This document shows, one piece after another, positions 1-64,000 of a DNA stretch of 64,000 bases. The translations under genes were made by a program, and so were the position numbers. The notes beneath the pieces were generated by a model. That model saw only the letters and a list, made by a program, of their open reading frames with translations, did not search any database and was not told where the DNA came from. Source of the DNA: Gammaproteobacteria bacterium (lineage in GTDB: Bacteria; Pseudomonadota; Gammaproteobacteria; Arenicellales; JAANXG01); assembly GCA_024639325.1 (NCBI GenBank), contig JAHEIO010000010.1:1-64000 (forward strand), given 5' to 3'. How positions within the stretch are numbered: position 1 is the first letter of the stretch; the number at the start of each line of letters is the position of its first letter.

Positions 1-121
1 CCGCCGTCTGTCCGTGTTCACGCTGTACCTCGGCAAGTATCAGACGGGCAGCGTTGCGATTGTAAAATCCTCCGAAGTCGACCTGGTCCTGCAGCAACTC
101 CCGGGCTTTTTGCAGCGTCAT
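1..121 (-). CDS. 5' part of a CDS running off the window's left edge (MTLQKARELLQDQVDFGGFYNRNAARLILAEVQREHGQTA...), product unknown
   Basis: Open frame on minus strand; its ATG (119-121) overlaps the TGA stop of the upstream PFK gene (ATGA overlap). Confidence 0.5.
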   Translation of the reverse strand, partial: MTLQKARELLQDQVDFGGFYNRNAARLILAEVQREHGQTA

Positions 122-1377
122 ATCTCGAAGGGCGCGAGTTTCTTGCCAATCAGGACGTTTTTCATGCGCGCATAGCTTGGCAATCCGCGGTGGTAGCTCG
201 GATAGTCCTCGCCCTGGATCAGCGGTTCGAGGTATCGACGGCAGGCATCGGTAATGCCAAACCCATCGTCCGTTATAAAGTCCCTGGGCATCATCTTCTC
301 CACATTGGCGACTTCATCCAGCTTTGCCGCCTCGATGACCCACTCATAGGGATCGTCGGATGTCCGGATAATCGCGGGCATTACCGAGTTGGCGCCGTCC
401 AGGGCCATCTTTACCGCGGCTTTGCCCACGGCATAAGCCTGTTCGACATCCGTGGCGGATGCAATGTGACGGGCGGCTCGCTGCAAATAATCGGCCACGG
501 CCCAGTGGTATTTGTAACCCAGATCTTGCTTGACCATGCTCGCCACGACCGGGGCGACGCCGCCGAGCTGCGCGTGGCCAAACGCATCGGTCAAACCCTG
601 ATCAGATAGAAATTTCCCGTTCCGGTCCCGCACGCCCTCGGATACGACAACGCATGCGTAGCCGTCACTGTGGACCAGTTCATCTACATGCCGGCAGAAA
701 TTCTTACGATCGAACTCAATCTCGGGGAAAAGAATCACCACCGGTACATGCGTCTCGTCGCTCGACGCGAGCCCGCCTGCGGCTGCGATCCAGCCGGCGT
801 GGCGGCCCATCACTTCAACGATGAATACCTTGGTCGAGGTCTTTGCCATGCTGGCGACATCGAAGCTCGCTTCCAGCGTCGACACGGCCACATACTTGGC
901 GACGGACCCGAAACCCGGGCAGTTGTCCGTTATAGGAAGATCATTGTCCACGGTTTTGGGTATGTGAATGGCCTGGATAGGGTAGCCCAGTGTCTCGGAC
1001 AGCTGCGAGACCTTGAGGCAGGTATCGGCGGAGTCGCCGCCCCCGTTGTAAAAGAAATATCCGATATCGTGCGCCTCGAATACCTCGATCAGGCGCTCGT
1101 ACTCCCGGCGATTTTGCTCCAGGCTTTTCAGCTTGTACCGGCAGGAGCCAAAAGCGCCGGACGGTGTGTATCGGAGCGCCGCGATGCTTTCATCGCTCTC
1201 CTGGCCGGTATCGATCAGCTCCTCCTGCAGGGCGCCGATGATGCCGTTACGGCCCGCAAACACCGTGCCAATCCGGTCGGGAAGTTTGCGCGCCGTCTGA
1301 ATAAGGCCGCATGCACTGGAATTGATAACGGCGGTGACACCGCCGGACTGGGCATAAAACGCGTTTTTTATTGTCAT
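118..1377 (-). CDS. pfp: 6-phosphofructokinase, probable pyrophosphate-dependent type
   Basis: 419 aa; motifs YNGGGDSADT, PKTVDNDLP, EVMGRHAGWIA typical of PFK family, with GGDS / PKTxDND pattern of PPi-PFKs. Confidence 0.88.
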   Translation of the reverse strand: MTIKNAFYAQSGGVTAVINSSACGLIQTARKLPDRIGTVFAGRNGIIGALQEELIDTGQESDESIAALRYTPSGAFGSCRYKLKSLEQNRREYERLIEVFEAHDIGYFFYNGGGDSADTCLKVSQLSETLGYPIQAIHIPKTVDNDLPITDNCPGFGSVAKYVAVSTLEASFDVASMAKTSTKVFIVEVMGRHAGWIAAAGGLASSDETHVPVVILFPEIEFDRKNFCRHVDELVHSDGYACVVVSEGVRDRNGKFLSDQGLTDAFGHAQLGGVAPVVASMVKQDLGYKYHWAVADYLQRAARHIASATDVEQAYAVGKAAVKMALDGANSVMPAIIRTSDDPYEWVIEAAKLDEVANVEKMMPRDFITDDGFGITDACRRYLEPLIQGEDYPSYHRGLPSYARMKNVLIGKKLAPFEI

Positions 1378-1401
1378 GATGATCCTTGGGTGAAAGTGTA
1401 G

Positions 1402-1767
1402 TTACAGCAGATTTTCGCCGGTGGTGCCCGAAGCCACGCCCCGGGTATCGCGCTCATGATCCGCCTGGGTCTGCAGGAGAGCCGCGACGCATTCGGTCAG
1501 GTCGTTGTAGTGCGCGTGTCCGGTGCCGTACTGATCCGATGGATTATAGAAAAACTGGCATCGATATTCGCTGAAGCCTGTTTTGAAAATGGCAAAGTTG
1601 CAGCCGCGTTCCCTGAAGAACAACGTGGCACACTCGGTGAGTTCATGCGGGTCCGTGCCCAGCCGCAGATCGGCGTCCGCCCGGTGCAGCTGGATCTCCC
1701 GTCTGAATCTCTGCTGCAACAAAGTTTCCACCGTATCGAGTTCCGCCTCGGTAAAATCCGGTATCAT
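1402..1767 (-). CDS. conserved hypothetical protein (start probably MIPDFTEAELDTVE..., shorter than the ORF track)
   Basis: The ORF-track version (1402..2031) overlaps the hemB start; an internal ATG at 1767 gives a plausible 121 aa protein. Confidence 0.5.
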   Translation of the reverse strand: MIPDFTEAELDTVETLLQQRFRREIQLHRADADLRLGTDPHELTECATLFFRERGCNFAIFKTGFSEYRCQFFYNPSDQYGTGHAHYNDLTECVAALLQTQADHERDTRGVASGTTGENLL

Positions 1768-1866
1768 GGCCTGAAGTTTTGTCAAAGCGAATATTTTCCC
1801 ATATTCATCTTGTTGAAGCGATACAAGCGGCGCCCCGCAGTGTGCAGCCGCAGGCTTTTCGGGTAA

Positions 1867-2922
<1,056 letters not shown>

Positions 2923-2933
2923 GGGAGCAACCC

Positions 2934-3326
2934 ATGGCGAGCACGGTCCGACCCACCGACATCAAGCTGCATCAAAAGTCCCGCGTTCTGGAAGTGACCT
3001 TTGATGACGGTTGCCATTTCGAAATGCCCTGCGAGTACTTGAGGGTGTATTCACCCTCGGCGGAAGTGCGGGGTCATGGACCGGGTCAGGAAGTGCTGCA
3101 GATCGGAAAGGAGAACGTAAACATCGATGCAATTGATCCGGTGGGAACCTATGCGGTCGTTTTCAGGTTCGATGACGGCCACGATACGGGGATCTATTCC
3201 TGGGACACCCTGTACGACCTCGGCAAGAACAAGTCTAAATACTGGCACGACTATCTCCGGCGGTTGGACGACGCAGGAAAGCAGCGCAGGCCCCAGCCCT
3301 ATGATGCGGCGATGGCGGATGGTTGA
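2934..3326 (+). CDS. DUF971 / gamma-butyrobetaine hydroxylase-like N-terminal domain protein
   Basis: MASTVRPTDIKLHQKSRVLEVTFDDGCHFEMPCEYLRVYSPSAEVRGHG; ATG at 2934; immediately upstream of ubiE. Confidence 0.85.
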   Translation: MASTVRPTDIKLHQKSRVLEVTFDDGCHFEMPCEYLRVYSPSAEVRGHGPGQEVLQIGKENVNIDAIDPVGTYAVVFRFDDGHDTGIYSWDTLYDLGKNKSKYWHDYLRRLDDAGKQRRPQPYDAAMADG

Positions 3327-4065
3327 AGACGACACCCATTTCGGATTCAAGCAGGTGTCCTCGGATCGAAAGGCCGGACTCGTACGTGAGGTATTCGAAT
3401 CCGTTGCCGATCGCTACGATGTGATGAATGACCTGATGTCGCTGGGTGCCCACCGTTTGTGGAAGGATTTTGCCGTGCGACTGAGTGGGGTCCACCCGGG
3501 TGACCAAGTCCTGGATGTTGCCTCGGGCAGCGGCGATCTTGCCAGGCTTCTGATCAAGAAGGTGGGCCCGAAGGGTTCGGTGACCGTAACCGATATCAAT
3601 AGCGCAATGCTGGGAAAGGGCCGAGAGCGCACAGTCGATTCGGGCAACGTCGGCAATGTGCGCTACGTACAGTCGGATGCCGAGTGCCTGCCGTTTTCCC
3701 CGGCAGCTTTCGACTTCATATGCATTGGTTTCGGTTTGCGCAACGTCACCCGGCAGGAGCGCGCGCTGGCATCGATGTTTAACTGTCTTCGGCCGGGCGG
3801 GAAGCTGGTCATCCTCGAATTTTCCCGTCCCACCACCGGCCTGTTGAGGGCGCTATATGATGCCTACTCTTTCACCGTGATCCCTGGGCTTGGCAGGCTG
3901 GTGGCAAAAGATCGACAAAGCTACCAGTATCTTGTGGAATCGATAAGAAAGCAGCCCCCCCAGGGCGAACTCAAGGAAATGATGGAGCGGGCGGGATTCG
4001 AACGCGTTGATTTCAGCAATTTGTCAGGGGGCGTTGTAGCGGTGCACACCGGGTACAAGTTTTAA
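3319..4065 (+). CDS. ubiE: bifunctional demethylmenaquinone/2-methoxy-6-polyprenyl-benzoquinol methyltransferase
   Basis: FGFKQVSSDRKAGLVREVFESVADRYDVMNDLMSLGAHRLWK; VLDVASGSGDLA; GFGLRNVT. Confidence 0.96.
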   Translation: MVEDDTHFGFKQVSSDRKAGLVREVFESVADRYDVMNDLMSLGAHRLWKDFAVRLSGVHPGDQVLDVASGSGDLARLLIKKVGPKGSVTVTDINSAMLGKGRERTVDSGNVGNVRYVQSDAECLPFSPAAFDFICIGFGLRNVTRQERALASMFNCLRPGGKLVILEFSRPTTGLLRALYDAYSFTVIPGLGRLVAKDRQSYQYLVESIRKQPPQGELKEMMERAGFERVDFSNLSGGVVAVHTGYKF

Positions 4066-4092
4066 TGGAGCGGTCCTGTTGACGCAACGGCC

Positions 4093-4695
4093 ATGATCAC
4101 CGAGGTGCTCGAGCGCGCCGGAAACCGCCTGCTCAGGCTTGATCCGGACACCGTAAAAAACCTTTCCCCGCTGCGGGGAAAGGTTTTCAAGATGGACATC
4201 GGTGTCGTCGACAAAGCGATCTTTATTGTTCCCGGTGAGGAAGGCCTGCAGGTTCGGGAAGACTGGCCGGGCGAAGTGGATATCACCTTGAGGGGGTCTC
4301 CGCTCGCTTTCCTGCAGTTCGGGCTGGGAGGAAAGAATCGTGATAACCGCGTTTTCATGGACAAGAAGCTCTCGATCGAGGGTGATGTGGAGCTTGCACA
4401 GGATTTTCAGAAGATTCTCAATGCAATCGACATTGACCTGGAGGAACTGTTTTCCCACTACGTGGGCGACGTCGCCGCGCATCAAGTCGGGCGCGGTGCG
4501 CGGCGGTTTCGCAGATGGCTCGGCGAGGTGGCGGAATCGTTTCGGCTCGATGTCGGGGAATACATGGTAGAAGAAGCCAGGATATTGGCGCCGGATTGGC
4601 GCGTCGATGAGTTCATCGAAAAGACGGATATCCTGAGGGCAGATGTGGACAGATTGGAACAGCGCGTGAAGCGATTGCGAAAACGAATCGAATAG
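4093..4695 (+). CDS. ubiJ: ubiquinone biosynthesis accessory factor, SCP2-domain protein
   Basis: SCP2-like domain and position between ubiE and ubiB. Confidence 0.85.
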   Translation: MITEVLERAGNRLLRLDPDTVKNLSPLRGKVFKMDIGVVDKAIFIVPGEEGLQVREDWPGEVDITLRGSPLAFLQFGLGGKNRDNRVFMDKKLSIEGDVELAQDFQKILNAIDIDLEELFSHYVGDVAAHQVGRGARRFRRWLGEVAESFRLDVGEYMVEEARILAPDWRVDEFIEKTDILRADVDRLEQRVKRLRKRIE

Positions 4696-4701
4696 CGGAC
4701 G

Positions 4702-6360
4702 ATGGCTCATCCGCGTCAACTTTTCAGGCTCTCGAGGATCGCTCGTGTTTTCATCCGGCACGGCCTCGATGAGTTCGTGGATACGCTCCACCTTTCCCGC
4801 CCCTATCGGACGGTGCTCAGGCTACTGCCCTGGCGGTGGTGGCGAGCGGCGGAAGATTCCCCGAGAGGAGTCAGGCTGCGGGAGGCGCTTGAGGAGCTGG
4901 GTCCCGTATTCGTCAAGTTCGGGCAGGTACTGTCGACCAGGCCGGATCTGCTGGCCGAGGATCTGGCAACGGAACTAGCAAAACTGCAGGATCAGGTTGC
5001 CCCGTTCTCCGGGGACCAGGCCAAGCTGCTGGTAGAGCAGGCCTACGGCGATGCGCTGGGAGATCATCTGCGGAATTTCAATGCAGAACCGGTCGCAGCG
5101 GCATCGGTAGCACAGGTCCACCTGGCCGAACTCCTTGACGGCACCGAAGTGATAGTGAAGGTGTTGCGCCCTGACATCGACGAAGTCATTGAAAGGGATC
5201 TCGATCTGCTGTACGCACTTGCCGGACTGGCGGAACAGTACTGGGACGAGGGCCCGCGGCTGCGGCCCGTCGAGGTCGTGGGGGAGTTCGACAAGACCAT
5301 TCACGATGAGCTTGATCTGCGGCGGGAGGCGGCCAACGCCAGCCAGCTGAGGGCGAATTTCATCGATTCAGATATCGTCTACGTGCCGAAGGTCTATTGG
5401 GAACACACCCGTCAAAACGTGATGGTAATGGAACGCATTCATGGAATACCGATACGCGACGTCGATGCGATCAGAAAAGCGGGCATAGACATGCGTCAGC
5501 TCGCCCATAATGGCGTGGAAATTTTTTTCACCCAGGCGTTTCGCGACGGTTTTTTCCATGCCGATATGCATCCTGGTAATATTTTCGTATCGGAAGACGG
5601 TCAATATCGAGCGGTGGACTTTGGTATCGTTGGCACATTGAGCGACTCGGACAAGCGATATCTCGCCGAGAATTTCCTGGCATTTTTCAACCGCGACTAT
5701 CACGCGGTTGCAGACGCACACCTGCGGGCCGGTTGGGTGCCGCCCCATACGCGAGTCGAAGAATTCGAGGCGGCGATCCGCACGGTTTGTGAACCCATAT
5801 TCGCCAAACCTATCAATGAGATATCATTCGGTCGATTTGTGCTGCAGCTGTTCCAGGTTGCGCGCCGCTTCGAGATGCCCATACAACCGCAACTCGTGCT
5901 GCTGCAGAAAACGCTGCTCAATATCGAGGGGCTGGGCCGCCAGCTGTATCCACAGCTCGATCTCTGGGAAACCGCCAAACCTTACCTCGAAGACTGGATG
6001 AACCGGCAGGTCGGCCCGAGAGCATTCGTGGAAGGTATCAAAAAGGAGCTCCCAAAATGGAACCGTATCCTGCCGCAGGTGCCCTCTCTGGCGTACGATG
6101 TGATGCGAAAACTGAGCGAGGCGGAATTTGCCAACCAAAGCCAGGCCGCAGAAATCGAGAAGCTGCGCCGCGAGATATCAGCGGGACAGCGGCGTCATTT
6201 CGTCGGTATGGTTGGCGCCATACTCGTGCTGTCGGCGTTTATCGTCAGCGCGCTTGACGGTTACGCTCCCGTCATGTTTCACGGTGCGCCGTTGCTCAGC
6301 TGGGCAGTCGGGAGCATCGGCGCGGTGCTTCTGGTTCTGGCCTGGCCCGATTCCCGCTGA
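4702..6360 (+). CDS. ubiB: ubiquinone biosynthesis protein, ABC1/ADCK kinase-like family
   Basis: 552 aa; LGPVFVKFGQVLSTRPDLL, AAASVAQVH, HADMHPGNI; C-terminal TM segments. Confidence 0.96.
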   Translation: MAHPRQLFRLSRIARVFIRHGLDEFVDTLHLSRPYRTVLRLLPWRWWRAAEDSPRGVRLREALEELGPVFVKFGQVLSTRPDLLAEDLATELAKLQDQVAPFSGDQAKLLVEQAYGDALGDHLRNFNAEPVAAASVAQVHLAELLDGTEVIVKVLRPDIDEVIERDLDLLYALAGLAEQYWDEGPRLRPVEVVGEFDKTIHDELDLRREAANASQLRANFIDSDIVYVPKVYWEHTRQNVMVMERIHGIPIRDVDAIRKAGIDMRQLAHNGVEIFFTQAFRDGFFHADMHPGNIFVSEDGQYRAVDFGIVGTLSDSDKRYLAENFLAFFNRDYHAVADAHLRAGWVPPHTRVEEFEAAIRTVCEPIFAKPINEISFGRFVLQLFQVARRFEMPIQPQLVLLQKTLLNIEGLGRQLYPQLDLWETAKPYLEDWMNRQVGPRAFVEGIKKELPKWNRILPQVPSLAYDVMRKLSEAEFANQSQAAEIEKLRREISAGQRRHFVGMVGAILVLSAFIVSALDGYAPVMFHGAPLLSWAVGSIGAVLLVLAWPDSR

Positions 6361-6512
6361 CGGGCAGAATAGCCCGCACCGGGGCCTTGAATGACGGCTG
6401 AGACCGGCATGGCCGGCGGTTTTCTGTGAATATATCCAGTAGTAGTCCCCGGTTTTCCCGGTAAACCATGGGATTGCCGGTTTGGTTTCGGCCACTTTCC
6501 ATTTTCACCGCT

Positions 6513-6537
6513 ATACCTGACTAAATTACTCAGGTAT
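6513..6537. promoter_or_regulatory. IscR/Rrf2-type operator upstream of sufB
   Basis: ATACCTGACTAAATTACTCAGGTAT: 25-bp near-perfect palindrome matching the known type 1 IscR motif (ATAnYYGACTrwwwyAGTCRRnTAT). Confidence 0.75.
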
Positions 6538-6645
6538 TATTTGCCCTGAGCGCAGCCCGCTTTGCGTCAGGGGCTCGGCGCTCTTGGAACTCGGTTTTTC
6601 ATACCCAGATATAGGGAAAAATCCCAGCAGTTTGCGAGACATGAC

Positions 6646-8088
6646 ATGAGCACGACAACACCACAGATCGAAAGTCTGGTCCGTCGGGAATACAAAGAAG
6701 GCTTCGTCACCGATATCGACGCGGATACGCTGCCTCCGGGGCTTGGGGAGGATGTGATCCGCGCGATCTCAGCAAAAAAGGAGGAGCCGGAATTCATGCT
6801 CGAGTGGCGGCTCGCGGCGTACCGCAACTGGTTGACCATGAAGTCGCCCAATTGGGCTCATGTTGACTACCCGCCTATCGATTTTCAGAAAATCAGCTAT
6901 TTTTCCGCACCGAAGACAGACGGGCCGAAGAGCTTGGACGAGGTCGATCCCAAACTGCTTGAAACCTATGAGAAGCTGGGCATACCGCTGGAGGAGCAGA
7001 AAGCGCTTGCCGGAGTTGCAGTGGATGCCGTTTTCGACAGCGTTTCCGTGAAGACCACCTTCCGGGATTCCCTGGCCAAGGCCGGCGTCATTTTCTGCTC
7101 CATATCCGAGGCGATGCAGGACCACCCGGAACTTGTCCGTGAATACCTGGGTTCGGTGGTCCCCACGGGTGACAATTTCTATGCCGGGCTGAATTCAGCG
7201 GTGTTCAGCGACGGTTCCTTCGTTTATATCCCGAAAGGTGTGCGCTGTCCGATGGAATTGTCGACATACTTCCGAATCAACGCCCTGAATACGGGGCAGT
7301 TCGAACGAACTCTGATCATCGCGGACGAAGGGAGCTACGTCAGTTATCTGGAGGGTTGCACCGCTCCCATGCGCGACGAAAACCAGCTGCACGCGGCGGT
7401 GGTCGAACTGGTGGCAATGAAGGATGCTGAGATCAAGTATTCCACAGTTCAAAACTGGTATCCGGGTGATGAGCACGGGCGTGGCGGCATATACAACTTC
7501 GTAACCAAACGCGGGGCGTGTCGTGGCGACAACGCCAAGATATCCTGGACCCAGGTGGAAACCGGTTCCGCCATCACCTGGAAGTACCCGAGCGTACTCC
7601 TCGAGGGCAACGGCTCGGTTGGTGAGTTTTACTCGGTGGCGCTGACCCGCAACATGCAGCAGGCCGACACGGGTACGAAAATGATCCATATCGGAAAGAA
7701 CACCCGCAGCACCATCGTCTCGAAGGGAATATCCGCCGGCAGGGGGCAAAATGCGTACCGCGGACTGGTAAAAGTACTAAAGGCCGCCGACAATACGCGC
7801 AACTACTCGCAGTGCGACTCTCTCCTTATCGGGGACCGCTGCGGTGCGCACACTTACCCCTACATGGAAGTCAGGAATCACACCGCCCAGGTCGAACACG
7901 AGGCAACCACGTCTAAAATCAGCGAAGATCAGTTGTTTTATTGCAAGCAGCGTGGCCTCTCGGAAGAAGACGCAATATCCATGATCGTAAACGGCTTCTG
8001 CAAGGAAGTGTTCAAGGAATTGCCAATGGAGTTTGCAGTTGAGGCGCAAAAGCTATTGGAAATCAGTTTAGAGGGCGCGGTGGGTTAG
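6646..8088 (+). CDS. sufB: Fe-S cluster assembly protein SufB
   Basis: [41 protein letters not shown]; start at [20 protein letters not shown]. Confidence 0.97.
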
Positions 8089-8125
8089 TCCTCCCTGCGC
8101 GCCGCCATGCCACGGTTTTATCGCG

Positions 8126-8902
8126 ATGAATACGATGCTTTCGATCAATAATCTACACGCCAGCGTTCAGGGCAAGGCCATACTCAACGGCATAGATCTG
8201 CAGGTCAATCCCGGCGAGGTTCACGCAATTATGGGTCCGAACGGATCCGGCAAGAGCACGCTGGCCAATGTGCTCGCCGGGCGGGACAGCTACGAGGTCA
8301 CCCGGGGTGAAGTTCTGTACAACGGTGAGAACCTGCTGGACTGGAGTGTTGAGCAGCGCGCGTGCGAGGGCATTTTCCTCGCCTTTCAGTACCCGGTCGA
8401 GATCCCCGGTGTGAGCAATATCTATCTCATGAAGGCGGCGGTGAATGCCAGGCGGAAGTACAGGGGCATGCCCGAGATGCCGGCGGTCGAGTTCCTGAAA
8501 CTGATCAGGGAGAAGATCAAAGTCGTCGACATGAAGGAGGAGTTTCTGCACCGTTCTGTGAACGAGGGATTTTCCGGCGGGGAGAAAAAGCGCAACGAAA
8601 TACTGCAGATGGCGGTGATCGAGCCGACTTTGGCCATCCTCGACGAGACCGATTCGGGGTTGGATATCGACGCGCTGAAGATCGTCGCAGACGGGGTCAA
8701 CTCGCTGCGCAGCGAGGACCGGGCCTTCATCGTGGTGACTCACTACCAGAGACTGCTGGACTACATCGTACCCGACTTCGTGCACGTGCTGGCGGGCGGC
8801 AGGATCGTCAAATCCGGTGGAAAGGACCTCGCCCTGGAGCTGGAGAAAGCGGGCTACGGGTGGATCGAAATCGCACCCGTTGCCGAGGCGGCAGACGCTT
8901 GA
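8126..8902 (+). CDS. sufC: Fe-S cluster assembly ATPase SufC
   Basis: [45 protein letters not shown]. Confidence 0.97.
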
Positions 8903-10227
8903 CCACCGCGGTCGAACATTATGTCGCTGCCCGGAACGCACTCGTGCTTCCCGGCACCGGGCTGGATTGGCTCGATGAACTGCGCAACGCCGGCACCAGG
9001 CGATTCAGTGAAAAGGGATTCCCTACCCTGAGGGACGAGAACTGGCGATATACCAATATACGACCGATACTGAAGCAGAACTTCACCCCGGTAGCTGTCC
9101 TGGAAGGATCTGCCGGGCGAACGGAAGGGTTATCGCAGCATTTATTGCCCGGACTGGGTGCTTACCGCTTCGTATTCGTCGATGGCCACTATGTTCAGGA
9201 GTTGTCCGACGCGACCGGACCGGCGCGTGGGGTCGTCGCCATGCCCATGGCGGACGCCGTAACCCGCGGCCTGGACGGTGTCAAGACGTGGCTGGGCGCC
9301 TGTGTGCCGGAAGATCGTGGAGGATTCACCGACCTCAACACGGCATATATCGAAGACGGGCTGTATCTGCACGTCGACCGGGGTTGTCACCTCGAACAGC
9401 CAATCGAAGTCGTCTTCATCAGTACCGAACCGGGCGGACAGCTCATACAGCCACGGAACCTGTTCGTCTTGGGCGAAAACACCCGGGCGCACATCATCGA
9501 GCGCTATATTTCACCTGCCGGCCGCAGTCATCTGACCAATGCGGTTACGGAGCTGGTGGCCTGTAGATCATCCGTCGTTGAACACACGCGATTGCAGGAA
9601 GAGGGGATGGATGCCTTCCACATCGGCGGGGTTTTTATTCGCCTCCACGGCGATGCCCGCGTAGTGTCCAATAACGCCGCCCTGGGCTCGATGATCGCCC
9701 GAACGAATCTGCACGTGGCGCTGCAGGAAGAAGGGGCATGCTGCCATCTCTACGGTGTTTATCTCGGCAACGGGCGACAGCACCTCGACAACTTTACCCA
9801 GGTAGACCACCGGGCACCGAAGTGCACCAGCAATGAATTTTACAAGGGAGTCCTGGATGACCGCGCGCGCGCGGTGTTCCATGGCCGAATCATCGTGCGC
9901 GAGGGGGCTCAGAAAACGGATGCCCAGCAGCAAAATCGTAACCTGCTGTTGTCCGGGCACGCGGAGGTCGATACCAAGCCCCAGCTGGAGATTTATGCCG
10001 ATGACGTCAAATGCTCACATGGCGCGACCATCGGCCAACTGGACGACAGCGCCATGTTCTACCTGCGATCACGGGGTGTCGACGAGACCACGGCGCGCGG
10101 TTTGCTGACATACGCTTTCGCAGCCGACGTCATCAATAAGATTTCATCCGCACCGGTTCGCAATCATCTGGAGGGTGAACTGGGGCGTAAGATGTTCGGC
10201 GTGGGAAGACCGGAGGAGCTCTCATGA
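8899..10227 (+). CDS. sufD: Fe-S cluster assembly protein SufD, probable TTG start overlapping sufC stop
   Basis: [48 protein letters not shown]; in-frame TTG at 8899 (ORF track start 8362 lies inside sufC). Confidence 0.93.
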
Positions 10228-11483
10228 ATCCGCTCAGCGCTGTGACATCCGCTATCCCGATTCACAGATTCGACGTAGAACGGGTCAGAACGGATTTCCC
10301 CGCACTGCAGCAGAAGGTACACGGTAAGCCCCTGGTCTATCTCGACAATGCCGCCACCACCCAGAAACCCAGCTGCGTCATCGAGGCCCTCGAGCACTAC
10401 TACTATCTGGACAACGCCAACGTACATCGGGGTGTGCACGAACTGAGCGAGCGTGCTACGGATGCTTTCGAGGGTGCACGTGAGACCATCCGGGCGTTTT
10501 TGGGTGCCGCGTCCGTAAAGGAAATCATCTATACCAGCGGGGCCACCGAATCGATAAACCTGGTCGCGTATTGCTGGGCCCACAAGAACATCCGTTCGGG
10601 TGATGAGATCCTGATCACGGAAATGGAGCATCACTCGAATATCGTGCCCTGGCAGTTGTTTTGCCAGCAGACGGGCGCCGTGCTCAAAGTCGCACCGATC
10701 AACGACGACGGCGAGCTGATGCTGGAGGAATACGAAAAGCTGTTGACCCCGAAGACCAGGCTGGTGGGTATGGTATACGTATCGAATGCGCTCGGAACGA
10801 TCAATCCGGTGAAACAGATGATTAGGCTTGCCCACGATGCGGGCGCCGTTACCCTGGTGGATGCCGCCCAGGCGGCTCCTCATATCGCGATCGACGTCAA
10901 GGATCTAGATTGTGATTTCCTCGCCATGTCGTCACACAAGATATACGGTCCGACGGGCATGGGTGTGCTCTTCGGCAAACAGGCACTGCTGGAAGAGATG
11001 CCGCCATTCCAGGCCGGCGGCGACATGATCGAGTACGTTTCGTTCGACAAAACCACGTTCAACAAGCTGCCTTACAAGTTCGAGGCGGGCACCCCGCATA
11101 TCGCCGGTGCCATCGGCTTCGAGGCGGCCCTGAAATATGTTCAGGAACTTGGGCTCGGCGTTATATCAGCGCACGAGCGCGGCATCCTGCAATATGCCAC
11201 CCAGCGCATACTCGACATCCCCGGAGTCCGCATCATTGGAACCGCTGCGCTGAAATGCGGGGTGTTGTCATTTGTGCTGGAAGGAGCGCACCCATCGGAT
11301 ATCGGCACCATAATGAACTACCATGGGGTGGCAATCCGTACCGGTCATCATTGCGCAATGCCGGTGATGCAGCATTTCGGGGTCGCCGGCACTGCGCGTG
11401 CGTCATTTGGCCTGTATAACAACCGTGGCGACGTGGATGCGTTTATCGGCGCCTTGGCAAAAACGAAAGAGATGCTGGAGTAG
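10224..11483 (+). CDS. sufS: cysteine desulfurase SufS
   Basis: VYLDNAATTQKP, ITEMEHHSNIVPWQ, MSSHKIYGPTGMGVLFGK, IRTGHHCAMPVM. Confidence 0.97.
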   Translation: MNPLSAVTSAIPIHRFDVERVRTDFPALQQKVHGKPLVYLDNAATTQKPSCVIEALEHYYYLDNANVHRGVHELSERATDAFEGARETIRAFLGAASVKEIIYTSGATESINLVAYCWAHKNIRSGDEILITEMEHHSNIVPWQLFCQQTGAVLKVAPINDDGELMLEEYEKLLTPKTRLVGMVYVSNALGTINPVKQMIRLAHDAGAVTLVDAAQAAPHIAIDVKDLDCDFLAMSSHKIYGPTGMGVLFGKQALLEEMPPFQAGGDMIEYVSFDKTTFNKLPYKFEAGTPHIAGAIGFEAALKYVQELGLGVISAHERGILQYATQRILDIPGVRIIGTAALKCGVLSFVLEGAHPSDIGTIMNYHGVAIRTGHHCAMPVMQHFGVAGTARASFGLYNNRGDVDAFIGALAKTKEMLE

Positions 11484-11495
11484 GGATCGATCACT

Positions 11496-11849
11496 ATGTC
11501 TGATACTACTGGACTGCAGCAAGTGCCTCCGGGCGGAGGCGATGGCAATGTCCTCGGTGACAAAATTGTCGAGGCGCTGAAGGGAGTGTACGATCCCGAG
11601 ATACCGGTCAACATATATGACCTCGGACTCATCTACAAAGTCGATATCGCCGACGACGGTGCGGTCAACGTAGACATGACGCTCACCGCCCCCGGCTGTC
11701 CCGTAGCGGAGACTTTCCCCGGTATCGTCGAACGAACTCTGGAATCCGTCGAAGGGGTGAGTGTGGCCCATGTCGAACTGGTCTGGGATCCTCCGTGGAC
11801 CATGGAGAGGATGACCGAAGAAGCCAGGCTTGAATTGGGATTGATGTAG
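11496..11849 (+). CDS. sufT: SUF-system DUF59/MIP18 family Fe-S assembly protein
   Basis: ALKGVYDPEIPVNIYDLGLIYKV, MTLTAPGCPVAE. Confidence 0.92.
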   Translation: MSDTTGLQQVPPGGGDGNVLGDKIVEALKGVYDPEIPVNIYDLGLIYKVDIADDGAVNVDMTLTAPGCPVAETFPGIVERTLESVEGVSVAHVELVWDPPWTMERMTEEARLELGLM

Positions 11850-12170
11850 TTGTCGGACTGGGTCGACGTAGCAACGACGGATAGTTTGGTGCCCGGCAGC
11901 CACGTGGTCGTAGACGTCGATGGTGTGGAAGTGGCGGTATTCAACGTCGGCGGCGAATTGCTCGCTATAGAAGATATTTGCACCCATGACGGCGGAGAAC
12001 TGGCCTGTGGAGATTTGGAGGGAGAGGCTATCGTTTGCCCCCGGCACGGCGCGAAGTTTTCGCTGCGCACCGGCGAAGTGCTGGCACCGCCCGCATACGA
12101 AGCGGTGGCGACGATGGCTGTGAGAGTCGAGGGGAACATGGTGCAGGTAAAAGACGAACGGTGGGACTGA
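11850..12170 (+). CDS. Rieske-type [2Fe-2S] ferredoxin, probable TTG start
   Basis: CTHDGGELACGDLEGEAIVCPRHGAKFSLRTGE (CxH...CxxH). Confidence 0.92.
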   Translation: MSDWVDVATTDSLVPGSHVVVDVDGVEVAVFNVGGELLAIEDICTHDGGELACGDLEGEAIVCPRHGAKFSLRTGEVLAPPAYEAVATMAVRVEGNMVQVKDERWD

Positions 12171-12179
12171 CGGGGAAGT

Positions 12180-12899
12180 CTATGGATTCGATTCCCGCTG
12201 TCGACTCTGACCGCGCTCGATCAGGATCAGGTAGCAGACGGCGGAAATCCCGGCTGAACCGAATATCATACACATAACAACGATCTGATAGCGCGCCGCG
12301 ATCAGCGGCGACACTCCGGACAGGATCTGGCCGGTCATCATTCCAGGCAGGGAAACCAGCCCGACGGCAAACAAAGAATTGATCACGGGGATCATGCACG
12401 CACGCAGCGCGATACGCCGCGATTCCATGTAACCATGCTGATTCCTCTCCGAATCGAAACGCTCAGCGGCCAGGCTTACGGTGTTCATCGAGTTCGCAAA
12501 TATCATCCCGGCCAGCGGTATCACGTACTGGGGTTCGAACCAGGGGTCGAGGGTCAGTACCGCCTGGGTGACTAGCAAGAGGGTGAAGACGCCGCCTATG
12601 GAAATCGAGATCAGAATCTTGGCATAGGCCAGTTTTGATTTCTTTTGCAGCGACCGCAGGCTTATCCAGCTGGAAACCAGCAGCATCATAGTCAGCACAC
12701 CGATAACGATGAGTGCATTGTCGGCCTGGAAGATGTAGGTCAGAACGTAGCCGATTAGGAGCAACTGGATCAGCATACGGATCAGTGCATAAACCGCGTT
12801 TCCGCCGCCGAGCGACCACCAGTAGAGCACGCCCACCACGATGGCGACGGGCGCGAAAGCAAACGACAGATCGAGGAGGGAGATAGTCTGCATTGTCAT
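12180..12899 (-). CDS. fetB: UPF0014-family iron export ABC transporter permease (FetB-like)
   Basis: Multi-TM; SLRSLQKKSKLAYAK, VIPLAGMIFANSMNTVSLAAERF, VSLPGMMTGQILSGVSPLIAARYQIVVM. Confidence 0.9.
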   Translation of the reverse strand: MTMQTISLLDLSFAFAPVAIVVGVLYWWSLGGGNAVYALIRMLIQLLLIGYVLTYIFQADNALIVIGVLTMMLLVSSWISLRSLQKKSKLAYAKILISISIGGVFTLLLVTQAVLTLDPWFEPQYVIPLAGMIFANSMNTVSLAAERFDSERNQHGYMESRRIALRACMIPVINSLFAVGLVSLPGMMTGQILSGVSPLIAARYQIVVMCMIFGSAGISAVCYLILIERGQSRQRESNP

Positions 12900-12951
12900 G
12901 GAACTTCAGCGACAATGGGGTCAGACACGATGGGCTAGTGACTGAGCGGTG

Positions 12952-14268
12952 CTATCCCCGGGCCTGTTTGCGGACGATGTTGACACCCTTCAGCAGGTTC
13001 AGCGCTTCCCGCAGCTGGAAATCACTTTCTATTCTCGGGGTGCCGTTTGTCGTGCCGTTGTTTTCTTCTTCGTTATCCCCACTGTCCCCGTTCTCGTTTT
13101 GCAGGTGCCCCTGAAGGTCTTCTTCCCGCAGCAGGTCCGAGCCCGTGCCTTTCCTAGAAATCTCGAGGTCTTCGATGACCACATCGGGAATAATCCCCTG
13201 CGCCTGTATAGAACGGTCATTGGGCGTATAGTACCTTGCCGTCGTGATTTTCAGTGCGGCGCCGTTGTTGATGGGCAGGATCGTCTGTACGGATCCTTTT
13301 CCGAAGGTTTGCGTTCCCATGATTATGGCCCTGCCGTGGTCCTGGAGGGCTCCAGCTACAATTTCAGAGGCCGATGCCGAGCCGCCATTGACCAGGACGA
13401 CCATCGGCGATTCTTTCAGATAGTCGTTGGGCGTGGCGGTGTATTCCACCTTGGAGTCGTCGCCTCGCCCCCGGGTTGAGACGATCACCCCGTTCGATAC
13501 GAAAAGGTCACTGACCGACACGGCGCCGTTCAGAACTCCGCCTGGATTGTTCCTCAAATCCAGGATCAACCCGTTCAATTTTCCGTCGGCTTCTTTCTTG
13601 AGCTTACTCAGTTTACGGCGCACGGCGTCCGCGGTGCCGGATTGGAATTGTGAAACCCTGACGTACGCGTAGCCGGGTTCGATCATCGATCCCTTGACGC
13701 TGGTGATCCGGATAACAGCCCGTGTTATCACGAACTCCAGGGGTTTTGCCTCACCTTCCCGAACAACGCTGAGCTTGATGTCGGTATCCGGCTCCCCTCG
13801 CATCATCTTGACGGCATCGTTCAAAGACATCCCCTTGACCGGTGTACCGTCGATTCGGGTGATGACGTCCCCCGCTTTGATCCCGGCACGCTTCGCCGGT
13901 GTGTCATCGATTGGCGCCACAACCTTGACGAAACCGTTTTCCATGGTCACTTCTATCCCCAGGCCGCCAAATTTGCCCTCGGTGCCTATCCGCATTTCCT
14001 TGTAGGATTCAGGGCTCAGGTAGGAGGAGTGAGGATCGAGTCCGGCAAGCATGCCGTGGATGGCGTCTTCCAGTAGCTTTTTGTCCTCGACGGACTCTAC
14101 GTAATCGGTCTTTACCTTTCCGAAGACCTCGGTGAATATTCGCAATGTATCCAGGGGAAGGGGGGCTACGTCCGCCCTTTCCGCAAACACGGATCTTTCC
14201 ATGGTAATCCCAATGCCTGTGAACAATCCCAGACACAAGATCAGGATATATCGTCCCGTTGCGTTCAT
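12952..14268 (-). CDS. ctpA: S41-family carboxyl-terminal processing protease
   Basis: DPHSSYLSPESYKEM, PDZ domain, LDLRNNPGGVL, NGGSASASEIVAGALQDHGRA. Confidence 0.94.
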   Translation of the reverse strand: MNATGRYILILCLGLFTGIGITMERSVFAERADVAPLPLDTLRIFTEVFGKVKTDYVESVEDKKLLEDAIHGMLAGLDPHSSYLSPESYKEMRIGTEGKFGGLGIEVTMENGFVKVVAPIDDTPAKRAGIKAGDVITRIDGTPVKGMSLNDAVKMMRGEPDTDIKLSVVREGEAKPLEFVITRAVIRITSVKGSMIEPGYAYVRVSQFQSGTADAVRRKLSKLKKEADGKLNGLILDLRNNPGGVLNGAVSVSDLFVSNGVIVSTRGRGDDSKVEYTATPNDYLKESPMVVLVNGGSASASEIVAGALQDHGRAIIMGTQTFGKGSVQTILPINNGAALKITTARYYTPNDRSIQAQGIIPDVVIEDLEISRKGTGSDLLREEDLQGHLQNENGDSGDNEEENNGTTNGTPRIESDFQLREALNLLKGVNIVRKQARG

Positions 14269-14288
14269 CGTGTGGTCTCCAGCTATGT

Positions 14289-15434
14289 CTACTCTACTTT
14301 ACACCAGTTCATCGGATTTTGGGGCTCGCCGTTTTTTCGCACCTCGAAATACAATCCGGATGTCGTCAGGCCTCCGCTTGCTCCAACCAGCGCTATCGAC
14401 TCTCCCTCCTCGACCCATTCTCCGACCTGTTTGAACAGCAGCTGGTTGTGGCTGTAAAGACTCATGAACCCATCGCCATGATCCAGTATCAATAATAGCC
14501 CAAATCCGCGCAGCCAATCCGCAAACGCCACGCGGCCCGAAAAGATGGCGTTGACCATGGTACCTTCAGCGGCATCCATGAATATTCCCTGCCACGGAAT
14601 ATCGGTCCCCCAGCGTGTTTCACCGAAGTGCGCGGTGATGTCGCCGTGCAACGGCAGATTGAGTTTGCCGCGCATTTGACCGAATCGCTGATTGGGTTCG
14701 CCTCGGGGTAGCGAATCCGGGACAGCGCCGTCAATGCTCCGCAGCAGACGCTGCAACCGCTGCGCATTCTGTTTCATCAGGGCCAGCTGCTGCTGCTTTG
14801 AACCTATGCCTTGTTTCAAAGCGGCCACCAGGGCACCTCGTTCGCTGCGGGCCAGTGCCAGACCCTTCCTCTGTGCAAGTTGGTCCGTCTCGAGCGCTTT
14901 TAGTTCCTGGTTTTCCGATTCAAGTTCGGTTTTGACTCGATGCAGGCGGTCGACCGTTTTCTCGTACTTCATCAGGTCGGTCACGCGATGACGGGAAAGA
15001 TATCGATAATAAGCCAGAAATCTACCCACGTGAGCCGGGGCTTCCTGATTGAGCAGCAATTTCAGGTACTCCGCGCGGCCGCTGATGTACGAGGCCACGA
15101 TGATGTTCCTGAGTTGTGACCGCAGGACCATAATTTCCTTTTCGATCTGCGCAATCTCGAACTCCGATTCGTTAATTTTTCTGGTTTTAATCTTGATATC
15201 GTTTTGTGTACGGCGAATGCCGTGGTTGAGGTCCCCCATGGTTTTCTCGACCTTGGCAAGCTCCTTCTGCACAGAATTCAGTTCCGCCTTGTCCTGATTG
15301 AGGTTGGCCGTAATCCGATCGATACGCTCCCGCATCGCGTCCAGTTGCGCCTGCGTGTCCTGCGAGGCATACAGGGGCGCCGGCACAATGTTGATCAGCA
15401 TTGCGAAAAACCACGCATATGAATGAATTTTCAC
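14289..15434 (-). CDS. envC: murein hydrolase activator EnvC-like (coiled coil plus degenerate M23/LytM domain)
   Basis: Signal peptide, coiled coil, C-terminal LILDHGDGFMSLYSHNQLLFKQVGEWVEEGESIALVG; adjacent to ctp. Confidence 0.9.
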   Translation of the reverse strand: MKIHSYAWFFAMLINIVPAPLYASQDTQAQLDAMRERIDRITANLNQDKAELNSVQKELAKVEKTMGDLNHGIRRTQNDIKIKTRKINESEFEIAQIEKEIMVLRSQLRNIIVASYISGRAEYLKLLLNQEAPAHVGRFLAYYRYLSRHRVTDLMKYEKTVDRLHRVKTELESENQELKALETDQLAQRKGLALARSERGALVAALKQGIGSKQQQLALMKQNAQRLQRLLRSIDGAVPDSLPRGEPNQRFGQMRGKLNLPLHGDITAHFGETRWGTDIPWQGIFMDAAEGTMVNAIFSGRVAFADWLRGFGLLLILDHGDGFMSLYSHNQLLFKQVGEWVEEGESIALVGASGGLTTSGLYFEVRKNGEPQNPMNWCKVE

Positions 15435-15440
15435 CAGGTG

Positions 15441-15471
15441 TTGACTCTTTTCGCTAATATTATTTTATAAT
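15441..15471 (+). promoter_or_regulatory. candidate sigma70 promoter (TTGACT - 19 bp - TATAAT)
   Basis: Hexamers read directly upstream of the ArsR gene; the spacer is longer than ideal. Confidence 0.4.
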
Positions 15472-15509
15472 GTAGTTCTTATAGATGTTAGGACAGCCGT
15501 AATAGCCGT

Positions 15510-15860
15510 ATGATAGAGCCCGGTGCGGAACGCACAACTCCGGGTGCCAGAGCCGCACAGGAATTACTGGCCAAGGAATCCGATCTTCAACACGCCTCAA
15601 GATCACTAAAAGCGATGGCGCATCCGCTGCGCCTGAAAATACTTTGTATTCTGGGCGGCATGAAGGAAGCCAGCGTGCAGGATCTGGTGGATATGGTTGG
15701 AACATCACAAAGCAATATCTCACAACATCTATCCATTCTGCGCGACAAGGAAATCCTGGGGTCAAGAAAGGTGGCTAACAAGGTTTACTATCGAATAAGC
15801 GACGACCAGATACTGCGTCTGATCGAAGCAATGCGATTGGCGTTTTGCTTCCATAGATGA
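15510..15860 (+). CDS. ArsR-family transcriptional regulator, possible SqrR/BigR-like thiol sensor
   Basis: wHTH: AMAHPLRLKILCIL...TSQSNISQHLSILRDKEILGSRKVANKVYYRI; Cys in ILC and near the C-terminus. Confidence 0.9.
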   Translation: MIEPGAERTTPGARAAQELLAKESDLQHASRSLKAMAHPLRLKILCILGGMKEASVQDLVDMVGTSQSNISQHLSILRDKEILGSRKVANKVYYRISDDQILRLIEAMRLAFCFHR

Positions 15861-15931
15861 CGCTCACGAGGCTTGAACTCGTCCGCAGATTGCGAGTAAC
15901 CTTCGGCAGTTTTTGAATTCACAACCTGAAC

Positions 15932-16348
15932 ATGAGCCTGGAATTCTTTATCGACAACTGGTACCTGTTCGTGGCGCTGATCGTCGTGCTGGGAATGCTC
16001 GTCCTCGATCCGATCCGTCAACAGGCTTCAGGCCTTCGAAAGGTCTCACCGCTCGAAATGCCACAGGTGACGCGAAACGACAGCGTGATTCTGGATGTGA
16101 GTGAACCAGCCGACTTCAACAAAGGTCATATTCCAAACGCAGTCAACATGACCTTGAAAACCATGCAGGCGGGGTTGGGTAAACTCGACAAGCAAAAAAA
16201 GAAAACCGTGATCGTGGTCTGTCAGGCCGGGAACAAGGCCCACTCAGCCGCCAGATTGCTACTCAAGAGCGGTTTTGAAAATGTCTATGTGCTCTCGGGC
16301 GGGATGATGGCATGGCGAAAGGAAAATCTGCCCGTGGTCAAGAGTTGA
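15932..16348 (+). CDS. membrane-anchored rhodanese-like sulfurtransferase
   Basis: N-terminal TM; VVCQAGNKAHSAARLLLKSGFENVYVLSGGMMAW. Confidence 0.92.
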   Translation: MSLEFFIDNWYLFVALIVVLGMLVLDPIRQQASGLRKVSPLEMPQVTRNDSVILDVSEPADFNKGHIPNAVNMTLKTMQAGLGKLDKQKKKTVIVVCQAGNKAHSAARLLLKSGFENVYVLSGGMMAWRKENLPVVKS

Positions 16349-16358
16349 GCGAGAGAAA

Positions 16359-16862
16359 ATGACCGAAGAGAAAAAATCACCTACACTGGATATCCGTCAG
16401 GTCTATATCAAGGACATGTCGTTCGAATCTCCGATGACCCCCCAGTCAATCGCCGGCGGCGGCACTCCAAAGATAGATATCAATCTTGGGGTAAGGTACC
16501 AGAGGCTGGATGAGGAAGGTCACTACGAAATCGTATTGACCATCGAGGCAAACGCGAAAGCCGAGGACAAAACCATGTTTCTCGTTGAGGTGCAGCAGGC
16601 TGGGCTGTTTCTGATCCAGGGCTTTAGCGATACGGAAATGGGACTGGCGCTCAACGTCGCCTGCCCAACCGTGCTGCTTCCTTTTGCCCGGGCCGCGATT
16701 ACCGACGTGGTGAGCAAGGGAGGGTTTCCGCAGCTCCTGATCAGCCCGGTAAACTTCGAAATGCTCTATGCAAACAAGTCCAGCGGTGCCCAAAATCAAG
16801 CCGGCGGAGGGGACGCGCCCGCTCTCGATCCCAGTCCCGGCGACGGCGAAACCATAAACTAA
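16359..16862 (+). CDS. secB: protein-export chaperone SecB
   Basis: IYIKDMSFESP, VLLPFARAAITDVVSKGGFPQLLISPVNFEMLY. Confidence 0.97.
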   Translation: MTEEKKSPTLDIRQVYIKDMSFESPMTPQSIAGGGTPKIDINLGVRYQRLDEEGHYEIVLTIEANAKAEDKTMFLVEVQQAGLFLIQGFSDTEMGLALNVACPTVLLPFARAAITDVVSKGGFPQLLISPVNFEMLYANKSSGAQNQAGGGDAPALDPSPGDGETIN

Positions 16863-16879
16863 CCCGCGATTCCGGATAC

Positions 16880-17893
16880 ATGATAACCAGTGCACAGGCT
16901 TTGACCGTCGGTGTACTGGGCGCAGGTTCATGGGGTACGGCCCTGGCCATCCTGATTGCTCGCAACGGTTACGCGGTAGAGCTCTGGGATTACCACAAAG
17001 AGCACATCGAGTCGATCGGCCGCAACCGGGAGAACGTGCGATACATTCCCGGGCTGGCCCTGCCACCGAACCTGGGGGCAAACGCCGACCTCGCGTCGCT
17101 GGTGTCCGCCGCCGATCGCTTCCTGGTGGTCGTCCCCAGTCATGCTTTTCGTTCCACCCTTGAAAGCATGGCGGTACACTGCGACCCGACGCGGAAGCTT
17201 CTGATCAGCTGGGGTACGAAGGGTTTCGATCCCCAGCGCCGGATGCTGTTGAGCGAGGTCGCTTCGGAGGTGTTCCCCACAGCCGATCTGGCCGCGATCT
17301 CGGGGCCGAGCTTCGCCACGGAGGTGGCTCAAGGTTTACCGACCGCCCTTACCGTCGCGTCACCGGATGAGCGCACGGCGGACACGGTGGCCGCCTGGTT
17401 GCGCAGTGATCGCGTTCGAGTCTACACCAGTCGGGACCTCGCGGGTGTACAGCTCGGGGGTGCGATCAAGAACGTGATGGCGCTCGCCGCGGGCATCAGC
17501 GACGGCCTGGGCTTTGGTGCCAACGCACGGGCGGCACTGATCACCCGCGGCCTTGCGGAAATGAATCGACTGGGCGCGGCTCTAGGCGGCAATCCGCGCA
17601 CATTCATGGGCCTGACCGGCGTTGGTGACCTGGTGCTCACCTGCACGGACGATCAATCCAGGAACCGCCGCGCGGGCATAGGCCTGGGTCAGGGACGCGG
17701 TCTTCAGGAGGTGCTGGAGGATATCGGCCAGGAAGTCGAAGGCATCAAGACGGTGAGGGAACTATACGCCATGGCCGGTCGCGCCGGCGTTGACATGCCC
17801 ATAACCGAGCAGGTCTACAAGGTCGTCTACGAACATTTGTCTGCCGGCCAGGCGGTCAAGCGTCTGTTGAGTCGCGAGCCGAAGTCGGAATGA
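16880..17893 (+). CDS. gpsA: glycerol-3-phosphate dehydrogenase [NAD(P)+]
   Basis: VLGAGSWGTALAI, SGPSFATEVAQGLPTA, GGAIKNVMALAAGISDGLGFGANARAALITRGLAEM. Confidence 0.97.
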   Translation: MITSAQALTVGVLGAGSWGTALAILIARNGYAVELWDYHKEHIESIGRNRENVRYIPGLALPPNLGANADLASLVSAADRFLVVVPSHAFRSTLESMAVHCDPTRKLLISWGTKGFDPQRRMLLSEVASEVFPTADLAAISGPSFATEVAQGLPTALTVASPDERTADTVAAWLRSDRVRVYTSRDLAGVQLGGAIKNVMALAAGISDGLGFGANARAALITRGLAEMNRLGAALGGNPRTFMGLTGVGDLVLTCTDDQSRNRRAGIGLGQGRGLQEVLEDIGQEVEGIKTVRELYAMAGRAGVDMPITEQVYKVVYEHLSAGQAVKRLLSREPKSE

Positions 17894-17903
17894 GGGGGAG
17901 GTG

Positions 17904-18359
17904 CTATCCAAAGCCTTGCTGCCGCCAGGCCTCGTAAATGACGATGCTCACGGTGTTTGCCAGATTCAGGCTGCGGTTTCCGGGGACCATGGGCACGGTG
18001 ATTCGCTGTCGCGTGGGAACCGACTCCCTAAGTTCCGCACTCAGGCCCCGGGTCTCGGGTCCGAACACGAAGGCGTCGCCCGGCATGAAGTGCGATGATG
18101 TGTACAGGGTCGTGTTGCGGGTAGACAGCGTAAACAGCCGTCCTGTCTCCGCCGTATCCAGGAAAGTCTGGAAATCAGGGTAGCGGAGAACCCTGGCCCA
18201 ATCATGATAATCGAGTCCGGCCCGCCTGAGCTGCCGGTCGTCAGCCTCGAACCCCAGTGGTTCGATCAGATGCAGGTGGCAACCGGTATTGGCGCACAAG
18301 CGGATAACGTTGCCGGTATTCGGCGGGATCTCCGGCTCAAAAAGAACGACGTGAAACAC
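17904..18359 (-). CDS. trmL: tRNA (cytidine(34)-2'-O)-methyltransferase
   Basis: FEPEIPPNTGNVIRLCANTGCHLHLIEPLGF, FGPETRGL. Confidence 0.96.
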   Translation of the reverse strand: MFHVVLFEPEIPPNTGNVIRLCANTGCHLHLIEPLGFEADDRQLRRAGLDYHDWARVLRYPDFQTFLDTAETGRLFTLSTRNTTLYTSSHFMPGDAFVFGPETRGLSAELRESVPTRQRITVPMVPGNRSLNLANTVSIVIYEAWRQQGFG

Positions 18360-18375
18360 GATTCGATGGCAAGAT

Positions 18376-18789
18376 TCAGAATGGTTTGACCACGACGAGG
18401 ACGATTGAGGCCAGCAGGACGATCACGGGGAATTCGTTGAACCAGCGATACCAGATGTGAGACCGGATGTTTCGGTCATTCTTGAAATCCGCCAGAATCT
18501 TTGCGCACCAGGCATGGTAGCCGATCAGCACGAGCACGAGCGCCAGCTTGGCATAGAGCCACCCCCCGGAAAAGCCGTAGCCGAGCCAGAGCCAGGTGCC
18601 CAGGCCCAAAGCGATAACGCCGCTTGGCGTCATGATGCCGAAGAAGAGTTTGCGTTCCATGACCTTGAACCTTTCGAGGCTTTGCCGGTCTTCGGCCATG
18701 GCGTGATAGACAAAAAGCCGCGGCAGGTAGAACAAACCCGCAAACCAGGTGACTACGAAAAAAATGTGAAAAGACTTTATCCAGAGCAT
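18376..18789 (-). CDS. hemJ: HemJ-type protoporphyrinogen oxidase (CopD-like/UPF0093)
   Basis: KSFHIFFVVTWFAGLFYLPRLFVYHA, WLYAKLALVLVLIGYH. Confidence 0.88.
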   Translation of the reverse strand: MLWIKSFHIFFVVTWFAGLFYLPRLFVYHAMAEDRQSLERFKVMERKLFFGIMTPSGVIALGLGTWLWLGYGFSGGWLYAKLALVLVLIGYHAWCAKILADFKNDRNIRSHIWYRWFNEFPVIVLLASIVLVVVKPF

Positions 18790-18795
18790 TAATGA

Positions 18796-19449
18796 TCAAT
18801 CCATCTTTCCCGTACCGCGGTCGATCTCTGCGGAGGTGTCTGAAGGCGCGGATGGATGCTTGGAAAACCAGCCCCTTATCTTCGTAAATATCGCCTTTAT
18901 TCCCCGCCACAGCTTCGGCATGATCCAAATTGCCAGTGCCACGAAAACCGCAAGCAGAACGATGAACAGAACGGGATGGTTGAGTGCGGTCCACAATCCG
19001 ACAACTACAGCGACATCCTCACCGATGGACGCGGTCCAGTTGGTCACGGGCTCCGGCGAGGTATTGATCAATACCCTCGACCCGGCTTTGGTGAAGTGCG
19101 TACCCGCACTCAACGTGCCGCCCAGAATCAGGCCAATGAGTTCCGCTGCCGGTGAAATCTCGGCAAAGGCGGCACCGGCCAGAAGCGCACCCGCGGGTAT
19201 ACGTATAAAGCTGTGTATCGCATCCCAGGCGGTGTCAACGCCGGGTATCTTGTCGGCAAAGAATTCGATGAAGTACATGAGCCCGGCGGCGATCAGCACC
19301 ATCGGATTTTCCAGAATCTCTAGCTCGGCCGGAAGTTCCATCGAGCCGGTTGCGCCCATAAGGCCCAGCATCAGGATCGTTGCGTAGAGGTTGATTCCGC
19401 TTGCCCAGGCCGCGCCCAGGGCGGCCGCAATGATCGAAATGGTATCCAT
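18796..19449 (-). CDS. DUF4126-type membrane protein
   Basis: AALGAAWASGINLYATILMLGLMG; KIPGVDTAWDAIHSFIRIPAGALLA; multi-TM. Confidence 0.8.
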   Translation of the reverse strand: MDTISIIAAALGAAWASGINLYATILMLGLMGATGSMELPAELEILENPMVLIAAGLMYFIEFFADKIPGVDTAWDAIHSFIRIPAGALLAGAAFAEISPAAELIGLILGGTLSAGTHFTKAGSRVLINTSPEPVTNWTASIGEDVAVVVGLWTALNHPVLFIVLLAVFVALAIWIMPKLWRGIKAIFTKIRGWFSKHPSAPSDTSAEIDRGTGKMD

Positions 19450-19461
19450 GACGTTATCTAT

Positions 19462-20640
19462 TCAAGTGGACGGTGAGGGGGAAATCAAGTTGTCGGGATC
19501 CGGCAGGAATCGCTGCAACAAATCGTTGAGAAAACGGCGGCCGAATTCCGTTGTCGATATCTGAATCCCATCGAACTGTAAGAGCCCGTCAGTTTGCGCT
19601 TGCGCTATTGTGGAGCTGAATCGTTTGATGGGTTGACCGGTGCGTTGCTGAAACAGGGACGCCGTAACCGGGCGCTGCAGGCGCAGCGCGTTCAGCATGA
19701 ACTCGAAGCAGATCTCGTCGGATGAAAGCCGCTTCTCACCTCCCACCCGTTCCGCAGAGTGGGCATTTTGCATATACAGGATTGGATTTTTTCTTTTCCA
19801 CGTTCGTAATACCTGATCGTCCCGGGTCATCTTGCTGTGCGCACCTGCGCCGATGCCGATATAGTCACCAAATAGCCAGTAGTTCAGGTTGTGCTGGCAG
19901 GAACGACCTTGCCGTGCAAAAGCGGATACCTCATAGTTCGTGTACCCATTTTTCTCTAAACTGCTCTCGAGTTGCCGCTGCATCTGCCACGCCGCGTCCT
20001 CGCCCGGCAGCCTTGGCGTTCGCACCGCAAAAACCGTATTGGGTTCGATGGTGAGTTGGTAACAGGACAAATGGGGGGGGTCGAAAGACAGGGCCTGCTC
20101 GACATCATCCGCCGCCATCTCCCGGCTTTGTCCAGGAAGCGCGTACATCAAGTCCAGATTGAAGTTGTCGAATCCCGCTCTGATCGCCGCCGTCACCGCG
20201 TGGCGCGCGGCACGGTCATCGTGTATGCGACCGATGTTGCGGAGGGACGCGGCGTTGAAACTCTGTATGCCGATGGACAGACGGTTGACACCCGCGGCTC
20301 TGAGTCCCTCGAACTTGCCCGCATCCGAAGATCCGGGATTTGCCTCCAGAGTTATTTCCATATCGGTTGTGGCAGGGATGCGCGCCCGAATTCCGGCAAT
20401 GATCGATTCCACGCTTTTCGGGCTGAGCAGACTCGGGGTTCCTCCCCCGATGAAAATGCTGCGGAGTCTTCTACCCCGGACAGCCGGAAGTTCCTGATCC
20501 AGGTCGGCCATTAAGGCCTCGATATAGGCATTTTCCGGAGGCGGATTTTTCTGGGCGTGAGAATTGAAATCGCAGTACGGACACTTCTTTTCACACCAGG
20601 GCACGTGAACGTAAAGGGACAAAGGCAGGCTAGCCCGCAT
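19462..20640 (-). CDS. hemW: radical SAM heme chaperone HemW
   Basis: SLYVHVPWCEKKCPYCDFNSH (CxxxCxxC), SIFIGGGTPSLL; start codon ATGCGGGCTAG lies in a dispersed repeat. Confidence 0.95.
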   Translation of the reverse strand: MRASLPLSLYVHVPWCEKKCPYCDFNSHAQKNPPPENAYIEALMADLDQELPAVRGRRLRSIFIGGGTPSLLSPKSVESIIAGIRARIPATTDMEITLEANPGSSDAGKFEGLRAAGVNRLSIGIQSFNAASLRNIGRIHDDRAARHAVTAAIRAGFDNFNLDLMYALPGQSREMAADDVEQALSFDPPHLSCYQLTIEPNTVFAVRTPRLPGEDAAWQMQRQLESSLEKNGYTNYEVSAFARQGRSCQHNLNYWLFGDYIGIGAGAHSKMTRDDQVLRTWKRKNPILYMQNAHSAERVGGEKRLSSDEICFEFMLNALRLQRPVTASLFQQRTGQPIKRFSSTIAQAQTDGLLQFDGIQISTTEFGRRFLNDLLQRFLPDPDNLISPSPST

Positions 20641-20738
20641 ATTGCACCAGTGTCCCGAGCGATGACGCAGGACAGGTTTGATTGAGCGCCGGTCTGGAGC
20701 GAGGAGCGTAGCCGTAGCTACGGTCCGAGTGCGGGCTA
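20628..20738. repeat. dispersed intergenic repeat copy with terminal inverted AGCCCGCA/TGCGGGCT
   Basis: TAGCCCGCATATTGCACCAG...GAGCGATGACGCAG...TGAGCGCCGGTCTGG...GTGCGGGCTA; shared with copies at 21987, 24626, 32889 and 40874. Confidence 0.75.
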
Positions 20739-21134
20739 ATATTGTTCACGTTTACGTGTCCTGGCCTGCCGCTGTGTACGGGAATCCGGTTTAACCGGAT
20801 CGTACAGGATCTGTGCCGCCCGGGTCTTCAGTTCACGAGCAAGCCTTTGCCGCTCGTCTACACTGGCCTCGGTTTCCGAATAAAGCGTCTTCGCGACGCT
20901 CGCCGGACCGCGGCGATCCGATATACGCTCAATTATCAGGATGTAGGTATAGGGGCCCTTGCGCACATTCAGGGTGTCGCCGACACGTACCAGCCGCGCG
21001 GGTTTGATGCGGTTTCCGTTTACCTCGATGTGGCCTCCGGTAATGGCTTTGGCGGCCATTTGCCGGGTCTTGAATATGCGGGCGGCCCAAAGCCATTTAT
21101 CCAGCCTGGCTTCATCCGAGACCGGCGACGTCAT
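20736..21134 (-). CDS. hslR: S4-domain RNA-binding heat shock protein 15
   Basis: RLDKWLWAARIFKTRQMAAKAITGGHIEVNGNRIKPARLVRVGDTL. Confidence 0.95.
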   Translation of the reverse strand: MTSPVSDEARLDKWLWAARIFKTRQMAAKAITGGHIEVNGNRIKPARLVRVGDTLNVRKGPYTYILIIERISDRRGPASVAKTLYSETEASVDERQRLARELKTRAAQILYDPVKPDSRTQRQARTRKREQY

Positions 21135-21344
21135 GAATTATCCATCCAAATCAAAACAATGCGCTCGACGGCCCATCCGCTCGTTGGGGGCCGGGACATT
21201 AACGGTCAAAGTTATCAACTGGTTTTGGAATACCATATCATTGTCATATATTCCCGCAGTTTACATGCATATTTGCATGTTATATATAAAATAAAGTGTT
21301 AAGTTGTTGATATAAAGAGCATCTTGTTTTCAGGTTCGAAGCTT

Positions 21345-21989
21345 ATGAGATTCTATTCACTGCTGTGCGCCCTGCTCATAGTCGGTGGCATCGTAACACC
21401 GGCGCTCTCCGACGAGTCCGGAATAGATGGTAGTTTCAACCTGGCCTGGTGGTCCAACAATTTCAGTGCCAATGCACTCGACGCATCATTCGACGCCGGT
21501 ACCGTTGGTGCCGAGGCGGAAGTGTGGTGGGCCCAAAAGTGGGGCCTCAAAGGCAGTCTGTTCAAGTCAGATGTACTGGAGAGCAATTCAAGGGAGGGGC
21601 CGGATTTCCTGAGTGTCGACCTGAAACGACGACTGATTTCGCCAACGAAGAATAATTTTCTCGCGGTGGGGCTAGGCTGGGAGAGCGTGGATCTGGGAAA
21701 GGGCGCGGACACCCAAGGTGCCAGGTTTCTGCTGCAGGGTAGCCTCGGTCTGACTCCGGTACTGGCTATCTACGGACACACTGCCTGGCTTCCCGTGATG
21801 GGCGAGTCGGATCAGCTGAATGATCCCAGGGGATTCGAGTTCGAGGCCGGGATTGCGTTGAATCCATTCCCTTTCCTATCGCTGAGGGCGGGATACCGGC
21901 AGTTCAACCTGGATTTCAAAAGCCTCGAGGGTGCGGACGAGGCCTCCAAATCCAAGGGCGTCATACTCGGCGCCGGAGTGGAATTTTAG
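21345..21989 (+). CDS. putative outer-membrane beta-barrel protein, uncharacterised
   Basis: Signal peptide at MRFYSLLCALLIVGGIVTPALSDE, alternating strands, terminal GAGVEF. Confidence 0.65.
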   Translation: MRFYSLLCALLIVGGIVTPALSDESGIDGSFNLAWWSNNFSANALDASFDAGTVGAEAEVWWAQKWGLKGSLFKSDVLESNSREGPDFLSVDLKRRLISPTKNNFLAVGLGWESVDLGKGADTQGARFLLQGSLGLTPVLAIYGHTAWLPVMGESDQLNDPRGFEFEAGIALNPFPFLSLRAGYRQFNLDFKSLEGADEASKSKGVILGAGVEF

Positions 21990-22062
21990 CCCGCATATTG
22001 CACCCGGATACCGAGCGATGGCGCAGCCCAGATTGGGCTGAGCGCCGGTCTGGCGCTGGACT
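21987..22062 (+). repeat. dispersed intergenic repeat copy
   Basis: TAGCCCGCATATTGCACCCGGATACCGAGCGATGGCGCAGCCCAGATTGGGCTGAGCGCCGGTCTGGCGCTGG; starts at the TAG stop of the preceding gene. Confidence 0.75.
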
Positions 22063-22087
22063 CGTTGTTTTGCGTAGTATCAACGGT

Positions 22088-22684
22088 GTGCACATTAATG
22101 TACCCACGATAGAAAACCGGTTGCGGAGCCATCGCCCCAAAACGCTGGAACTCGGCGATAACCGACACGCCGCGGTAGCGATGATGGTGCGTCCGGGGCT
22201 TCAATCGGCCGAGGTCCTGTTCATCGAGAGGTCGAGTCATGCCAATGATCCCTGGTCAGGGCAAATGGCATTTCCCGGCGGTATGGTTGAACGCTTCGAT
22301 GCCGATCCGCGCCGCGCCGCCGAGCGGGAGACACTCGAGGAAGTCGGCATTGACTTGTCCCGGGCAAACTATCTGGGGCGTCTCGACGATCAGCAGGGCA
22401 GGCACCGGGGCCACACCGCGGGTATCGTGGTGCGGGGTTACGTCTATGCCGTGGAGGTCGATGTGCCGCTGGCGCACAACAACGAGGTAGAGGAAATTGT
22501 TTGGGTTCCTATTGGCAGATTTCTGGATGCACGCAACTATGCTCATATCGTTCACCCCGTTTATCCCGGCGAACGCTTTCCCGGAATCCGTGTGAGTCGT
22601 CATGACCACCAGGTCGTCTGGGGCTTGACCCGCAGATTCATGGCGTCTTTTTTTTCAGCGATACGGGTGGTATTCGAGGGTTAG
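22088..22684 (+). CDS. NUDIX hydrolase, CoA-pyrophosphatase-like (start uncertain; GTG at 22088 proposed)
   Basis: NUDIX box GGMVERFDADPRRAAERETLEEVGID; GQMAFPGG; the ORF-track N-terminus lies in a repeat. Confidence 0.85.
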   Translation: MHINVPTIENRLRSHRPKTLELGDNRHAAVAMMVRPGLQSAEVLFIERSSHANDPWSGQMAFPGGMVERFDADPRRAAERETLEEVGIDLSRANYLGRLDDQQGRHRGHTAGIVVRGYVYAVEVDVPLAHNNEVEEIVWVPIGRFLDARNYAHIVHPVYPGERFPGIRVSRHDHQVVWGLTRRFMASFFSAIRVVFEG

Positions 22685-22808
22685 CCTGCAGATTGCACCC
22701 GGACGGAGATGCTTCACTTCGCGGGATGTGTCGAATTGTACGCTCCATATCGAATCGATCTGCTGTGTTAAGATCTTTGGGTCGACAGCTTCAAGGTCCA
22801 TTTAGAAA

Positions 22809-23387
22809 ATGGTTGAAACACCCTCAAGAGATATCCAGCGCGGATCGGTTGCGCCCAATTTCAATTTGCCAAATTCGAATGCGGAGTATGGCGGAGATGT
22901 GGTCGGACTCTCCGATTTCGACGACAGCAAAGCGCTGCTGGTGGTTTTCATGTGCAATCACTGTCCCTATGTCGTGCACATCGCTGACGCATTGGCGCGA
23001 GTGGCCAGGCAATTCGAGCCGCAGGGTCTGGGCACGGTGGCGATCAGCGTCAACGATGTCGAGTCATACCCCCAGGACGCCCCGGACAAAATGACCGACA
23101 TGTCGAAAAAGTATGGTTTTACGTTTCCATACGTGTACGACGGGTCACAGCGTGTCGCTGTCGATTACGGCGCCGTGTGTACCCCGGACCTGTTCCTGTT
23201 CGATGCCGAAAAACGGCTCGCGTACCATGGCCAGTTCGATGACGCCAGGCCGGGAAATGACAAGCCGGTGACCGGGGCGGACCTGTCGCGTGCAATTGAA
23301 AATCTGCTTCAGGGTAAACCTGTCGACGCCGCTCAATCACCTAGCGTAGGGTGCAACATCAAGTGGAAGCCCGGTATCGACCCCTGA
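22809..23387 (+). CDS. thioredoxin-fold redoxin family protein
   Basis: FMCNHCPYVVHIADALARVA (CxxC), CTPDLFLFDAEKRLAYHGQFDDARP. Confidence 0.9.
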   Translation: MVETPSRDIQRGSVAPNFNLPNSNAEYGGDVVGLSDFDDSKALLVVFMCNHCPYVVHIADALARVARQFEPQGLGTVAISVNDVESYPQDAPDKMTDMSKKYGFTFPYVYDGSQRVAVDYGAVCTPDLFLFDAEKRLAYHGQFDDARPGNDKPVTGADLSRAIENLLQGKPVDAAQSPSVGCNIKWKPGIDP

Positions 23388-23458
23388 CGTCGCATTCGCC
23401 CGTCCCCACGGCACGACGTGACGCGGGCATCCGCTTTGACTAAGGGTGCCCGCTGATC

Positions 23459-24628
23459 GTGAACCACGATTCGATAGTCTTCTCTATATTTCTGATCTTC
23501 AGCGGCGCCGCCCTGGTGGCCACGCTGGCGCTTTGGGCACGACAGGCCCTGATTGTCGGATACATCGTGCTTGGTGCCGTGGTTGGTCCTGGGGGGCTCA
23601 AGTGGGTAAACGACGCTGAATTGATTCAGGACATCGCCCACATCGGCATAATATTTCTGCTGTTTCTTCTAGGGCTCAATCTATATCCGCAAAAGCTTAT
23701 TCAGTTGCTGCGAAAAACCACCCTGGTCACGCTGGTTACGTCCGCAATTTTTGCAGGGCTTGGATTCGGCGTCGCCTACCTGTTCGGGTACGCTCTGATC
23801 GACGCGGTCGTGATCGGGGTCGCGGCCATGTTTTCCAGCACGATTGTCGGGCTGAAGCTATTGCCGACCACTGTGCTCCATCACCGCCACACAGGCGAGG
23901 TCATCGTCAGCGTGCTGTTGTTGCAGGACATGGTCGCTATCCTGTCCTTGCTGGCAATTCAAAACATGGGCAGGGGGGAGCTGCCGACCCTGGAAATGAT
24001 TGCCGTGATCTTGTCGCTGCCGTTGCTCGTTCTGATTGTGGCGGTGGTCGCAAGATTTGCATTGATCCCGCTGTTCCACCGATTCGATAAGATCCAGGAG
24101 TACATATTCCTGCTGGCCATCGGCTGGTGCCTTGGAATCGCCCAGCTGGCCAACACGCTGGGGCTTTCTTACGAAATTGGCGCTTTCATCGCCGGGGTTG
24201 CCATAGCGACGAATCCGATATCGCGATTTATTGCTGAAAGCTTGCGGCCCATCAGGGATTTTTTTCTGGTCATGTTCTTCTTCGCGCTGGGTGCCGGATT
24301 GAATATGCAGGTCATCGGCGACGTCATGGTGCCCGCGGCCCTGCTGGCACTCCTGGTTCTCCTGGTCAAGCCGATCGCATTCAAGTTCATGCTGATCAGG
24401 GTATTGGAGACGGAAAAACTCGGTTGGGAAACCGGCTGGCGGCTTGGTCAGATGAGTGAGTTCTCCCTGCTAATCGCGTTCATGGCGCTGCAGGGCGGGC
24501 TGATTGCAAGCGAGGCCGCAAATCTCATACAGGTGGCGACCCTGATTACCTTTATCGGTTCCTCGTACCTGATCGTCCTGCGCTATCCGACACCGATTGC
24601 CGTATCCGATCCGCTCAGAAGAGACTAG
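23459..24628 (+). CDS. cation:proton antiporter, KefB/CPA2-like (no RCK domain), GTG start
   Basis: Multi-TM; GYIVLGAVVGPGGL, FLLFLLGLNLYPQKL, SYEIGAFIAGVAIA. Confidence 0.88.
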   Translation: MNHDSIVFSIFLIFSGAALVATLALWARQALIVGYIVLGAVVGPGGLKWVNDAELIQDIAHIGIIFLLFLLGLNLYPQKLIQLLRKTTLVTLVTSAIFAGLGFGVAYLFGYALIDAVVIGVAAMFSSTIVGLKLLPTTVLHHRHTGEVIVSVLLLQDMVAILSLLAIQNMGRGELPTLEMIAVILSLPLLVLIVAVVARFALIPLFHRFDKIQEYIFLLAIGWCLGIAQLANTLGLSYEIGAFIAGVAIATNPISRFIAESLRPIRDFFLVMFFFALGAGLNMQVIGDVMVPAALLALLVLLVKPIAFKFMLIRVLETEKLGWETGWRLGQMSEFSLLIAFMALQGGLIASEAANLIQVATLITFIGSSYLIVLRYPTPIAVSDPLRRD

Positions 24629-24680
24629 CGCACATATTCCACCGAGGTTCGCTCGGGATCCTGGTGAGAATGCGGGCTGG
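24626..24680. repeat. palindromic copy of the dispersed intergenic repeat
   Basis: TAGCGCACATATTCCACCGAGGTTCGCTCGGGATCCTGGTGAGAATGCGGGCT between convergent genes. Confidence 0.7.
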
Positions 24681-24683
24681 CGT

Positions 24684-25358
24684 TCAGTTCCTTGGGAATC
24701 GGAACAGGATATTGACCGAGAAAATGTCCACGTCGGGGGTGTCTATATCCCTCCCGACCAATTGCAGGGTTTCATCGAAGGCGTATCGCTCCCACTCCAC
24801 CCTTACGGTCGCATTGCGCCCGAGGTTGATTGCCCCGCCGGCACCGTAAACCAGCGTTCCGGCCGTCGTGCTGTCTTTTTCCGTGCGATCGAAGATCGGC
24901 GCTCTTGCGGTTACCGATACATCCCCACCCGCGACACCGAGTCTTCCGTACAGGGCGCCGATGTCAAGAATCGGAATCTGCGGCAGCACGGATATTGAGA
25001 TTCCGCTCATGTTGGCGTCGGCCGTGGCTTCGATGGGCGCCTCGGTTGAAATCCCCGGACTCCCCAAGTCGAAAATCGCGGCCTCAAGCGCGACAAAGTT
25101 GTTGAACTGGTAACCAAAGATTCCCTTGATGGCGGTGCCGTCATTATCGTTCCCGCACACGACAAACAGTTCGTCGCAGAAATCTCCAAGTGCATCCCGC
25201 TCGACCACCTCCGACTGACCTATACCAAACCCAAGATAAAATCCCTTTTCGGTGGCATGGGCCGGGCCCGTGGAAACCAGTAGTATCGGTAAAACCGCAA
25301 CCGACGCGACGCCTGAAACGAGTTTTCTATGGGTCAACTTTTTTCTCCTGCCGTGCAA
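24684..25358 (-). CDS. outer-membrane beta-barrel (OmpA-like) protein
   Basis: Signal peptide; KGFYLGFGIGQSEV...; ends in SVNILFRFPRN. Confidence 0.75.
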   Translation of the reverse strand: MHGRRKKLTHRKLVSGVASVAVLPILLVSTGPAHATEKGFYLGFGIGQSEVVERDALGDFCDELFVVCGNDNDGTAIKGIFGYQFNNFVALEAAIFDLGSPGISTEAPIEATADANMSGISISVLPQIPILDIGALYGRLGVAGGDVSVTARAPIFDRTEKDSTTAGTLVYGAGGAINLGRNATVRVEWERYAFDETLQLVGRDIDTPDVDIFSVNILFRFPRN

Positions 25359-25472
25359 GATATGTGATTCAACAGACGCCTTATACTGAAATTCGCTGCA
25401 CAGAGCAAAGCAAATCCCGCCCGCACGTCGTACTCTCGGCTGGAGTCCGGGCTCGATGCATGCCGGTCGCGG

Positions 25473-25997
25473 TTACTCTCCGGAGCGCCATGTCGCCCGG
25501 AACAGGCAGGCCACGGTCTTGGCGTCGATAATTTCACCCGTGGCCGCCATACCTAACGCTTCGTCGAGGGGCACCCAGGTTATCTCAATGATCTCGTCTT
25601 CATGCGGGTCCGGTGTGACGAGCGTGAGTTCCGTGGCCAGATACAAATACAAACACTCGCTGCAGAATCCCGGCGAGGGCAGTATGCGCCCAAGGTCGCG
25701 CCACTCACCGGCTAAGACGCCCGCTTCCTCTTGAAGTTCCCTTTTCGCCGTGACGATGGGAGAGGGGTCCGTCGCATCAATACGGCCAGCCGGCAGTTCC
25801 CAGAGCCGGGCCTGATTTACCGCGTGTCGGAACTGGCGCAACAGGCATACCTCTTCGTTTTGATTGACCGCCGCCACAACGGCCCCGCCGGGGTGCCGCA
25901 CGATTTCGAGTTCCAGGTCGTTTCCGTCGGGTAATCGGGCGGTTTCGATATTCAGGTCGATCAGACGCCCGCGATGAATTCGACGGTTTACATCCAC
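25473..25997 (-). CDS. NUDIX hydrolase, ADP-ribose pyrophosphatase-like
   Basis: LWELPAGRIDATDPSPIVTAKRELQEEAGVLAG. Confidence 0.9.
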   Translation of the reverse strand: MDVNRRIHRGRLIDLNIETARLPDGNDLELEIVRHPGGAVVAAVNQNEEVCLLRQFRHAVNQARLWELPAGRIDATDPSPIVTAKRELQEEAGVLAGEWRDLGRILPSPGFCSECLYLYLATELTLVTPDPHEDEIIEITWVPLDEALGMAATGEIIDAKTVACLFRATWRSGE

Positions 25998-26077
25998 AGT
26001 TCAGGCAGCACCCGTCTGATTGGCAAACGTGTCCATGTGTTTCTCACTCATTTCTGTAAATGATAATTCTGTCGATT

Positions 26078-26689
26078 CTATTGCTCGAAATCGGACGAGT
26101 CTGCGATTGCATCTTTTAGCCTGTTCAATGCCTGGGCACGATGACTCAGTCGATTTTTGACCGAGGGGTCGAGTTCAGCGGCGCTGCAACCAAGGGCGGG
26201 CACATAAAACACCGGATCGTATCCGAAGCCGCTGTGCCCGGTAGGGTGGTTCTGTATCATGCCTTCCCAAGTCCCTTCGCAGACCAACGGGTGAGGTTCG
26301 TCTGCGTTTTTGACGAAGGCGATGGCGCAGCGGAACCTCGCGGTTCTTTTCTCGTAGGGTACTCCGTTCAACGCACTCAGTAATTTCTCGACATTCTCGG
26401 CATCCGTGGCGCCCACGCCCGCATAGCGGGCGGAGTACACGCCCGGGGCGCCCTTGAGCTCATCGACTTCCAGTCCCGAGTCATCGGCCACGGCTGCCAG
26501 TCCTGCGCGGCTGCTGGCGTTTCGGGCTTTCAGTACGGCGTTTTCGGCAAATGTTTTTCCGTTTTCGTCAATCTCGGGAATATCCAGTTCGGATTGAGCG
26601 ATCAGATCCAGGTGGGCGGGAAGAATATCCGCGAACTCCCTGATCTTTCCGGCGTTGGACGAGGCTATCACGAATGTGCAAAGTTTCAC
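26078..26689 (-). CDS. rdgB: RdgB/HAM1 family non-canonical purine NTP pyrophosphatase
   Basis: [57 protein letters not shown]. Confidence 0.96.
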
Positions 26690-27417
26690 GTTTCACCACC
26701 GCTGGTCAGGGCCATATTCTGGTGTTCGAATAGCTGCCGAATACCCTGCTGGGCAAGCTCCACCATTTCGAAAAGCTGATCACGGCTAAATGGCGACCCC
26801 TCCGCCGTACCTTGTATCTCTATAAGACGCATGGAGTCATCCATAACGACATTCATGTCCGTGCTCGCAGCTTTATCTTCCGCATAGTCGAGATCGAGAA
26901 TCGTTTCGCCCTGGTACACGCCCACTGAAACCGATGCAATCTGTCCGAGAAGAGGTGTGGACTCCAATTCTTTCTTCGTTCGTATCCATTCGATCGCATC
27001 CGACAGCGCTACGTAACTTCCTGTAATCGAAGCGGTTCGAGTCCCACCGTCCGCCTGGATGACGTCACAGTCGATTTTGATCGATTGATCCGGTATGGCC
27101 TTCAAGTCGACAACAGCACGCAGGGAGCGCCCGATCAATCGCTGAATTTCCTGGGTTCGGCCGGACTGCCTGCCACGGGACGCTTCCCGAGCGGTACGGA
27201 TACCGGTTGATCTGGGCAGCATACTGTACTCTGCGGTTACCCATCCCTGCGCCTTGCCGCGCAGGAACATCGGTACCCTGTCTTCCACCGAAGCGGTGCA
27301 AAGAACCCTGGTATCTCCAAACTCGATCAGAACCGAACCCTCGGCAAATTTCGTGTATTGCCGCGTTATCCGGATATTGCGGAGTTGAGCGGGATGTCTG
27401 CCGCCGGGGCGTTTCAT
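26686..27417 (-). CDS. rph: ribonuclease PH
   Basis: [59 protein letters not shown]. Confidence 0.97.
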
Positions 27418-27487
27418 GGAGTCATTAGTCCTGTGATTCTAAAAAATTAGCGTTGGACGAACGAAATGTCAGTACACTGGCGGAGCG

Positions 27488-28444
27488 CTAATCGTTCTTG
27501 TGCGTTCGGTGTGTAATTTCGATTTCCGTATCCAGGTCATTGACGAATGACTCGATCTCGGCGATCGCGGAATCGATGTTGTCAATTCGCTGTTTTTCAG
27601 GCCTAACCGGCGTGGAAGTTCGCTTGCGTGGATACTTGGCGTTAAGCCACAGCTTCTCCTGATCGAGATCCGGCGCGCTCAGATTGAGCAGCGGTTCGTC
27701 CCTCGTTGGTTCATCTTCCCAGCGGAATGCCAGTGCGGTCAGGTTGTCGCACTCATCGGTGAAGAAGCGCCGGGAGTAGTTGAGCATCTCGTCCACGCTG
27801 TCCTCGATGTATTCCTTGTTGACGATCTTGATTAGCTGTTTTTCCTTGAAGGCGCGCCAAACGCCGTCGGTGCACAGGAGAATCGTATCTCCCTGGCCCA
27901 GATGGGTCTCTGGTCCCAGGGTGACCACCGGCCTCTGGTTGCCTCCGATACACCTGAGCACCTGGCCCTGACCGAAGCGTTGAAACTGCTCATCGACGAC
28001 ACCGTCCTGATGCATTTGGTCCGTGGTAGAATGATCGATTGTGCGGCTTAGCAACTCACCATCACCGAACAAATACAATCTGCTGTCTCCCACGTGACCC
28101 CAATAGGCGTAGCCGTTTTGAACCAGGCAGGCGACGCATGTCGTCCTTGGCATGTCTTCATCAAGGCCGTTTTTACGCGAGACGAGGTTGAGCGTCAAAT
28201 GCGCGAAGTTCATCGATGATACTATGAATGCAGCCGGATTATCGATCCGATCCTGTCCCTGCCTGTTGAAAGAGTCTATGAGGCAGTCGACCGTGATTTG
28301 TGCGGCTACGTCACCCCTGGCGTGGCCGCCCATTCCATCGGCAATGACCATGAACACACCATTCTGGCTTTCACTGTAAGCGACTCTGTCCTGGTTGTTT
28401 TTTCGCGTCCCTCTGCGCGTGTCGTGAACAATAGAGTAGTTCAT
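27488..28444 (-). CDS. PP2C-family serine/threonine phosphatase
   Basis: RRGTRKNNQDRVAY, VIADGMGGHARGD, GHVGDSRLYL, LLCTDGVW. Confidence 0.95.
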   Translation of the reverse strand: MNYSIVHDTRRGTRKNNQDRVAYSESQNGVFMVIADGMGGHARGDVAAQITVDCLIDSFNRQGQDRIDNPAAFIVSSMNFAHLTLNLVSRKNGLDEDMPRTTCVACLVQNGYAYWGHVGDSRLYLFGDGELLSRTIDHSTTDQMHQDGVVDEQFQRFGQGQVLRCIGGNQRPVVTLGPETHLGQGDTILLCTDGVWRAFKEKQLIKIVNKEYIEDSVDEMLNYSRRFFTDECDNLTALAFRWEDEPTRDEPLLNLSAPDLDQEKLWLNAKYPRKRTSTPVRPEKQRIDNIDSAIAEIESFVNDLDTEIEITHRTHKND

Positions 28445-29358
28445 CAGCCACCAAACCAGCCGCGCAATACAGAGGTCTCCCTTTCACTGCCGGCTCCGCT
28501 GAGTGCTTCCAGAAATATGTCGACGCTGCGTGGTCTTCGGTCGTTTTCCAGTTCACCGGCCCAGTCTATCGCTTGCAGCAGGCATTTGCTGTACCTGCGG
28601 CTGAAAGATCTGGAAAGTTTCGATTGCGTATCCTTTTTCAGCCTCTCCGGCGATGGCACGGGTGCTCTGCCAGTGATGCAGAAGCGCATGGTCATGCCGA
28701 GCGAATAGATATCGGACCATGGCCCCATTGGTCCCGATTCGTACTGCTCGGGCGGGGCAAATCCGTGAGTCAGGGTTTGAACACCCTTGTAGCAGGTGCC
28801 CGGTTCGATTTGTTGCACGGCTCCGAAATCCAGCAGGAGCGGCGTACCCGAAGTGCGCAGTAATATATTTGCCGGCTTAATGTCGAGATGCAGGAAGTTG
28901 TGCAGATGGAGCTCTCGCAACCCGCCCAGGACGGGTGGGAACACCGACAGGATGAATTTCTCGCTCAATTTCCCTTTCGATCGCTTGATGTACCAGCGCA
29001 GGTCCCTTCCCTGTTCGAAATCCATGACCATGAACGCGGTATTATTCAATCGAAAGAAGTTCGAGACATTGACAATATTCGGGTGTTTCAGTTTGGAAAG
29101 CGCCATGCCTTCGCTGAAGAAACGCTTAAGGCCGATCTGAAACGGTATATTTTTCTCGTCGGACAGCGGCAAAACCCTCCCGCCCGGGAGTCTGTAGGCC
29201 ATTTCGTGCGGAAAGTACTCCTTGATCACGATCTTGGTCCTGGTTTTGATATGAAAGGCCAGGTATACGAAACTGAACCCGCCGCCCCCGATCAGTTTTT
29301 CGATCCGGTATCCGTCGAGAAGGTATCCGCGGCTCAGGGCTTGCTGTTTATCTGGCAT
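28444..29358 (-). CDS. serine/threonine protein kinase
   Basis: IGGGGFSFVYLAF, IVIKEYFP, FLHLDIKPANILLR, LLDFGAV; stop overlaps phosphatase start (TGATG). Confidence 0.95.
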   Translation of the reverse strand: MPDKQQALSRGYLLDGYRIEKLIGGGGFSFVYLAFHIKTRTKIVIKEYFPHEMAYRLPGGRVLPLSDEKNIPFQIGLKRFFSEGMALSKLKHPNIVNVSNFFRLNNTAFMVMDFEQGRDLRWYIKRSKGKLSEKFILSVFPPVLGGLRELHLHNFLHLDIKPANILLRTSGTPLLLDFGAVQQIEPGTCYKGVQTLTHGFAPPEQYESGPMGPWSDIYSLGMTMRFCITGRAPVPSPERLKKDTQSKLSRSFSRRYSKCLLQAIDWAGELENDRRPRSVDIFLEALSGAGSERETSVLRGWFGG

Positions 29359-29434
29359 GCTGATTTCGTAGTGTTCTCTGCAACAAAGGATATACTCTCT
29401 AGTTTACAGTTTAATAGAAATACTGTTTTTACCA

Positions 29435-30301
29435 ATGCCATATAGCATGACCGCCTTTTCGCGGGCGACGGGACAGACGGCCTGGGGGGAAGTCACATGC
29501 GAGCTCAGATCCGTTAACCACCGTTATCTGGAGATCAATCCTCGACTCGCAGAAGAGGTTAGGCGGCTGGAGCCGCGGGTTCGGGACACCATTGCCCAAT
29601 ATCTCAAGAGAGGCCGCGTGGATTGTACCATCCGTTTGCAGCAACAGGATGCACCAGGCGGGAATCTGGACGTCGATATGGAACTTATAGGCCAGCTCGT
29701 CGCCGTTTCGGACCGGGTCCGTGGCCGCGCCGGGGATATCCGACCTATTGGTGTTGCGGATATGCTCAATTGGCCCGGGGTGGTTCGCGCCGCCCGGCTG
29801 GACGAGGACCAGGTCGGAACGGTTGCCATGGAATGCCTCGCCAGGGCCACCGGTCAGCTGGTGGAAATCAGGCAACGGGAAGGACAACGATTGCTGGTTT
29901 CATTGCGCGAAAAGCTCGATTCGACGGTGACCGTGGTGGACGAGTTGAGGCGATCAATTCCGCAGTGGCAGGATTCGTTTCGCCAGCGGTTGGAAAAACG
30001 GCTGGCGGAAGCAAAGCTGGATCTCGATCCCTCCAGGCTTGAACAGGAGATGTTGATCTACCTCCAGAAGGCCGATGTGACCGAAGAACTTGACAGGCTG
30101 GATGTTCATCTGAAGGAGGTGTCCGACGTTTTCGAACAGGGCCGGGCCATTGGCAGACGACTAGACTTTCTGATGCAGGAACTCAATCGCGAGGCCAATA
30201 CGCTGGGATCGAAATCGAACGACGCCAGGCTCACCCAAGCATCGGTGGATCTGAAAGTCCTGATCGAGCAGATGCGGGAGCAGGTGCAGAATATAGAATA
30301 A
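29435..30301 (+). CDS. yicC: YicC-family endoribonuclease
   Basis: SMTAFSRATGQTAWGEVTCELRSVNHRYLEI; GRRLDFLMQELNREANTLGSKSNDA. Confidence 0.95.
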   Translation: MPYSMTAFSRATGQTAWGEVTCELRSVNHRYLEINPRLAEEVRRLEPRVRDTIAQYLKRGRVDCTIRLQQQDAPGGNLDVDMELIGQLVAVSDRVRGRAGDIRPIGVADMLNWPGVVRAARLDEDQVGTVAMECLARATGQLVEIRQREGQRLLVSLREKLDSTVTVVDELRRSIPQWQDSFRQRLEKRLAEAKLDLDPSRLEQEMLIYLQKADVTEELDRLDVHLKEVSDVFEQGRAIGRRLDFLMQELNREANTLGSKSNDARLTQASVDLKVLIEQMREQVQNIE

Positions 30302-30688
30302 GGTTTTCACAACCAATCATTTCCCCGTACCCTGGGTTCAAAGATAGGGCTCGCTTTGAGTATCGTTCTGGCGCGGCTTCATCAACGGCCCTCAGTAGCA
30401 TAATCCAGTTTTTCTCGCTTTCATCTCGTGAACCGAATCCAGGTGACACCTTCAGAAGTTACCGCAGCCGTTGCACGCGAGTCGCGGCGCCAGCGTGAAA
30501 GGTCTCAGTTCGTTTTCTAAATGGGTCACCGACCGTCGATAACCAGCTTTGTAGGGAGTAATGTATACACGCTGGCCACCGCTATCACCGAATTTGTGGT
30601 TTTCTTTCACTTTCAAAGGTGGTTGCTCTAATGCTAGCATTCCGCTTTCGGCAGAAGTTATTTCAGTAACGAATTCGGAGATTAATCC

Positions 30689-31210
30689 GTGATCAAAAGT
30701 ATAGTCCTAGCAATCGATGGCTCCGATCATGCCAAACATGCCCAGAATATGGCCATAGATCTGGCTTCTAAATACGAAGCTGAGCTAACCCTCGTTCATG
30801 TGCTGACACAAGACCATCCCTCTAAAGAATTTGCACGCATGGCTGACGTCGAAGGCTTGCTTGACTCCAAGCAGCCAAAGGTAAGTAGCAAAGAAGATAC
30901 ATACACGGCTGTTGCTCGGTTCCTTGGGGGTGTAAACGAAGGTAAAGAAGCCAAGGTTATTGCATTACTAGGAGAGCAAATAATAAAAAATGCATCAGCA
31001 AAAGCCAGGCAGGCCGGTGTGGCAAATGTTGCTGCGGAAATTCGTTCCGGGGATTATGCAAACAGTATTCTCGAAGTCGCCAAGAAAGCAGATGCTGACG
31101 TGATTGTTATGGGAAGACGAGGGCTTAGTAATCTAAAGGGTTTCGTAACCGGTAGTGTTTCGCACAAGGTTTCTCAACGTGCGGATTGTTCAGTTCTTAC
31201 CGTAAAATAA
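30689..31210 (+). CDS. universal stress protein family
   Basis: SIVLAIDGSDHAKHA; DVIVMGRRGLSNLKGFVTGSVSHKV (Gx2Gx9GS). Confidence 0.94.
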   Translation: MIKSIVLAIDGSDHAKHAQNMAIDLASKYEAELTLVHVLTQDHPSKEFARMADVEGLLDSKQPKVSSKEDTYTAVARFLGGVNEGKEAKVIALLGEQIIKNASAKARQAGVANVAAEIRSGDYANSILEVAKKADADVIVMGRRGLSNLKGFVTGSVSHKVSQRADCSVLTVK

Positions 31211-31362
31211 ATTTGCGCAAACTGAGAGGGCCCGATATCAACATTCTATATCTGCGAATTGAGCTAAAAGTATCGGGTGATGAGGCCAGATCGTTACACT
31301 AACCAGGCTCCACTCTCGTCTTTAGGCTCATTCAATGCCAGATGAGGAATTATTGAGACCGC

Positions 31363-31458
31363 CTAATTGCAAGTGTTTCCGCTTTTGGAAACGTAGATCC
31401 AATCATTTTTTGTTTCAATCAGCGTGCCGCCAAGATCGAGGAATAGCGCGCTTTTCAT
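31363..31458 (-). pseudogene. truncated HAD-family hydrolase N-terminus
   Basis: MKSALFLDLGGTLIETKNDWIYVSKSGNTCN* : HAD motif I (DLGGTL), then an early stop. Confidence 0.6.
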
Positions 31459-31604
31459 GATTCGGTTAGCTGAGGCACGGCCATTCTCCGTGTCCGCTCA
31501 TGGTGCGGGATTCCCGACAATGGCACGCAATCACGGGCCCCGGCTTCCCGGTTGCGCGATAGCGGACTTTTCGACAGAGGCGTTCGCCCGCTGGTCGATC
31601 ACCC

Positions 31605-31697
31605 CGAGGCGGTGTCGGACGCATCATCATCAGCGACGGTCGCACCGAGCACCCGCTGCGCGACGCGCTGGCCGGCGGCGGGACCTGGATCGAGTAA
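31605..31697 (+). pseudogene. C-terminal remnant of a LysZ/ArgB-like amino-acid kinase
   Basis: RGGVGRIIISDGRTEHPLRDALAGGGTWIE* with no body of the kinase upstream. Confidence 0.5.
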
Positions 31698-31955
31698 TTG
31701 AATACCTCGATCGACACGGAGCGGCGGCTCGCGCTCGAGGTCTACCCCAAGAGGGACATCTGCATCGTACGGGGCGAGGGTGCGCTGCTGTGGGACGACC
31801 AGGGTAACGAGTACATCGACTGTACCGCCGGCATCGGGATCGCCAATATCGGTTATGCCCGCCCCACGGTGGTGCGGCTGTTGCCGCCGCTGGCGATCAG
31901 TAAGGAACAGCTATCACGCGCGTGTGATGCGCCGCTTGCCTGTATGTCGCCCTGA
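31698..31955 (+). pseudogene. internally deleted LysJ/ArgD-like aminotransferase remnant
   Basis: N-terminal LALEVYPKRDICIVRGEGALLWDDQGNEYIDCTAGIGIANIGYA fused directly to C-terminal-like TVVRLLPPLAISKEQL. Confidence 0.7.
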
Positions 31956-31965
31956 AATATGCAGC

Positions 31966-32724
31966 TTAAACTTCGTGACTGCCAATGGGATATGTGTCTA
32001 ATGTGAAATTATTTTGAGGAATAATCCCGGTAAAAGCGCGCGTAAGGTGTTGGTAAATTGATGTGCTGAACTGGTTATAGGAAAGCCCTGTGAGAGTACC
32101 CGTGAATAACTGGTCAATGGCTGGAAAATTACTTTGTACCTTGATGCGATCATAAATACTCGCGATCAGGACCTGTAAGAGGTGGACGAGCAAATTGCCA
32201 TAGCCCTGGCTGCGATAGGCAGGGATGACATACAGCATCCTCAAATCAAACATGACATGAATATTGTGCGCTGTATCGTAGATTGAACAGTCAGAGACCG
32301 CATAGCCAATGGGGTCGGCGCCCGTTTCTTCGTTTGAGATCATCAACAACAGCCTTTGAGCGTCTGCTAGAGGCGGCAATAACGGATCAAGTAGAAATTC
32401 GATATGTTGGTTGTAGCTGGGGAATCCCCGAATAAAGTTGACACTGCTCTCAAAAGGATTGGGCCTATCCACATACTCCATTTCAGATGTCCTGATGTTG
32501 AAGAGCATAGCCTGTCGAAGAGTCGGTAAGGGGCCCAAAAAATTGAATACTGTTCTGGGCGCTTGAAGAATCCTTCGCAGGTGTGGGTGCTTGAGCAATA
32601 CAGGCAGGTATTCGCTCGGCGTCCTACTTTCAGGCAGGGTGGGGTTTGTCCTGCGGCATGGGATTGCCAATTGGCCAAAGACTATCGAATTATCTGCTCG
32701 GTCCAGTCTAAAACTATGATTCAT
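31966..32724 (-). CDS. putative GNAT-family N-acetyltransferase
   Basis: RMLYVIPAYRSQGYGNLLVHLLQVL resembles GNAT motif A. Confidence 0.6.
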   Translation of the reverse strand: MNHSFRLDRADNSIVFGQLAIPCRRTNPTLPESRTPSEYLPVLLKHPHLRRILQAPRTVFNFLGPLPTLRQAMLFNIRTSEMEYVDRPNPFESSVNFIRGFPSYNQHIEFLLDPLLPPLADAQRLLLMISNEETGADPIGYAVSDCSIYDTAHNIHVMFDLRMLYVIPAYRSQGYGNLLVHLLQVLIASIYDRIKVQSNFPAIDQLFTGTLTGLSYNQFSTSIYQHLTRAFTGIIPQNNFTLDTYPIGSHEV

Positions 32725-32888
32725 CGCGCAATTCCCGACAAACGGATTAATACTATAGATAAAAGTATAGACGTAAGGTATAAAAAAGCTGATGGAATAA
32801 AAATTAATTTAAATAACAATATGATACCGTTGTCACTTAAACTACACGTTTCAATCATGACCGGTTCCGCTGCCGGATTTGGAACCCC

Positions 32889-32936
32889 TAGCCCGCATTT
32901 CTCACCAGGATCCCGAGCGATGGCTCAGGACATTGA
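32889..32936 (+). repeat. dispersed intergenic repeat copy
   Basis: TAGCCCGCATTTCTCACCAGGATCCCGAGCGATGGCTCAGGACATTG. Confidence 0.7.
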
Positions 32937-32941
32937 CTTTT

Positions 32942-34180
32942 TCAACTATCCGTTGTGCCGGATAATGAGCGAATGTAGCCCGCCCGTTCGAGCCCCCATG
33001 ATGTCGCGCAGCCGATTACGAGGCCCCAAAAAGGCGCTCCAAGGTTGAATATCGGAACGTCCGCGAGGGTGACCAAAAATGTGATCAGCGCACCCAAAGT
33101 GCACCTGCCCCCAAATGCGGTGGTCATCGACGTCTGCAGCACGCGCAGCATGGCCAATCCCGCCAACGTTGCTATAAAGGCCGGCGGCGAGGCCAGCATC
33201 ATGCTGGTGAACAGCGGCGAAAACAAACCGAACAGCAATCCCAAAAGGGCGACGAAAATGCCTGCGGTGTACTGACGATGGTGTTCGCCTGACGCAGAGA
33301 TCAGCGCGTTGACCGGGCCGGTCAGACAGGTGGAGACCGTGCCGAGTGAGGCAGTCAGAAGCGAGACGCCGCCACAGGCGACGGTGACCGCGTTGATGGG
33401 TGGATCGTGCTGCGCGGCTTGCAGGATGGCGAAACCCTGCCCGTTTTGTACCACGATCACGGTGATCGCCAACGGCACGACGAGTTCGACCATCGCCGCA
33501 ATGGAGAATTCCGGCCGTATGAAAGTCGGAGGCACCAGGGCCAGTTGGACGTCGCCGCCGACGTCGAACGCGCCGGTGATGGTGATCGCCGCGACGCCGA
33601 CGACTAGGGCGCCGATCAGGGGCGGCAGCACTCGCCCGAGCGGAACGACAAGGCTCAAGACGATGAATGCGGCGCACATCGGCGCCGCGATCGCGAATCC
33701 ATCGCGGACGGCGAATACGAGATCCAGGCCGAACTGAAGGAATACTCCGGCCACCATGGCCATGACGATCGGCATGGGAACAATATTCATGGCGCGTCGT
33801 ACCCAGCCGCTCAGCCCCAAGGCCAACATCAGCGCACCGGTGGCAATGAAGGCACCGACGACCTCGGCAAAACTCAAGTGGGTCAGAGCGGCCCCGACCA
33901 GCACCGTGCCGGGAATGGTCCAGAAGAACACCATGGGTTTGCGATAAAGGACGCAAAATACGATGCTCAGTATTGAATTGAAAAAGAACGCGCCGAATAT
34001 CCAAGAGGATAATTGCACCTGATCGAGGCCGCCGCGGCTTCCCATGGTGAGGATGATAGCCACCGGACCGGAAGCGGCAAAAATAAAGCCGATCAGGCCA
34101 TTGACGCCATACGGCAATCCGAAGTCCCGCAAAACCTCCCGCAACGTCGGGAGCGGGCGGTTGATTCTTTCAAGAGTCAT
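32942..34180 (-). CDS. BenE-family benzoate/H+ symporter-like transporter
   Basis: 12-TM pattern; LPTLREVLRDFGLPYGVNGLIGFIFAASGPVAIIL; FFWTIPGTVLVGAAL. Confidence 0.88.
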   Translation of the reverse strand: MTLERINRPLPTLREVLRDFGLPYGVNGLIGFIFAASGPVAIILTMGSRGGLDQVQLSSWIFGAFFFNSILSIVFCVLYRKPMVFFWTIPGTVLVGAALTHLSFAEVVGAFIATGALMLALGLSGWVRRAMNIVPMPIVMAMVAGVFLQFGLDLVFAVRDGFAIAAPMCAAFIVLSLVVPLGRVLPPLIGALVVGVAAITITGAFDVGGDVQLALVPPTFIRPEFSIAAMVELVVPLAITVIVVQNGQGFAILQAAQHDPPINAVTVACGGVSLLTASLGTVSTCLTGPVNALISASGEHHRQYTAGIFVALLGLLFGLFSPLFTSMMLASPPAFIATLAGLAMLRVLQTSMTTAFGGRCTLGALITFLVTLADVPIFNLGAPFWGLVIGCATSWGLERAGYIRSLSGTTDS

Positions 34181-34325
34181 TACCGGCAGCAGTCCTGGAA
34201 CCCGACAGCAACGCCAATATCAGCAGCATCGTGTTACACGGCTCATCCCCGGAAGAGGAAGATACACATGCGCGTTTTGTGTAAATCTCATCGCATTGAC
34301 GCGGCCGGTCTGTCAATCCGCATGT

Positions 34326-34997
34326 TCACCGGTTGAAAAATTCCGGGCCAAAAACCAACACCGTCAACGGTACGGGAGAAACGGCTATGGCAATGGTCAC
34401 AAGAAACCCGGTAACCGAATAGAATTTACTGATTCCAGCCATCAAAGCGATGCCGCCGCCTCCACCAAGCAGGATATTCCCAGGCAGATTAATCATTAAT
34501 GCGAGCGCAATGTAACGGTATCGGAGTAGAAATGGAATCAATCGGTTCGGCGCCTTGGCGACGACGAACGCTAACCGCTCGTCGGTATTCATCGGCCGGA
34601 TTGATTCGAGCAGTTGGCTGGTTCGCCGAAAATTGAGCTCGCCAAGGAACTTTATGAGGACGTCCAGCGGAACCAAACGTCCGATAAGGAAACTCAGCGA
34701 AAGGCCGGTGAGTGTGCAAAGGTAAACCAGAATTACGATCCCGGGTCCCAACATTGCAATCAGGGCAAGTCCAACCTCGGCCCCGGGGACGAAAGGGATC
34801 GCGAGCAGTAGCGCATACGCGACCGCGGTGATCATTACGGTTCGATGAACCAGATCTTCGTTGCTGGGGCGAATTTGGAAGTTGAGGGCGTCGGCAAGCC
34901 AAACGGCGACGAAATTGGCCCCCACGATTAACAGAGCAAGGCAGGCGAACTTGAACAGCGCGGACCATGGCCACCCCCCGGCGGGCCGGTTGAACAC
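34326..34997 (-). CDS. uncharacterised multi-TM membrane protein (probable GTG start at 34997)
   Basis: Several TM segments; NLPGNILLGGGGGIALMAG; the ORF-track start (35279) overlaps gmk and is unlikely. Confidence 0.6.
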   Translation of the reverse strand: MFNRPAGGWPWSALFKFACLALLIVGANFVAVWLADALNFQIRPSNEDLVHRTVMITAVAYALLLAIPFVPGAEVGLALIAMLGPGIVILVYLCTLTGLSLSFLIGRLVPLDVLIKFLGELNFRRTSQLLESIRPMNTDERLAFVVAKAPNRLIPFLLRYRYIALALMINLPGNILLGGGGGIALMAGISKFYSVTGFLVTIAIAVSPVPLTVLVFGPEFFNR

Positions 34998-35187
34998 TGG
35001 CGTATTATTGAACGCTGGAGAGTGGCACGGTGAGAAAAGCCTACAGCATCCACGGCATGAATTCAAAACGCGGTATTTCGGTAAGTATCTGCGTTCCGAT
35101 CGGGATCGACTGCTAATCTGCCGGATCAATAGGCTATAATTGGGTTTCTGTCCCTCCCCCTCGCTTTTGTAAGGTGTAGTTTTCATC

Positions 35188-35772
35188 ATGCCGTATGGAC
35201 GGGTTTTCATAATTTCTGCACCTTCCGGCGCAGGCAAGACAACGCTTGCAAGGCGACTCATGGTTGAGGTTGCGAACACCGTCCTGGCTGTGTCACATAC
35301 GACGCGGCGCAGGCGGCCCGGGGAAACAGATGGCGCGGATTATTTTTTTGTGGATCGCGCCAGGTTTGAGACGATGATAGCTGCCGGGGAGTTTCTGGAA
35401 TATGCGGAAGTTTTCGGCAACCTGTACGGCACTTCGAGGGGCGAGGTGGAGCGGCTGTCGAGAGCGGGCCGGAATGTGCTTCTCGACATCGACTGGCAGG
35501 GTGCCCGAAAGGTACGGGAATGGATTCCGCAGGTGCAAAGCATATTCATACTGCCGCCGTCCAGGAGCGAATTGGAGCGAAGACTGCGTGTACGAGGCCA
35601 GGATTCGGACGAAGTCATCTCCAGACGGATGCAGGAGGCGGACGACGAAATGAGTCACAGTGACGAATACGATCACAGGATCGTCAACGACGACCTGGAC
35701 AAAACCATGGATGAGCTGCGCGCTATCATTTCCGGGCCTGTAGCTGACGCAAGAAAGGTTACAATGAAGTAG
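35188..35772 (+). CDS. gmk: guanylate kinase
   Basis: SAPSGAGKTTLARRL, SHTTRRRRPGETDGADYFF. Confidence 0.97.
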   Translation: MPYGRVFIISAPSGAGKTTLARRLMVEVANTVLAVSHTTRRRRPGETDGADYFFVDRARFETMIAAGEFLEYAEVFGNLYGTSRGEVERLSRAGRNVLLDIDWQGARKVREWIPQVQSIFILPPSRSELERRLRVRGQDSDEVISRRMQEADDEMSHSDEYDHRIVNDDLDKTMDELRAIISGPVADARKVTMK

Positions 35773-35818
35773 CGGCTTTTTTACGCCGCAATAACATCAG
35801 CAATATATGAGGTACTGA

Positions 35819-36115
35819 ATGGCGAGAATTACCGTAGAAGATTGTCTCGAGCATGTCGACAACCGTTTCCAGCTGGTTCTGGTCGCCACAAAACGCGCCC
35901 GCCAGCTCTCGGACGGTGCGGAGCCCTTGGTCGAAGTCGAAAATGACAAGCACACCGTGATTGCCCTGCGGGAGATCGCGGCAGGGCTGGTGACAAAGGC
36001 AATCCTCGATGACAAACCGACACTCGAACTGGACGAGTTCGAATCATTATCCGAAGGTACGGAGGAGGCCGAAGGGGATGCAGATCCCGATCCTTCGGAG
36101 GAAACCACCGCGTAG
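35819..36115 (+). CDS. rpoZ: RNA polymerase omega subunit
   Basis: [30 protein letters not shown]. Confidence 0.97.
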
Positions 36116-38267
36116 TCCGAGTCAGCGGCTGCCGTCGCATGCTCCGGCAAGTTCAGCGATCGCGCTTTGCGACGCCCTGCGGGGGTATCTCGACGACCAA
36201 ATCGTAGACCAGGTATACAAGGCGTACCTGTTCGGCGCCGAGGCCCACGCCGGACAGCAGCGACGGAGTGGTGAACCCTATATTCACCACCCCGTGGCGG
36301 TAGCTGAAATCCTGACCGGATTGAAGCTGGACAGCCGCAGCATAATTGCGGCAATTCTGCACGACGTAATCGAGGACACCTCGACGGCCAAGGAGGAGCT
36401 GGAAGCCGAGTTCGGTGAGGAAGTGGCGCTGCTGGTCGACGGCGTAAGCAAGATCGGGCAGATCGAATTCGACAGCAAGGAGCACGCCGAGGCGGAGAAC
36501 TTTCGCAAGATGCTGATGGCGATGTCCAAGGACATCCGCGTCATTTTGATTAAACTCGCCGACCGGCTGCACAATATGCGAACTCTGGATGCGCTGCCCC
36601 TTCAGAAACGCCGTCGTGTGGCACGACAGACCATGGATATCTACGCGCCCATTGCAAATCGTCTGGGCCTGCATCAATGGAGCCGCGAGTTGCAGGACCT
36701 GAGTTTCCATTACCTTTATCCCAATCGACACGCTGCCATCGAACGGGCTATAAAGACGCAGCAGGGCAATAGGAAGTCGGTGGTCAAGAAACTCCAATCC
36801 GCCATTAAAGCCGAGCTCAAGAGTTCCGGGGTCAGCGCCGAGGTCATCGGGCGCAAAAAGAGCGTGTACAGCATTTACCTGAAGATGCTGGAAAAGAGAA
36901 AGGCATTCAAGGAATTGCAGGACATCTATGGCTTTCGCATCATCGTCGACGCGCTCGATGACTGTTATCGCGTCCTGGGCATCATCCACCGCCTGTATAA
37001 ACCGATCCCGGGACGTTTCCAGGACTATATTGCGATACCCAAGACCAACGGCTACCAGTCCCTGCATACCGTCGTGTTCGGCGCTTTCGGCGCGTCCCTG
37101 GAGGTGCAGATCCGGACCGTCGAAATGAACCGGGTCGCCGAGGCCGGAATTGCCGCACATTGGATCTACAAGTCCGAAAACGTGACCGGCGTGAAGGCGC
37201 AGGAGCTTGCTCGGCAGTGGCTGCTGGATCTGCTCGATACCCAGAAAGCGAGCGGCAACCCCGGCGAGTTCCTGGAACATCTGAAAATGGACCTGTTTCC
37301 GGACGAGGTGTATGTGTTCACGCACCAGGGAGACATAAAGAAATTACCGCGAGGTTGCACCGCGCTGGATTTCGCCTATGCGGTGCACACCGACGTCGGG
37401 AATCAGTGTGCCGGCGTGCGGGTGAATCAGGAGCTCGTTTCACTGCCTACGGTTTTGCAGAACGGTGATCATGTCGAAATCATCACATCGGGCAATGCCA
37501 GGCCCACGGCGTCGTGGCTGAACTATACGGTAACCAGCAAGGCGCGCGCCTCGATTCGCCACTATCTCAAAAGGCAGCAGGGCCGTGAGGCGGTAAAGCT
37601 GGGCAAGCGGTTACTCGTCCGCGCGGTGAAGAAAAGCAGCGTCGGTAAGATCAAGTTGACCAACAAGGTCAAGAAAGAGCTGCTGGAGAATCTGCGGGTC
37701 GAGAGTTGGGACAAGCTTCTGGAAGACATCGGCCTGGGCAAACGACTGCCAACGATGGTGGCCAATCAGATCGCATCCAACAAGCGCAAGAAAGAGGGCC
37801 GGTCGCAGCAGGAAGGGGCCGAGAAGCCCCTTGCGATCGACGGCGCCGAGGGCATGCTGATCACCTTCGCGCGTTGTTGCAGCCCGGTGCCCGGGGATAA
37901 TATCGTAGGATTCCTGAGTGCCGGGCGGGGCATCGTGGTTCACATGTTCGACTGCCGCAACATCGCGGAATATCGAAAACATCCGGACAAGTGGGTGCAC
38001 GTAGACTGGGCCGAAAAAGTGAAAGGCTTTTTTTCGGTAAACATTCGGGTGGATACCGAGAACAAGCGGGGCGTGCTGGCGAACGTTGCCACCGCGATAG
38101 CGGAACAGGATTCGAACATCAACAATGTGAATGTCGAGGAGCGCGACGGCAGTTTTTCGACTATGAGGCTCAGCATCGAAGTCAAAGACCGCATCAATCT
38201 TGCACGGATCCTGAGGAGCATACGGCGTGTACGTGGCGTGTACCGTGTGGCGCGCGCCAAAGGCTGA
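36078..38267 (+). CDS. spoT: RelA/SpoT bifunctional (p)ppGpp synthetase/hydrolase (start uncertain)
   Basis: HD domain [23 protein letters not shown], synthetase, TGS and ACT domains; rpoZ-spoT order. Confidence 0.95.
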
Positions 38268-38355
38268 AATACCATTTATTTGCGCGACAGGCCCTGCCGC
38301 GATGGGGGAAATACGTCTTCCCGCCATGAACATCATCTGATCGGGAAACCGCAAC

Positions 38356-38745
38356 ATGGCAAAAAGAATAATTTCGACTAAACACGCACCGGAAGCCATC
38401 GGAACCTACTCCCAGGCGGTCAGGAGCGGGAACACGGTTTATATATCCGGTCAGATTCCACTCGATCCGAGGACCATGACGCTGGCGGGGTACTCATTTT
38501 CGGAACAGTGCGAGCGGGTGTTCGAGAATTTGAAAGCCGTCGCCGAGGCCGCCGGAGGCTCGCTGCAGGATGTTCTGAAACTGAACATCTATCTCGTCGA
38601 TCTCGGACACTTTGCAAAGGTCAACGAAATCATGGCGCGATACTTCGTTGAACCCTATCCGGCACGTGCGGCCGTAGGCGTGGCTGCATTGCCAAAAAAC
38701 GCACAATTGGAGATCGAGGCGATCATGGAGGTTTCCGAGTCGTAA
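38356..38745 (+). CDS. ridA: RidA family enamine/imine deaminase
   Basis: [51 protein letters not shown]. Confidence 0.96.
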
Positions 38746-38791
38746 ATATTCCGCACATTGCACCAGGATCACGGATTACGCCGCCGCCCGA

Positions 38792-40873
38792 ATGTCAAAC
38801 AAGAACAGTAACTCCATCCCCGTTGCCGCGGTAAAGGGGGTTGGGGAGAAGCTTGCGGAAAAACTGGCACGCCTGGGGATTTTATCGGTCCAGGATCTGC
38901 TGCTGCATTTACCTTATCGCTATGAAGACCGCACCCGGATATCGGCGATCGGCGACGTACGGCCCGGCCAGCGCGTATCCATCATCGGCAGCATCGAGCA
39001 TACCGATATCGCCTATGGCCGTCGTCGGAGCCTTGTCACCCGGGTCAGCGACGAAACAGGCTGCATCAACATCCGCTTGTTCTACTTCAGCCGCACACAG
39101 CAAAACAACTTGAGGCGAGGAAACTGGATTTCATGTTTTGGTGAAGTCAGGCATGGGCGCGGTGCATTCGAAATGGTGCATCCCGAATACAGGGTTTCGC
39201 AGCAGCAACCCGTGGCCGACTCTGCCGGGGCACTGACGCCCGTTTATCCGGCGACCGCGGGAGTGTCACAGCTCATTCTCAGGCGAATCACCGGCAACGC
39301 GATTGACAGCCACGCCTCGGCCTTGACCGAATTGATACCTGATGAATACCTGCGGGCATTGAAGCTGCCTACTCTGCGCGATGCAATCGTCGACCTGCAC
39401 CGTCCGAAGGCGGACGAGCGGCTGCGGGATCTGGAAGCCGGGAGCACGCCCGCACAGCAAAGACTGTCTATCGAGGAACTGCTGGCTCACCACATGAGTT
39501 TTCTAACCCTCCGCGAGAAGCGCCGGCTGCTCGAAGCCCCGGCTTTGATTGATAAAGAGGCCTTCGTCGGCGGACTAGTTCAGCGGTTGGGCTTCGAATT
39601 GACAGGCGCCCAGCGTCGGGTCGTCGGTGAAGTGTTGGCGGACATTTCGAGACCCGTGCCCATGCTGAGGCTGGTTCAGGGAGATGTCGGCTCGGGCAAG
39701 ACGGTGGTGGCGGCAGCGGCTGTGGCATGTGCTGCTGCCAGCGGATTTCAAAGCGCGCTGCTGGCTCCCACGGAATTGCTTGCGGAACAACACGCCAGGA
39801 CCTTCTCCTCCTGGCTCACCCCACTGGGGATAAGTACGGTTTACCTGTCCAGCCGGATGTCCGCTTCGAGCCGCCGCTGCACCCTGAGCCGGCTCTCTGA
39901 CGGTCAGGCGCGTGTCGCTGTCGGTACCCACGCACTTTTCCAGCAGGACGTAGGTTTCGATCGCCTCGCGCTGGTCGTTGTCGACGAGCAGCACCGATTC
40001 GGTGTAGACCAGCGCCTGGCCATGCGGGACAAGGGGCAACGGCATGGAATGATGCCGCACCAGCTGGTCATGACCGCAACCCCGATCCCAAGAACGCTTG
40101 CCATGACGTTTTACACCGAACTGGACGTGTCCAGCATCGACGAGCTGCCGCCGGGCCGCACTCCGGTCGACACGGTAGTGGTTCCCGAGGACCGAAGGGA
40201 GGAAGTCGTGCAGCGTATCCGCCTCGCCTGTGGGGATGGTCGTCAGGCATACTGGGTATGCCCGTTGATCGATGAATCGGAAGCGCTTCGTGCCCAGGCA
40301 ATATCGGGAACCGCGAAGCTCCTGCACCAGTCCTTGCCCGATGCCCGCATAGGCCTGGTACACGGCCGTATGAAGCCTGCTGAAAAAGACAAGGTCATGA
40401 CGGCTTTCAGGGAAGGCCGGCTGGATGTTTTGGTTGCGACCACCGTAATCGAGGTTGGGGTAGACGTTCCCAATGCCAGTCTGATGATTATCGAAAATGC
40501 GGAGCGACTGGGCTTGTCGCAGCTTCACCAGTTGCGTGGGCGCGTCGGCCGCGGTCATCAGAAGTCGGCCTGCGTATTGCTCTACAAACCACCGCTGGGG
40601 AAACATGCCCGATTTCGCCTGGCCGCTTTGCGTGATACGACCGACGGGTTCGAGATCGCCCGCCAGGATCTGGAGCTGCGCGGCCCCGGCGAGGTGTTGG
40701 GCACGCAGCAAACCGGAGCGCAGAAAATGCGGGTCGCGGACCTGGCCCGGGACTGCGATCTGCTGCCGAAGGTGCTCGCGCTTGGCAAGAACATGATGAG
40801 GAACCATCCGGAACGCGTACCGGTGCTGATTCGGCGGTGGATGAGCAGTGCGCAGGAGTACGGCCATGTATAG
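38792..40873 (+). CDS. recG: ATP-dependent DNA helicase RecG
   Basis: VQGDVGSGKTVVA, DEQHRFG, MTATPIPRTLAMT, QLRGRVGRG. Confidence 0.97.
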   Translation: MSNKNSNSIPVAAVKGVGEKLAEKLARLGILSVQDLLLHLPYRYEDRTRISAIGDVRPGQRVSIIGSIEHTDIAYGRRRSLVTRVSDETGCINIRLFYFSRTQQNNLRRGNWISCFGEVRHGRGAFEMVHPEYRVSQQQPVADSAGALTPVYPATAGVSQLILRRITGNAIDSHASALTELIPDEYLRALKLPTLRDAIVDLHRPKADERLRDLEAGSTPAQQRLSIEELLAHHMSFLTLREKRRLLEAPALIDKEAFVGGLVQRLGFELTGAQRRVVGEVLADISRPVPMLRLVQGDVGSGKTVVAAAAVACAAASGFQSALLAPTELLAEQHARTFSSWLTPLGISTVYLSSRMSASSRRCTLSRLSDGQARVAVGTHALFQQDVGFDRLALVVVDEQHRFGVDQRLAMRDKGQRHGMMPHQLVMTATPIPRTLAMTFYTELDVSSIDELPPGRTPVDTVVVPEDRREEVVQRIRLACGDGRQAYWVCPLIDESEALRAQAISGTAKLLHQSLPDARIGLVHGRMKPAEKDKVMTAFREGRLDVLVATTVIEVGVDVPNASLMIIENAERLGLSQLHQLRGRVGRGHQKSACVLLYKPPLGKHARFRLAALRDTTDGFEIARQDLELRGPGEVLGTQQTGAQKMRVADLARDCDLLPKVLALGKNMMRNHPERVPVLIRRWMSSAQEYGHV

Positions 40874-40895
40874 GCTGGTGCGATATGCGGGCTAG
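40874..40895 (-). repeat. short copy of the dispersed intergenic repeat at the recG-ubiA junction
   Basis: Reverse complement CTAGCCCGCATATCGCACCAGC matches the hemW copy CTAGCCCGCATATTGCACCAGT at 20 of 22 positions. Confidence 0.65.
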
Positions 40896-41769
40896 CCCGG
40901 CGACCAGTTGCTCGATCACCGGGCGGATCGAGCAATACCTGCGCCTGATGCGCGTGGACCGCCCCGTGGGCACCATGCTCTTGCTGTGGCCGACGCTGTG
41001 GGCCTTGTGGATCGCTTCCCGGGGCAGGCCTGACCCGAACATTCTGGTCATATTCATTGTCGGCGTGTTCCTAATGCGGTCGGCGGGATGCGTCGTCAAC
41101 GACTACGCGGACCGTGACATGGACCCCCACGTGGAACGCACCCGGGATCGGCCGCTCGCCGCAGGCCGGGTTTCGAATTTGGAGGCGCTGCTGCTGTTCG
41201 CGGTACTGTGCTGCGCCGCACTGGCACTGGTTCTGACCTTGAATTACCTGACCGTGATGCTGTCATTGGTCGGCGCTTTCTGGACCGTCATCTACCCTTT
41301 CATGAAACGCTTCATCCCTTTTCCCCAGCTATTCCTGGGCTTTGCGTTTTCGTGGGGCATACCGATGGCGTTTTCCGCCCAGACCGGCGCTGTGCCCGGG
41401 GTGGCCTGGGTCATGCTGGCGGCCAATATGGCCTGGGTCATGGCATACGATACGATGTACGCTATGTCAGATCGCGAGGACGATCTTGCAATCGGCGTCA
41501 AATCCACGGCAATACTGTTCGGAAGACAGGATCGCCTGATCGTCGGGTGCTGTCAGCTACTGACGCTGGTACTGCTGGTGCTGGTGGGTGTCGTTGAATC
41601 GTTGAACCACTACTATTATTTTTCATTGCTTACGACCGGCGTATTCTTTTTGTACCAGCAATGGCTCATAAGGGACAGGGAGGCGCGCGCATGCTTCCGT
41701 GGATTTCTCAACAACACCTGGTCGGGTGCGTCGATCTTTCTGGGTCTCGTACTGAGTTATCTTTCGTAG
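40885..41769 (+). CDS. ubiA: 4-hydroxybenzoate octaprenyltransferase
   Basis: RPVGTMLLLWPTLWALW, RSAGCVVNDYADRDMDPHVERTRDRPLAAG. Confidence 0.96.
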   Translation: MRASPATSCSITGRIEQYLRLMRVDRPVGTMLLLWPTLWALWIASRGRPDPNILVIFIVGVFLMRSAGCVVNDYADRDMDPHVERTRDRPLAAGRVSNLEALLLFAVLCCAALALVLTLNYLTVMLSLVGAFWTVIYPFMKRFIPFPQLFLGFAFSWGIPMAFSAQTGAVPGVAWVMLAANMAWVMAYDTMYAMSDREDDLAIGVKSTAILFGRQDRLIVGCCQLLTLVLLVLVGVVESLNHYYYFSLLTTGVFFLYQQWLIRDREARACFRGFLNNTWSGASIFLGLVLSYLS

Positions 41770-41857
41770 TCATCTTCGGCCGGCACGATGCACAAGGCCG
41801 TAGCGTAAGGTCCCGTTTACGCGTATCCTTAAACCATCTAGTGCAGAGGAGAGAGAA

Positions 41858-42502
41858 ATGCGATCCATACTGGTCGTCAACCCGAAGGGAGGCTGCGGCA
41901 AGACAACCATCTCCACTAATCTGGCCAGTTACTATGCTGTATGGGGGGTCAATACCGTGCTGGTCGATTTCGATCCGCAGCAATCCTGCGTGCAGTGGAT
42001 CGAGGTTCGCAATCGTGCAAAAAAATACGCGGGCATCCGCGGTCTGTCCGGCCTGACAGGCAAGGTAGATGTCCCGGACGAAACCGAGCGCATCATCTAC
42101 GATGCCCCCGCCCGCAGCGTCACTGAAAAAGTGGCCGTGCTCATGCAGCAGGCGGACGCGGTGATAATCCCCGTGCTGCCTTCCCCCATCGACATGCGTG
42201 CGGCACGAGAGTTCGTGGAAGATCTCATCAGAAAAGGTAGATTGCGCCGACAGCAGCGTTTGGTCGGCCTGGTGGCCAACCGCGTCCGCGGCAACACCAA
42301 TATTTACGCCCATCTTGAGGATTTCCTGATCGATGCAGAACTCCCATTCGTCACCAGCCTGCGGGACTCCCAGAATTACGTGCGGGCCGCGGCCCGGGGA
42401 ATAGGCATCTTCGAGATGGGCCCCGCCGCGGTGGCCAAGGATCTCGAGCAGTGGCGTCCCCTGATCAACTGGATCGAGGGCAAAAAGGTCAAAACGCGCT
42501 AG
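41858..42502 (+). CDS. ParA/MinD-family ATPase (orphan, no ParB beside it)
   Basis: Deviant Walker A NPKGGCGKTTISTNLA; VDFDPQQS. Confidence 0.92.
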   Translation: MRSILVVNPKGGCGKTTISTNLASYYAVWGVNTVLVDFDPQQSCVQWIEVRNRAKKYAGIRGLSGLTGKVDVPDETERIIYDAPARSVTEKVAVLMQQADAVIIPVLPSPIDMRAAREFVEDLIRKGRLRRQQRLVGLVANRVRGNTNIYAHLEDFLIDAELPFVTSLRDSQNYVRAAARGIGIFEMGPAAVAKDLEQWRPLINWIEGKKVKTR

Positions 42503-42564
42503 TCGAAAATAGCTTTGCATTTGTGTTGAGAGGATTGTCTCCTGCGGAGTAAAGATTTTCACTG

Positions 42565-42633
42565 GATCGCCGCGTCGCCAAGCTCCTCGCGATGACAACC
42601 GCAGTCATTGTGAGCGTAGCGACACAATCAAGT
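42565..42633. repeat. dispersed imperfect-palindromic repeat (GATCGCCGCGTCGCCAAGCTCCTCGCGATGACA / GTCATTGTGAGCGTAGCGACACAATC)
   Basis: Resembles the widespread bacterial GCAATGACG/GCGAGCG-AGCGAAGCAATC repeat. Confidence 0.6.
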
Positions 42634-42784
42634 AGAACGCATTACTTATACCCGTGTGGTACTAAAACAGATTGCCATTCGTGAGCCATTAGGTTGACCC
42701 GCGGGGTTTTGACCTGCCGCAAGCGGCAGCAGGAGCTCGAATGGCTCGTTTCGAATGGTGTAGTTTATTTTCTACCTTTGGAGG

Positions 42785-43882
42785 ATGAATATGGCGCTTG
42801 ATTACAAGGCCGCGGCCGTGGGCTTAGCTGCTGTACTGGTGGCCCCTGCCTCGCCGGCGGATATTACGGTTACCTCCTGGGGTGGCGCGTACACCAACAG
42901 TCAGCAGAAAGCCTATGGCGAGCCCTGGCAAAAGAAAACCGGCAACAATATTACGTGGGAGCACTACGATGGTGGCCTCGGTGAGGTCAGAGATCAGGTA
43001 GAAGCGGGCACGATTACCTGGGACATCGTCGATGTGCTGCCGGATCAGGCGCTCATCGGCTGTGAGCAGGGGCTGTTCGAGGAACTGCCGTTCGACAGGT
43101 TCGTGCCTGCGCCCGACGGCACGCCAATGGTCGAGGACATGCTGGTTCCGCCAGTTTCCAACTGCGCAGCCCCGCAGATTTTCTGGAGCTATGTCGTATT
43201 CTACGACAAGACGAAGTATCCGGATGACACCGGCCCGAAGAACATAGCGGACTTCTACGACGTGAAAAAGTTCCCGGGCAAGCGCGGTATACCCTCCTGG
43301 GCCTACGCGAATATCGAGATGGCACTGGTGGCCGATGGTGTTGAACCTGACAGGGTCTACGAAGTGATGAGCACCAATGAAGGCATGGATCGAGCCTTCG
43401 CCAAGCTCGACACCATGGGTGAACACGCCGTATTCTGGACCTACGGATCAGAACCGCTGGAATTGGTCAAAAGCGGTGAAGTGGCGATGGCGATATCCTA
43501 CAACGGCCACAGCGGCGCCGCTATCCTAATCGAAAACCAGCCCTTCGAGATCGTGTGGGACGGGCAGGTCCTGGAGCAGGAGTATCTGGTGATGGTGAAG
43601 GGTACGAAAAACTATGACGAAGCCCTGGATTTTATGATCTTCGCAACCGCACCGGAACAGCAGGCCGGCCAGGCCAAGTGGATCAATTACGGTCCGATGC
43701 GCAAATCCGGTCTGGATATCATCAACGCCAACGAGCCATTCTTCCACAATGGCCAGAACATCCTGCCGCACATGCCGAACCGCGAGGCGGTATTGAAACG
43801 CAGCGTGATTGCCGATCCGTACTGGTGGGCGGACAACGGTGCGGCGGTCTTGGACCGCTTCACCGCCTGGATGTCTAAATGA
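42785..43882 (+). CDS. ABC transporter substrate-binding protein (PotD/PotF-like)
   Basis: Signal peptide; ITVTSWGGAYTNSQQKAYGEPW; PHMPNREAVLKRSVIADPYWWADN. Confidence 0.92.
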   Translation: MNMALDYKAAAVGLAAVLVAPASPADITVTSWGGAYTNSQQKAYGEPWQKKTGNNITWEHYDGGLGEVRDQVEAGTITWDIVDVLPDQALIGCEQGLFEELPFDRFVPAPDGTPMVEDMLVPPVSNCAAPQIFWSYVVFYDKTKYPDDTGPKNIADFYDVKKFPGKRGIPSWAYANIEMALVADGVEPDRVYEVMSTNEGMDRAFAKLDTMGEHAVFWTYGSEPLELVKSGEVAMAISYNGHSGAAILIENQPFEIVWDGQVLEQEYLVMVKGTKNYDEALDFMIFATAPEQQAGQAKWINYGPMRKSGLDIINANEPFFHNGQNILPHMPNREAVLKRSVIADPYWWADNGAAVLDRFTAWMSK

Positions 43883-44420
43883 CCTGCAAATTCCAACCCG
43901 TGCGGGCCTGCGGGCCCCATGTACGTCGGTCTTCAGGCCGACCCACGGAATAAGCCGACCAGTAATCTCTATATCGCCTAGCCCGAGCACTGCTGCGCCT
44001 AATGCGAAAGCGGTCGACAGGCCCAATTTTTCGTTGTTTATCGTCAAATAGCTCGCGACCGATGAATAGGCCCGTTAAATGCGGCGCCAAGCCGCGGTCG
44101 GCAGCATGAAAACTACCCAGAAAGATACGCTCAGCGGATATTTACCCCTTCATTGCTAGCCGTTTTCGCTTCTCCGGATGCATTTGCCGTTGACCTTCAC
44201 CAATTGTCTATGTCAGGATGAACAACCAAATAATAAAATTAGATAGCCATTGGAGGATAGCCGATTCGGCCCGCCGTTTTGCAGTCCGCATAGACGTCTG
44301 CCCCGGTGCCGGCGCAGATTCCGTTGTTTATTATCTCTTGGTGAGCATAACGCAGTATGCAGATGGCGATGAACGTAGAATTCTACTTTAATGATCTGAA
44401 CACCCGGCATCGAAGAAATT

Positions 44421-45515
44421 ATGACAGAGACCAGTAACGCCATCGTTCGTTTCGTCGACGTCCAGAAGAGTTACGACGGCGAGTCGCTGGTCGTAAAGAA
44501 ATTCAACCTGGACATGGAAAAGGGTGAATTTCTAACCATGCTCGGGCCTTCCGGATCCGGCAAGACCACGTGTCTCATGATGCTGGCCGGCTTCGAGCCG
44601 GCCACCCACGGTGAGATATATCTCAACGACCAGCCCATCAACAACGTACCCCCGCACAAGCGCGGCATCGGCATGGTGTTCCAGAACTACGCCTTGTTTC
44701 CACACATGACCGTGGCGGAGAACCTTGCGTTTCCGCTGGAGGTCAGGAAGATGAGCAAGTCTGAAGTCGAGCAGCGGGTGCAGCGCGCTTTGGACATGGT
44801 GCAGTTGGGCGAGTTCAGCAGCCGGCGTCCGGCGCAGTTATCCGGCGGCCAGCAGCAACGCGTCGCGGTGGCGCGGGCGCTGGTGTTCGATCCCGATGTG
44901 GTGCTGATGGATGAGCCGTTGGGAGCGCTGGACAAGAACCTGCGCGAGCAGATGCAGTACGAGATAAAGCACATCCATGAGAGGCTGGGCGTTACCGTGC
45001 TGTACGTGACCCACGATCAAAGCGAGGCGCTCACCATGTCCAACCGTATCGCGGTGTTCGATGACGGCGTGGTACAGCAATTGGCGCCGCCGACGGTGTT
45101 GTACGAAGAGCCGGAAAACGCCTTCGTCGCCAACTTTATTGGTGAAAATAATGTGATCGGTGGAAAGATAACTCGAATCGACGGTCAATCCTGCCAGGTA
45201 GACGTTGGCGAGAGCCGCGAAGTGCAGGCGTTGGCGGTGAATATCGGCGGGGTTGGCGAAAGCACTACGTTGTCGTTGCGGCCGGAGCGCGTCAGCCTGG
45301 ACCCCGGTGACGATTGCCCTAATGTTTTCGAGGGCAAGGTAGAAGAATTGATTTATCTGGGTGATCACATCCGTACCCGTATGCACGTATGCGGGCACGA
45401 TGGGTTCATCGTCAAGATTCCCAACTCATCCTCTCATGCGCAACTCCACGAAGGAGCCGTTGTAAAGGTGGGTTGGACAATGGAGGATTGTCGGGCGCTG
45501 GATGTTCTGAATTGA
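44421..45515 (+). CDS. ABC transporter ATP-binding protein (PotA-like, TOBE domain)
   Basis: GPSGSGKTT, LSGGQQQRVAVARAL, VLMDEPLGALDKNLREQMQ. Confidence 0.95.
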   Translation: MTETSNAIVRFVDVQKSYDGESLVVKKFNLDMEKGEFLTMLGPSGSGKTTCLMMLAGFEPATHGEIYLNDQPINNVPPHKRGIGMVFQNYALFPHMTVAENLAFPLEVRKMSKSEVEQRVQRALDMVQLGEFSSRRPAQLSGGQQQRVAVARALVFDPDVVLMDEPLGALDKNLREQMQYEIKHIHERLGVTVLYVTHDQSEALTMSNRIAVFDDGVVQQLAPPTVLYEEPENAFVANFIGENNVIGGKITRIDGQSCQVDVGESREVQALAVNIGGVGESTTLSLRPERVSLDPGDDCPNVFEGKVEELIYLGDHIRTRMHVCGHDGFIVKIPNSSSHAQLHEGAVVKVGWTMEDCRALDVLN

Positions 45516-45621
45516 GCATAAGCCCGATTATACTAACCGTTCGTGAATGCGGACTTAAACCGATATTCAGCCCCAAACTGAAGGTTAAACTGAAGATCAA
45601 ACTAAAGATGGAGGATGTCTG

Positions 45622-46716
45622 ATGAACAAGTTGTATATTCAAACCCTGCTGGCCTCGGCGGTCGCTACCGCGACGGTTAGTACAGCCGCGGCCAAAGACC
45701 TGGTGTTCGTCTCCTGGGGCGGCGCCTACACCGCCAGTCAGCAAAAGGCTTATCATGAGCCTTGGATGGCGATGAACCCCGATATCAAGATCGTCAACGA
45801 CGATTCGGGCGGTGGCGCGTTAGCCAAGCTGCGCGCTATGCAGGAAGCCGGCAACCTGACCTGGGACCTGGTGGATATGACCGCCGCCAGCGCCATAGTG
45901 GCCTGTGACGAGGGCCTGGTGATGGAGGTCGACCACGACGCCCTGCTCGCCCCCGCGCCGGACGGCACGCCGGCCAGCGAGGACTTCGGCGACATGATCG
46001 TCTCACCGTGCTTCATCCCGCAAATCGTCTACTCGACGACCATTGGGTACCGCACCGACATGGTCGGCGACACCCCGCCCACCACCATCAATGACTTCTT
46101 TGATCTGGAAAAATACCCGGGCAAACGCGCGCTGGAGAAGTTGCCGCTCAACAACCTCGAGTGGGCGCTGCTCGCCGACGGCGTCGCCCCTGATCAAGTC
46201 TACGAGGTCCTGGACACCGATGAGGGCGTGGAGCGGGCGCTGGCCAAACTGGATACCATCAAAGACCAAGTCGTGTGGTGGGAGAAGGGCGCACAGACCC
46301 CGCAGCTCCTGGCCGACGGCGAAGTGGTCATGGGATCGACCTACAACGGGCGCCTGTTCTCGGTAATCGAGGAAGAGAAGCAGCCGATCGGCATGCTGTG
46401 GGACTGGCAGGTGTTCGATCTGGACGGCTGGGTCGTCCCGGTGGGCGGAAAGAACGAGGCAGACGTACTGGAATACCTTAAGTTTGCCACCGACACCCAA
46501 CGCCTCGCTGATCAGGCCAAGTATATCTCCTACGGTCCCGCGCGCGCCTCGTCCGCACCCATGGTGGGCAAACACGCCGAACTGGGCATCGATATGGGCC
46601 CGCATATGCCAACCGATCCGAACAATGCAAAGAACACCCTGCTTTACAATTACGAGTTCTGGGCGGACAACACCGACGACCTGAACGAGAAGTTCCAGGC
46701 CTGGCTGGCGCAGTAG
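45622..46716 (+). CDS. ABC transporter substrate-binding protein, paralogue of 42785..43882
   Basis: DLVFVSWGGAYTASQQKAYHEPW; LLYNYEFWADNTDDLNEKFQAWLAQ. Confidence 0.92.
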   Translation: MNKLYIQTLLASAVATATVSTAAAKDLVFVSWGGAYTASQQKAYHEPWMAMNPDIKIVNDDSGGGALAKLRAMQEAGNLTWDLVDMTAASAIVACDEGLVMEVDHDALLAPAPDGTPASEDFGDMIVSPCFIPQIVYSTTIGYRTDMVGDTPPTTINDFFDLEKYPGKRALEKLPLNNLEWALLADGVAPDQVYEVLDTDEGVERALAKLDTIKDQVVWWEKGAQTPQLLADGEVVMGSTYNGRLFSVIEEEKQPIGMLWDWQVFDLDGWVVPVGGKNEADVLEYLKFATDTQRLADQAKYISYGPARASSAPMVGKHAELGIDMGPHMPTDPNNAKNTLLYNYEFWADNTDDLNEKFQAWLAQ

Positions 46717-46792
46717 CGTTTGATTTGTGATGTGTTAAAGTGATAATCGGCCGGCCGGCTACGGCCGGCCGCAATCACCCGAATCTAGAACG

Positions 46793-48064
46793 ATGAGTGC
46801 AACCGTAGAATCAGTAGCCCCCGAGCAGATGGTGACGGCGGACGGCACGCCGCTGAAGGTGAGCCTGGCCCGTGCCAGGAGGCGGGCGCGAAACCGCGCT
46901 CTTTTACTGGTGGCACCGCTGTTCTTGTTCATTTTTATCACCTTTTTCATCCCCATATTCTCCATGCTATTTCGCAGCGTCGAGAACGAACTTGTCGGCG
47001 ACACCCTGCACCGGACAGTCCCGCTGCTGCAGAATTGGGACGAATCGGGGGATACAATCCCCGGTGAAGAGGTGTTCGCAGCGTTGCAGCAGGATTTCGC
47101 CGAGGCGCAGAAGACCAAGTCCGCGGGCAGGCCGGGCCGGCGGCTCAACTACGAGAAACCCGGATTTTCCAGCCTGTTTCGCAAAACGGCACGCAAGGCG
47201 CAAAAGTTGGAGCCGCCCTACCGGGAAGCGTTCATAAAGATCTCCAAGGACTGGGGCGATGTCGAGTACTGGCGCGTGCTCAAACGGGAAAGCGGAAAGT
47301 ACACCAAGTCGTACTACCTGTCGGCGCTCGATTTTTCTTACGACTCGGAAGGCAACGTCGTCAAGAACCCCGGCAAGGAAAGCATCTACATCAAGCTTTT
47401 CTGGCGCACGCTGTGGATGAGTATGTTGATCACCGTGCTGTGTCTGGTCCTTGCTTACCCGATTTCTTATCTGCTGTCGACGCTGCCCGCACGCACAAGC
47501 AACCTGTTGTTGATCCTGGTTTTGTTGCCGTTCTGGACGTCGCTGCTGGTTCGTACTTCGGCCTGGATCGCGATCCTGCAGCAGGAGGGGGTGATCAACG
47601 ATTTCCTGGTCTTCCTTGGGTTTCTATCCGACGATGGTCGGTTGGCCATGATCCACAATCAGGTCGGCACCATCGTCGCCATGGTGCATGTGTTGCTGCC
47701 ATTCATGGTATTGCCGCTGTACAGCGTAATGAAAACCATACCCCCCAGCTATTTACGCGCCGCCCGTTCGCTGGGGGCGAATCCGTTTACCGCTTTCGTG
47801 CGTGTGTATGTGCCCAATACGGTCGCCGGCATCGGCGCCGGCGGAATTCTGGTGTTCATAATCGCCATCGGCTATTACATTACTCCGGCGCTGGTCGGGG
47901 GGCAGAGCGGCACCCTGATCAGCAACTTAATCGCCTACCACCTCGAAACTTCCCTTAACTGGGGATTGGCCGCGGCGCTCGGCGCCATACTACTTGGCGG
48001 TGTTTTGGCGCTTTATCTGCTGTACGACAAGATTGTCGGCATCGACAACATGAAACTAGGTTGA
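46793..48064 (+). CDS. ABC transporter permease (PotB-like) with long insertion after TM1
   Basis: LLILVLLPFWTSLLVRTSAWIAIL; SYLRAARSLGANPFTAFVRVYVPNT EAA loop. Confidence 0.93.
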   Translation: MSATVESVAPEQMVTADGTPLKVSLARARRRARNRALLLVAPLFLFIFITFFIPIFSMLFRSVENELVGDTLHRTVPLLQNWDESGDTIPGEEVFAALQQDFAEAQKTKSAGRPGRRLNYEKPGFSSLFRKTARKAQKLEPPYREAFIKISKDWGDVEYWRVLKRESGKYTKSYYLSALDFSYDSEGNVVKNPGKESIYIKLFWRTLWMSMLITVLCLVLAYPISYLLSTLPARTSNLLLILVLLPFWTSLLVRTSAWIAILQQEGVINDFLVFLGFLSDDGRLAMIHNQVGTIVAMVHVLLPFMVLPLYSVMKTIPPSYLRAARSLGANPFTAFVRVYVPNTVAGIGAGGILVFIIAIGYYITPALVGGQSGTLISNLIAYHLETSLNWGLAAALGAILLGGVLALYLLYDKIVGIDNMKLG

Positions 48065-48070
48065 TCGAAT

Positions 48071-48922
48071 ATGGCCCTGCCCGCACACGCCGGAAAGATC
48101 GAGACCATCTGGTATTACACCTTCAGGGTGTTGTGCGGGATGATCTTCTTCTTTTTGATTGCGCCGATAGTGATCATTATCCCGCTGTCGTTCAATTCGG
48201 TGCCATTCTTCACCTTCACCAGTGAAATGCTTTCGCTGGACCCGGCGGGTTACTCGCTGGAGTGGTACAAGGACTTCTTTACCGATTTGAACTGGCAGGG
48301 CGCGGTCAAGAACAGCTTCATCATCGCCATCTTCTCAACGCTCATTTCGACCACCCTGGGCACCATTGCGGCATTGGGACTGAGCCGGTCCGAGATGCCG
48401 GCCAAGACCGTGGTCATGGGTATTTTGATTTCACCGATGATCGTGCCGCTCATTATTTCCGCCGCCGGGATGTTCTTCTTTTATACCAACATCGGGCTGG
48501 CATCGACGCACCTCGGGGTGATCCTGGCACACGCCGCGTTGGCTACACCGTTCGTGGTCATTGTCGTAACCGCCACGCTGGTCGGGTTCGACCAGAGCCT
48601 GATCCGCGCCGCGGCCACTCTGGGCGCGTCGCCGGTTGTTACCTTCTTCAAGGTCATTGTGCCATTGATCCTGCCGGGCGTCATATCCGGCGCCTTATTT
48701 GCTTTTGTCACCTCGTTCGACGAGGTGGTAGTGGTCAAGTTCGTCGGCAGTTACGAACAACGGACCATACCGTGGGCGATGTTTTCCGGAATCCGAGAAC
48801 AGATCAGCCCCACTATCCTGGCGGTTGCGACAATGTTAATCATTTTGTCCGCCTCGCTGCTTGCAACCTTGGAGTTACTGCGCCGACGCAACGAGCGATT
48901 GCGCGGCATGAGCCCCGGATGA
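48071..48922 (+). CDS. ABC transporter permease (PotC-like)
   Basis: SLIRAAATLGASPVVTFFKVIVPLILPGVISGALFAFVTSFDEVVV. Confidence 0.94.
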   Translation: MALPAHAGKIETIWYYTFRVLCGMIFFFLIAPIVIIIPLSFNSVPFFTFTSEMLSLDPAGYSLEWYKDFFTDLNWQGAVKNSFIIAIFSTLISTTLGTIAALGLSRSEMPAKTVVMGILISPMIVPLIISAAGMFFFYTNIGLASTHLGVILAHAALATPFVVIVVTATLVGFDQSLIRAAATLGASPVVTFFKVIVPLILPGVISGALFAFVTSFDEVVVVKFVGSYEQRTIPWAMFSGIREQISPTILAVATMLIILSASLLATLELLRRRNERLRGMSPG

Positions 48923-48985
48923 TCCAGGGTGGACACGCCTGGTTTTGCGACATTGTTGAAGCTAACATAGGATGAGGCGCGCGAA

Positions 48986-49876
48986 TTAGCGTTCATTGAC
49001 TACGCCGGTGACGACCCCTGCATCGATCAGTGTCTTGGCATTGGGGAACCACATCTGGTCGTACGGGGTCTTGAATACGTTATCAAGAAACTCTCTCTTT
49101 ATGTTCTTTTTCTTGTACAGATTCAGGTCTTTGGTGTGTTCTATATCCATATCGTAAAACTTGTAAAACTGAAGGATTTTGTCTGAATCCAACCTGTACC
49201 GGTGAAAGCCAAGCCTCGCATTCGTTCCTATATAGCGTTTGTCGCCGCTGATAAACGCCGTGGTGCAGGCTGAGCTGCAGCCCGCGAATGTGTAGGTGTC
49301 CAAGCCATATCGATCGATCAACATCGCGAGGCCTCTACCTTCGTATATCTGCCCGCCGTCGCTGTCGAGTATGATTGCGTTGATCTCAGAATGGTCTTGC
49401 AGAATTTTTGCCACCGTTTCGGTGATGCCGAAGTCCAATGTCCCCTGCAGGTGAATCGATCTGCCATCGTCGAGCACGAGCGCAGAATAGTTCTTGTCGT
49501 CCCGGGTCGCCTTGAACTCCATTTTTTCTTTGTAGATCACCAGTGACTGCAACGCGCCTATGATGTGGGCTGCGGTGAATGCCAGGCTTAAAAGGATCAT
49601 TGCCTGCACGCTGTACCTGACTACGGGGCGACGGTAGGTCAAGTAGTGTCGATCGGATGCTCGCAGCAGGCCCACTAACTGCCAGGGAAAAATGATCAGC
49701 CTGCAAACCGCCAGGTAGATAATCGTGACCCCGACATACTCCGCGGGGCGGTCGGCGAAAGGGCGCTGCAGAAGCGGTTCCATATAATGGTATGTCGCGC
49801 TCAACGATACGAACACGAGCCAAAAGGAGACACTCAATGGGTATGCGCCCCGCCAGTATTTTCCGATAAAATCCAT
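48986..49876 (-). CDS. membrane protein with ClpP/crotonase-fold periplasmic domain (COG3904-like), uncharacterised
   Basis: N-terminal TMs; AIILDSDGGQIYEGRGLAMLIDRYGLDTYTFAGCSSACTTAFISGDKRYIGTNARLGFHRY. Confidence 0.7.
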   Translation of the reverse strand: MDFIGKYWRGAYPLSVSFWLVFVSLSATYHYMEPLLQRPFADRPAEYVGVTIIYLAVCRLIIFPWQLVGLLRASDRHYLTYRRPVVRYSVQAMILLSLAFTAAHIIGALQSLVIYKEKMEFKATRDDKNYSALVLDDGRSIHLQGTLDFGITETVAKILQDHSEINAIILDSDGGQIYEGRGLAMLIDRYGLDTYTFAGCSSACTTAFISGDKRYIGTNARLGFHRYRLDSDKILQFYKFYDMDIEHTKDLNLYKKKNIKREFLDNVFKTPYDQMWFPNAKTLIDAGVVTGVVNER

Positions 49877-49921
49877 TGTGATCCTGGGACAGTATACGCA
49901 TACCCCTCCACGCTTTGATCC

Positions 49922-49986
49922 GTAATCCGGGGACACAATACTCAATTAGAATGAATGCTTAACTAAGTATTGTGTCCCCGGATTAC
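49922..49986. repeat. long inverted repeat (21-bp perfect arms)
   Basis: GTAATCCGGGGACACAATACT (49922-49942) and AGTATTGTGTCCCCGGATTAC (49966-49986) are exact reverse complements. Confidence 0.95.
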
Positions 49987-50534
49987 CAGGATTCGGTGGT
50001 GTATCGTTCGATGGTCAGGTCGTCCGACCAGTAGTCCTTCGCCAGGCCTGCTTTCAATTTGAGCTGCGCCAGGAACTGTCCGGGTTCAGGGAGCTTCTGC
50101 CACACGTCGGGTAGAAAAGTGGCCCGATTCGAACCTGCCTGCAGTACCAACCCGTCCTCACCGGGATGGACCAATCCAAGCAACTCCGATTCGCTGGAAA
50201 AATCGATCGGGGTCGGGTTGGACAAGACCGAGATGTGTATTTCGAGAACCCTCAGTTCGCTCAAGGTTATCGCATCGAATCTGGGGTCCTTGAACGCGGC
50301 TGCATGAGCGTGCTGCGACACGTCTCTGACCAGCGGGCGTGTGGCAACCAGGCTGCCGATGCACCCGCGCAGCTCCCCGTGTGTCTGCAACGTCACGAAA
50401 CTGGCCTGAATTTCGCGCAGCTCGTCCGGCCACTCCAATGGGTCAATGGTTAACTCGACTCCGTGACGGACGCCGTGTTCGATCGAGTCCAAGGCCAACC
50501 GGGTCAGCCGATCACGATTCTGCGCACCAATCAT
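49983..50534 (-). CDS. amrA: AmmeMemoRadiSam system protein A (AMMECR1 domain)
   Basis: ELRGCIGSLVATRPLVRDVSQHAHAAAFKDPRFDAI; start proposed at MIGAQNRDRL. Confidence 0.92.
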   Translation of the reverse strand: MIGAQNRDRLTRLALDSIEHGVRHGVELTIDPLEWPDELREIQASFVTLQTHGELRGCIGSLVATRPLVRDVSQHAHAAAFKDPRFDAITLSELRVLEIHISVLSNPTPIDFSSESELLGLVHPGEDGLVLQAGSNRATFLPDVWQKLPEPGQFLAQLKLKAGLAKDYWSDDLTIERYTTESW

Positions 50535-50553
50535 TCGAGCTCCGGACGGCGGG

Positions 50554-51345
50554 CTAGTAATAGAACAAGTAGGCACCGTACCCGACGACACGGTCACGAT
50601 CGCCGGCGGTATCCCCGGAGTTGCGAACATCGAGTACTTCACATTGCATTCCGTGTCTTGCCGCGTAATGCAATAACCCGCATATTGGGCGCTGTCCACA
50701 GGCGTTATCGCCGGTCAGGCCGACGGGGTCGAGGGCCTCGATCTTCTTGGAGGTAAAACTGTCCAGACGTTGTGCGCTTTCATAAGCATGGTAGTGACTG
50801 AGGTCTGAGCTAATCACCACCAGTGTGGAACGATCCCGCCAGAATCTTTCGAGGAGCGTGTCAACCTGCTCGGGCTGGGCGCTCCCGACGGCGAAGGGGA
50901 GCAATGTAAATTCGTCCAACACGAATTGCAGGAAGGGCAACTGGACTTCGATGCTGTGCTCCAGCTCATGGGCCCGGTCGTCGAATTCAACAAAATCCAG
51001 CTCCTCAACGATGGCGCGAATCGTCGCCCGGTCCAGAGGAATTTCCCCAAGTGGTGTATCGAACGCCGCCGCCGTGCTCGCCGCTATGCCATTTACGTAC
51101 TCACGGTGGGCCGGACCGAGCAGAATGACACGCCGGATCTCAGAGCGTCGCGGTGTAAGCGCGGCGTAGGCCGACCCGGCAATTGGCCCTGAGTAAACAT
51201 ATCCCGCGTGGGGCGCGATGATCGCGGACGGGGCGTGCCGCGCCGGTTTCGCCTCGCGCAAATGATCCTTGACCTGGTGTTGCAGTGTCGCGGGGTTGCC
51301 GGGGTAGAACATCCCGGCAACCGCAGGCTGTCTGTTTAGATGCAT
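50554..51345 (-). CDS. amrB: AmmeMemoRadiSam system protein B (Memo homologue)
   Basis: RQPAVAGMFYPGNPATL, IIAPHAGYVYSGPIAGSAYA, LEHSIEVQLPFLQ, CGQRPI. Confidence 0.95.
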   Translation of the reverse strand: MHLNRQPAVAGMFYPGNPATLQHQVKDHLREAKPARHAPSAIIAPHAGYVYSGPIAGSAYAALTPRRSEIRRVILLGPAHREYVNGIAASTAAAFDTPLGEIPLDRATIRAIVEELDFVEFDDRAHELEHSIEVQLPFLQFVLDEFTLLPFAVGSAQPEQVDTLLERFWRDRSTLVVISSDLSHYHAYESAQRLDSFTSKKIEALDPVGLTGDNACGQRPICGLLHYAARHGMQCEVLDVRNSGDTAGDRDRVVGYGAYLFYY

Positions 51346-51503
51346 GTTCGAATTGCCTTGGCCGAGAAATTTTTGATTTTAGGTGATTAAGACCGAAACG
51401 AATGGATCTGGATCAACCGCTAATGCTTTTTTCCGGTTAGTATTGAAGTCGATAATATTAGACCACATATATACCAATATTGTTCCACAGGCAGAAAAAT
51501 CAG

Positions 51504-52574
51504 ATGGACGCTTATCCCACCCGCTACTGGCACGCGCTGGATGACGATCGCATTCAATGTGACCTGTGCCCGAGATTTTGCCGGCTTCGTGAGGGCCAGC
51601 GAGGGCTTTGTTTCGTCCGCAAGAGAGAAGACGACCGGATCGTTCTTACGACGTACGGCCGCTCGAGCGGTTTCTGCATCGACCCGGTTGAGAAGAAACC
51701 TCTCAATCATTTTCTGCCGGGCACACCGGTGCTCTCATTCGGCACCGCCGGCTGCAACCTGGCATGTAAATTCTGTCAGAACTGGGATATCAGCAAGTCG
51801 CGTGAGATGGATACTCTGGCTGACGGCGCGTCACCGGAGAAGATCGCAAGGGTTGCAGCGGAATCCGGCTGCAACAGTGTAGCGTTTACCTACAACGATC
51901 CGGTAATTTTCCACGAATACGCAATAGATATTGCCAGGGCATGCCGAGAAGTGGATGTGAAAACGGTCGCCGTGACTGCGGGATACGTGTGTCCCGAACC
52001 GGCCGCCGAATTTTTCCGCTACATGGATGCGGCCAATGTCGATCTCAAGGCGTTCACCGAGCGGTTCTACAAGAAGATATGCGGCGGTGAGCTGCAGCCC
52101 ATACTGGAAACGCTTCAGTACCTGAAACACGAAACCGGCGTGTGGATCGAGACAACCACGCTGCTCATTCCCGGAGAAAACGATTCGCCGTCAGAACTCG
52201 AGGCAATGACCGGGTGGGTCGTGGACAACCTCGGCCCGGATGTCCCCATGCACTTTACTGCATTCCATCCGGACTGGAAGATGCGGGACACGAACCACAC
52301 CCCGGCCCGTACCTTGAACCTTGCTCGAAAGATCGCGATGGACAACGGCGTACACTACGCCTACACGGGCAATGTCAGCGACGAGGCAGGCGGAAGCACC
52401 TACTGCCACGAGTGCGGATCGATGCTGATTGGACGGAACTGGTACGATCTGACCCACTGGTCCCTCGACGAGGCCGGTCGTTGCAATACATGTCACAGCC
52501 CCTGTGCAGGCGTATTCGAGCACGGACCAGGCCATTGGGGCAGAAAACGGTTGCCTATCCGCTTGTCCGCCTAA
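51504..52574 (+). CDS. amrS: AmmeMemoRadiSam system radical SAM enzyme
   Basis: QCDLCPRFCRLREGQRGLCFVR; GTAGCNLACKFCQNWDISKSRE (CxxxCxxC). Confidence 0.96.
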   Translation: MDAYPTRYWHALDDDRIQCDLCPRFCRLREGQRGLCFVRKREDDRIVLTTYGRSSGFCIDPVEKKPLNHFLPGTPVLSFGTAGCNLACKFCQNWDISKSREMDTLADGASPEKIARVAAESGCNSVAFTYNDPVIFHEYAIDIARACREVDVKTVAVTAGYVCPEPAAEFFRYMDAANVDLKAFTERFYKKICGGELQPILETLQYLKHETGVWIETTTLLIPGENDSPSELEAMTGWVVDNLGPDVPMHFTAFHPDWKMRDTNHTPARTLNLARKIAMDNGVHYAYTGNVSDEAGGSTYCHECGSMLIGRNWYDLTHWSLDEAGRCNTCHSPCAGVFEHGPGHWGRKRLPIRLSA

Positions 52575-52628
52575 CCTGGTTGTTGCGCTGGCGCCCAGCC
52601 GCCCTGATGTAGTAAGGGGCAGAACCGG

Positions 52629-53441
52629 TCAGGCTCTGAGAAATGGCAGTTTCAGCATCCCGAGAAGGTTGACGCACAGCCTTTCACTGCGAATATCCTC
52701 CAGGCCGATACGCATGGCCGTGTGCCCGGCCTCGGGTTGCGGACGATAGGTGCCGAACAGCCTGTCCCACCAGGGCAGGTTGAATCCGAAGTTGCTGTCG
52801 GTTTCTCTCCGTATTACCGAGTGATGCACGCGATGCATGTCCGGTGTTACCACCAGCAGGCGCAGCACCTTGTCCAGACCCAGATTCAGACGCACATTGC
52901 TGTGGTTGAACATCGCGGTTGCGTTTAGCACCACCTCGAATATCAGCACAGCCAGGGCCGGTGCTCCGAGCAGCAGTATGGCGATGAATTTGATGAGCAT
53001 GGACAGGATGATTTCAACGGGGTGAAAACGGGCGCCCGTGGTGACATCGAAATCCAGATCAACGTGATGCATACGGTGCAGCCGCCACAGGATCGGTATC
53101 TTGTGCATGAGGACGTGCTGGCAATAGATGGTCAGGTCGAGGATGACCACGCTCAACATGACGACAAGCGGGCCGGGCAATGCCACCGTGTTGAACAACC
53201 CCAATTCGTGCACTTGCGCAAACATCGCCACGCCCACCGCCGCGGCGGGAAAGAGTAGGCGTAAGGTCACCGTGTTGAGCAGGGTTATGCCGAGGTTGCT
53301 ACCCCAGCGCCTCAATTTGGAGGTATGTAGTTCACGTCGTGGCCGAATTATTTCGAGACCGGCCATGACCAGGAATACGCCGAAAAAGAATCCCAGGCGG
53401 ATTGTCGTTTCGTGTTGCAACAGCGCGTTGGTGGTGCTCAT
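52629..53441 (-). CDS. sterol desaturase / fatty acid hydroxylase superfamily protein
   Basis: Histidine boxes HVLMH, HRMHH, HRVHHS. Confidence 0.93.
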   Translation of the reverse strand: MSTTNALLQHETTIRLGFFFGVFLVMAGLEIIRPRRELHTSKLRRWGSNLGITLLNTVTLRLLFPAAAVGVAMFAQVHELGLFNTVALPGPLVVMLSVVILDLTIYCQHVLMHKIPILWRLHRMHHVDLDFDVTTGARFHPVEIILSMLIKFIAILLLGAPALAVLIFEVVLNATAMFNHSNVRLNLGLDKVLRLLVVTPDMHRVHHSVIRRETDSNFGFNLPWWDRLFGTYRPQPEAGHTAMRIGLEDIRSERLCVNLLGMLKLPFLRA

Positions 53442-53461
53442 ACCGTTACGGGTACCCCAAT

Positions 53462-53505
53462 ACGTAGGCTATTTAAATATGCGACGTAGGCTATTTAAAT
53501 ATGCG
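53462..53505. repeat. perfect tandem duplication, 2 x 22 bp
   Basis: ACGTAGGCTATTTAAATATGCG repeated twice back to back. Confidence 0.95.
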
Positions 53506-53507
53506 GT

Positions 53508-54491
53508 CTATTCGAACGATTTCAAAGACTGATCGCCCGCCAGGATCGCACCCGAGGCGTAGTTGTAGCGGGCAAGGGCCCGCATAATCTCGATCAGGCA
53601 GTTGTCCCTCAAATTTTCCAGTTCCTTGACCGACCTCCCGGCAGACTGCGCCTGCGTGCCCGATACCATGCGGTCGATCAGCTCCTCGGTGAGTTCCGGC
53701 GCCTGCAGTTTGGTCCACGGCAGCTCGAGGGCCGGGCCGAACTGTTCCAGCATGTGGCGCATACCGACGTCGCCGCCGGCAAGGTGAAAGGTGAGGCAGG
53801 TGCCCATAAAGGCCCATCGCAGCCCCGGCCCGTAGATGATGGCGTCGTCGATTTCATCGGTGGTGGCGACACCCTCGGCGACCATGTGCAGCGCCTCGCG
53901 CCACAGCGCCTCCTGCAGCCGGTCGGAGATGTAGCCCGGGACTTCGGTGCGGACCCGAAGCGGGTGCATGCCAAGGCTTTTATAAAAAGCCATCGCAGCC
54001 TCTATGGAGGTTTCATCGGTTCTTTCGCCTCCCAGTACTTCCACCAATGGCAGCAGGTAAACGGGGTTGAAGGGGTGTCCAATGACGATCCGCCCCGGAC
54101 GACTACATTCGGACTGTATGCGCGAAGGCAGCAAACCGGAGGAACTCGACGCAATAACGATCTCCTGCACCGCCGCCGCGTCGAGCCGTGCGTGCAGCCG
54201 CTTTTTCAGGTCTTCGTTCTCAGGCGCACTTTCCTGGATGAAATCAACGCCGCCGCAAAGTTCGGACAGATCCGTGGTGAAGTGCAGACGCTCCTGCATG
54301 TCAGCGGTGCCCAAGCCCAATCTGGTCAGTGCGGGTTCCGCATTGTCGATCTTCTGCCTCAACAGCTTTTCGGCGGCGGGCGCCGGGTCGGAGGCAATGA
54401 CGTTCAGCCCGCGTGCCAGGCAGCGCGCGGCCCAGCCCGCGCCGATGACGCCGGTACCGACGACTCCAACAGTACTGATACCGCTGGTCAT
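53508..54491 (-). CDS. lcdH: L-carnitine dehydrogenase (3-hydroxyacyl-CoA dehydrogenase family)
   Basis: VGVVGTGVIGAGWAARCLARGL; GHPFNPVYLLPLVEVLGG; GPGLRWAFMG. Confidence 0.88.
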   Translation of the reverse strand: MTSGISTVGVVGTGVIGAGWAARCLARGLNVIASDPAPAAEKLLRQKIDNAEPALTRLGLGTADMQERLHFTTDLSELCGGVDFIQESAPENEDLKKRLHARLDAAAVQEIVIASSSSGLLPSRIQSECSRPGRIVIGHPFNPVYLLPLVEVLGGERTDETSIEAAMAFYKSLGMHPLRVRTEVPGYISDRLQEALWREALHMVAEGVATTDEIDDAIIYGPGLRWAFMGTCLTFHLAGGDVGMRHMLEQFGPALELPWTKLQAPELTEELIDRMVSGTQAQSAGRSVKELENLRDNCLIEIMRALARYNYASGAILAGDQSLKSFE

Positions 54492-54492
54492 A

Positions 54493-55383
54493 TCAACTCC
54501 TCTTCTTCAAGCCGAGTTTTTCCCTCGCGCCGTCCGGTCCGATGACCGCCGCACCCATCAGCTCGATGAGGTTGACCGCGCGCTCCACGAGTTGTGCGTT
54601 GCTGGCAAACACGCCGCGTTCGAGATACAGGTTGTCCTCCAGACCAACCCGTGCGTTTCCCCCCAGCATGACGGCCTGGGTCACCATCGGCATCTGCATC
54701 CGGCTGATGCCGAAACCGGCCCACACCGCGTTGTCCGGCAGCGCGTCCACCATACATTTCATGGTCGCAGTATCCGCCGGCGCGCCCCAGGGAATGCCGA
54801 GGCAGATCTGGAACATCGGTGGGTCGTCGACCAGCCCCTCGCTGTGCATCTGTTTGGCGAACCACAGGTGACCGCTGTCGAACACTTCCAGCTCGGGTTT
54901 GACGCCCAGCTCCTGGATGCGCTTCGCACCAGCCCTGAGCTGCTTCGGCGTCGACACGTAGATGGTGTTGCCGTCACTGAAATTGAGGGTTCCGCAATCC
55001 AGTGAGCAGATATCGGGCAGCAGTTCATCGACATGCGCCAGCCGGGTCAACGGTCCCACCAGATCGGTGTAGGGCCCGAAGGTCATCGGATCCTCGTCGG
55101 CGCCGATGTCGAGGTCGCCACCCATGCCCGAGGTCAGATTGATGACAACGTCGGTATCCGAATCACGTATGCGGTCGACTACTTCACGATAGAGTTCGAT
55201 ATCGCGGGTGCCCTTACCCGTCTCTGGATCACGAACGTGGCAGTGTGCAATGGCGGCCCCCGCCTTCGCGGCATCGATCGCCGCGCCGGCGATCTGTTTG
55301 GGCGTCACCGGGATTTCCGGGTGCCTTCCGACGGAATCTCCGGAACCGGTTACCGCGCAGCTTACAAAAACTTCGAAATTCAT
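54493..55383 (-). CDS. BKACE family beta-keto acid cleavage enzyme (probable 3-dehydrocarnitine cleavage)
   Basis: [37 protein letters not shown]; adjacent to lcdH. Confidence 0.88.
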
Positions 55384-55568
55384 TAGACTTGCCTCCTTCG
55401 GGAGTTGTGTGCTTTTAGCTATAGGTTCCAGTCTACGTGCCGGTGCTGTCAAGTGACCCGAACCCAATGGAACTTTAGCCAAAGCAGGCGGTCTGGTTTC
55501 AATTAGGAGATACCTGCTCCGCGCACCATTGGATTATTCCAGCAAAAGATTGATTAGAGGAGAGAGAT

Positions 55569-55985
55569 GTGAATAAGCGGTTTATAGCGATTGGTATGGT
55601 TGGCCTGGTTGCCGCGTGGGGGGTGTTTGGCACGGCGGCGGCTCAGAAGTTGCATGCACCGAAAGGTATTTGGCAGGGGATGGGAGCCGGGCTGAGCGAC
55701 GTGCAGGACATAACCGCTTCATTGATGGTGTTCGACATGGACCGAATCGCAACCCGGGCTGGCGAACTGGCGGAAAGGGAGCAATACATCTCCCAGATCG
55801 CCTCGCTGCCGGACGCCGTCAAGGAAGGGCACGCCAAGGTGGCCGAGGCCGCGGAAGAACTGGCAGGGGCCGCGTTGACCGGCGAGGAGCAGGAAGTCGC
55901 TGACCGGCTCAAGGACGTCATTGCGGCCTGCACGACCTGCCACTATGATCTCAGAGACAAGGAGCGGCGCGAGAAGCTGCAGTGA
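55569..55985 (+). CDS. c-type cytochrome, cytochrome c'-like, C-terminal CTTCH
   Basis: Signal peptide; single CTTCH near C-terminus in a helical protein. Confidence 0.8.
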   Translation: MNKRFIAIGMVGLVAAWGVFGTAAAQKLHAPKGIWQGMGAGLSDVQDITASLMVFDMDRIATRAGELAEREQYISQIASLPDAVKEGHAKVAEAAEELAGAALTGEEQEVADRLKDVIAACTTCHYDLRDKERREKLQ

Positions 55986-56053
55986 TCTGTGCCCAGCGTA
56001 GCGGGGCGGAGCTTGGAAGTCGGTAGGTCGTTGCGCTTCGCGTTGCCCCGTTC

Positions 56054-56950
56054 GTGTGGAGGTCGATAGCGATCTTGATTCGTACGGGAAGTCGACGGGC
56101 GCTTTGTGCGATTCTGCTGGCAATGCTGATTGATTCGCCTTCTGTACACTCCGCCGAAGACTCGATCGAGCGCGGGGAGTATGTTTTCCGCGCCGCCGGT
56201 TGCGAGTCGTGCCACACCGACGCCGATCACGATGGAGAGTTTCTTGCCGGGGGGCGTGCATTCGATACGCCCTTCGGTGGGTTCTATTCGCCAAACATCA
56301 CATCCGACAAGACGCACGGCATCGGGAGCTGGACCGCCGAAGAGTTCATTAGGGCGATGCGCGAGGGAATTGGTCCCGAGGGTCAGGACTACTATCCGGT
56401 GTTTCCCTATGCGACTTATACACGCGTCAGCGATGATGACCTGCTGGCGATGTACGCCTACCTGCAACAGACTCCGCCCGTAGCGCAGCCGAACCGACCG
56501 CACGACCTGCCCTGGTACATGCGGTTCAGGACCGCCAACTGGATCTGGAAGCTGATGTTTTTAGAGCCCGGCCCGTTCCGGCCCGATACCGGCCGATCGT
56601 CTACCTGGAATCGCGGGGCATACCTCGTAACCGCGCTCGCCCACTGCGATGAATGCCACACGCCGCGCAACAGCTTCGGTGCGCTGGATTTGACCCGTCG
56701 GATGGCGGGGGCGGCGCTGGGGGGCGATGAGTCGGCACCAAACATCAGCCCGGATACCGCCAAGGGCATCGGCAACTGGCGCCAGGCGGACCTCGTCCGG
56801 TATCTGAGCAAGGGGATTCGGCCCGACGAGGAGTTCGCCGACGGTGCAATGGCAGAGGTCATTGACAATGGCCTGTCGCACCTTCGCGTCGAGGATCTCG
56901 AAGCCATGGCCGAATATCTGATGTCGCTGCCCGCACAGCAAAATCCGTAA
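56054..56950 (+). CDS. diheme cytochrome c (start uncertain)
   Basis: Two CxxCH motifs, CESCH and CDECH. Confidence 0.9.
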   Translation: MWRSIAILIRTGSRRALCAILLAMLIDSPSVHSAEDSIERGEYVFRAAGCESCHTDADHDGEFLAGGRAFDTPFGGFYSPNITSDKTHGIGSWTAEEFIRAMREGIGPEGQDYYPVFPYATYTRVSDDDLLAMYAYLQQTPPVAQPNRPHDLPWYMRFRTANWIWKLMFLEPGPFRPDTGRSSTWNRGAYLVTALAHCDECHTPRNSFGALDLTRRMAGAALGGDESAPNISPDTAKGIGNWRQADLVRYLSKGIRPDEEFADGAMAEVIDNGLSHLRVEDLEAMAEYLMSLPAQQNP

Positions 56951-57123
56951 CAGGGGTCGGTACGCCCTATCCGAATCCTTATCAACCAACGATGGCGTGT
57001 CATTGGAATTCCATAGTTTGTTTCACATGGCGCGCAGTCGCGAGATTGCGCATCATCACCGGCAAGTATTCTCAACCTGTGCGATTTGGTAGAGTCGCTT
57101 GAAGCCACCCGACGAGAATATGC

Positions 57124-58107
57124 ATGGAGCGGAACGACATTTCCCTGGTTGATCTCTACCGCGCACGAAATCGGATTCACGGACGCACCGTGAAGACACC
57201 GCTGGTCCGGTCCAAGACATTGAGCGAGGCCTGCGGGGCCGATGTGCGGCTCAAGCTGGAGCATCTCCAGATCACCGGCTCGTTCAAGCTGCGCGGCGCC
57301 ACCAACGCGATTCTCAATCTGGAAGACGAGCAAAGAAAAAGGGGCGTTACGGGAGTGTCGACCGGAAACTTCGGCCGCGGGCTTGCCCACGCGGCGAAAC
57401 AGGCCGGAGTGCGCTGTGTAATCTGTATGTCGAATCTGGTCCCCGAAAACAAAGTCGACGGTATCAAAGCGCTCGACGCAGAAGTGAACATCATAGGCCG
57501 ATCCCAGGACGAGGCACAGGTCGAGGTCGACAGGCTGGTTGCCGAGGAAGGACTGGTCGCCCTCGATCCCTTCGATCACCGGGACGTGATTGCCGGACAG
57601 GGTACCCTGGGTCTGGAAATCATGGGTCCCTGGCCGCAGGTCGATCTGGTTGTAGTTCCCCTGTCCGGCGGGGGGCTGATCGGTGGCGTGGCGGTGGCGG
57701 TGAAATCCGTCAACGCATCCGCAAGGGTGGTTGGGGTGACCATGGACAGGGGTGCCGCCATGTATGAGAGCATCAGGGCGGGCAAGCCGGTGCAGGTGGA
57801 AGAGCATGCGTCGCTTGCCGATTCACTTGGAGGCGGGATCGGTCTCGACAATCATTACACGTTCGATCTCGTCAGAGATCTCGTCGACGATATCGTACTG
57901 GTAAGCGAAACGGAGATCGCCAATGGCATTCGTCATGCCTACTGGCAGGAGAAGCAGATCGTCGAGGGTGGAGCCGCCGTTGGAATCGCGGCGATTCTGG
58001 CAGGCAAGATAAAGCCGACCGTAAATACCTGTTTGGTAGTCAGCGGCTGTAACATCGACATGCCGTTGCATCACAGGATCATCGGCGGTGAAAATCCCGA
58101 GGGTTAG
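57124..58107 (+). CDS. eutB: hydroxyectoine utilisation dehydratase EutB (threonine dehydratase-like PLP enzyme)
   Basis: ITGSFKLRGATNAIL (PLP Lys); VSTGNFGRGLAHAAKQ; immediately upstream of doeA/doeB. Confidence 0.88.
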   Translation: MERNDISLVDLYRARNRIHGRTVKTPLVRSKTLSEACGADVRLKLEHLQITGSFKLRGATNAILNLEDEQRKRGVTGVSTGNFGRGLAHAAKQAGVRCVICMSNLVPENKVDGIKALDAEVNIIGRSQDEAQVEVDRLVAEEGLVALDPFDHRDVIAGQGTLGLEIMGPWPQVDLVVVPLSGGGLIGGVAVAVKSVNASARVVGVTMDRGAAMYESIRAGKPVQVEEHASLADSLGGGIGLDNHYTFDLVRDLVDDIVLVSETEIANGIRHAYWQEKQIVEGGAAVGIAAILAGKIKPTVNTCLVVSGCNIDMPLHHRIIGGENPEG

Positions 58108-58198
58108 AGGCCGATCCGCTCAGCCATGCAGCCTATTCTCCCGCTTGCCGTGGAAGGCGTGGGCAGCGAATTCGAATCCTAATACGGAGGACCGCACC

Positions 58199-59380
58199 GT
58201 GAAAGACGTCGTACTCAATTTTGACCGCGATGAATACGCACGGCGTCTGAAAAAGACACGGTCTGCCATGGAATCGGCGGGCATTGAATTGCTGATCGTC
58301 ACCGACCCGTCAAACATGTCTTGGCTCACCGGCTACGATGGCTGGTCGTTCTATACGCACCAGTGCGTGCTGGTCGCGGACAGCGGGGACCCGATCTGGT
58401 TTGGCCGCGGCATGGACGCCAAGGGTGCACTGCGAACGGTATACATGCATCCCGACAACATCATCGGCTACGAGGACCATTACGTGCAGTCCACCGAGCG
58501 GCACCCCATGGATCGCCTGAGCGAGATCATCATCGAGCGTGGATTGAGCAAGCACGCGATCGGCGTGGAGATGGACAACTACTATTTCAGCGCCGCGTGC
58601 TACGGGTCGCTGCTCGAACACCTGCCGGACGCCGCTTTCAAGGACGCCACCGCTCTGGTCAACTGGCAGCGCGCCATCAAGTCTCCGCGGGAAATCGAAT
58701 ACATGAGATACGCCGCGCGTATCGTGGAAAGGATGCACGAACGTATCTTCGAGGTCATCGAGCCCGGCATGAAGAAGAACGAACTGGTTGCGGAGATCTA
58801 TCACGCCGGTATCGTCGGTGCCGGTGGAGTCGGCGGCGACTACCCGGCCATCGTGCCCATGCTGCCCACAGGGGCCGATGCCTCGGCGCCACACCTGACG
58901 TGGGACGACCGGCCCATTCCTTCCGACAGCGGCACGTTCTTCGAGATCGCTGGGGTTTACAAACGCTACCACTGCCCGCTGTCACGCACGATCTACCTGG
59001 GAAAACCTCCCCGGGAATTTCTCGATGTCGAACAGGCTTTGATCGAGGGCATCGAGGACGGGCTGACCGCTGCCAGACCGGGCGCGCTGTGCGAGGAATT
59101 TGCCCAGGCCCTGTTCGATGCCCTGGCGCGACACGATCTGCACAAGGACAGCCGATGCGGCTACTCGATCGGCTTGAGTTATCCACCGGACTGGGGCGAG
59201 CGGACCCTGAGTCTGCGCCGAGGCGATAAGACCGTGCTGCAGCCCGGCATGGTGATCCATTTCATGCCGGGAATGTGGTTCGGTGACTGGGGCATGGAAA
59301 TCACGGAAAGCGTGCACATCACGGAAACCGGATCCGAAACCCTTGCCAACTACCCGCGCAAACTCCTCGCCAAGGATTAA
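58199..59380 (+). CDS. doeA: ectoine hydrolase DoeA (M24 peptidase family), GTG start
   Basis: DPSNMSWLTGYDGWSFYTHQCVLV; M24 fold; GGAGG RBS before GTG at 58199; followed by doeB. Confidence 0.92.
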   Translation: MKDVVLNFDRDEYARRLKKTRSAMESAGIELLIVTDPSNMSWLTGYDGWSFYTHQCVLVADSGDPIWFGRGMDAKGALRTVYMHPDNIIGYEDHYVQSTERHPMDRLSEIIIERGLSKHAIGVEMDNYYFSAACYGSLLEHLPDAAFKDATALVNWQRAIKSPREIEYMRYAARIVERMHERIFEVIEPGMKKNELVAEIYHAGIVGAGGVGGDYPAIVPMLPTGADASAPHLTWDDRPIPSDSGTFFEIAGVYKRYHCPLSRTIYLGKPPREFLDVEQALIEGIEDGLTAARPGALCEEFAQALFDALARHDLHKDSRCGYSIGLSYPPDWGERTLSLRRGDKTVLQPGMVIHFMPGMWFGDWGMEITESVHITETGSETLANYPRKLLAKD

Positions 59381-59413
59381 CCTCGATCCGCGTAACTCAC
59401 AAGGAGGCTATGG

Positions 59414-60403
59414 ATGCTTGATAACCCGATCTCGCCGACGGTGGATTTCGACAAGCCCGGTGTGCAGCACGGCCATCTGAGGCTGCCCCACTCGCACGAC
59501 GAGTCCGCATGGGGGAGCATTACTATCCCGATCGCGGTCATTGCGAACGGCGAAGGGCCGACGGCCATACTGACCGGAGCCAACCACGGCGACGAGTACG
59601 AGGGCCCGGTGGCGCTCATGGATCTGGCCCGCAGGATGACCGCCGACGAAGTCAGCGGACGCATCATTATTGTGCCGATGATGAACTACCCGGCATTCCT
59701 GGCAGGCAAAAGGACCTCACCCATCGACGGCGGCAACATGAATCGCGTCTTTCCGGGCAGCCCGGGCGGGACCGTCACCGAGAAAATCGCGGATTACTTC
59801 CAGCGTACCTTGCTGCCCGAGGCCGACTATGTTCTGGACATTCATTCCGGCGGCAGAACGCTTGAGTTCGTGCCCTTCGCGGCGGCGCATGAACTGCCCG
59901 ACAGGACTCAGCGGGCTCGATGCGTGGCGGCAATGGAGGCGTTCAATGCACCCTACAGCATGATGTTGCTGGAGATGGACGCCGCCGGCATGTACGACAC
60001 CGCCGCAGAGGAACAGGGTAAAGTGTTCGTGTCCACGGAACTCGGTGGCGGCGGTTCGGCCACCACTCAAACGGTAGCGATCGCAAAACGAGGGATACAA
60101 AATCTGCTCAGACACGCCGGTATTCTTTCCGGTGCCCCTGAGCACCGCGAAAGCTTCACGCTGGGTATGCCTGATGAACGATGCTACGTCATCAGCGAGT
60201 CCCAGGGGCTGGTGGAGCCCTGCGTTGCCCTGGGCGGTACGGTGCGTGCGGGGGACGTGCTCATGCGCGTGCACGACGTCCATCGGACGGGCACTGAACC
60301 GGTGGAGTATCGGGCCAACATCGATGGCATCCTCGCCGGCCGGCATTTCCCCGGCCTGATTCGCCACGGCGATTTCATCGCGGTGGTCGCCGTCCCCGTC
60401 TGA
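59414..60403 (+). CDS. doeB: N-alpha-acetyl-L-2,4-diaminobutyrate deacetylase DoeB (M14/AstE-AspA-like)
   Basis: ILTGANHGDEYEGPVAL; NMNRVFPGSPGG; DIHSGGRTLEFVPFA. Confidence 0.93.
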   Translation: MLDNPISPTVDFDKPGVQHGHLRLPHSHDESAWGSITIPIAVIANGEGPTAILTGANHGDEYEGPVALMDLARRMTADEVSGRIIIVPMMNYPAFLAGKRTSPIDGGNMNRVFPGSPGGTVTEKIADYFQRTLLPEADYVLDIHSGGRTLEFVPFAAAHELPDRTQRARCVAAMEAFNAPYSMMLLEMDAAGMYDTAAEEQGKVFVSTELGGGGSATTQTVAIAKRGIQNLLRHAGILSGAPEHRESFTLGMPDERCYVISESQGLVEPCVALGGTVRAGDVLMRVHDVHRTGTEPVEYRANIDGILAGRHFPGLIRHGDFIAVVAVPV

Positions 60404-60420
60404 GTAATCCCCTCTTGCTT

Positions 60421-60473
60421 CCCTTCTCCCCTGGGAAGGGCAGGGACATACCCTCTCCCTTTCCCGGAGAGGG
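60421..60473. repeat. pair of hairpins between convergent genes
   Basis: CCCTTCTCCCCTGGGAAGGG and CCCTCTCCCTTTCCCGGAGAGGG. Confidence 0.6.
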
Positions 60474-60478
60474 CCGAA

Positions 60479-61702
60479 TTACAACGGCCGATCCAGCATC
60501 TCCAGATGCAGCTTGTCGCCATCGTAGGGATGTCGTGCCGCGACTTCCTCGTTCAGTTCCACGCCGATGCCCGGTTCCGTCGGTGGGATGATGTAGCCAT
60601 CCTGCCACTGGATGGGTTTTTTCAAGATCTCGGCGTGGAATCCGCCCCATGTTTGAATGCTTTCCTGGATCAGGAAGTTCGGGCTGCAGGTGTCGAGCTG
60701 GATGTTGGCCGCGCCTTCGATGGGGCCGCAGTACAGGTGCGGGGCGATCTGGGCGTAGTGTGCCTCCGCCAACGCGGCGATCTTTTTACCCTCCAGGATG
60801 CCGCCGCTGCGGCCGAGCGCCGGCTGCAGTATAGAGGCGGCCTGTTTATTGAGCACCTGGGCGAACTCATACTTGGATGTTAGGCGCTCGCCGGTGGCGA
60901 TGGGGATCGTGGTCGATTTGGCGACGCGGGCCATTTCGTCGACGTTCTCCGGCGGAACCGGCTCCTCGAACCAGAGCGGGTCATAGGGTTCGAGCCGACG
61001 CGCGAGGCGAATTGCGCTCGAGGCGGAGGTCTGGCCGTGGGTCCCGAACAGCAGGTCCGCACTATTGCCGACGGCCTCCCTGATTCTCTTGACGAACTGT
61101 TCGGAGCGATCGAGCGCCTCTAAAGATAGCTGTCTGGGATCGAACGCCGTGTAGGGACCGGCGGGATCGAACTTGACCGCGGTGAAGCCAAGGTTCACAT
61201 ATTCCACGGCGCGTTCGGCGGCCAGATCGGGGTCGGTGTAGACGTCGGCGTGGATCGCATCCTTCGGGTCGTTGTGGTGCACGCCGGTGACTTCCGGGCC
61301 GTCCGGATACAGGTAGGTGTAGGAACGCAGCTTTTCGTGTACCTGACCGCCGAGCAGCTCGTATACCGGCTTGTCCAACTCCTTGCCGACGATGTCCCAG
61401 CATGCGGTTTCGATCGCGCTCAGCACACCCATGATGGCGGGCCCCGAGCGCTGTGTATAGCCGCTGGAGTAAATGATCCGCCAAAGCCGTTCGATCTTGA
61501 ATGGATCTGCTCCAATGACGTGGCGCTCGCACACGTCCCTGATCATCTCCTCGACCACCCGGGGATGAAATGGTACGGAATAAGCCTCTCCGTATCCGGC
61601 TACGCCGCCGTCCGTGGTGAGCTTGACGAAAATCCAGTAAAGGCCGCCGAAGTGAGGCGGCGGATTGCCGACCACAAACGTCTCGATTTCGCTGATTTTC
61701 AT
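60479..61702 (-). CDS. mandelate racemase/muconate lactonizing enzyme (enolase superfamily) protein, probable sugar-acid dehydratase-type
   Basis: AIETACWDIVGKELDKPVYELLGG; LWFEEPVPPENVDEMARVA; IPIATGERLTSKYEF; IAPHLYCGPIEGAANIQLD. Confidence 0.9.
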   Translation of the reverse strand: MKISEIETFVVGNPPPHFGGLYWIFVKLTTDGGVAGYGEAYSVPFHPRVVEEMIRDVCERHVIGADPFKIERLWRIIYSSGYTQRSGPAIMGVLSAIETACWDIVGKELDKPVYELLGGQVHEKLRSYTYLYPDGPEVTGVHHNDPKDAIHADVYTDPDLAAERAVEYVNLGFTAVKFDPAGPYTAFDPRQLSLEALDRSEQFVKRIREAVGNSADLLFGTHGQTSASSAIRLARRLEPYDPLWFEEPVPPENVDEMARVAKSTTIPIATGERLTSKYEFAQVLNKQAASILQPALGRSGGILEGKKIAALAEAHYAQIAPHLYCGPIEGAANIQLDTCSPNFLIQESIQTWGGFHAEILKKPIQWQDGYIIPPTEPGIGVELNEEVAARHPYDGDKLHLEMLDRPL

Positions 61703-61890
61703 GGATTCATCCCCAATTGTTCCTATAACGACAACATTACTTGACTATCGTGCCTCGTACGGTAATCTCGGGGTGTCCGAGAATCCGGAAATCAGCTGAA
61801 TCCGGGTTTCTGCCATAGTTTGAAGCGGTAAACTCTGGCATAGCACGGTCTAAACTGACTCAAGTGTACACTGAAGGAGAGTTTCGAATT

Positions 61891-63591
61891 ATGTATATCA
61901 AAAAAGACAAGCCAAGGATTCATCCGGCGATACCCGATCTTGCCAAAGACCTGAAGAACGGCAACATCGATCGTCGTGAATTCCTGCGCACAAGCACGCT
62001 GCTCGGCCTTTCGGCCGGCGCGGCCTACACCATGGCGAACAACCTGACGGGCATCGTCAACACCGTCGTACCGGCGGCGAATGCCCAAACTCCAAAAAAA
62101 GGCGGGACGTTCAGGGTCTCCATGGAAGTGCAGGAGATGACCGATCCGTCCACTTTCGACTGGGTGCAGAAATCCAACGTCGCCCGTCACATCAACGAGT
62201 TTCTGACCATCACCGGAACCGACAATGTCACCCGGCCCTATCTGGCCGAGAAGTGGGAGGCGTCGGATGATTTGACCGAATGGACCCTCAGCTTGAGAAA
62301 GGGCATCAAGTGGCACAACGGCGACGAGTTCACCGCCGAAGACGTCGCATTCAACTTCAATCGCTGGCTCGATCCCGCAACCGGATCCTCGAATATCGGT
62401 CTGTTTTCGGCCATGGTGGAAGACGTCGACACCGGGGAGAAGAATGACGACGGCACCCCGAAGATGACCAAGCGCGCCATCGACGGCGCGGTGGAGATCG
62501 TGGACGATCACACGGTCAAGATCAGGAACAAACAGGCGGTTCTGGCAATCCCGGAAAACCTGTACAACTACCCGACCATGATCGTGCACCGTGGGTTCCA
62601 GGGCGATATCGGCAAGGAAAACAACGGCACCGGCCCGTATCAGCTGGCAGATTTTGCGATAGGCGAGAAAGCGATACTGAAGCGCACCGACAAGCCGTAC
62701 TGGGGCGGCGAGGTCTACCTGGACGAGATCCACTATTACGACCACGGATCGGCCTCTTCGGCACAGATGGCGGCGCTGGCTTCCGGCCAGGTCGACTCCA
62801 TCTACGAGTTCGATATCGGCTCGCTGCAGATGGCGCAGAACATGCCGGGTTACTCCATCTACGAGGCCAAGACCGCACAGACGGCGGTTTGCCGCATGCA
62901 GGTCACACAGAAGCCTTTCGACAACAAGATGCTGCGGCAGGCCATGATGCACGCCATCGACACATCGATATATCCGAAGTTCGTGTTCCAGGGCCGCGGT
63001 GTCAGCGCCGAGCATCACCACGTGGCGCAGATTCATCCGGAGTACTTCCAGCTGCCACCGGTCAAGCAGGACTTCGAGAAGGCAAAGAAGCTCCTGGCGG
63101 ATGCCGGTTATCCGAACGGGCTGGAAGTCACCATCGACGTGGGTAACACCAACGGACCCTGGCAGCAGCACACCTGCGAACTGATGAAGGAGCAGTTGGC
63201 CAACATCGGCGTTACCCTGAATTTGAACGTGATCCCGTCCTCCAAATACTGGGAGATCTGGGACAAGACCCCATTCGGCATTACAGCGTGGACGCACCGT
63301 CCGCTTGGCACCATGGTGCTCAGCCTCGGCTACCGCAGCGGCGTGCCGTGGAACGAGAGCATGTATGCAAGCGCGGAATTCGACGCGGCGCTGGACAAGG
63401 CGGAGTCCCTGGTGGATGTCGATAAGCGCCGTGCGGCAATGGAAGACGTCGAGCGCATCCTGCAGGACGATGCGGTCATCCTGCAGCCGATCTGGATTCC
63501 CAAGTTCTTTGCCGCGAGCGACAAGGTCAAGGGACTGGAAGCGCACCCGACCCAGTATCATCAGTTCCACAAGGTCTGGATCGACGCCTAG
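61891..63591 (+). CDS. ABC transporter substrate-binding protein, family 5, Tat-exported
   Basis: Tat motif DRREFLRTSTLLGLS; EWTLSLRKGIKWHNGDEFTAEDVAFNFNRW. Confidence 0.94.
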   Translation: MYIKKDKPRIHPAIPDLAKDLKNGNIDRREFLRTSTLLGLSAGAAYTMANNLTGIVNTVVPAANAQTPKKGGTFRVSMEVQEMTDPSTFDWVQKSNVARHINEFLTITGTDNVTRPYLAEKWEASDDLTEWTLSLRKGIKWHNGDEFTAEDVAFNFNRWLDPATGSSNIGLFSAMVEDVDTGEKNDDGTPKMTKRAIDGAVEIVDDHTVKIRNKQAVLAIPENLYNYPTMIVHRGFQGDIGKENNGTGPYQLADFAIGEKAILKRTDKPYWGGEVYLDEIHYYDHGSASSAQMAALASGQVDSIYEFDIGSLQMAQNMPGYSIYEAKTAQTAVCRMQVTQKPFDNKMLRQAMMHAIDTSIYPKFVFQGRGVSAEHHHVAQIHPEYFQLPPVKQDFEKAKKLLADAGYPNGLEVTIDVGNTNGPWQQHTCELMKEQLANIGVTLNLNVIPSSKYWEIWDKTPFGITAWTHRPLGTMVLSLGYRSGVPWNESMYASAEFDAALDKAESLVDVDKRRAAMEDVERILQDDAVILQPIWIPKFFAASDKVKGLEAHPTQYHQFHKVWIDA

Positions 63592-63617
63592 CATTTCCAA
63601 AAACCAGAGTAGTCGTG

Positions 63618-63649
63618 AGGCCCGCCTAAGGCGGGCCTTTTTATTTTTT
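63618..63649 (+). terminator. Rho-independent terminator
   Basis: AGGCCCGCC-TAA-GGCGGGCCT, 9-bp perfect stem followed by TTTTATTTTTT. Confidence 0.95.
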
Positions 63650-63886
63650 GCCGCGAAGCGTGGCTCGACGGCTGCCATTCCGGTGAGTTTTCTCCAAGGG
63701 CCTGTTGTTACGGCGCAAGCCGGAATTCAGATATTTCAGCAACTTGCCGGGCCCCGGCCTCTGCCGGGATGTCAGAAGTAGTGACGATTATTTCCCAGGA
63801 TGGGATTCAATCTGCTATAAATCAGGCTGCTCAGGCCCGAATTTTGTGGGTTGATACGTATGAGCTGACAGGGGAAAAAGTCAATA

Positions 63887-64000
63887 ATGTCGGGAGCCGC
63901 CGAGGCAACGCACTATTCGAACCGTGGGGAGTGGCCTACCTGGATAGTGCTGACATCCAACTACATCGCGTGGGGATTGATAACCTGGAACCATGCCGTT
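63887..64000 (+). CDS. 5' part of a fatty-acid-desaturase-like membrane protein, truncated by window end
   Basis: MSGAAEATHYSNRGEWPTWIVLTSNYIAWGLITWNHAV... open to window edge. Confidence 0.5.
   Translation, partial: MSGAAEATHYSNRGEWPTWIVLTSNYIAWGLITWNHAV

Follow-up and report, generated by a model that had tools for sequence, protein, structure and literature searches.

The window analysed here, a stretch of 64,000 nucleotides (positions 1 to 64,000 of contig JAHEIO010000010.1, assembly GCA_024639325.1) from a gammaproteobacterium of the order Arenicellales, holds at 31603-31955 the remnant of a decayed LysW-type operon, consisting of what is left of lysZ and lysJ (Table 1). The first fragment, which reads RGGVGRIIISDGRTEHPLRDALAGGGTWIE from 31605 to 31694 on the forward strand and is followed by a stop codon, has [LysW]-aminoadipate kinase as its top model and covers positions 239-266 of 267. 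The second consists of the N-terminal ~53 codons of an aminotransferase gene fused in frame to its C-terminal ~32 codons, giving 85 amino acids versus ~385; it matches Pfam Aminotran_3 (E 3e-10), and LysJ_Th_th outscores argD (E 1.1e-13). The original prediction had recognized a LysZ-type kinase C-terminus and a LysJ-like aminotransferase remnant, and both identifications are confirmed, with the start of the kinase piece corrected to 31603. Best matches to the ordinary ArgB and ArgD had been named beforehand as the result that would refute it, and the profile search of the fragments did not return them; remnants of ordinary ArgB/ArgD genes are ruled out by the family scores and by synteny with a relative. 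A recent plasmid-borne transfer was also rejected, as distant blastn against plasmids yielded only one 55-base match.

Table 1. Features at the relic locus (window coordinates; L016 is the homologous contig of a relative)
Feature	Position	Strand	Evidence
HAD-type phosphatase N-terminus-like remnant, 31 codons, beginning MKSALFLDLGGTLIE and ending in a stop	31363..31458	-	Translation; assigned by motif only
Left breakpoint	31600..31606		Operon homology ends; lysW, lysX, lysY, GAT and most of lysZ absent
lysZ C-terminal remnant ([LysW]-aminoadipate kinase)	31603..31697	+	Stop 31695-31697; NCBIfam NF010659, E 1.8e-6
lysZ remnant, DNA comparison	31603 onward	+	96% identical to L016 from 3286
lysJ remnant	31698..31955	+	NF042418 LysJ_Th_th, E 4.5e-19; halves align to both ends of L016 lysJ
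lysJ internal deletion junction	31856..31873		Overlapping left/right alignments to L016:3565 and L016:4537
Right flanking gene, weak GNAT acetyltransferase match	31966..32724	-	Common to L016 (synteny)

A fuller version of this operon is found at the matching site of contig CAMYOI010000259.1 (L016), from the uncultured gammaproteobacterium FCS_Gamma_070, a member of the same genus. L016 aligns to 31603-31881 of the window and then, from the end of lysJ onward, to 31856-37378, with 96% identity in each case. Its gene order is lysW-lysX-lysY-GAT-lysZ-lysJ, in which only the end of lysW is preserved, truncated by the contig edge, and GAT encodes a small protein, the EgtC-like putative hydrolase considered below. 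The profile scores are 335 bits for lysX (TIGR02144), 321 bits for lysY/argC and 252 bits for lysZ (NF010659). That the remaining operon genes occur at this site in L016 supports the proposal that the window fragments are relics of a LysW-type operon; all operon parts upstream of 31603 (L016:3286) have been removed from the window. Alignment of both lysJ ends to L016 also bears out the claim that the middle of this gene was lost in frame, by a deletion of ~0.9-1.0 kb that, in this comparison, lies at a short GC-rich microhomology (GCCC). Since both loci are homologous and have 96% identical flanks, the loss of the LysJ middle is a real difference between them. An intact operon in a relative was thus found only in part: the operon is present in L016, and its lysJ is damaged, by a 108-bp in-frame tandem duplication (4175-4390, copies 95% identical) and by an in-frame stop at codon 328 (4362). 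Both genus members known to carry the operon show it in decay, and the two other genomes of the genus are without LysW. Next to the left breakpoint, the reverse-strand remnant is inferred to be a second broken gene, whose HAD identity depends on a motif alone; it suggests that deletions arise readily between the YicC-like gene and the guanylate kinase-like gene. Separately, short DNA repeats are common to L016:5573-5617 and window positions 20630, 21989 and 24649 (84-97% over 30-45 bases), and are possibly a dispersed intergenic repeat.

The genome to which the window belongs is 95.6% complete. No match to LysW at E<=0.1 was obtained in the whole of it, which agrees with a relic, and no LysZ either; the single ArgB/LysZ match sits elsewhere and scores as a true ArgB, and full-length ArgD-type aminotransferases are encoded at other sites. 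The locus is considered a relic because LysW and LysZ are not encoded elsewhere in the genome, and, with only ArgB-type and ArgD-type genes at other sites, we conclude that this organism has lost the pathway. The assembly comprises 352 contigs and comes without reads, and an internal junction error cannot be excluded, so that the lysJ deletion could in principle be a metagenome assembly artefact, with the operon intact in the organism. We give this possibility hardly any weight, because the right flank runs in the same order as in the relative, both lysJ ends occur in order with consistent flanks, LysW and LysZ are missing from the entire assembly, and the lysJ gene of L016 is broken as well.

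It had also been anticipated that such a pathway would be unexpected in a gammaproteobacterium, and this part of the original prediction did not hold. LysW was detected in 42 of the 109 genomes of the order, or 41 when genome G086 is left out, which rules out that the pathway is rare in this order. TIGR01206 is above its cut-off in 40 of the 109 (the L016 copy being cut by the contig edge), and PF21344 is also matched. When order was scored as far as the contig or the fetched stretch reached, the arrangement lysW-lysX-lysY-GAT-lysZ-lysJ was observed in all 38 operons of the order readable past lysY. LysX, LysZ, LysY and LysJ genes are all present in these operons, of which the window keeps only scraps of lysZ and lysJ, while the flanking genes vary between families. 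The same block occurs in Ignavibacteria/Melioribacter-type genomes, in an acidobacterial genome and in others, and in Melioribacter-type operons a homocitrate synthase gene sits between lysW and lysX. No lysine riboswitch or other RNA control was found in 11 operon loci or in the window.

Several further carrier and ligase genes were also recorded. The LysW-like carrier of G086 (L164, G086:C4) has a different tail, EELWDE, and no known LysW operon genes nearby, and possibly belongs to another amino-group carrier system. In Chloroflexota, tandem lysW pairs with near-identical tails occur in several genomes (at L177, L178 and L194), and genome G173 has three copies. Finally, genome G070 holds two tandem lysX genes (L031:3780-5488), the second without the NTARGA motif, which are possibly separate lysine and arginine ligases acting on one carrier.

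The feature that sets these operons apart is GAT, the fourth gene. All 38 readable operons of the order have it between lysY and lysZ, and so do operons of Ignavibacteria/Melioribacter-type and acidobacterial genomes. LysK was searched for with TIGR01902 (cut-off 163 bits) in 22 genomes, 20 with GAT and 2 Chloroflexota without it. None of the 20 GAT genomes has a LysK above the cut-off, the best score being 96 bits; both GAT-less Chloroflexota genomes, which encode LysX, LysY, LysZ and LysJ, do have it, at 316 and 298 bits. GAT is also missing from 20 further Chloroflexota LysW neighbourhoods, 9 of which have LysK nearby. GAT and LysK are thus mutually exclusive in the genomes tested, and the operon belongs to the LysW pathway solely as a variant without LysK. 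The absence of GAT from 399 evenly drawn Pseudomonadota genomes shows little, as this sample had no positive control.

M20 peptidases of other kinds (ArgE/DapE-like, scoring up to 96 bits) are encoded in most GAT genomes and could account for product release, which is a point against GAT as the releasing enzyme. In G070, a GAT-containing genome whose completeness is not known, neither LysA nor an M20 match at E<=1e-10 was obtained and LysZ of the operon is the only ArgB-type match, and therefore some other enzyme must release the product there; no M20 match was obtained in G067 either.

The second distinctive feature concerns the carrier. Known LysW proteins end in EDWGE, the last Glu holding the substrate, and in Natrinema arginine is no longer made when this Glu is replaced by Ala (E54A; PMC10433800). 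LysW of the order is likewise a zinc ribbon with an EDWG tail. The last lysW codon in 51 GAT operons encodes Glu in 34 and Gln in 17 (CAA in 10, CAG in 7), and no other residue, even though six other outcomes (Lys, Ala, Gly, Val, Asp and stop) are one base away and were never seen at this position. The LysX+LysY+GAT tree requires at least seven Glu/Gln switches. Gln-ended carriers are encoded by G040, a genome assembled in one contig, by the nearest relative of the window (G001, contig L016) and by the isolate Stygiobacter electus. All Chloroflexota carriers read directly end in Glu; nearly all of the Chloroflexota matches listed reach model position 54, and those of the Gln-ended carriers stop at 53. 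With Gln tails only alongside GAT and only Glu in Chloroflexota, a Gln tail is thus tolerated where GAT is present and has not been seen where it is absent. A Gln-ended carrier would need deamidation to obtain its Glu attachment residue.no description of such a LysW was found in open-access papers (subscription papers not covered).

One explanation of these data is that GAT only matures the Gln-ended LysW, acting as a Dop-like deamidase, and that product release falls to an M20 peptidase encoded elsewhere on the chromosome, for example ArgE or DapE. The M20 peptidases of most GAT genomes agree with it, and so does the need of Gln carriers for a deamidase if LysX requires Glu, as the inactive E54A carrier of Natrinema indicates (PMC10433800). 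Nevertheless, GAT is equally conserved with the Glu-ended LysW of 34 of the 51 operons, where no deamidase is needed, so that deamidation cannot be the only or essential role of GAT. G070 (at E<=1e-10) and G067, moreover, lack an M20 match. We regard this explanation as improbable, though it is the strongest of the competing ones.

The predicted structure of GAT (an AlphaFold, AF2, model with a pLDDT of 90.4) has as its best PDB matches only EgtC entries, the Ntn hydrolase of ergothioneine synthesis (4zfj, 4zfk and 4zfl), with E 7e-13, TM 0.75 and 20% identity against 4zfl. On this model, GAT is an EgtC-like class-II (Ntn) glutaminase-fold protein. It shares with EgtC an N-terminal Cys as well as a conserved Arg and an Asn-Gly pair. 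The reaction catalysed by EgtC is the cleavage of a gamma-glutamyl amide, by which the gamma-glutamyl group is removed. The name EgtC is, however, ruled out by the equivalog cut-off of TIGR03442 (35.8 and 46.4 bits versus 218.65), and the substrate predicted for GAT is a protein C-terminus. GAT also resembles the class-II glutaminases YafJ (HHalign 98.4%) and GlmS, with which it has in common the catalytic Cys, Arg and Asn-Gly. All 49 GAT sequences have Cys2, Arg76 and Asn102-Gly103, which, by comparison with GlmS, we take to serve as nucleophile, as ligand of the alpha-carboxylate and as oxyanion site, respectively. In contrast to YafJ and GlmS, GAT has IGAE in place of TDSE/TDTE, has no synthase domain and sits in a LysW operon. 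The Asp of this motif, which in GlmS (TDTE) binds the free alpha-amine of glutamine, corresponds in the YafJ alignment to Gly117 in all 49 sequences, a correspondence that relies on sequence alignment and not on the structure of a complex. At the C-terminus of a protein, the alpha-carboxylate of Glu or Gln is free but its alpha-amine is not, and the residue pattern would therefore fit the LysW tail, with its Glu or Gln in a peptide bond, as the substrate.

The same observations bear on whether GAT could be an ordinary glutaminase or amidotransferase that gives ammonia to another enzyme of the pathway or of the cell. Its class-II glutaminase fold would allow such a role, which is nonetheless very unlikely: the operon lacks a synthase partner (LysJ being a PLP transaminase), the Asp for the alpha-amine of free glutamine is lost in 49 of 49 sequences, and GAT is strictly linked to LysW and excludes LysK.

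Based on these data, we propose that GAT acts on the carrier as a gamma-glutamyl amidase, taking the place of LysK and, like Dop, deamidating the Gln-ended LysW. The window holds a decayed copy of the six-gene operon. The relic, the gene content, the absence of LysK, the Gln/Glu switching and the residue conservation were observed directly; both activities of GAT, its substrate and its product are inferred, and we hold the proposal as a whole to be likely. In intact copies, LysX would link the amino group of an amino dicarboxylic acid (probably alpha-aminoadipate) to LysW, at the gamma-carboxyl of its C-terminal Glu, and LysZ, LysY and LysJ would then convert the distal carboxyl of the attached acid into an amine. 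GAT, as a hydrolase with an N-terminal cysteine, would cleave the gamma-glutamyl amide, freeing the product in the stead of LysK, and may also turn LysW-Gln into the loadable LysW-Glu, because the same chemistry hydrolyses a C-terminal glutamine. Such deamidation would make the choice between an encoded Glu and an encoded Gln nearly neutral, and would therefore explain the repeated switching.

The cysteine-based acyl-enzyme chemistry and the Gln-ended carriers are also compatible with a transamidase, in which the cysteine would form an acyl-enzyme with LysW-Gln and then transfer the carrier onto the amino acid to be attached, an ATP-independent way of loading. There is scarcely any room for this mechanism, given that all operons of the order retain LysX, that the LysX sequences read contain the GSWGR carrier-binding motif, and that Glu-ended carriers could not be loaded by that route.

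Regarding the product of the pathway as we propose it, with GAT as hydrolase, the LysX motifs are informative: residues that differ between the aminoadipate type (NSVHT in Thermus) and the ArgX of Sulfolobus (Gly-Phe) have been described (PMC10433800). LysX of the order shows NSI[D/E/x] where readable, at a position inferred from alignment, which is the AAA-type signature (Asn-Ser/Thr) and not the Gly-Phe of ArgX. Lysine from aminoadipate is inferred to be the likeliest product, a reading that the homocitrate synthase of Melioribacter-type operons supports there. It is weaker for the gammaproteobacterial GAT genomes, in which the search for homocitrate synthase gave only LeuA-like matches (~30%). 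These genomes retain ArgB and, in most cases, LysA (weakly matched in G013), which rules out, for most of them, that lysine or arginine is made by way of the operon alone. This redundancy with ArgB and LysA may explain why the lineage of the window was able to lose the operon.

Compared with the LysW pathway of Thermus, Sulfolobus, Thermococcus and haloarchaea, the operons studied here share the zinc-ribbon LysW with its EDWG tail and the LysX, LysZ, LysY/ArgC and LysJ-type genes. They differ in having the gene for an EgtC-like hydrolase instead of LysK, in the Gln-ended carrier of a third of them and, in the gammaproteobacterial versions, in the lack of homocitrate synthase. No open-access paper was found that joins LysW with a glutamine amidotransferase, and none of those consulted describes a LysW ending in Gln (subscription papers not covered). 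A parallel is provided by Pup, a small carrier whose gene likewise specifies Gln or Glu as the last residue, and Dop, which both deamidates Pup and cleaves the isopeptide bond (PMC8599861), the two jobs proposed here for GAT. This resemblance is an analogy only, since Dop is glutamine-synthetase-like and unrelated to the Ntn fold of GAT, and Pup tags proteins for degradation, whereas LysW carries a metabolite. With somewhat less assurance than for the function of GAT itself, we favour the idea that these operons represent a separate branch of the LysW pathway that extends across several phyla and in which one EgtC-type cysteine hydrolase would deamidate the Gln carrier and release the amino acid, as an independent counterpart of Pup/Dop in primary metabolism.

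LysK and the C-terminal Glu have been treated as fixed parts of carrier-protein lysine and arginine synthesis. If GAT does both jobs, LysK would be replaceable by an unrelated enzyme, and annotation tools that demand LysK would miss the pathway. In Caldithrix abyssi, which has a LysWXZYJ-Hcs locus, it has been suggested that the lysine pathway may involve a non-orthologous displacement (PMC5317091), and in that case this gap may be filled by GAT. The logic of a carrier encoded with Gln, as known from Pup and Dop, would then have arisen a second time.
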